This document shows positions 1-33,844 of a stretch of DNA of 33,844 nt, one piece after another. The stretch comes from Schleiferiaceae bacterium (GTDB taxonomy: Bacteria; Bacteroidota; Bacteroidia; Flavobacteriales; Schleiferiaceae), in contig JAKMGS010000003.1 of NCBI GenBank assembly GCA_022424815.1, forward strand, positions 1 to 33,844. Direction: 5' to 3'. The notes under the pieces are model-generated. The model was not told the DNA's origin. It ran no database searches and worked only from the letters and a program-made list of their open reading frames with translations. Positions within the stretch are counted from its first letter, which is position 1. Each line of letters begins with the position of its first letter. Made by a program: the position numbers and the translations under genes.

Positions 1-1705
1 TACCCGTAAGGAAATTGGCCCCAAGAGTATATTCAACGCCGCCATTAGAGTTCAAGATCTCTACTTCAGCACCGTTCCATCCGTCGCCCCAAGTATCCGT
101 CAACTCGATGTCGAACGTACACATTTGCGATAGAGAACACGCCAATGTTTTGAACGATACAGGACCATATCCTGGGGAGATGGTACTGTCCGAACACATT
201 TGAACGACATACACATCGTACGTCGTATTTGAGGTCAAACCGGTCAACCAAGCAGGTGAACCTGTAACTTGGACTTGGGTACCTGTTCCTTGCGTAAATC
301 CAGGAGGGCCGTATTCCAACCAAGTCGCAATTCCACTCGCGCTGTAGGTGATTTGAGCCGAGTCCATGCCCACTGTGCTCACACCGATGGCCGATGGTGG
401 CAAACATGGAGGCGCGTCCTTGATCAAGATATCTTCAATATATACCGCACTATAGGTACTAGTATCTGAAGAAACAATCGCGATGTGGTCGTCTGACATG
501 TTGTATCCGGTGCTCGAGTCGAAGTACACGGTGAATTTGGTCCAAGTACCTCCATTTGGTACTGAAAGTGTATCGATAATGTCCAAGCTCGTTAAGCTCG
601 ATGGCGAGCTCACGGTACCCACATACACGTCGTTTCCTACAGAAAAGCCCGTGTTCGCGAGCCAGATGTCCATTTGCTTCGTACCGCTGTCCAAACCGAT
701 CACGGCTGGGCTCACGAGCGCTTCGTAGGCTGCATCGTAGGAGTTGTAGAGGTAGTAGTAGTTTGAGTTGCTCAATGGAGTGATGCTCCATGTAGCATTA
801 TTGATATATCCGTATCCTGCTGCGCCCGATTCCTCTACGTAGTACCAACAAGATGGTGCGTTTGGATTGCTAAATGAGCCTGTAGAGTCATTATCGAAGC
901 CCTCGTAAATAGGCGTGCTCAATGCAGCACACAATGTCTTTACTGAATAAGGTCCGACCGTTGTGCTGTATCCGTTCCCGGCACCGCTACAATCTGTTTC
1001 TAGATAGAATTCGTACCAAGTATTCGGGCTCAAACCGGTGATGGTTGCCGTGGTATCGTACACGGTAATGGTGGTTGGAACTGCCGAAGAACCCATCACG
1101 TTATAGTCCACATTGAAGACCGTGTCATTACTTGTCCAAGTAATAGTCGCTGTAGTATCCGTCGCTGTTAAGCTGGCCAATACTGGCGCCGGACATGCTG
1201 GCGGCGTGGTAACTGTCACCGTGTAATCGTGTGTTTCACCATAGATAAAACTACTACAGCTTTCAGATGCACCGATTGTGGCAGAATAGTTTGAACGCAC
1301 ACGCAAACGGTAAGAACCCAAACTCACTGTCGATGGGATGGTAATCGATCCTACCGTCGAGCTCCACGCGTTGGTAGGGCTTGACCATAAGTGTTCCCCA
1401 CTGTCAGAGAAATCACCGTCATCGTTGAAATCCACCCACACCGCGAAGTACTGGGTCGACCAGTTCGAGGTGAATGATACCGAAGTAGGTACGGTCTGTT
1501 GGATAAATATGGTATCCGAAGTCTGTACGTTATAGTACGAAGACGAGGTACAGCCCGTAGCTGTATCTGAGAAGTTCCCGATGTATACGTCATCGATATC
1601 ATCTCCGTACGTACACCCTGTGGAATACGAAGGCGTACAGTAGGTCTGTGCTTGAACAGCAAAGCTCATAACGCCTAAGGCAATGGTTAGTAGTAGTTTT
1701 TTCAC
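1..1705 (-). CDS. Secreted GEVED / fibronectin type III multidomain protein (partial, C-terminus beyond left edge)
   Basis: Minus-strand frame open from a GTG at 1705 to base 1; I checked every in-frame triplet for stops. Starts (V/M)KKLLLTIALGVMSFAVQAQTYCTPSYSTGCTYGDDIDDV; contains GEVED-like FAVWVDFNDDGDFSDSGE, FN3-like segments and ...DTWGDGWNGAEVEI. Missing from the supplied ORF track. Confidence 0.8.
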   Translation of the reverse strand, partial: MKKLLLTIALGVMSFAVQAQTYCTPSYSTGCTYGDDIDDVYIGNFSDTATGCTSSSYYNVQTSDTIFIQQTVPTSVSFTSNWSTQYFAVWVDFNDDGDFSDSGEHLWSSPTNAWSSTVGSITIPSTVSLGSYRLRVRSNYSATIGASESCSSFIYGETHDYTVTVTTPPACPAPVLASLTATDTTATITWTSNDTVFNVDYNVMGSSAVPTTITVYDTTATITGLSPNTWYEFYLETDCSGAGNGYSTTVGPYSVKTLCAALSTPIYEGFDNDSTGSFSNPNAPSCWYYVEESGAAGYGYINNATWSITPLSNSNYYYLYNSYDAAYEALVSPAVIGLDSGTKQMDIWLANTGFSVGNDVYVGTVSSPSSLTSLDIIDTLSVPNGGTWTKFTVYFDSSTGYNMSDDHIAIVSSDTSTYSAVYIEDILIKDAPPCLPPSAIGVSTVGMDSAQITYSASGIATWLEYGPPGFTQGTGTQVQVTGSPAWLTGLTSNTTYDVYVVQMCSDSTISPGYGPVSFKTLACSLSQMCTFDIELTDTWGDGWNGAEVEILNSNGGVEYTLGANFLTG

Positions 1706-1856
1706 GGCGTGAAATTTTTGAATAATATGGAAAGGTAAGAATAATTGGTCCTATGATACATTGCAATGTTGCCCAAAGAGTGAGCGTAGAGAAATTATTG
1801 AGGAAAGGAGGGGCCAATTGAGCGAAAAACCACTTTTAATCGCGATTTTTGAAACC

Positions 1857-2936
1857 ATGCGACATCAACTATCCTTCTTCACCGCACTCTTGCTCGTAGG
1901 TTGCGCAGTCCAGAGCCAGCCCCAGGGAGGACCGCGTGATGAAAACCCACCTACTATCGTCGCTCAAAGTCCAGCCATGGGTACCTTGAATTGGTCCGGA
2001 AACACCGCCGAAGTCTCTTTTGACGAGTATATTCAGGCGAAAAACCTACGTACTGCAATCACCACAACCCCAGCACTGGAAGGTATTGAAGCCAAAATCA
2101 AAGGCAAAAGTCTAAGCATTGAATGGGATACTCAAGAGTTATTACCAAATACCACCTATCGTATAGCACTTGGAGATGCCGTTGGCGATTTAAATGAAAA
2201 CAACTTATACCAAAACCTAGAATTAGTCTGGAGTACCGGTAGCTATATAGATAGCCTTTCACTCCATGGGAGTACTATACCCGAAAAAAAAGCACCGTTC
2301 GACAAACTGAAAATATGGCTTGTTCCCTCAGGAGTGGACACCGTAACCACCGCAATCTTTAGCACGGTCCCCGGTAAAAGTGGAGAATTCAAGTTCTCTT
2401 ACTTACCACATGGAACCTTTGACGTTTTAGTCTTTGAAGATTTAAATTTTAATAATCGCTGGGAACCCGAATCAGAACCGTTTGGAATAAGCAAAAATCA
2501 CAACACAGAACTGGATTCATTACCCGTAAACGTTCCCTTCTACAACGGTTTTTTTGAACTTCCTGAAGATCCTTCAACATCATTAATGGACTCCATAGCC
2601 GTAATACTAGATACTGCAAAAGCTGAAAATACGGGTCATTTAACATTATTGATTCCACCAGTGGATCAAACAACATTTGGCTGGCTTATCCATGAGAGCG
2701 GGTTTCAAAAGAAGTTCATCTTCACCACATATCGTCAAAACGATACCTCGTACCTAGATCTGGGAAACCAATTGCCCGGTAATTATGTTTTTCGTGGCTT
2801 CATAGATTCAAACTCGGATTCAACCTGGACCCCGGCATCCTGGTATGAAGGTCGTGAGAGTGAGTTTATTTTAACAGATCAGAACTTCGAACTCAAAGCG
2901 AACTGGGACCTTGAGCAAACCTTGATTTTAAAATAA
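1857..2936 (+). CDS. Ig-like (Big_5-type) domain lipoprotein
   Basis: ORF 1761..2936 with more likely start at 1857 (MRHQLSFFTALLLVGCAVQSQPQGGPRDENPPTIVAQSPA), giving a lipobox LLVGC. Confidence 0.7.
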   Translation: MRHQLSFFTALLLVGCAVQSQPQGGPRDENPPTIVAQSPAMGTLNWSGNTAEVSFDEYIQAKNLRTAITTTPALEGIEAKIKGKSLSIEWDTQELLPNTTYRIALGDAVGDLNENNLYQNLELVWSTGSYIDSLSLHGSTIPEKKAPFDKLKIWLVPSGVDTVTTAIFSTVPGKSGEFKFSYLPHGTFDVLVFEDLNFNNRWEPESEPFGISKNHNTELDSLPVNVPFYNGFFELPEDPSTSLMDSIAVILDTAKAENTGHLTLLIPPVDQTTFGWLIHESGFQKKFIFTTYRQNDTSYLDLGNQLPGNYVFRGFIDSNSDSTWTPASWYEGRESEFILTDQNFELKANWDLEQTLILK

Positions 2937-2984
2937 TTGCCACTGCACCTACCTAAACAACGAGGTCAACAAGCAGCCGGTCTT

Positions 2985-3659
2985 TTAATCATTCAGCAAG
3001 CTCGCAATATCCTTGATCAATAGGTCCATTTGGGCATCGTTCGTGCCGTCGTAGAACCCGCGAATGCGCTTTTTCTTGTCGACTAATACAACGTTTTCTG
3101 TGTGAATGAAATCGTGTTCGTCAAAGCTTGTACCCGGTTCCATCACTGCGAAATATTGACGGCGCGCCATGCGGTAGAGCTCCTCTTTTTCACCGGTCAA
3201 CAAATGCCACTTGCCCTGAATGGCACCCATGCGTTGGCCGTATTCGTACATCACCTCCACCGTATCAATCTCGGGCATCACAGTATGACTGACCAAATTC
3301 ACTCTAGGCTCATCTCTGTAGGCGTCTTGAATGCGCTGGAAGTTCTGTCCCATTGCAATACAAATAGTCGGACAGGTCGTGAAGAAAAAGTCCGCCACAT
3401 ATACTTTATCGCGCAACAAGGAAGAATCCACCTCATTGCCCCACTGGTCCAGTAGATGAAAGTTTCCAATGCGGTGACCGCGACCCACACGCTCCAAATC
3501 GTCGTCTACAACGGCAGGATTCAAATCCACTGGATTATAGATCGGCAAGACTCGCTTGGGCTTGAGCTTTTGAAAGGACGCATAGGTTCCTACTACAAAC
3601 ACACTCAATAGCGCAATGATTTTAATCCATTCTGAAGTTTTGAGGCGTATCTTTATCAT
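2985..3659 (-). CDS. SCO1/SenC family protein
   Basis: Signal anchor, then DFFFTTCPTICIAMGQNFQRIQ (CPxxC-type SCO motif) and FIHTENVVLVDKKKRIRGFYDGT. Start chosen at MIKIRLKTSEW (3659). Confidence 0.85.
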   Translation of the reverse strand: MIKIRLKTSEWIKIIALLSVFVVGTYASFQKLKPKRVLPIYNPVDLNPAVVDDDLERVGRGHRIGNFHLLDQWGNEVDSSLLRDKVYVADFFFTTCPTICIAMGQNFQRIQDAYRDEPRVNLVSHTVMPEIDTVEVMYEYGQRMGAIQGKWHLLTGEKEELYRMARRQYFAVMEPGTSFDEHDFIHTENVVLVDKKKRIRGFYDGTNDAQMDLLIKDIASLLND

Positions 3660-4074
3660 GATTTCAAAAGTACAACGAGTGATGAAGCTACGCCCCACCT
3701 TTTATCATGCATTTTTCATTATTGTCTTCGCAGCACTTATAGCCTCTTGTGGAGGCAGTGAGGAGCCCATACAATTGACTATACCAGAATCAACACCTGT
3801 GGCTAAAAAGGGTTCGGATATTCCTGAAGAGGTCAAAAAGCTATTGACCATGCATACCTGTTTAGGTTGTCATAAAATGGATAAAAAACTCATTGGACCC
3901 ACATTTAAAGACATCGCTGCACGAGGTTATACTGCGGAAGAAATGGTTCAATTAATGCAGGTGCCACAACCCGAAAATTGGCCAGATTATCCACCTATGG
4001 CCTCCATGTCCTTTGTGGCAAAAGGAGATTTGTTGGCCATCGCCGAGTGGATCACTGAAATTCCTGTGGAATAA
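3658..4074 (+). CDS. c-type cytochrome lipoprotein
   Basis: ALIASCGG lipobox-like signal; HTCLGCHK (CXXCH) heme motif; downstream PPMASMS Met ligand candidate. Confidence 0.8.
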   Translation: MISKVQRVMKLRPTFYHAFFIIVFAALIASCGGSEEPIQLTIPESTPVAKKGSDIPEEVKKLLTMHTCLGCHKMDKKLIGPTFKDIAARGYTAEEMVQLMQVPQPENWPDYPPMASMSFVAKGDLLAIAEWITEIPVE

Positions 4075-5949
4075 TTGGACATTAAAAACCTTCTTTCCGT
4101 TCACCAGCTCAGTAAATCCTATGGGATTAAAACGCTGTTTACCGACCTGACTTTCGGGATTTCGGAAGGGGAGAAAATTGCCATTGTCGCCAAGAACGGC
4201 TCCGGAAAAAGTACGCTGATGCGCACCTTGATGGACCCTGCCATCGCAGATTCCGGCACCATCAGTTACCGCAAAGGCATCAAGCTGCGCTACCTCGAAC
4301 AACATCCGGAATTTGCCCCAGGTCAAACCGTCCGAGATGTGCTCTACCAAAGTGAACACCCCGGTCTTGAAGCGCTACGACAGTACGAAAGTATTGTCGC
4401 CGAAGGCGGAGATGCCCATGCCATGCAACTGGCCTTAGATAAGGTCGAGGCAACAGGTGGCTGGGCCATTGAAGGACGCATTCAAGAGATGCACGGCAAG
4501 ATGAACCTCCCAGCCATGGACCGCATCATCGACAAGTTCTCCGGCGGTGAAATCAAGAGATTGGCCATGGCGCAACTCTTCATCGAAGAGCCCGACCTTA
4601 TTTTGATGGACGAGCCCACCAACCACTTGGACCTAGACATCATCGAATGGCTGGAAGAATACCTGATCGGCTACAAGGGCGCGCTATTAATGATCACGCA
4701 CGACCGCTATTTTCTCGAACGGGTGTGTGGGACCATATACGAATTGGACCATCATACCTTCTTCAAATACGACGGGAACTACAGCTATTTCCTAGAACAA
4801 AAGGAATTGCGTGAAGCGAATGAAGCGGCCAATTTGCACAAGGCGAAGCAACTCTTCAAAAAAGAACTTGACTGGATGCGCCGAACGCCAAGTGCCCGCA
4901 CAGGAAAGGCCAAGGACCGCATTGACCGCTTCGGCGAAGTCAAAAAAATCGCCAAGCAACGCGTGGACGACCGCGAAGTCAGCCTGGCCATCAACAGCCA
5001 GCGTCTCGGAGGTAAAATCCTCGAGTTGCACAAAGTAGGCAAGAGCTTTCCAGATAAGCTCCTCATTGAATCCTTCGACTACACCTTCAAAAAAGGCGAG
5101 CGCGTCGGAATCGTAGGCCCCAACGGTAGCGGAAAGTCTACCCTCCTGAAAATGATCCTGGGCGAAGAAAGCCCCTCCAAGGGAAAAATCATCACCGGTG
5201 ATACCGTCATCTTTGGCCACTACAGCCAAGGCGGCATTGCCGACAAAGACCACCTGAAAGTCATCGAAGTCGTCCAAGAAATAGGCGAGTACATCACCTT
5301 GAATAAGGGTCAAAAGCTCACCGCTTCCCAATTATGTGAACGCTTCCTCTTCGACGGCAACCAGCAGTACAGCTACACCTCCACGCTAAGCGGCGGGGAA
5401 AAGCGTCGACTCTACCTGCTCACCATCTTGATGAAGAATCCGAACTTCCTCATTCTCGATGAGCCCACCAATGACCTAGACATCCTCACTCTTCAAGCCC
5501 TCGAGGAATTTCTCGATGACTTCCCCGGGTGTTTGCTCGTGGTCAGCCACGACCGCTATTTCCTAGACAAGCTCTGTGACCACCTCTTCGTCTTTGAAGG
5601 GGGCGGCCGCATCAAGGACTTCAATGGGCATTATTACGAGTGGCGCGAGGAGCAAAAACGCATCGACGCGATCAAAACGGCCGCCCCTAAACCCGTGGTG
5701 GAAGAAGCACCGAAGAAGGAGAAGCCTAAGACCAAAATGGGGTACATGGAAAAGCGCGAGTGGGACGCGCTGCCTGGAGAAATTGAAGCTTTAGAAGCAC
5801 GTCGAGATACCTTGAACGCAGTCTTTGAAAGCACAGAGCAGGACCCGGAAGAGGTCGCCAAAGCTGCCGCTGAGATTCAGGAGGTGCTCGATACGTTGGA
5901 CGAAAAAGAAATGCGCTGGCTGGAATTGTCAGAATTAGACTACGAATAA
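4075..5949 (+). CDS. ABC-F family ATP-binding protein (Uup-like)
   Basis: Two ABC cassettes: GKNGSGKSTL, SGGEIKRLAMAQ, LILMDEPTNHLDL; second GPNGSGKSTL, LSGGEKRRLYLL, LILDEPTNDLD; charged C-terminal coiled coil. TTG start directly after the cytochrome stop. Confidence 0.9.
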   Translation: MDIKNLLSVHQLSKSYGIKTLFTDLTFGISEGEKIAIVAKNGSGKSTLMRTLMDPAIADSGTISYRKGIKLRYLEQHPEFAPGQTVRDVLYQSEHPGLEALRQYESIVAEGGDAHAMQLALDKVEATGGWAIEGRIQEMHGKMNLPAMDRIIDKFSGGEIKRLAMAQLFIEEPDLILMDEPTNHLDLDIIEWLEEYLIGYKGALLMITHDRYFLERVCGTIYELDHHTFFKYDGNYSYFLEQKELREANEAANLHKAKQLFKKELDWMRRTPSARTGKAKDRIDRFGEVKKIAKQRVDDREVSLAINSQRLGGKILELHKVGKSFPDKLLIESFDYTFKKGERVGIVGPNGSGKSTLLKMILGEESPSKGKIITGDTVIFGHYSQGGIADKDHLKVIEVVQEIGEYITLNKGQKLTASQLCERFLFDGNQQYSYTSTLSGGEKRRLYLLTILMKNPNFLILDEPTNDLDILTLQALEEFLDDFPGCLLVVSHDRYFLDKLCDHLFVFEGGGRIKDFNGHYYEWREEQKRIDAIKTAAPKPVVEEAPKKEKPKTKMGYMEKREWDALPGEIEALEARRDTLNAVFESTEQDPEEVAKAAAEIQEVLDTLDEKEMRWLELSELDYE

Positions 5950-5976
5950 CTAAATTTAAAACCTAAGACCATCACA

Positions 5977-6669
5977 GTGAGCAATCCGCAACCCATTCTC
6001 AAGCTTCGTGGCATCACCCGAGATTTTAAATTAGGATCCCAGACCGTCCATGTCCTCAAAGGCATCGATTTGGACATCTTCAAAAACTCCTACGTAGCCT
6101 TGATGGGACCTTCCGGGTCGGGAAAATCTACCTTGATGAACTTATTGGGCTGCTTAGACACCCCCACGGCAGGTTCTTATGAACTCAACGGCAACGATGT
6201 GAGTGTGATGGGCGACAACGAATTGGCCGAAATCCGCAATCACGAGATCGGCTTCGTGTTCCAAACCTTTAACCTTTTACCCCGCTCTACCGCACTTGAA
6301 AACGTGGCCCTTCCACTGGTCTATGCCGGACTGGGCAAAGAAGAGCGGGAGGCACGTGCCGCGGAAGTCTTGACCCAGGTAGGGCTTGCCGATCGCATGG
6401 ACCACCGTCCGAACCAGCTCTCCGGAGGGCAACGTCAACGCGTGGCTGTGGCCAGAGCATTGGTCAATAATCCCGCCTTGATCCTCGCCGATGAGCCAAC
6501 GGGAAACCTAGATTCTAAGACCTCTATCGAAATCATGAAACTCTTCGATGATATCCAAGCGGCCGGAAATACCGTCGTGCTCGTGACTCACGAAGAAGAT
6601 ATTGCACAGTACGCCAAGCGTGTCATCCGTCTGGTCGACGGCCAAATAGATTCAGATATTTCAAAATAA
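5977..6669 (+). CDS. ABC transporter ATP-binding protein (LolD/MacB type)
   Basis: GTG start; [54 protein letters not shown]. Confidence 0.9.
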
Positions 6670-6675
6670 ACCCAA

Positions 6676-8814
6676 ATGAAAAAGTTCACCTTCCTTTTTG
6701 CCCTCGTCCTCTTCGGGTTTTCGAGCTTCGGACAGCACACCTTAACCTTGGAAGATGCCGTCCTAAATGGACGTAAGTATTACCCGCAAGGGCTGATCAT
6801 GCCGCAATGGGTGCCGGGTACAGACGCCTATTCGCATTTGATCGACGGCTACCAAACCATGGCCATCATAGATGCCAAATCTGGAGAAGAAAGCGGCCGT
6901 ATTACTGCCGGACAGATTAATGATGCCTTGACCGCAACCAATCAAGAAGTAAGCCTAAGAGGCACTTGGATGCTCGAGTGGCAGGACGACCATACGGTAA
7001 GATTCACGGAAGGAGGCACCTTGTACTCGTACGACATGAACACGAGCGAGATCACTGCACATTTTACCATGGCAGAAGGCAATGCAAACGTGCACCTCAG
7101 CACCTATGGAAACGCCGCCTACACGGTGGGTAATAATGTGTTTGTGAGTTGGAGTGAAGACGGTTCTACGGTCCAAGTGACCAAGCATGAAAACCCAAAC
7201 ATCGTCAGTGGACAGGCCGTTGCGCGCAGCGAATTTGGAATCACCGAAGGGCTGTTCTGGAATCCAAAAGGAGATGCCATCGCGTTCTATGAAAAGGATG
7301 AAAGTGCGGTGACCAACTACCCCCTCTTAGACATCACCTCTACACCCGGATCCCTCAAAGAGATCAAATATCCAATGGCCGGTCAGGGATCGGAATATGC
7401 CAAAGTGGGCGTGTACCGCAAGGGCAGCAAAAAGCCAATCTACCTCGATACCGACGGGGTGGAGCACGATCAATATTTGACCAACCTCAGCTGGTCTCCC
7501 GACGGCAAGACAATTCTTTTGGCCATCGTTAATCGTGCCCAAAACCACTATGATGTGGTGGCCTTTAACGCCAAAAACGGAAAGCGAAAAGAAACAATAT
7601 TGAGCGTGAGCAATGATAAATGGGCCGAGCCTGAACATGCCGCCTATTGGGTGGGCGCTGATGATTTTGTTTGGTTAAGCGAACGCGACGGTTTCATGAA
7701 CCTTTATCTGTACAACACTAAGGGCGTCATGGTGCGTCAATTGACCGATAATGATTTTGTGGCTACAGGCATTCTGGGCCAGGACAAGAGCGGAGACCTC
7801 CTCTTCACGGCGACGGGCGATGACCCGCGGGAATCTCACCTGTTCAGCGTGAGCCTGAAGGGCAAACAGATCCAATTAACCAAGGCAGCCGGCTACCACA
7901 GTCCTACCGTACAAGAGGGCGGCCATTACTTTATCGACAGCTACAGCAGCGTGGACGTACCTGCCAAAGACGTGTTGATGACCACCGGTGGAAAAGAGGA
8001 GCGCACCCTCGCCGAGGCGGCCGACCCGTTTGAAGGTACCAACATTCGCAAGCCAGAAATGGGCAACATCACCGGTCCCGACGGTTCTACCTTGTACACC
8101 CGTACCTACTTGCCGTACGATTTTGACGGTTCGAAAAAATACCCCGTGCTCGTCTATGTGTACGGCGGAACACATGCCCAAATGGTGACCAACAGATGGA
8201 ACGGCGGCGGGCCGTTTTGGATGAACGAATTTGCCAACCGAGGATACATCGTATTTACATTGGACAACCGCGGTTCAGCACATCGTGGGACCCATTTCGA
8301 GCAGCAGATCCACAGACAATTGGGCACTGTTGAAATGGAGGACCAATTAGCCGGTGTCGCCTACCTCAAATCGCTGCCCTATGTCGACGGGGACCGTATG
8401 GCCGTGCACGGATGGAGCTATGGTGGATTCATGACAACCTCCCTCATGCTTCGCCAACCGGGCACCTTCAAAGCGGGTGTGGCCGGTGGCCCTGTTACCG
8501 ATTGGAAATACTATGAAATCATGTACGGCGAGCGCTACATGGACCGTCCCGAAGAAAACGAAGGCGGCTATGCAGAAAACCGCTTGCACAACTACGTGAG
8601 CAACCTCCAAGGCGACCTCCTACTCATTCACGGCACCGTGGACGATGTCGTAGTCATGCAGCACAACCTCAGTCTCGTAAAATCCTTCATCGATGCGGGG
8701 GTACAAATGGATTTCTTCCCATACCCTATGCACCCACACAATGTGCGTGGCAAGGACAGGTTGCACCTGATGACTAAGGTGTTAAACTACGTTGAGGAGA
8801 GTTTGGAGGAGTAG
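6676..8814 (+). CDS. S9 family peptidase, dipeptidyl peptidase IV-like
   Basis: Signal peptide, beta-propeller-like N-terminus, GWSYGGFMT nucleophile motif, C-terminal HGTVDDVV and PHNV catalytic region. Confidence 0.9.
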   Translation: MKKFTFLFALVLFGFSSFGQHTLTLEDAVLNGRKYYPQGLIMPQWVPGTDAYSHLIDGYQTMAIIDAKSGEESGRITAGQINDALTATNQEVSLRGTWMLEWQDDHTVRFTEGGTLYSYDMNTSEITAHFTMAEGNANVHLSTYGNAAYTVGNNVFVSWSEDGSTVQVTKHENPNIVSGQAVARSEFGITEGLFWNPKGDAIAFYEKDESAVTNYPLLDITSTPGSLKEIKYPMAGQGSEYAKVGVYRKGSKKPIYLDTDGVEHDQYLTNLSWSPDGKTILLAIVNRAQNHYDVVAFNAKNGKRKETILSVSNDKWAEPEHAAYWVGADDFVWLSERDGFMNLYLYNTKGVMVRQLTDNDFVATGILGQDKSGDLLFTATGDDPRESHLFSVSLKGKQIQLTKAAGYHSPTVQEGGHYFIDSYSSVDVPAKDVLMTTGGKEERTLAEAADPFEGTNIRKPEMGNITGPDGSTLYTRTYLPYDFDGSKKYPVLVYVYGGTHAQMVTNRWNGGGPFWMNEFANRGYIVFTLDNRGSAHRGTHFEQQIHRQLGTVEMEDQLAGVAYLKSLPYVDGDRMAVHGWSYGGFMTTSLMLRQPGTFKAGVAGGPVTDWKYYEIMYGERYMDRPEENEGGYAENRLHNYVSNLQGDLLLIHGTVDDVVVMQHNLSLVKSFIDAGVQMDFFPYPMHPHNVRGKDRLHLMTKVLNYVEESLEE

Positions 8815-8820
8815 GGATTG

Positions 8821-9129
8821 ATGGATAGAATCATCAAATTCCTTCCTTGGTTGAACGTTGGAATGAACGTGATCGCGTTCTTCCCCTTCACCTTGCACAT
8901 TATCATCACCGATGGCGGTGCATTCGGGTTCGGCTATTTGGCCTTGCCGTTTACGGTCTTTATGAATGTAGGAGGGGTTTTGGCAATGTTTCAAATCGTT
9001 CGAAAATCTAACCGACGATCTTATGCCATCATCAATGGCATTTTCGGGGTAGCAGGAATGCTTTTACTTTTCCTGGTATTGGCAGAATGGTGGACCGCAG
9101 TTTTGGAGAAGGTCAGTACGATGGGGTAA
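8821..9129 (+). CDS. Small integral membrane protein of unknown function
   Basis: About 102 aa with three hydrophobic segments; follows the DPP4-like gene directly. Confidence 0.6.
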   Translation: MDRIIKFLPWLNVGMNVIAFFPFTLHIIITDGGAFGFGYLALPFTVFMNVGGVLAMFQIVRKSNRRSYAIINGIFGVAGMLLLFLVLAEWWTAVLEKVSTMG

Positions 9130-9131
9130 AC

Positions 9132-9362
9132 CTACTCCGGCGGACAATTGATGAAATCGTCTTGGTCAAAGCCGTCGCACATCGCCTGACAAGCATTTGA
9201 GTAACGCAATATCTTGCCGTTGCCCTGCACGCATACTGGATCATATTCCATCGTACAGATGCAGTTTGGGTTTGAGGGCGCCACATTCTCTGCGGGTTGC
9301 CAGCTCGAGCATCCACCTAAACCAAGGGCAATTCCTGTAATTACTACGATTCTTTTCATCAT
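9132..9362 (-). CDS. Kazal-type domain lipoprotein
   Basis: LGLGGCSS lipobox; C-x-C-TMEYDPVCVQGNGKILRYSNACQAMCDG...C matches the Kazal Cys pattern. Confidence 0.7.
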   Translation of the reverse strand: MMKRIVVITGIALGLGGCSSWQPAENVAPSNPNCICTMEYDPVCVQGNGKILRYSNACQAMCDGFDQDDFINCPPE

Positions 9363-9661
9363 TTCCGTATCAAATCAACTATGGTATCCAGCTCAAATTG
9401 TGTGCCAATGCTACGACACGATTCATGCATCTTATTGCGTATCGGACCCGCTTCCACAGGCAATTTTTCCGCCGCCTGTTCCCTAGTCTGTCGATCGGGC
9501 CATTGCGCATAGGCCACATAGTTTCCTGCGGCCGATTTGTGTAGTCGAGAGCCACCACTGCCGGCATGTTCTTTGAAGAGTTCGGTAAGCGCTGACCAGG
9601 CCTCCACAAAATCATTCTCCGATCCCGGTTTCACATCAAAGGTGTAGATCACACTAAACAT
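9359..9661 (-). CDS. Antibiotic biosynthesis monooxygenase (ABM)-like domain protein
   Basis: MFSVIYTFDVKPGSENDFVEAWSALTELFKEHAGSGGSRLHKS...YVAYAQWPDR, a ferredoxin-like ABM fold pattern. Confidence 0.7.
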   Translation of the reverse strand: MFSVIYTFDVKPGSENDFVEAWSALTELFKEHAGSGGSRLHKSAAGNYVAYAQWPDRQTREQAAEKLPVEAGPIRNKMHESCRSIGTQFELDTIVDLIRK

Positions 9662-9683
9662 TCAGGCAAAATTTTTCAGAAGA

Positions 9684-9723
9684 TAAAAAAAGCCCGCGGA
9701 CCGGAGGTCCGCGGGCTTTTAAA
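9684..9723. terminator. Bidirectional intrinsic terminator
   Basis: aaaaaaAGCCCGCGGACCggaGGTCCGCGGGCTtttt, a perfect GC-rich stem with A/T tracts on both sides. Confidence 0.9.
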
Positions 9724-9751
9724 TACGATAAAATTTGGCGCTACGGGCCTC

Positions 9752-11926
9752 TTATTTACGACGCTTCTTGCGCTTTTTCTTGCCTTCCACCAAGGTCATC
9801 TCATCGACCAAGTGACCTGCACCTGCATACTTGTCAATGATGAACAAGGTGTAACGGATGTCGACAGAGATACAACGCTGTAATTGGTCCTCGAAGAAGA
9901 TATCACCAGACATTGCCTCCCAGTTTCCGTCGAACGCAGTTCCAATCAACTCACCATCGCCATTGATCACTGGAGAACCTGAGTTACCACCGGTGATGTC
10001 GTTGTTCGAAATGAAGTTCACCACCAAATCACCATTCTCGTCCGCATAGCGGCCGTAGTCCTTGGCGTTGTACAACTCCTTGAGCTTCGAAGGCACGATG
10101 AACTCGTCGTTATTCGGGTCTTCCTTCTGCATTACCCCTTCGATCGTCGTCACGTAATCGTAATGAACGGCATCTTGTGGATCGTAAGAACCTACTACAC
10201 CCCAAGTCATACGTGGCGTAGAGTTCGCATCAGGAGCAAAGGTCTTGTTTGGCATCGCCTGACGCACACCATCGGTAAACAGACGGTAACCCTTGTTCAT
10301 TTTCTCGCTTACCTCAGCATTGCCTTGCTGGTTGCCAAAGTAGGTCATAATGAAGCTAGTTGCCAATTGCCCTCCTTTATCCTGCTTTAGGGCTTCCTCA
10401 TCCATAGTTTCAAGCCATATCTTGAGGTTTCGGGGAGAAGCATAAATTGAATTATCGTAGATGTAATTCACTAAAACATTGATATCACCTCCCATGCTGT
10501 CGCGAACTTCTGCGAAGATTGATGGCAACTGATCTTGAGAAACATTTTCCATCCAAATGCCCCACAGAGCACTCGCCAACTCGCGATCTACAGCGGGCTG
10601 ATATTCTGCGAAATGGCTTTCTGCATATTCGATTACTGCAGCTTTATCAGCCTCCAAATCTTCTGAAGTCGAAAGGGCACCAAGCTGACGGCCTAATCGC
10701 CATGCAAACAATGGTAATGAAGCGCCACGAATACCCGCTTCCATGAGGTAAACCTCGCCCTTAACGGTCAAGTCCGTCGCAGCATAGGCTTCATTCAACA
10801 AATCCAAGGCGCCCGCGTATTCCACACGGCTAGGATCTGCATTTGCCCAATCCATGTATTTAGCTTCAATAGCCTCTTTCTTGGCTTTAACTCTGTTTTT
10901 TTTCAACTGCTCGGTCTGTCCTATGAAATACTTCCAGTAGTTAGCAGTCTGAGCGTAATTCGAAGCCAAAGCAATACGGACGGCATCATCTGCGTCCATC
11001 GCTTTTTTCATGATGGCAAGTTTACGATCGCGAATCTCCACCACCGTTGGGTTGTATAAGTTGATGGCTTGCTCGATACCAGTAGAGGTCAAGAAACGAT
11101 CAGTTGATCCTGGGAATCCAAAGACCATAGTGAAATCGCCTTCTTTCACCCCGTTCAAGCTCACTGGCAAGTGGTGCTTAGGAGTCAACGGGACATTGTC
11201 CGCGCTTACATCTGAAGGGTTGCCGTCAGCATCTGCATAGATTCGGAACATAGAGAAATCACCTGTGTGGCGTGGCCACATCCAATTGTCCGTATCGCCA
11301 CCGTACTTACCCACACTGCTTGGAGGTGCACCTACCAAACGAACGTCTTGATACGTGTTGTAGACAAATAGGTAGTATTCATTGCCATGGAAAAAGCTGC
11401 GGACATATGCATTGTGCACGGTGCCTTCAGTGGCTTTGGCCGCTAATGCGTCGCCTATTTCTTTCGCCTTCGCAGCGCGCTGCGCTTCGGTCATATCATC
11501 AGTCATGGCAGCTAGTACCTCATCTGTCACATCTTCCATACGAACCAAAATTGCCGCTGTGAGGCCTGGATTCGTTCGCTCCTCGTCACGAGTCATCGCC
11601 CAGAAGCCGTCCGTCAGATAGTCATTCTCTACTGTGGAATGTGTGCGTATCGCGTCGTAACCACAGTGGTGGTTAGTCAGCATCAAGCCTTCGTCTGAGA
11701 TGATTTCACCGGTACAAAATCCTCCTAAAGAGACAATCGCATCCTTTATTGAAGCGTTATTGATATCATAGATTTCTTCAGCAGTAAGGTTCAAGCCATT
11801 TGCCTGCATCTCGGCATAATTAAGGCGCTTGATCAACATTGGAAGCCACATACCTTCATGGGCTGTTGCCAACGTGCTGGTAAGAATAAGAGCTAATACT
11901 AATAAGCCCGAAACAATTCTTTTCAT
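9752..11926 (-). CDS. S46 family peptidase (DPP7-like)
   Basis: GFCTGEIISDEGLMLTNHHCGYDAI (His), GGDTDNWMWPRHTGDF (Asp), GGNSGSPVINGDGELIGTAFDGNWEAMSGD (Ser). FDGNWE rather than FDRNWE favours DPP7-type over DPP11-type specificity. Confidence 0.9.
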   Translation of the reverse strand: MKRIVSGLLVLALILTSTLATAHEGMWLPMLIKRLNYAEMQANGLNLTAEEIYDINNASIKDAIVSLGGFCTGEIISDEGLMLTNHHCGYDAIRTHSTVENDYLTDGFWAMTRDEERTNPGLTAAILVRMEDVTDEVLAAMTDDMTEAQRAAKAKEIGDALAAKATEGTVHNAYVRSFFHGNEYYLFVYNTYQDVRLVGAPPSSVGKYGGDTDNWMWPRHTGDFSMFRIYADADGNPSDVSADNVPLTPKHHLPVSLNGVKEGDFTMVFGFPGSTDRFLTSTGIEQAINLYNPTVVEIRDRKLAIMKKAMDADDAVRIALASNYAQTANYWKYFIGQTEQLKKNRVKAKKEAIEAKYMDWANADPSRVEYAGALDLLNEAYAATDLTVKGEVYLMEAGIRGASLPLFAWRLGRQLGALSTSEDLEADKAAVIEYAESHFAEYQPAVDRELASALWGIWMENVSQDQLPSIFAEVRDSMGGDINVLVNYIYDNSIYASPRNLKIWLETMDEEALKQDKGGQLATSFIMTYFGNQQGNAEVSEKMNKGYRLFTDGVRQAMPNKTFAPDANSTPRMTWGVVGSYDPQDAVHYDYVTTIEGVMQKEDPNNDEFIVPSKLKELYNAKDYGRYADENGDLVVNFISNNDITGGNSGSPVINGDGELIGTAFDGNWEAMSGDIFFEDQLQRCISVDIRYTLFIIDKYAGAGHLVDEMTLVEGKKKRKKRRK

Positions 11927-12063
11927 GCTTTTACATTTGGGTTAAATGGATAAATGACACCACTAAAAAATAGTGGAAGACCAAATATAAGGCTAAAGGC
12001 AAGGATAGTCTGTTTAAAGAGATGGTCATTTTCGTATTTTCGTAGTGAACAAAATCAAATCCT

Positions 12064-12765
12064 ATGTGTAGATCTAGAGTCCCTGAAAAGTCCCGCTTAC
12101 TTATATTTTTTACTGCATTATTCTTGTCACAATCATTCATGGTTGTTGGACAAAGCCGTGCGTACATTAGAGATGCTATCACCGAATGGGGGCAATGCCG
12201 TAACGTGGCTATCACGGAAACAAATGGTGACATCGCCTTCTACGGTGATAATGGCTATGCCTATGATCAAATTCCAAGTGATCTAGCAGATGCGATTGAA
12301 GAACTTAGAAACAATGACGAATATATCTCTGATATTCAACTAACGGAAAATGGCAGGTGGGTCATGTTATACGGAGCTAACGGCCTGAAATGGAGCAATA
12401 TCCCCGGTAGTTTGGAATCTCAACTTCGAGAATATAATGCAGATAACGAGGTAATAACCTCTGTAACCTTTAATGACGTAGGAGAGTGGGTGGTTATATC
12501 CGAGGATTTTTATTCCAGCTCAGATGCTAATATCACAGACTGGTTAAAAGCCGGCGCAGATAAATATGGAGTTTTATGGGCAGCGTGTATCACAAACGAT
12601 GCCTTAGTAGCCGTCTATGAAAAAGGATATAAGTACTTTGGAGAAGTACCAGAGGATTTAAAAACCAAGCTTCAAGAAACATCGCTTGATGTTTATAGAA
12701 TCAAAATTGCAGGTACCGCCTGGTTTTTTGCAGATAAATATGGCCGATATGATTACAACATGTAA
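12064..12765 (+). CDS. Secreted protein of unknown function with internal repeats
   Basis: Signal-like LIFFTALFLSQSFMVVGQS then about four diverged repeats (…ITETNGDIAFYGDNGYAYDQIPSDLADAIEEL / …LTENGRWVMLYGANGLKWSNIPGSLESQLREY / …). Confidence 0.65.
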   Translation: MCRSRVPEKSRLLIFFTALFLSQSFMVVGQSRAYIRDAITEWGQCRNVAITETNGDIAFYGDNGYAYDQIPSDLADAIEELRNNDEYISDIQLTENGRWVMLYGANGLKWSNIPGSLESQLREYNADNEVITSVTFNDVGEWVVISEDFYSSSDANITDWLKAGADKYGVLWAACITNDALVAVYEKGYKYFGEVPEDLKTKLQETSLDVYRIKIAGTAWFFADKYGRYDYNM

Positions 12766-12777
12766 TCTATCGGCCAT
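12740..12777. terminator. Long hairpin spanning the stop codon, likely transcript-end structure between convergent genes
   Basis: ATGGCCGATATGATTACA-ACA-TGTAATCTATCGGCCAT: about 17 bp stem with one bulge; TAA stop (12763-12765) lies in the right arm. Confidence 0.6.
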
Positions 12778-12815
12778 TTAACGTTTAGGTTATTCACCCA
12801 GCGACAAAGGGATAC

Positions 12816-14015
12816 TTACAAGCCCAAGGCTTTTTTTGCATCGCCGTTCATCAAGATTTCCTCAGGATTCTCCAAGGCTTCTTTGATCGCTACCAAGGTT
12901 CCCACGCTCTCGCGACCGTCGATCACTCGGTGGTCGTAGCTCAAGGCCACGTACATCATAGGACGGATCACAACCTCGCCATCCACAGCCACTGGGCGTT
13001 GGATGATGTTGTGCATCCCTAGGATGGCACTCTGTGGAGGGTTGATGATTGGCGTAGAAAGCATCGAGCCGAAGACCCCACCGTTGGTGATGGTGAAGGT
13101 ACCGCCGGTCATCTCGTCCACGGTGATTTTTCCGTCGCGAACGCGACTCGCTAATCGGCCAATTTCCCTTTCAACCCCAGCAAAATCCATGGTCTCTGCA
13201 TTGCGCAACACCGGCACCATCAATCCCTTAGGACCGCTCACCGCGATGCTTACGTCCACGTAATCAAAACTGACCAATTCGTTTCCGTCGATCATACTGT
13301 TTGTTGCAGGATACATCTGCAAAGCACGCGTGGCTGCCAAGGTAAAGAAGCTCATGAAGCCCAACTTCACGCCGTGCTTCTCTAAAAAAGCCTCTTTGTG
13401 TTGGTTACGCAAATCGAAAATTGGCTTCATATCCACCTCGTTGAAGGTGGTCAACATCGCCGTTTCATTCTTCACGGTTACCAAGCGGCTCGCCAACTTG
13501 CGACGTAAGCTACTCATCTTCTTACGCGTTTGTCCGCGCTCGCCATTGCCCGCAGAACCCATCGAAGCTACCGCCTCAATTACATCTGCTTTGGTGATGC
13601 GGCCATCGCGTCCTTTGCCTGTGGCCACCTTCGCTCCTGTCTCAGCCATCATCTTAGCTGCTGCTGGAGAAGCTGTTCCTGTAGCATAGGTGTTTGAAGC
13701 CGGTGCTGCAGGAGCGGCTACTGGCTCAGGATTTGGTGCCGAAGCTGCCGGTGCTGCTGCACCTGCGCCTTCTGGTCTGGCTGCCGAGGTGTCGATCAAA
13801 CACACCACTTGGCCCACCTCAACAGTGTCGCCCTCTTCGGCTTTCAAGGTGATGATGCCGCTTTCCTCCGCTGGAAGCTCCAACGTCGCTTTATCAGAAT
13901 CAACCTCAGCAATGGTTTGGTCTTTTTCTACCCAATCCCCATCGCTCACCAACCAGCTGGCAATTTCTACTTCGGTAATGGATTCGCCTGGTGAAGGCAC
14001 TTTCATTTCTAACAT
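12816..14015 (-). CDS. odhB: 2-oxoglutarate dehydrogenase E2, dihydrolipoyllysine-residue succinyltransferase
   Basis: Start [22 protein letters not shown]; lipoyl [16 protein letters not shown]; Ala/Pro linker; E3-binding domain; catalytic [15 protein letters not shown]. Confidence 0.93.
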
Positions 14016-14025
14016 ATCCGTAGAC

Positions 14026-16752
14026 TTAAATGCTAAATACTCGTTCAATAGTTTCTCTTTGACGGATGTAGGCCACCTTATGTGATCCACTAGCCGCAGC
14101 GGCACTTGGCGCTGGGCTCACCAACGTGAGTTGGATGTGCATCTGCCACAACATGTAGGTCCATGCCCCCATATTTGCCGGTTCCTCTTGTGCCCAAATG
14201 TGCTTTTCGGCATTCGGGTATTTCGCCACCTCCGTCTTGATGGCAAGGTCGTCCAATGGGTACAACTGTTCGATGCGCACGAGCGCGACGTGATCTGCAC
14301 CCTGCGCTTCGCGTTCTTCCAACAGTTCGTAGTATAGTTTTCCAGAACAGAACACCACTTTAGTGACCTTATCTGGTTGGACATCGTGATCTGGAATAAT
14401 AGGCTGGAAAGTACCTGTGGCCAATTCTTCAACGCTGCTCACCACCTTCGGGTGACGCAACAAGCTCTTCGGCGTCATCACCACCAACGGACGGCGGAAA
14501 TTCCGCTTCTGTTGACGGCGCAACATGTGGAACAAGTTCGCCGGAGTGGTAACGTTTGCCACGGTCATGTTCTCTTGGGCACACAACTGTAGGAATCGTT
14601 CTAAGCGAGCCGAACTGTGCTCAGCACCTTGACCTTCGTAGCCGTGAGGGAGCAACAATACCAAGCCGTTCTGTAGCTTCCATTTATCTTCGGCTGCAGA
14701 AAGGAATTGGTCAATCATAATCTGCGCACCGTTGGCAAAATCACCAAACTGCGCTTCCCAAATCGTTAAAGTATCCGGCGCAGCCATAGCATAACCGTAG
14801 TCGAAGCCCATCACCGCGTACTCACTGAGCAACGAGTTGTAAATCGCAAAACGGCCTTCCTTGCCCGGGTATTCGTTCAAGAGGCTCACCTCTTCCTCAC
14901 TATCCTCCACCTTCAAGATGGCGTGACGGTGCGAGAAGGTTCCACGCTCTACATCTTCCCCGGAAATGCGAATATTGAATTCTTCTGCCAACAGCGAACC
15001 GTAGGCCAAAAGCTCCGCAGTACCCCAATCTAGGGCGTTGCGCTCGAACACTTGGGCCGAGCGGTCCTTGATCAGACGCTCCGTCTTCTTCAAGAATTTC
15101 TTCCCTTCAGGTAGGGTCGTGATGAATTTAGCAATGTCCTTGAGCTTGTTGAGGTCGAAGGTCGTATCCACGGCCTCGAGCATTTGTCCAGGATTCGCGC
15201 CCGGGTATTTATGCCATTCCTCCTGCATGAAAGGCGTGATCACGTTGCGCTCAATCTTCTTACTCTCGTCGAAGTCCGTTTCCAACATGGCCTTGAACTC
15301 CTCCTGCATTTTAATCACCACTTCCTGAGAAGCCAATCCCTCAGACATCAATTTCTGGGCGTAAATCTCCCGTGGGTTTGGATGCTTAGAAATGGCCTTG
15401 TACAAAAGCGGCTGGGTGAAACGCGGCTCATCACCTTCGTTGTGACCGTACTTGCGGTAACACAACAGGTCGATGAAAATGTCGCGTTTAAATCGCTGGC
15501 GGTATTCCACTGCAAGACGGATCGCATGTACCAAGGCTTCAGAATCATCGCCATTCACATGGAGTACAGGTGCCAAAACTACCTTCGCTACGTCCGTACA
15601 ATAGGTCGACGAACGGGCATCGAGGTAGTTGGTGGTAAATCCAACCTGGTTGTTGATCACGATGTGCAACGTTCCTCCGGTCTTATAGCCGTCCAACGTC
15701 TCCATCTGCACTGTTTCGTACACAATGCCCTGCGCCGCAATGGCCGCATCACCATGAATGAGAATAGGCAGAACCTTTTCACATTCCATCGCGTAATCGT
15801 TGTTGATTTTCGCACGTGCAATACCCTCAACTACAGGGTCAACCGCTTCAAGGTGTGAAGGGTTTGGGGCCAAGTTCATCTTGACCTGCTTGCCGTCCGA
15901 AGTGGTATGGATGGTTGTGTGGCCCAAGTGGTACTTCACATCACCATCGATGGTAATATCATCGAATGCCTTGCCTTCAAATTCAGAGAAAATCTGCTTG
16001 CGCGGCTTGCCGAACACGTTGGTCAATACATTCAATCGACCGCGGTGTGCCATCCCGAGCACAAACTCTTCTACCCCGTTGCGCGCCGCGTGATTCACCG
16101 CTTCGTCCAAGGCAGGGATGAGGCTTTCTGCTCCTTCGATGGAGAAGCGCTTCTGTCCTACAAACTTGGTATTCAAGAAAGCCTCGAAGCTCACCGCCTG
16201 GTTCAGCTTGTGCAAAATCTGCTGCTTTTCCTTCGTATTGAGGTTCGGCTGGTTGTCGTTTCTATGGATCCAATACTTGATCCAAGTACGGCGTTCTGGA
16301 TCGCGAATGTAGTTATACTCCACCCCGATACTCTGGCAATAAATTTTCTCGAGGTGAGAAATGATTTCGCGAAGGGTCGCCGGGCCACTCAATCCTAGTT
16401 CGGTGGCAGCATTAAACTCAGTATCCAAATCCTCAGAGCTGAGCCCGAAGTTTTCGATGGCCAATGAAGGCTCGTAGGAACGGCGCATGCGCACTGGGTT
16501 TGTCTTGGTGAACAAGTGTCCCCGTGAGCGGTACCCTTGGATCAAATTCAAGACATGAAATTCCTTGATGACTTCCTCAGGAACACCAGCACCTTCGAGG
16601 TCCTCCTCAGTGTAGATTTCTTTCGCAAAGTCGAAACCTTGGAAAAACGCTCTCCAGCTGGGCTCTATGTCGTCCGGTGTCTTGAGGTAACGCTCGTATT
16701 GCTCGTCAATAAACTCAGCGTGTACGCTACCTAAAAATGAGAATCTATCCAT
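14026..16752 (-). CDS. sucA: 2-oxoglutarate dehydrogenase E1 component
   Basis: Start [96 protein letters not shown]. Confidence 0.95.
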
Positions 16753-16842
16753 GTAGAATCTTTGGAATTGTACCTCAAAAGTACAACAGAAAATGTGGCT
16801 GCAAGGCGCTTTATCGCAATATTGATATACTTCCTTCCCAGG

Positions 16843-16872
16843 CCAAAAAAAAGCCCCTACACTAGGGGCCTT
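16843..16872 (-). terminator. Intrinsic terminator
   Basis: On minus strand: GCCCCTA-GTG-TAGGGGC followed by TTTTTTTT, downstream of the 16875..17099 gene. Confidence 0.85.
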
Positions 16873-16874
16873 AA

Positions 16875-17099
16875 TTAATATTCTTCTTCGTTCCAGAGGA
16901 AGTCTTCCTCGGACGGATAATCCGGCCAAATTTCCTCGATGCTTTCATAGATCTCTTCTTCCTCTTCTTCGATGGCTTGAAGGTTCTCTACTACTTCCAG
17001 AGGGGCTCCGGTACGAATGGCATAATCGATGAGCTCATCGCGCGTGGCCGGCCACGGTGCGTCACTCAAGTACGATGCTAATTCTAATGTCCAGTACAT
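16875..17099 (-). CDS. DUF2795-like small acidic protein
   Basis: MYWTLELASYLSDAPWPATRDELIDYAIRTGAPLEVVENLQAIEEEEEEIYESIEEIWPDYP, a common Bacteroidota small protein pattern. Confidence 0.75.
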   Translation of the reverse strand: MYWTLELASYLSDAPWPATRDELIDYAIRTGAPLEVVENLQAIEEEEEEIYESIEEIWPDYPSEEDFLWNEEEY

Positions 17100-17191
17100 A
17101 TGTCTATTTCGTAGTGTTGTTCACTGTTCTAAGTGTGCAAAAGTAGTTTTTTACTTTACTTATGCAACACCTTTTTAAAAAATGTAAGTGC

Positions 17192-17731
17192 TTAATACTT
17201 AGGCGTCCAGATTCTGTCTTCCGCCCCAGCGGAAAAATCCATCCAACGTGCCATAACGAAGAGGTAATCCGACAATCGGTTTAAAAAAGCTGGGATAGCT
17301 CCGTTGACCTCAGCCGTTTCCGAGAGTGCGACCACCAAGCGTTCCGCGCGACGACAGACCGTTCGCGCCACGTGACATTGCGCGCTTGAGGCACATCCGC
17401 CAGGTAAAACAAAGTTCTTTAGCTCTGGAAGCTGCTCGTTCCAGCTGTCGATCTGCTGTTCTAATCTACCGACCAATTCCTCGTCCCATTTTGGCATGGG
17501 AAATTCCGCCTGGCCTTCCAATGCGAGGTGCGAACCCATGGCAAATAATTGGCTTTGAATGGCTTCTGACAGTGGGAAATGAGCATTGGCCTGCGCCACT
17601 AACACGCCCAAATGACTGTTCAGCTCGTCCAATGTACCATAGGCTTCCAAACGCAATTCCGCTTTCGATACGCGGGTCCCGTTTAACAAAGAGGTCTGGC
17701 CTCCGTCGCCTGTTTTGGTATAAATTTTCAT
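17192..17731 (-). CDS. Cob(I)yrinic acid a,c-diamide adenosyltransferase (PduO type)
   Basis: MKIYTKTGDGGQTSLLNGTRVSK, LDELNSHLG, FVLPGG, CRRAERLVVAL, LNRLSDYLFVMAR. Confidence 0.93.
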   Translation of the reverse strand: MKIYTKTGDGGQTSLLNGTRVSKAELRLEAYGTLDELNSHLGVLVAQANAHFPLSEAIQSQLFAMGSHLALEGQAEFPMPKWDEELVGRLEQQIDSWNEQLPELKNFVLPGGCASSAQCHVARTVCRRAERLVVALSETAEVNGAIPAFLNRLSDYLFVMARWMDFSAGAEDRIWTPKY

Positions 17732-17734
17732 TAT

Positions 17735-19630
17735 TTAATATGCTCGTTCTGTACGTCCTTCAACATAATAAATGAAGGAACGGTTCACGACACGGTTTCC
17801 TCCAGGAGTCGGATAGTTCCCGCTAAAGTACCAGTCACCCGGATTTGAAGGACAGCTTTCGTGCAAGTCCTCTATGTCCTGATAGATGATGCTCACCTTC
17901 GCCTTCACGCCTTCCGGGGTCAAGATTTGGGCAATCTTATCGCTGATTTCTTGCGCCGTAAATGGCTCGTAAATCTCTTTCACGAAGTTCTGTACTTCCG
18001 TGTCGGCCATCTGCTCTTGGGCCTTACACTTCTGATATACTTCCTGAATCAATCCTTCCTCACCACGGTCTTTCAACAGCTCCACGGCCGCGCGGAAGGC
18101 AACGAAATCACCCATACGTGCCATATCAATGCCGTAGCAATCTGGGTAGCGAATCTGAGGTGCTGAAGAAGCGATGACAATGTGTTTAGGACCGAGGCGG
18201 TCGAAAATTTTCAAGATGCTCTGACGCAGCGTAGTTCCACGTACGATACTATCGTCGATGACCACCAAATGGTCGTTGCTGGTCACGGTGCCGTGGGTAA
18301 TATCGTATACGTGGCTCACCAAATCATCGCGAGAGCTGTCCTCAGTAATAAAGGTGCGTAGCTTCACATCTTTCCAAGCCACTTTTTCCACGCGAGGACG
18401 GGTATTCAGGATATCCTGAAGGGCTTCCGGCGTCGGGTTATTCAGGCCTTGGATTTTTTCAAACTTCATGGCATTGAAGTGATCCTCCATACCCTTGACC
18501 ATACCGTAGAAGCTAACCTCAGCGGTATTCGGGATGAAGCTTAACACCGTATTTTCTACATCGCCTTCCACCTTGTCGAGGATTTTAGGGATGAGTCTAC
18601 GGCCCAATTCTATGCGCTCGTTATAAATGTCTTTATCGTTTCCGCGAGAGAAGTAAATGCGTTCGAAAGAACAGGCATTGTAGGCCAAAGGCTCCTTGAT
18701 CTGCTCAATGCTCACGTCCCCAGCCTTTTTCACCACAATCGCAGCGCCTGGAGGCAACTCATGTACGGCATCCGTAGGCAAATTCATGGCTGTTTGAATC
18801 ACCGGACGCTCCGAAGCTACCACGACAATCTCATCATCGTAGTAATAGAAGGTTGGGCGAATTCCCGCGGGATCGCGCAACACAAAAGCATCGCCGTGAC
18901 CCATCATTCCTGCCATGGCATATCCACCGTCCCATTTTTTCGAGGCGCGACGTAAAATATCCGCCACGTCTAGACGCTTCGAAATCTCCTCAGTCGCTTG
19001 TTTTTTCGTGTAACCCTCGTCCTTGAGCTGGTAATACAAGTCATCATTGGCCTCGTCCAAGAAGTGTCCAATCTTCTCCATAATGGTGATGGTATCCGCC
19101 TTTTCTTTAGGATGTTGGCCCAATTCCACTAACTCATTAAAGAGCTCATCAACATTGGTCATGTTGAAGTTCCCCGCCACAATCAAATTGCGCGTTGGCC
19201 AGTTGTTCTGGCGCAAGAAAGGGTGACAAGCTTCAATGGTATTCCCGCCGTAAGTTCCATAGCGAAGATGACCTAGGTACACCTCACCGGTAAAGGGTAG
19301 GTTTTGCTTCAACCATGGCACATCCTTGAGTTTCTCTACATCCGAACCCACGCCTTCCGCGATGCGTTTTTGCACTTTGCCAAAGATGTCTCCGATGCTG
19401 TTGGTATCGACACTGCGATAACGTGAAATATATCGAGTACCGGGTTCTGTGTTGAGTTTAATGTTTGCGAGCCCCGCCCCGTCTTGTCCGCGGTTGCGTT
19501 GCTTCTCCATGAGAAGGTACATTTTGTTGAGGCCGTAAAATGCCGTTCCGTATTTCTCTACGTAATATTCAAGAGGCTTTCTAAGACGCACAAATGCAAT
19601 ACCACATTCGTGTTTGATCGGATCACTCAT
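17735..19630 (-). CDS. Amidophosphoribosyltransferase-like class II glutamine amidotransferase
   Basis: HECGIAFVRL (Cys nucleophile after short propeptide), RNRGQDGAGLANI, YLGHLRYGTYGGN, PRTase motif HLVVIDDSIVRGTTLRQSI. Confidence 0.88.
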   Translation of the reverse strand: MSDPIKHECGIAFVRLRKPLEYYVEKYGTAFYGLNKMYLLMEKQRNRGQDGAGLANIKLNTEPGTRYISRYRSVDTNSIGDIFGKVQKRIAEGVGSDVEKLKDVPWLKQNLPFTGEVYLGHLRYGTYGGNTIEACHPFLRQNNWPTRNLIVAGNFNMTNVDELFNELVELGQHPKEKADTITIMEKIGHFLDEANDDLYYQLKDEGYTKKQATEEISKRLDVADILRRASKKWDGGYAMAGMMGHGDAFVLRDPAGIRPTFYYYDDEIVVVASERPVIQTAMNLPTDAVHELPPGAAIVVKKAGDVSIEQIKEPLAYNACSFERIYFSRGNDKDIYNERIELGRRLIPKILDKVEGDVENTVLSFIPNTAEVSFYGMVKGMEDHFNAMKFEKIQGLNNPTPEALQDILNTRPRVEKVAWKDVKLRTFITEDSSRDDLVSHVYDITHGTVTSNDHLVVIDDSIVRGTTLRQSILKIFDRLGPKHIVIASSAPQIRYPDCYGIDMARMGDFVAFRAAVELLKDRGEEGLIQEVYQKCKAQEQMADTEVQNFVKEIYEPFTAQEISDKIAQILTPEGVKAKVSIIYQDIEDLHESCPSNPGDWYFSGNYPTPGGNRVVNRSFIYYVEGRTERAY

Positions 19631-19692
19631 AGAGGGAGATTGTGAAGGTCAAAATTATTGAAAATCCCATGACAATCCCACGCTTTTTTGGC

Positions 19693-20721
19693 TTAGATGA
19701 ATTGGCCCAAATCCATATTGAGCCACTCCAGCGCTGCACCATGCAATAGCTTGCCCTTGCGCTCATAACTCCACGGCATTCCATTGATCAATTTTCCAGG
19801 CTCCAACTCGCCGAGGGGAAAGGGATAATCCGTCCCAAGGGCCACGCGATTCTCGCCTACCAAACCGACAATATACTCGAGCATTTTCGGGTCGTGGACG
19901 AGGGAATCGAGCCAGAATTTGCCCATGTAATCGCGGGGAGCAATGTTATTATCCACCGCACAAAGGTCTGGGCGGACGTCAAATCCGTGCTGCACTCGGC
20001 CGAGTGTTGCGGGGAAAGAACCGCCGCCATGGGCGAAGGCGACCCGCAGTTTAGGTAACCGCTCAAAGACCCCACCAAAAATCATGGAACAGATGGCCAG
20101 GGAGCTTTCCGCTGGCATACCCACCAACCATGGCAGCCAATATTTAGGCATTTTTTCCTTGCTCATCATGTCCCACGGGTGGACGAAGATGGCCATATCT
20201 AGGTCTTGACAAGCTTCGAAAATGGGGGAAAGTTCCGGAGCGTCAAGGTTCCAATCGTTGATGTGTGTGCCGATTTCAATGCCTTTGAGGCCGATCTCTT
20301 TGCAACGGCGCAACTCTTGAATGGCCAGATCTGGCGCCTGCATGGGCAGGGTGCCTAGGCCGACAAAACGGTCGGGGTAGCGATGGCAAATGTCGGCGAT
20401 GTGGTCGTTAAGGAATTGGCTCACCTCGAGGGTGTGCTCGGGCTTGGCCCAGTAGCTGAACATGACCGGAACGGTCGACAATACTTGTACGTCGACATGT
20501 TGGTGGCCACATTCTTTGATGCGGGCCTCTGGCGACCAACAATTATCTTCTATCTCACGAAAGAATTCTCCGTCCTTTAACATGCGCGCACGACAAGGAA
20601 CGTGGTGATCGAGGTTAATGAAACCGCCATAGCCAAAGCGCTCGCGAAAGTTCGGGATGTGCTCGGGCAAGATGTGCGTATGGATGTCTACCGTGAAGTT
20701 TCTCGAGGTAATCTCACACAT
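19693..20721 (-). CDS. 2-amino-3-carboxymuconate-6-semialdehyde decarboxylase (amidohydrolase family)
   Basis: VDIHTHILPEHIPNFRERFGYGG (HxH), GTHINDWNLDAPELSPIFEAC, FVHPWDM, FAHGGGSFPATLGR, LGTDYPFPLGE; adjacent to a 3-hydroxyanthranilate dioxygenase. Confidence 0.88.
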   Translation of the reverse strand: MCEITSRNFTVDIHTHILPEHIPNFRERFGYGGFINLDHHVPCRARMLKDGEFFREIEDNCWSPEARIKECGHQHVDVQVLSTVPVMFSYWAKPEHTLEVSQFLNDHIADICHRYPDRFVGLGTLPMQAPDLAIQELRRCKEIGLKGIEIGTHINDWNLDAPELSPIFEACQDLDMAIFVHPWDMMSKEKMPKYWLPWLVGMPAESSLAICSMIFGGVFERLPKLRVAFAHGGGSFPATLGRVQHGFDVRPDLCAVDNNIAPRDYMGKFWLDSLVHDPKMLEYIVGLVGENRVALGTDYPFPLGELEPGKLINGMPWSYERKGKLLHGAALEWLNMDLGQFI

Positions 20722-20722
20722 A

Positions 20723-21253
20723 TTATACGAATCTAGGGTCGGTCTCCATCACATGTCCACAATCGGAACAGGTGCGGTGTTCTTCAGATCCATAAAATAT
20801 TTTGAAGTGTGGCTGGAAATCTTTTTCGACATTCTTGAGTTCGAAATAGGTTTCGTGTAGTTTGTTGTTACAGTTGTCGCAGTACCACAATAATCCGTCG
20901 GTGAAGCCACGTCCCTCACGGATTCGCTCGACGACTAGGCCTATGCTACCTTCATGACGAATGGGACTGTGCGGGGTGTTGGCAGGCACGGTCATCATAT
21001 CGCCAGGTCCCAAATGGAGTTTGTGGGCCTCTCCATCAACTTGGACTTTAACCGTTATATTTCCTTCAAGCTGGTAGAAGAATTCCTCCGTTTCGTTGTA
21101 ATGGTAATCTTTTCGGGCATTTGGGCCAGCCACGACCATCACGATGTAGTCGTCGCTCTCAGGCGTCAAATTTTTGTTGGCCACTGGTGGTTTGAGCAGG
21201 TCTCTATTCTCTGCCAACCACTTTTGAAAATTAAAGGGCTTTGGTACCGACAT
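20723..21253 (-). CDS. 3-hydroxyanthranilate 3,4-dioxygenase
   Basis: Cupin with DYHYNETEEFFYQLEGNITVKV, PANTPHSPIR; C-terminal CDNC...CSDC metal site as in bacterial HAO. Confidence 0.92.
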   Translation of the reverse strand: MSVPKPFNFQKWLAENRDLLKPPVANKNLTPESDDYIVMVVAGPNARKDYHYNETEEFFYQLEGNITVKVQVDGEAHKLHLGPGDMMTVPANTPHSPIRHEGSIGLVVERIREGRGFTDGLLWYCDNCNNKLHETYFELKNVEKDFQPHFKIFYGSEEHRTCSDCGHVMETDPRFV

Positions 21254-21344
21254 GACTGTTTGCTTTGAGGTGTGAATTTAAGAAAATTGGACCCGAAATC
21301 ATCGCCTCTTCCTGCCTTATATTCGTAGGGAGAGAACAGAAGCT

Positions 21345-22784
21345 ATGAAAATCCTGAATTATATCGGTGGCCAATTCCTTGAACCCGCTAGCGGCCAAAC
21401 CCTTACCAACACCAACCCGGCCACAGGCGAAGCCTATGGCACCATCCCTCGATCGGATGCGAAAGACGTGGAGTTGGCGGTGAAGGCGGCTCGGGAGGCA
21501 TTCCCGGGGTGGAGCGGTTTATCAGCCGCCGAACGAAGCCGTTGGATGTTGAAAGTAGCCGATGAGATTGAGGCGAGGTTGGAAGAATTGGCCATGGCTG
21601 AAAGTGTGGATAATGGAAAGCCGTTGAAATTGGCCCAAACGGTAGATATCCCTCGGGCAAGAGATAATTTTAAATTTTACGCGACCGCCATTTTGCACGA
21701 TGCCTACGAAACCCACGACATGGGGGCGAACGGATTCAACTATACGTTGCGCCAACCTATTGGGGTGGCGGGCTGCATTTCTCCATGGAATTTACCATTG
21801 TACTTGTTTACTTGGAAGATTGCTCCGGGGTTGGCGGCGGGCAATACCGTGGTGGCGAAGCCTTCGGAGGTGACTCCCGCGACGGCGTATTTATTATGTA
21901 AGATTTTGGACGATGTAGGCTTTCCAAAGGGAGTGCTGAACATTGTACATGGATTGGGCGCCGAGGTGGGTGCCGCCATTGTAGAGCATCCAAACACCCC
22001 GGTCATATCCTTTACCGGAGGCACGGCGACAGGAAAGGCCATCTCGGCGGTAGCGGCGCCGATGTTTAAGAAGCTCAGTTTGGAAATGGGCGGGAAGAAT
22101 GCCAACCTGGTATTTGCGGATTGTGATTTTGAGGAAGCGGTAAATACGAGTGTACGTGCAGCCTTTGCCAATCAAGGGCAGATTTGTTTGTGCGGATCGC
22201 GTATTTATGTGCAGCGACCTATATATGAGAAATTCAAAGCGGCCTTTGTGGAGCGCGTGAAGGGATTGGCCGTTGGCGATCCGCTGGAGGCGGGTACGAG
22301 AACCGGAGCTGTGGTCAGCAAGGACCACTTCGAAAAGGTGCTTTCGTATATCAATGTGGCGCTGGATGAAGGTGGAACATTGTTGACGGGAGGCAATCCA
22401 GTGAAATTGGACGGGCGCTGTGAAAATGGGTTCTTTATTGAGCCGACGGTGTTTGAAGATTTGCCTGCAAGCTGCCGAACCAATCAGGAAGAGATTTTTG
22501 GCCCTGTGGTGACCTTGACTCCTTTTGATACGGAGGAGGAAGCGTTGGCAATGGCCAATGGTACGGACTATGGATTGGCGGCGACGGTGTGGACAACAAA
22601 TCTTCAGGTAGCACACCGAGTGGCCTCAAAACTCCACGCCGGAATTATTTGGGTAAATTGTTGGCTGCTGCGCGATCTACGTACGCCTTTTGGCGGAGTG
22701 AAGCAGAGCGGTGTGGGCCGTGAAGGCGGCTTCGAAGCCTTGCGATTCTTCACAGAACCTAAAAACGTTTGTATAAAACTCTAA
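21345..22784 (+). CDS. Aldehyde dehydrogenase, probable 2-aminomuconic/2-hydroxymuconic semialdehyde dehydrogenase
   Basis: ISPWNLPLYLFTWKIAPGLAAGNTVVAKPSE, SFTGGTATGKAI, LEMGGKNANLVFADCD, NQGQICLCGSRIYV; context with HAO and ACMSD. Confidence 0.88.
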   Translation: MKILNYIGGQFLEPASGQTLTNTNPATGEAYGTIPRSDAKDVELAVKAAREAFPGWSGLSAAERSRWMLKVADEIEARLEELAMAESVDNGKPLKLAQTVDIPRARDNFKFYATAILHDAYETHDMGANGFNYTLRQPIGVAGCISPWNLPLYLFTWKIAPGLAAGNTVVAKPSEVTPATAYLLCKILDDVGFPKGVLNIVHGLGAEVGAAIVEHPNTPVISFTGGTATGKAISAVAAPMFKKLSLEMGGKNANLVFADCDFEEAVNTSVRAAFANQGQICLCGSRIYVQRPIYEKFKAAFVERVKGLAVGDPLEAGTRTGAVVSKDHFEKVLSYINVALDEGGTLLTGGNPVKLDGRCENGFFIEPTVFEDLPASCRTNQEEIFGPVVTLTPFDTEEEALAMANGTDYGLAATVWTTNLQVAHRVASKLHAGIIWVNCWLLRDLRTPFGGVKQSGVGREGGFEALRFFTEPKNVCIKL

Positions 22785-22787
22785 CCT

Positions 22788-23549
22788 ATGAACCATCAAG
22801 AATGGGCCAAGTCCTTACACCATAGCGCACGCACGCAAACCCCGCGGGCCCAATTTTCTACGACTGAACACTATAGCTTGGACGATGCTTATGCGATTCA
22901 GCATGCGCTCATTGCCGAGCGCGTGGCCGAAGGTCATGAGGTGGTCGGTGTGAAGATGGGCTTTACCTCGGTGGCGAAAATGAAGCAGATGGGGGTCGAC
23001 GATATGATCATTGGCCAATTAACTTCTGATATGTTCATCTCCACCGAACAGCCCTTACTGCGCAGCCAGTGCATACATCCGCGCGCGGAGCCAGAGATTG
23101 CTTTTCGGTTGAACCAAGATGTGAACGGCGCCTTGTCGGTGGACGAGATCATGGACTATATCGATGGCGTGGCCGCTGCGGTGGAAGTCATTGATTCGCG
23201 CTACGAAAACTTCAGGTTCTCTTTGGAGGATGTGGTGGCGGACAACTGCAGCTCTTGCGGGTATGCGATGGGCCCTTGGTGCGAGGTTCCCCTAGGATTA
23301 AATGGTTTGGATATGGTCCAATTCTTTGACGGCGCCATCATCGCCGAAGGAAATAGCGATGCCATCTTAGACAATCCGTTTGAAGCTTTGGCGGCCGCAA
23401 CACGATTGGCCCAGCAATACGGCATTGCCCTTACGGAGGGAATGATCGTTTTTGCAGGAGCCTCTACAGCAGCCCACTTTATCGAGGGTCATTCTAAAGT
23501 TGTAGTGAGAGTCGACGGACTTGGCGAAGCCGCGTTCTCAGTGGCATAA
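22788..23549 (+). CDS. 4-oxalocrotonate decarboxylase / 2-keto-4-pentenoate hydratase family
   Basis: GVKMGFTSVAKMKQMGVDDMIIGQLTSDMF, HPRAEPEIAFRL, VEVIDSRYENFRFSLEDVVADN, VFAGASTAAHFIEGHSKVVVRVDGLGEAAF. Confidence 0.88.
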   Translation: MNHQEWAKSLHHSARTQTPRAQFSTTEHYSLDDAYAIQHALIAERVAEGHEVVGVKMGFTSVAKMKQMGVDDMIIGQLTSDMFISTEQPLLRSQCIHPRAEPEIAFRLNQDVNGALSVDEIMDYIDGVAAAVEVIDSRYENFRFSLEDVVADNCSSCGYAMGPWCEVPLGLNGLDMVQFFDGAIIAEGNSDAILDNPFEALAAATRLAQQYGIALTEGMIVFAGASTAAHFIEGHSKVVVRVDGLGEAAFSVA

Positions 23550-23551
23550 AA

Positions 23552-23592
23552 GAAAACAAGCCACCCCGGGGTACGGAGTGGCTTGCTGAACA
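23552..23592 (-). terminator. Intrinsic terminator
   Basis: On minus strand: CAAGCCACtCCGtaccccgGGGTGGCTTG followed by TTTTCTTTT. Lies between convergent genes. Confidence 0.7.
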
Positions 23593-23693
23593 AAACCATG
23601 TCGCGTCAAATATGAATTACTCGCTTACACTCAAAATGCTGACGCACGATTTATTTAACGCAAAGAACGTGCCAAAAATTGTTTTGAGTCCAT

Positions 23694-24278
23694 TTAAAGT
23701 TTCGCTCCCACACTCAACATGAACTGCGAACGCTCGTAACTCAAAGGAATGCCGTTCCAATCGCCTTGGTGATCTTGCAAGCTTGCGTAGTACACCAAAT
23801 CAAGGCTGAGCTTCCAAACATCCACCCCAAGCCCGAGGTTGTAGCCCGCAGTTGGAGATTCAAATGTTTGGCTGTAGGCTGAGTTTCCTATGGCATTAAT
23901 AAAGTGAATACCCCCTTCAGCACGTGCGAACTTTAAAAGTCTAACTCCCAGACCTGCGTCGAGCTGAACAAATTGATGGTCAAAACGCGAGGTAGTCGTC
24001 ATCCCATCAACGGTCTGATTAATTATCTGAATATCCTTTCCATAGATGGCGCTGCCTGAGGCATACAATTGGTCCCCCAAAAATTGACGGCCATATACTC
24101 CTAGGTGGTACCCATTATCCGGTACCGTGCCTTCGAATATCCCTTGAGCCGAACTTACCGCTTGGTCTAATTGTACCGCGTTTAGCGTGTAGTTCAAACC
24201 TGTGCGTAGACCCCAACGACTTTGGCCGAGGGCTACAGAAGAGAATGCGAGTAACGAAAGAAGGAAAATCTTACGCAT
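23694..24278 (-). CDS. Predicted outer-membrane beta-barrel protein
   Basis: Signal peptide MRKIFLLSLLAFSSVALGQ, alternating amphipathic strands, terminal FMLSVGAKL. Confidence 0.65.
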   Translation of the reverse strand: MRKIFLLSLLAFSSVALGQSRWGLRTGLNYTLNAVQLDQAVSSAQGIFEGTVPDNGYHLGVYGRQFLGDQLYASGSAIYGKDIQIINQTVDGMTTTSRFDHQFVQLDAGLGVRLLKFARAEGGIHFINAIGNSAYSQTFESPTAGYNLGLGVDVWKLSLDLVYYASLQDHQGDWNGIPLSYERSQFMLSVGAKL

Positions 24279-24311
24279 GAAGCTTTGAATTAGGTTAGAG
24301 TACGAACCTAA

Positions 24312-25661
24312 TTACATCAATCGTGCCAATTTATTCTTGGCCTCGACATTCATAACGTATAAAATTTGACGTTTATCTTCTTTGGATCGTTGGCGGAGGA
24401 CGAGTTCACAACCTAATTGGTTCAAACACAAATCATTGATCATTTTAATGTACTCACTTCGCTTACGGCGCTGCACTTCCCACGAAGAAGACCCTAATTC
24501 TAAAAATTCATTCAACTCTTCTGTCTGTAAGCTTCGTTTATCCAACAGTTGGATAAATTTCCATTGCGCTTCAGTAAAATATTGGTACCTCCTTTTTAAA
24601 TACAGCCTACGAATCCAATACGTAAGAAGGACCCCAATAAACAGGAATCCACCTAGTGAAAGACCTAGTTTCACTTGTGACGATAATATTTCCTGCGAGT
24701 ATAACTTTGATTCTTGATTGATTCTTTTAGGTAATCGGTTTACGAATTCAAAGAGATAGCCATTTGGTAATTTATTTGAGAATTTGGCCATGACCAATTC
24801 ATTTTCTAAATCATACCCGCAATGGAACCCAAAAGGGTTTACACTACTTAGGGCGCCCGCATTTAGGCCATTAGGGAGTGTGACGTCATACATGATATTA
24901 TTCTTCGGAACAATAAAATACGCTTTAAGCCCCCCCATGAGCATTACTGTAGTGTCGTTCATTCTATGGAGCCTAGAAATTCCGGTAGAACCCTTTGTCG
25001 GAAATACGTCGTCTAATACCAACGAACCCAGTTTCTCCCATTGATTTGAGGCAAAATTAAATTTCCAGAATTCAGTTTGTCGCAACACAAATAACGCGTC
25101 TTCACTCCTGTCGTAAAAAGCAAACTTATAGGATGTCCCCTTCGTATAATCCGGATTGTAGGGAGGGAAATCGCCGACAGTATATACATTCCATTCCTTT
25201 CTTAGGGTGCTGAAATAAGTGAGTAAATTATTTTCCATCCAGAAACCGTATCCCCCAAAAGAAAAAATAGTGTCCTTTCGTGAGAATTGGTAGGCATCAA
25301 AATTATATCCTGAATGCGCGGTATTATCAATCCTTCTGATCTCCTTTGACGCCGTATCTATGCCAAATACGTTGCCCGTTCCTCCAAAGACACAGATGAG
25401 TTCATTCTGAATGTAAAAGTGATAACCTATAGAAGGCAAATTCAACTTACCTATAGGGTAAGTGAGCTTAAATGGAGGCAGTGTATCTATGTTATTTTCA
25501 TAAAACACATGGTGATTTCCGTTTAAAACACTGATCCTATGAATGGCGCGATCAGATTCAGAATACCAGCTGATATATCCTTTACAATATCCTGAAATAG
25601 AGATAATTAAAGCACATATTAGGTACAGTAAAAATGTATGTGAATTATGTTTTTTAAACAC
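24312..25661 (-). CDS. Membrane-spanning candidate regulator: extracytoplasmic Kelch-like propeller + TM + cytoplasmic wHTH-like tail
   Basis: N-terminal hydrophobic segment; repeated Kelch-like IFSFGGYGFWMENN / VMLMGGLKAYFIV; TM LGLSLGGFLFIGVLLTYWI then basic RRLYLKRRYQYFTEAQWKFIQLLDKRSLQTEELNEFLELGSSSWEVQRRKRSEYIKMINDL. Confidence 0.55.
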   Translation of the reverse strand: MFKKHNSHTFLLYLICALIISISGYCKGYISWYSESDRAIHRISVLNGNHHVFYENNIDTLPPFKLTYPIGKLNLPSIGYHFYIQNELICVFGGTGNVFGIDTASKEIRRIDNTAHSGYNFDAYQFSRKDTIFSFGGYGFWMENNLLTYFSTLRKEWNVYTVGDFPPYNPDYTKGTSYKFAFYDRSEDALFVLRQTEFWKFNFASNQWEKLGSLVLDDVFPTKGSTGISRLHRMNDTTVMLMGGLKAYFIVPKNNIMYDVTLPNGLNAGALSSVNPFGFHCGYDLENELVMAKFSNKLPNGYLFEFVNRLPKRINQESKLYSQEILSSQVKLGLSLGGFLFIGVLLTYWIRRLYLKRRYQYFTEAQWKFIQLLDKRSLQTEELNEFLELGSSSWEVQRRKRSEYIKMINDLCLNQLGCELVLRQRSKEDKRQILYVMNVEAKNKLARLM

Positions 25662-25746
25662 GTTACAAATATGTTATTACACAAATATACTAAAGAGGGC
25701 TCGATAAAAAATTGACATTTGAATCAACCAATAAACTTAAGCAGTT

Positions 25747-25823
25747 CGAACAACCATGTTCGTTGTATAAAGCCAATAAACTTAATTAAGAAACCCGGGA
25801 AGAGCATCTTCTCGGGTTTTTTG
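25747..25823 (+). ncRNA. Candidate small RNA 3' region (5' end undefined) ending at an intrinsic terminator
   Basis: Hairpin CGAACA-acca-TGTTCG (25747-25762) followed by terminator 25791-25823; no upstream plus-strand ORF. Confidence 0.35.
25791..25823 (+). terminator. Strong intrinsic terminator with no upstream coding ORF on its strand
   Basis: AACCCGGGAAGA-GCA-TCTTCTCGGGTT then TTTT: 12 bp stem, 3 nt loop, U-tract on plus strand. Confidence 0.85.
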
Positions 25824-25886
25824 TTTGGATCGTCCCTTCTCAAGGTACGGACTGGAGGAAAATCATGTAATCGTCATTAGCATTCT

Positions 25887-26061
25887 CACCCCCCTAAAAT
25901 TCCAGGGGTGGTGATCTATAAATTCAATAATTTGAATTACACACCCCTTAAATTTTAGGGTAATATTTTATTAATACACTAATAATTCAACCTTGCACCT
26001 ATTTTTTTAGGGGGTGTTATGCCAAAAACATTAGTTTTGTCGCAAACAACCCCCTGGAATT
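25887..26061 (+). promoter_or_regulatory. Array of C/G-rich palindromic elements (putative operators) upstream of glnK
   Basis: 25887 CACCCCCCTAAAATTCCAGGGGTG; 25942 CACCCCTTAAATTTTAGGGT; 25996 CACCTATTTTTTTAGGGGGTG; 26049 ACCCCCTGGAATT (half-site). Left edges 55, 54 and 53 bp apart. Confidence 0.6.
26032..26039 (+). promoter_or_regulatory. Bacteroidota-type -7 element (TAnnTTTG)
   Basis: TAGTTTTG matches TAnnTTTG, 23 nt before the glnK ATG and between palindromes 3 and 4. Confidence 0.55.
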
Positions 26062-26400
26062 ATGAAAAAGATTGAAGCAATCATCAGAAAATCAAAATTC
26101 GATGAGGTACGGGATGCACTTCACGATGTGAATGTGTACTTCTTTAGTTACTGGGATGTAACTGGAGTAGGACATGAAAAAAAGGAACACTTATATAGAG
26201 GTGTCGCCTACAGCTCTTCCGACATTCAACGTCGGTTCTTGAGTATTGTCGTTAATGACGATTTCGTGGACGTTACGGTAAATGCTATTCTCAGTGCGGC
26301 AAAAACTGGAGAAGTAGGCGATGGTAAAATATTCGTGGTGCCCGTAGAGCAAGCCTATCGTATTCGAACCGGAGAAAGCGGGGGACTCACATTGAAATAA
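26062..26400 (+). CDS. glnK: P-II family nitrogen regulatory protein
   Basis: MKKIEAIIRKSKFDEVRDAL...GVGHEKKEHLYRGVAYSSSDIQRRFLSIVV...GDGKIFVVPVEQAYRIRTGESG; adjacent to amt. Confidence 0.92.
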   Translation: MKKIEAIIRKSKFDEVRDALHDVNVYFFSYWDVTGVGHEKKEHLYRGVAYSSSDIQRRFLSIVVNDDFVDVTVNAILSAAKTGEVGDGKIFVVPVEQAYRIRTGESGGLTLK

Positions 26401-26410
26401 TACACAACAC

Positions 26411-27661
26411 ATGGACACTACACTTACTCTTACCGTAAACAACCTTTGGATGATGATCAGCACAGCGTTGGTCTTTTTCATGCACCTTGGCTTTAGCTTT
26501 TTGGAAATAGGACTTACTCGTCAAAAGAATACGATCAACATCCTCTTCAAAAACTTCTTTATCATCAGTATGGGACTAGTCCTATATGCCTTCGTTGGAT
26601 TTAACCTAATGTATCCTGCTAGTTTCTGGAACGGCATCTTGCCCGATTATTTCGTAGGCCTCTTCGGCCTCGAGAGTCCAATGGGCGAAACTGGACTAGA
26701 CCTCAGCTATAACGAAGGATATACCTATTGGACAGATTTCTTGTTCCAAGGCATGTTTGCGGCAACGGCAGCAACTATTGTATCTGGTGCCATTGCAGAA
26801 CGTGCTAAACTAGGTTCCTTCTTTACTTTTTCAATGCTCTATGTAGGTATTGTCTACCCTCTCATTGGTTCCTGGAAATGGGGCGGTGGTTTCCTCGACG
26901 AGTGGGGATTCTACGATTTCGCGGGCTCCACGCTCGTGCACTCTGTTGGGGGATGGGCAGCACTACTGTATATCGCCAAGTTAGGTGCTCGAATAGGAAA
27001 ATTCAGCAAAGAAGGCAAACCTCGTGCAATTCCAGGCCACAACATCCCCTTTGCAGCCGCAGGAGTATTGATCCTCTGGTTGGGTTGGTTTGGATTTAAC
27101 GGCGGCTCTGTGTTGAGCGCTGATCCAGGCCTCACTTCACTAGTTTTGACCACTACTTCTTTGGCTGCGGCTGCAGGTGGATTGGCTGCGACAGGGTTCG
27201 TGCACCTCTACTACAAAAACTTCGACCTTACTATGTTCATGAATGGTATCCTAGGAGGATTGGTGAGTATTACGGCGGGTGCTGATCAAATGTCCGTCAT
27301 GGAAGCTGTCCTTGTAGGTGGTATCGGCGGTGTGATCGTAGTACTCGCAGTAGCGCTACTGGATCGCCTCAAGCTGGATGACCCTGTGGGCGCCGTGGCA
27401 GTGCACCTCGGCACAGGAATCTGGGGAACATTGGCAGTAGGAATCTTCGGCAATATGGCTTCTTGGGACCAATTCCTCGTGCAACTCATCGGCGTAGGAC
27501 TTATCGGTCTTATGTCCGTGGGAAGCTCTTGGATCTTCCTCACCGTTATTCAGAAAATTTGGGGACTTCGCGTGGACCGCGCGGAAGAACTCGATGGTCT
27601 GGACCAAGCAGAGCATGGCGGGATGACGGCCTATGCTGATTTCCGTATGAATCAACACTAA
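26411..27661 (+). CDS. amtB: Ammonium transporter (Amt family)
   Basis: 11-TM pattern, AERAKLGSFFTFSMLYVGIVYPLIGSWKWGGGFL, DFAGSTLVHSVGGWAALLYI, GWFGFNGGSVL, VHLGTGIWGTLAVGIFG. Confidence 0.95.
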   Translation: MDTTLTLTVNNLWMMISTALVFFMHLGFSFLEIGLTRQKNTINILFKNFFIISMGLVLYAFVGFNLMYPASFWNGILPDYFVGLFGLESPMGETGLDLSYNEGYTYWTDFLFQGMFAATAATIVSGAIAERAKLGSFFTFSMLYVGIVYPLIGSWKWGGGFLDEWGFYDFAGSTLVHSVGGWAALLYIAKLGARIGKFSKEGKPRAIPGHNIPFAAAGVLILWLGWFGFNGGSVLSADPGLTSLVLTTTSLAAAAGGLAATGFVHLYYKNFDLTMFMNGILGGLVSITAGADQMSVMEAVLVGGIGGVIVVLAVALLDRLKLDDPVGAVAVHLGTGIWGTLAVGIFGNMASWDQFLVQLIGVGLIGLMSVGSSWIFLTVIQKIWGLRVDRAEELDGLDQAEHGGMTAYADFRMNQH

Positions 27662-27813
27662 AACACATCTATTCACTGGAAAAAGCCAACCCTGAGTGCG
27701 GCAACACCGACACCATGTTAAGCAAAACCTATATCAGAAATTCTTGCTTCTGTACCCGGAACAACTAACCTAATCGCTTACACCAATGCACCCCGCCCCG
27801 CGGGGCGAGGCAC

Positions 27814-27845
27814 AAAAAAACCCGGCGCTGCGCGCCGGGTTTTTG
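27814..27845. terminator. Intrinsic terminator after amt
   Basis: aaaaaaaCCCGGCGCtgcGCGCCGGGttttt; preceded by a near-perfect palindrome CCCCGCCCCGCGGGGCGAGG (27791-27810). Confidence 0.9.
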
Positions 27846-27863
27846 ATTTAAAAAATTTTCCAC

Positions 27864-28451
27864 TTAGTCCAGTGCAACGACCAATGCTACCCCAGCTCCA
27901 CTGGGGCGCACAGAAACCTTATCCAACATTGGAAGCTGTTTCGCATGATTGCGGTGCAGGTAATAAGCATAGGCATCAAAGGCCAACAAAAACGATCCTT
28001 GTAAGATCAAGCTATTACCATATCCCTTGAACATATCCGCTCTGTCGCCTTGATTCACCGACTCATTACGCATCCAGATGCCTGTGGCGATGTAGCCCAA
28101 ATCCAATACATCATTAACCAAGAAAATCGTCTCTGTTTTCTTCTGCTCTTTAATCATTTCCTCTAGAGTCAGCGTCTTTCCCCCTCTTCTGGCTTTAAGG
28201 TAGCCCGGTACCGCCAGTCCAAGATTCACTGTATTCCACATCACATTCATCTCGTGGAAATGCTTGGTCGCTTCGTCTTGGCTCGTGGTGTAGCCAATAC
28301 CACCCGCGACAAAATTTGTCACCGCATAGGATCCCAAACCCAACATCAGGTTTTCATTGATCCTGTTAAACTCGCTCTGATATGGTTCTACTTGGCCGAA
28401 AACGGACTGCGAGCAGAGAAATAAAGCAATAATTAGATGTGTTATTTTCAT
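27864..28451 (-). CDS. Secreted/membrane protein of unknown function
   Basis: Signal peptide MKITHLIIALFLCSQSVFGQ, several hydrophobic helices; 195 aa. Confidence 0.6.
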   Translation of the reverse strand: MKITHLIIALFLCSQSVFGQVEPYQSEFNRINENLMLGLGSYAVTNFVAGGIGYTTSQDEATKHFHEMNVMWNTVNLGLAVPGYLKARRGGKTLTLEEMIKEQKKTETIFLVNDVLDLGYIATGIWMRNESVNQGDRADMFKGYGNSLILQGSFLLAFDAYAYYLHRNHAKQLPMLDKVSVRPSGAGVALVVALD

Positions 28452-28505
28452 ACTCCTGTTGAACGCCAGGGCATAGATAAAGTTCGCATCCGATTCACAA
28501 ACTCA

Positions 28506-29015
28506 TTATTTGATCAAAAAATCGTAAACCAAGGTGAAACCCGAACCATAACAAATGGTGTATATCGCTGCTTTGGTGGCCACCTCCTTTTTAGTAACCC
28601 CTTTATCAGAGGTCGCAAGTGACGTGATAATCATAATATCCCTGAAGCTTCTACTTGCATGATACCCATCTGTCAATCCTACCAAAAAGGTTGTGCTTCC
28701 AAAGAATTTCGCTCCAGCACTCGGATCACCATTTTTATATTTATTCCTCCAACTAATGTTAGGATCCCAATATTGGTGATTTTCAACCCCAGTAGTTCTT
28801 TCAAATTCATTGTAATGAAACAACAAATCTTGTGATAATCCATCTGCCGCACCGGCAAGAAAAAGCATTGCACAGATGGGAGCCTCTTTCTTTACGGATT
28901 CACTTTTGAGCCAAGTTAATACCGCATTGTTGCCGTTAGTGGTGGACGAGTCTATTTGAGCTTGGACTTGTACTGCTACAAGACAAATACTAATAACTAC
29001 AGTTAGCCTCTTCAA
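28506..29015 (-). CDS. Secreted/membrane protein of unknown function
   Basis: Signal peptide MKRLTVVISICLVAVQVQAQ; hydrophobic helices; 169 aa. Confidence 0.6.
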   Translation of the reverse strand: MKRLTVVISICLVAVQVQAQIDSSTTNGNNAVLTWLKSESVKKEAPICAMLFLAGAADGLSQDLLFHYNEFERTTGVENHQYWDPNISWRNKYKNGDPSAGAKFFGSTTFLVGLTDGYHASRSFRDIMIITSLATSDKGVTKKEVATKAAIYTICYGSGFTLVYDFLIK

Positions 29016-29047
29016 AATTCCAGAATTTCCATTCCATTAAAATAACA

Positions 29048-29077
29048 AAAAAGCCCCTCCAAAACGGAAGGGCTTCC
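29048..29077 (-). terminator. Intrinsic terminator downstream of tRNA-Ala
   Basis: Minus strand GAAGCCCTTCCgttttGGAGGGGCTTTTTT. Confidence 0.8.
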
Positions 29078-29081
29078 TATG

Positions 29082-29155
29082 TGGAGAAGATCGGGCTCGA
29101 ACCGACGACCTCTTGACTGCCAGTCAAGCGCTCTAGCCAACTGAGCTACATCCCC
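29082..29155 (-). tRNA. tRNA-Ala(GGC), CCA not encoded
   Basis: Minus: GGGGATG TA GCTC..GAGC G CTTGA CTGGCAG TCAAG AGGTC GTCGG TTCGAGC CCGAT CTTCTCC A. Anticodon GGC; G3:U70 alanine identity pair; A73. Confidence 0.93.
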
Positions 29156-29340
29156 AAATCATTAATTAGTTCATTTCTAAGCTCTTACTGATTCTTTACC
29201 AGTATTATCGTTAAAGTGAACGGGGCAAATTTAACTAAATACACGTTCAGCTGGCAGTTTACTGGCAGTAAATAAACAGTAAATTTTTGTCCATGTCAAT
29301 CCTGGCCGTCACATTCCCATTTATAAAGAATTACAGATTT

Positions 29341-31239
29341 TTATGGGTACAGCTGTTTGAGTTTTGTTGCAATGGATTTAGCTCTTAGTTCAATTATATC
29401 TGGTGTCCACTCATTGACGTTTTGATTAAATAATCTGATATTATCTGTTAGTGGATCATATATTTTCCTTGACTTGTATAAGGTTTTCTTTTCATCAAAC
29501 GTTTTATTTCCAATCTTGGAATTATTATCAGCGTGAGTGAGCATCATATTCCCAATACTGTAGATAGCTTTTTCTTGCTCTTCACCTGACATACTAGCCA
29601 TAACTGGCCACTTACTTGATTCAATTGTCTGCGGAAGTGTATGTTCTAAGGAGGTTGTGACTAAGTTAATACCTTTTCTTGACTCTTCTTTGTATTGAAT
29701 GGCAAATATCACCATTGTTGCTAGATCATTTTTCTTCCTGAAGGTTTTATGATTTAGAATTGTCTGATCATCAATTAGTGAAATCCTTAGGTCCTCAGTA
29801 ATTGACAGGTTTTTTACTGCAAGAGTTGCATTCTCTAATGTATTCTCAAAATCGTTCGGGTTTATGTTAATTGACATTGCAATTTCTGGAAACTTCTTTT
29901 CTAAAACGTTAGCTACTTTATCAACCAAGTTTATGGTGAAGGTAATATTGAAAAGCTCTTCAAAAAGAGCCAAGATCTTATCACACAACTTAGGGCTAAC
30001 GTTTTGCTGATTAGGCAAATAGTAGTCCAAAACTCGTAAGACTATTGAGTGCCACTGCACTGTCTTTGTTGAATTCAAAAGATTAATGGCATTAAATATT
30101 CTTGAGTCTTTTTGAAATGAACTTGATAGGGGTTTCTTAATATTCTTGAATGAATCTGCGCTTACACTTAGGTTATTTTGCAAAAAATCCATCATCTTAA
30201 CAAAAGTAGAATGTCCTGAAAGCATTTTTTGATACTTAGAGTAGACTTGCTTTGTTGTTATATGACCATGTTGAGACATATATGCATATCTGACAAATTG
30301 AAACAGATTGTAAGTGTGATCCAGCTTGTTTGAGAATATTTCCGTCCAGATATTAAATATATCTTCACGTTCTTGATTATTAATGCCCGGTGTTTTTAAA
30401 CAATTATTTTTTATAAGGTCTAGTGCAGAAACGTCAAGCCCTCTATCATTTAACACTTCAAAGTACTCAAAGGCCATGTCATATGAATCTACGGTAAATG
30501 GGATTATTCTAAACTGAGATAGTATAGATTCGGTAGCTCTTTTTAAGTAGTCTAATTTTTTAACAGTTGATGGCAGATTTTTCAATTGATCATCAAAGAA
30601 CTTGTGCATTAATTTGAAGTTCTTATAAGAAACCTTATCACGGGTCTTGCTCTTATTCGCCTTAAAATTTAGTAAATGCTGCTCTTTACATATATAAGAG
30701 TTTTTCTCTCCTTCACCTTGATCATCATACAATGATAATGCTAAAGATCCTTTTGGATAATCAAAGGCTGCAGTTTGAATAAACTCTAAAAACTCATTTT
30801 CAAATAATGATTCATTCTCTGTAACAAGTCTAAATTCTCCATCTTTATTGTAAAGAACATTGAGAATTCTACTAGCTGTATTAATAAACTGTTGCTTTTG
30901 ACTTTTGGGAAATTGACCACCATCATTGTCAAGGAGGTCCTCAATTAAATCTCTAATGATTGAAAGCGTAATTATGGTTGTAGTAAATCTCTGTTGACCA
31001 TCAATCACATCTTTTTGTCCTTTTAGCGGTTGTCCATTTGAGGCAACCTTTTGAACGAATACTAATAGCCCGAAAAAATGGTCATAGTCATCACTGTCAA
31101 TAATTTTTTCTAAGTCACTCTGGTAATCTGCTATTTCTGATTTGCCCCATGAATATGGGCGTTGAAAAGAGGGAATGAAAATTTTTTTGTAGTCTGATGA
31201 AAATAATATAGACTCTAATGTTGCGCTAATATTTGACAT
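29341..31239 (-). CDS. DUF262/DUF1524 (GmrSD-like) protein, candidate restriction/defence nuclease
   Basis: N-terminal IFIPSFQRPYSWGKSEI and DVIDGQQRFTTTII (DUF262); C-terminal SLEHTLPQTIESSKWP...YSIGNMMLTHADNNSKIGNKTFDEKKTLY (DUF1524 HxxP nuclease region). Confidence 0.85.
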   Translation of the reverse strand: MSNISATLESILFSSDYKKIFIPSFQRPYSWGKSEIADYQSDLEKIIDSDDYDHFFGLLVFVQKVASNGQPLKGQKDVIDGQQRFTTTIITLSIIRDLIEDLLDNDGGQFPKSQKQQFINTASRILNVLYNKDGEFRLVTENESLFENEFLEFIQTAAFDYPKGSLALSLYDDQGEGEKNSYICKEQHLLNFKANKSKTRDKVSYKNFKLMHKFFDDQLKNLPSTVKKLDYLKRATESILSQFRIIPFTVDSYDMAFEYFEVLNDRGLDVSALDLIKNNCLKTPGINNQEREDIFNIWTEIFSNKLDHTYNLFQFVRYAYMSQHGHITTKQVYSKYQKMLSGHSTFVKMMDFLQNNLSVSADSFKNIKKPLSSSFQKDSRIFNAINLLNSTKTVQWHSIVLRVLDYYLPNQQNVSPKLCDKILALFEELFNITFTINLVDKVANVLEKKFPEIAMSININPNDFENTLENATLAVKNLSITEDLRISLIDDQTILNHKTFRKKNDLATMVIFAIQYKEESRKGINLVTTSLEHTLPQTIESSKWPVMASMSGEEQEKAIYSIGNMMLTHADNNSKIGNKTFDEKKTLYKSRKIYDPLTDNIRLFNQNVNEWTPDIIELRAKSIATKLKQLYP

Positions 31240-31456
31240 AATTCAACTTCTAAGTAAGAGTAATCTCTTGATTTGTTGTTATTGTGTGCTTTTCCTGAGT
31301 CAAGCTGTTGTCTTAATTCAATTCAGACAAATCCTTACAACATAGTGTGAATATAATAGACTTTGTTTTTATTTGAAAGGTACTCTATTTACTTTCCTAT
31401 AAATTCAAAAGAAGGCTTATAAACTGAAATATTGTATAGAATCAGTGAGCACGGAT

Positions 31457-31819
31457 TCAAGAGCCGTTGATCTTTTTAAATCTGCTCTTTTTTGTTCCTA
31501 GTATTTTATCTGTTCGTTCCTTAGCAAACTTTCTTTGAGCCTTGTGCTTTCTGAATTCAGCCCCACATGATTTAACCACATCAGGGGCTATTTCATTGAC
31601 CCTTGTTTTAAGTCTATGGTATGTTGTCCTTACTAATGATATTTTACTCCCTTTTGTGTGAATTGCATTCCACAGTTTCATAGGATCATTTTCAATCAAA
31701 GTTGAAACCCTTGTATATTCTCCATTTATAAGAGCAGTATCCATGTCTCTTAGTTTTGTGCTAAGTGAGATTGGTGAGAGGGTTCTTCTCATATATAGAC
31801 AAAATTGATGGAGCATCAA
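31457..31819 (-). CDS. Small basic protein of unknown function
   Basis: 120 aa ORF in AT-rich region; Lys/Arg-rich C-terminus KHKAQRKFAKERTDKILGTKKSRFKKINGS; internal starts also possible. Confidence 0.45.
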   Translation of the reverse strand: MMLHQFCLYMRRTLSPISLSTKLRDMDTALINGEYTRVSTLIENDPMKLWNAIHTKGSKISLVRTTYHRLKTRVNEIAPDVVKSCGAEFRKHKAQRKFAKERTDKILGTKKSRFKKINGS

Positions 31820-32063
31820 AGGTATTAAAATTGTGTAACATTATGTTAAATAGGAAGGCTTGAGTTATCAACGGATTTTCAACATAAAGTTAGTTATTTA
31901 GGGAGGTACTGATAGTGAGAGCTGGAGTCTTTACATGCCATACTATACGGCTCCCCTCCTACTGATAGAGTGTGGGTACCCCCTGTGCATGAAGAAGAAA
32001 TACTGGGTTTTATTGACTCACATGATCTCTAATAATCCTGAGCACATAAAAATATAAATATAG

Positions 32064-32822
32064 CTATGACTGCACTGAAATTAAGTGCTGATACCTCTCC
32101 TCAAAACCTAAAACACATGATAAATAGAAGGGTGTGTCAATTTTTTCAGAGAGAGACTCAAACAATACTTGAAGCTCCTGAAGGGTTGCTTTCCTCTCTT
32201 CCTCAGTAAAACTACCCCAATACACAAATGAATTGGAAGACTCTAAAATTTTACGGTTCCTTTCAATGAAAGCTTCTTTTTCTGATTCAAAATCAATCTC
32301 TGATATAGGAACAGCTCTCTTTGCAACCAAGTGATTATAAATATCCCATTCTGAATAAGCTTGAATCCTAGGTTTGTTATGTGAGAAGAACGTACCACCA
32401 CGGGCAATGATGCTGTAAATGTGATTAATAGTATTATAAAGATCTATCAACCTCTCACGCTCACCATGATAATTTTCATGATTATTTCTTTTCTTCAAGA
32501 AATATGTATAGCACAAGTAGTAATAGTCTTGACCCGTTTCACTTTTAAAGGTTATGTCCTCAAAGCTGTCATAGCTAGAGTGATAAGTGAAATCAGGGTC
32601 ATTTACACTATCAGAGAAAAACTCCTTTCTCTGCTGAACCAGTTTGTTGTACTCTTCTTTAAGGACGTAATACTCTAGGGTTGGACTAGTTGAAATATAC
32701 ACTGTGTCCTCCTGGGCATAATGATTATTACTGTAAACGTCAGGGGCCACTGTGTCATTGTCCGGGTTTTGACAACCAGTTAAGACCATTAGGGTCATCA
32801 AATATGTATACAACCCCTTCAT
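32064..32822 (-). CDS. Lipoprotein of unknown function
   Basis: MKGLYTYLMTLMVLTGCQNPDND (lipobox LTGC); start abuts the preceding stop (TAAATG). Confidence 0.65.
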   Translation of the reverse strand: MKGLYTYLMTLMVLTGCQNPDNDTVAPDVYSNNHYAQEDTVYISTSPTLEYYVLKEEYNKLVQQRKEFFSDSVNDPDFTYHSSYDSFEDITFKSETGQDYYYLCYTYFLKKRNNHENYHGERERLIDLYNTINHIYSIIARGGTFFSHNKPRIQAYSEWDIYNHLVAKRAVPISEIDFESEKEAFIERNRKILESSNSFVYWGSFTEEERKATLQELQVLFESLSEKIDTPFYLSCVLGFEERYQHLISVQS

Positions 32823-33413
32823 TTAGAACGGTACGGATTCAGAATCATCAATAGAGCTAGAGTTATAGATTTTGTCATACTCTTTCTTCCAATTATTCAC
32901 CCTTTCTTCAGACCAGAATTCATCTGGCAATGGTAAACCCTCAGGATCAACTTTAACCAAAGTATCATGTGAGATAAATGAGTATGTATGATTTTCTTCA
33001 AGCTTTGAAATATCTATTGGACCTTGTCCTGATATAGAAAGCAAGCGGGTAATCAACTTATCCCTTTCCTCCGTTGAATTGTTATAAAACCAAAGAGCTA
33101 TGTATGGCATTTGCTTGATCTTCCAACCATTTGTGAATTCTAATTCCAGATGTATAATCTTATACGGCTTATCACTTAAATAACGCAGTAACTCAGCAGT
33201 AGTAGTATGCTTCTTTACCATTTTCCTAACCGGATGCTTAGTACTCTTGCGCTGTCTGATGCCGTTATCAACCTGGTACAAAAGTGTTTTATGCTTGATT
33301 TCTAAATCCTTAAAATGAAGCAATAGCCAAAGGTTTCTTGTAGTATCAACCCCTAGACTAAAACTCTTCTGGTTTGAAAAGAGTTCAACACTTGAAATCA
33401 AATAGGACCACAT
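32823..33413 (-). CDS. Protein of unknown function
   Basis: 196 aa ORF, tightly packed with neighbours on the same strand. Confidence 0.6.
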   Translation of the reverse strand: MWSYLISSVELFSNQKSFSLGVDTTRNLWLLLHFKDLEIKHKTLLYQVDNGIRQRKSTKHPVRKMVKKHTTTAELLRYLSDKPYKIIHLELEFTNGWKIKQMPYIALWFYNNSTEERDKLITRLLSISGQGPIDISKLEENHTYSFISHDTLVKVDPEGLPLPDEFWSEERVNNWKKEYDKIYNSSSIDDSESVPF

Positions 33414-33418
33414 ACCTT

Positions 33419-33844
33419 TTAAATAGATTGATTTTTTCTAAATTCTTTAGAGTCTTCTAATACTTTATATAGTCCATGAGTTGATTCTGTATTGCATATG
33501 TCAAGAAAATTAAGATCCTTGAAGGGTAACGGGTTTTCATTTCTAATTTCAAATACACCACCAAAACTTTTAACTCTATCAATATTTTTTACATCTAATT
33601 GAAAGTTTTCCCAGTTCGGCTGAACGTTCAAGAATTCCCAAAATTCAAATTCTTCAACAATTTTTGTTTGCCCCTCAAAAATTATTGAACTGTACAATGG
33701 ACAATATTTATGAGTATAGTTTTCTGTGTAATAATTTAAAAGGTCAGTAATTGCTGCGGAGCTCTCTAATTCACTGTTAAAACTAACTTCATCCTCAAAT
33801 TTATGCTTTGGATCCTGAAATTTCTCTGTGTCTAATAGCAATAT
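33419..33844 (-). CDS. Protein of unknown function (partial, probably continues past right edge)
   Basis: Frame stays open to the edge (ATA TTG CTA TTA GAC...); the TTG called as start is only four bases from the end. Confidence 0.55.
   Translation of the reverse strand: MLLLDTEKFQDPKHKFEDEVSFNSELESSAAITDLLNYYTENYTHKYCPLYSSIIFEGQTKIVEEFEFWEFLNVQPNWENFQLDVKNIDRVKSFGGVFEIRNENPLPFKDLNFLDICNTESTHGLYKVLEDSKEFRKNQSI

Follow-up and report, generated by a model that had tools for sequence, protein, structure and literature searches.

Organization of the glnK-amtB upstream region

The window analysed here, a stretch of 33,844 nt from the genome assembly of a marine Schleiferiaceae bacterium (1.84 Mb, 82% complete, and close to 'Cryomorphaceae bacterium UBA10897'), carries genes for a P-II nitrogen regulatory protein and an ammonium transporter, preceded by the sequence elements listed in Table 1. 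The amtB product gave its best E value with the marine subtype model TIGR03644, yet fell below the cut-off of that model.

Direct examination of the window letters confirmed the positions of the four strings and the TAnnTTTG box that an earlier note on this DNA had reported. That note had described four palindromes with left edges 55, 54 and 53 bp apart. We observed three palindromes, which share the common register CCCC-N10-GGGG with an A/T-rich N10 core and have centres 53 and 52 bp apart, together with one CCCCC half-site; the earlier figures were taken from the left edges of strings of unequal length, but the spacing of about five helical turns was borne out. The reported 11-nt reverse complementarity between elements 1 and 4 is likewise real. 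It is not a conserved feature, however, and is incidental, because the closest relatives keep element 4 while their element 1 has a different spacer.

Table 1. Features of the glnK-amtB region (positions are those of the window; distances in parentheses are from the putative transcription start)
Feature	Position	Strand	Remarks
Operator site 1	25887-25910	.	core CCCCTAAAATTCCAGGGG 25891-25908, centre 25899.5 (about -144)
Operator site 2	25942-25961	.	core 25944-25961, centre 25952.5 (about -91)
Operator site 3	25996-26016	.	core 25996-26013, centre 26004.5 (about -39)
-7 promoter element TAGTTTTG (TAnnTTTG)	26032-26039	+	conserved in the genus; TAnnTTTA in a few members
CCCCC left half-site	26050-26054	.	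abuts glnK start codon; near +53 register of site 3
glnK, P-II nitrogen regulatory protein, 112 aa	26062-26400	+	PF00543, E=1.1e-23
amtB, ammonium transporter, 416 aa	26411-27661	+	TIGR00836, above cut-off

We defined a site as at least 7 of the 8 C/G positions with at least 7 of 10 A/T in the spacer; a pattern that demanded exact ACCC starts proved too strict for the array. By this definition the 33.8-kb window contains exactly three sites, all upstream of glnK-amtB, and neither a set of three sites nor any pair 51-54 bp apart arose in 20,000 first-order Markov resamplings of the 400-bp intergenic region. With the A/T requirement dropped, the word pair showed no enrichment across the window (11 matches against 9.5 expected), and the A/T core therefore belongs to the site definition. 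Elsewhere in the window, an inverted repeat (AAGAAACCCGGGAAGA/TCTTCTCGGGTTTTTT, positions 25788-25822) forms a hairpin resembling an intrinsic terminator, placed between the array and the gene upstream of it, and a tRNA gene on the minus strand (29082-29155) is the sole Rfam hit.

The inverted repeats GGGGGTG...CAACCCCC around the start region (26009-26055) raise the question of whether the palindromes are RNA hairpins, in a leader or attenuator, rather than DNA sites. The conserved -7 box, however, comes after all three full sites; there was no Rfam match at gathering threshold, and the GGGGG/CCCCC pairing is lost in genus members with a CCCC-free leader. We consider an RNA function very unlikely.

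Conservation of the array at glnK

We compared 15 same-genus glnK loci from 14 genomes, each read in the correct orientation. The 53-bp array was present in 14 of them, with two or three scorable sites each, and the remaining locus had a single strict site. Over all glnK loci, neighbouring centres were 51-54 bp apart in 24 of 26 pairs, and 45 sites were found in 20 sequences as against 5.4 in resampled sequences; these related sequences are not independent, and such counts describe conservation rather than probabilities. A strict site occupied the site 2 position in all 15 loci. The position orthologous to site 1 was filled in most, often with a degenerate left arm, whereas the half-site at 26050-26054, which is 1-2 bp off the expected register, was kept in the 2 closest relatives (L008 and L009) and lost in several other members of the genus.

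Related palindromes at regular spacing might be functionless remnants of a recent tandem duplication or of a mobile element. But the linkers share no repeat with one another, as had been noted from the window itself, and they cannot be aligned across the genus although the words between them persist; moreover, orthologous arrays stand at the same genes in different families. Conservation of the words alone refutes the duplication model, to which we assign a negligible probability, and agrees with the earlier proposal of selection on the sites. That proposal also depended on the sites being conserved among relatives and being less frequent elsewhere, and on checking we found both.

Outside the genus, the array was found at glnK, or upstream of a porin-glnK-amt unit, in the cultured Flavobacteriaceae Salegentibacter, Christiangramia, Maribacter, Psychroserpens and Leeuwenhoekiella, and as a full site with a 53-bp half-site in Zunongwangia. 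Wenyingzhuangia and Confluentibacter carry several tandem glnK-amt copies (L355, L356 and L345).

Recurrence of the operator at glnN and further nitrogen genes

A search across the genus with a strict pattern, blind to gene function, had most of its hits at glnK. One further location with an A/T-rich core recurred, about 20-50 bp ahead of the gene for a 730-aa protein. This protein is a type III glutamine synthetase (GSIII, glnN; PF12437, E=2e-79), and the window's own genome has the operator at glnN too (G000:C17, L087). The glnN upstream regions of other genera and families of Flavobacteriales contain one to three sites each, and the glnN array occurs through most of the order. In the aggregate, 60 of 95 glnN upstream regions had a site, compared with 15.9 in resampled sequences, and 31 of 34 close site pairs were 52-54 bp apart. 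In one genome (G069), of which 1.2 of about 1.6 Mb was scanned, the sole phased array was the one at glnN.

Further targets were found in the form of a full site and a half-site. Christiangramia has such an array at glnN, Leeuwenhoekiella and Zunongwangia each have one between glnN and glnA, and Maribacter has one upstream of gltB; genome G096 (L173:2980) has a perfect site about 40 bp upstream of the alanine dehydrogenase gene ald, with a half-site 53 bp away. Among the 22 tabulated matches to this pattern with an A/T-rich core, 13 were at nitrogen genes, and the other 9 include coding and G/C-edged sequences. The sites at non-nitrogen positions (within tsaB and LacI coding sequence, and at rpsL and HPF) look like chance matches or are unproven.

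Thus one operator lies upstream of several nitrogen-assimilation transcription units (glnK, glnN, glnA/glnN and gltB), as in a nitrogen-assimilation regulon, and the link to nitrogen genes that had been proposed for the window holds well beyond it. On this comparative evidence, the array is very probably an operator of nitrogen-assimilation genes.

Other sequences also came to light in these searches. In Zunongwangia (L453:3289-3345), a pair of sites resembling the array precedes a ribosome hibernation factor-like gene, a possible further target. The sequence ACCCCAGTATTTACTGGGGT recurs in several places in genomes G003, G004, G011 and G012 of the genus, and probably represents another repeat or terminator family. 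Similar CCCCGTTT...AACGGGGCAAAGGTAATATTTA elements are present in two genera (G258:C24:87575 and G259:C12:193808), and their G/C edges mark them as unrelated to the array.

The array has limits. We found no strict phased array at the Bacteroidales glnK loci, nor in the glnN upstream regions that were read from other orders of the class, where there was one possible partial case (L209). Within the order, the array is missing at glnK of one family (f14) and at the glnK loci of Tenacibaculum, Polaribacter and Flavobacterium jejuense, so that nitrogen control in these last three must differ; most glnN regions of genus g22 also were without it. A genome of family f14 (G073, L191) has glnK-amtB followed by gltBD on the same strand, without array and without GSIII.

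Site anatomy and promoter register

When sequences were aligned on their best site, the words CCCC and GGGG reached four or more occurrences only at the anchor itself and at positions about 53 bp to either side. Partners at about 53 bp, taken together with five turns of 10.5 bp (52.5 bp), place all sites on one side of the helix, as the earlier note had suggested. Often the arm nearer the anchor is all that a partner retains, GGGG in upstream partners and CCCC in downstream ones, and a T-tract lies 29-33 bp after each site centre.

The TAnnTTTG box, which is of the sigma-A type, is conserved at both glnK and glnN. Because the corresponding box of Flavobacterium lies at -12 to -5 (PMC9723704), glnK transcription would start near 26044. 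The GGGGG arm of site 3 then sits in the -33 region, in agreement with the earlier placement of this element, and at every locus where both were found, 33.5-35.5 bp separate the centre of site 3 from the final G of the downstream -7 box. The arrangement corresponds to a tandem class III activator layout, with a proximal site at the -33/-35 region and an upstream site about five turns off (centres at about -39, -91 and -144).

At glnN, the nearest full site is 24.5, 33.5, 43.5-46.5, 54.5 or 64.5-66.5 bp from the -7 box, depending on lineage. Taken together, the distances (24.5, 34, 44, 54.5 and 65.5 bp) form steps of roughly 10 bp; a Rayleigh test gave p of about 9e-5 with genera as units but about 0.07 on distinct distances, so the stepping is suggestive.

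The promoters fall into two layouts. Where the operator lies upstream, a -33 TTG was seen in only 2 of 11 glnK promoters and 5 of 22 glnN promoters of other lineages. At glnN of the window's genus, the operator fills the promoter spacer and a -33 TTG is present at exactly 20 bp in 20 of 20 cases. The two layouts are most simply read as activation and repression, respectively. Half-sites overlapping the -7 or start region at other promoters, together with the genus glnN layout, also fit repression better than activation.

These features bear on the proposal of a pure repressor array, in which a dimeric repressor would bind cooperatively in nitrogen plenty, cover the -33 and -7 regions and leave under limitation, in the mode of AmtR or archaeal NrpR. 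Such a model provides one mechanism for all targets, and it accommodates both the operator within a complete promoter at genus glnN (TTG in 20 of 20, spacer 20) and the half-sites over the -7 or start region. It accounts poorly for the absence of the -33 box, expected to persist in a promoter that is only repressed, from glnK and most other promoters, and for a promoter register that shifts in roughly 10-bp steps. We regard pure repression as possible but doubtful.

Search for the regulator

As the earlier note had observed for the window, no regulator gene is adjacent to the array. No transcription-factor gene consistently adjoins glnK-amtB, glnN or gltB in the neighbourhoods examined; a BlaI/M56 pair close to glnN is confined to Christiangramia and Zunongwangia. 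Nor did co-occurrence with the operator make a convincing case for any of the CRP, AsnC, MerR or LysR families, although incomplete assemblies weaken every absence of a regulator.

A genus CRP/FNR-type protein (L235-L238) was considered in particular, acting through a CRP-like class II plus tandem class I architecture. A site centred near -39 and paired in tandem with another about 52 bp farther upstream does resemble tandem CRP promoters, and one CRP-type protein is conserved in the genus genomes that were checked. Yet there was no HTH_Crp_2 match in G069 or G048 (92-97% complete), both of which have glnN operators; the protein in G081 is of a different type, and close relatives occur in the array-negative genomes G061 and G084. 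A role for this protein is quite improbable.

An Lrp/AsnC protein is argued against by the lack of a match in the operator-bearing genomes G028, G041 and G069. A LysR protein was present in 11 of 11 operator-bearing genomes tested and missing from four array-free genomes, but the shared LysR carries an OxyR-like GHCxR...C cysteine motif and was rejected as the nitrogen regulator. Short MerR proteins were found in 19 of 19 genomes, with and without the array, and their presence is therefore uninformative. NtrC with sigma-54 was set aside on the conserved sigma-A box at glnK and glnN and on the absence, by eye, of a -24/-12 element. Genome G069 has genes of the TetR, AraC, ArsR, PadR, OmpR and XRE families and a sigma-54 activator, all of which are candidates; this approximate list of about a dozen regulators came from 1.2 of about 1.6 Mb, with consensus seeds.

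A model for regulation by the array

From the arrangement of sites, promoters and target genes we infer a protein, its cooperativity, its nitrogen response and the sign of regulation, as follows. A two-fold symmetric, dimeric regulator would read CCCC-N10-GGGG. Dimers bound to the same DNA face at intervals of five helical turns would probably aid each other's binding; the cooperative binding put forward in the earlier note thus seems a reasonable inference, but its suggestion of DNA looping was not upheld, as site-to-site or RNA-polymerase contacts account for the spacing equally well. At glnK-amtB, the proximal site would replace the -33 box, with the two other sites behind it, and activation when nitrogen is limiting is the likeliest mode: RNA polymerase would be recruited by the proximal dimer to a promoter with a -7 box and no -33 box, and the upstream dimers would add to this activation. 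At glnN of the genus, the same factor more likely blocks transcription, because the operator lies between an intact -33 TTG and the -7 box, and the factor would then be a dual regulator. We slightly favour activation at glnK-amtB on these sequence features, and judge the proposal as a whole (a dimeric nitrogen regulator, an operator array, activation at glnK-amtB and dual sign) to be rather probable.

A more far-reaching version, which we offer tentatively, is that a regulator of a family new to nitrogen control might hold or wrap promoter DNA in a rigid five-turn repeat, built of an A/T-rich palindrome, G/C-tract arms and one asymmetric T-tract per linker, and might constitute the main nitrogen control system of Flavobacteriales, with opposite signs according to array position.

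Published expression data touch on these genes. In Formosa B, a porin/P-II/ammonium transporter/glutamate synthase cluster was co-induced on glucose and laminarin, being detected only when one of these was added to peptone (PMC6246565); the cluster is laid out like the array-bearing one of Psychroserpens (L350), a likeness of gene layout. Ammonium supply has a strong effect on amtB, glnK, glnN and gltBD in Prevotella ruminicola, a species outside the order (PMC5552732). The available portions of these two papers name no regulator or operator for those genes.

Comparison with known systems

Several known regulators share features with the system described here. TnrA and GlnR of Bacillus, which belong to the MerR family, are nitrogen regulators of amtB-glnK and glutamine synthetase, and TnrA acts with opposite signs. 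The array has the same kinds of targets, but the TnrA/GlnR operator is TGTNAN7TNACA rather than CCCC-N10-GGGG, and the array sites lie upstream at several registers, unlike those of MerR proteins, with genus glnN as the exception. NtcA of cyanobacteria, a member of the CRP family, binds a palindrome near -41 to activate nitrogen genes, glnN among them. The proximal site of the array is similarly placed (near -39) and similarly found at glnN, whereas NtcA is a CRP-type protein that binds GTA-N8-TAC, usually at single sites. NrpR of methanogens and AmtR of Corynebacterium have palindromic operators at amt/gln genes, in tandem in some promoters; these operators resemble the array in all three respects and differ from it in sequence (GGAA-N6-TTCC for NrpR) and in spacing, and a further difference is that both proteins are pure repressors. 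NtrC with sigma-54 controls a nitrogen regulon from tandem dimer sites, as might the array, but the promoters here have the sigma-A type TAnnTTTG box.

Tandem CRP promoters such as deoP2 have palindromic activator sites about five turns apart, the proximal one near the -35 region. The array agrees with them in these features and differs in its half-site (CCCC-N10-GGGG), in having three or more sites, in its nitrogen targets and in involving no CytR; a CRP-type regulator, moreover, is not supported for it. Tandem CRP binding at E. coli deoP2 is cited in PMC3454398.

In the open-access literature we found no published description of the array, in keeping with the earlier note, and no described regulator or operator of Flavobacteriales nitrogen assimilation.

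In the sea and in freshwater, the Flavobacteriales count among the chief degraders of algal matter. A conserved, easily recognised operator at glnK-amtB, glnN, glnA and gltB would give a direct handle on their nitrogen control, and the array DNA could serve as bait for its protein, with Salegentibacter, Christiangramia, Zunongwangia, Maribacter and Leeuwenhoekiella as cultured carriers. The near-invariant 53-bp period, combined with the switch between upstream and in-promoter positions, would constitute a natural experiment on how helical phasing determines the sign of regulation. Judged from the genomes compared, we take the order-wide nitrogen operator and its rigid five-turn architecture to be real, and the array points to a widespread nitrogen control switch in Flavobacteriales.
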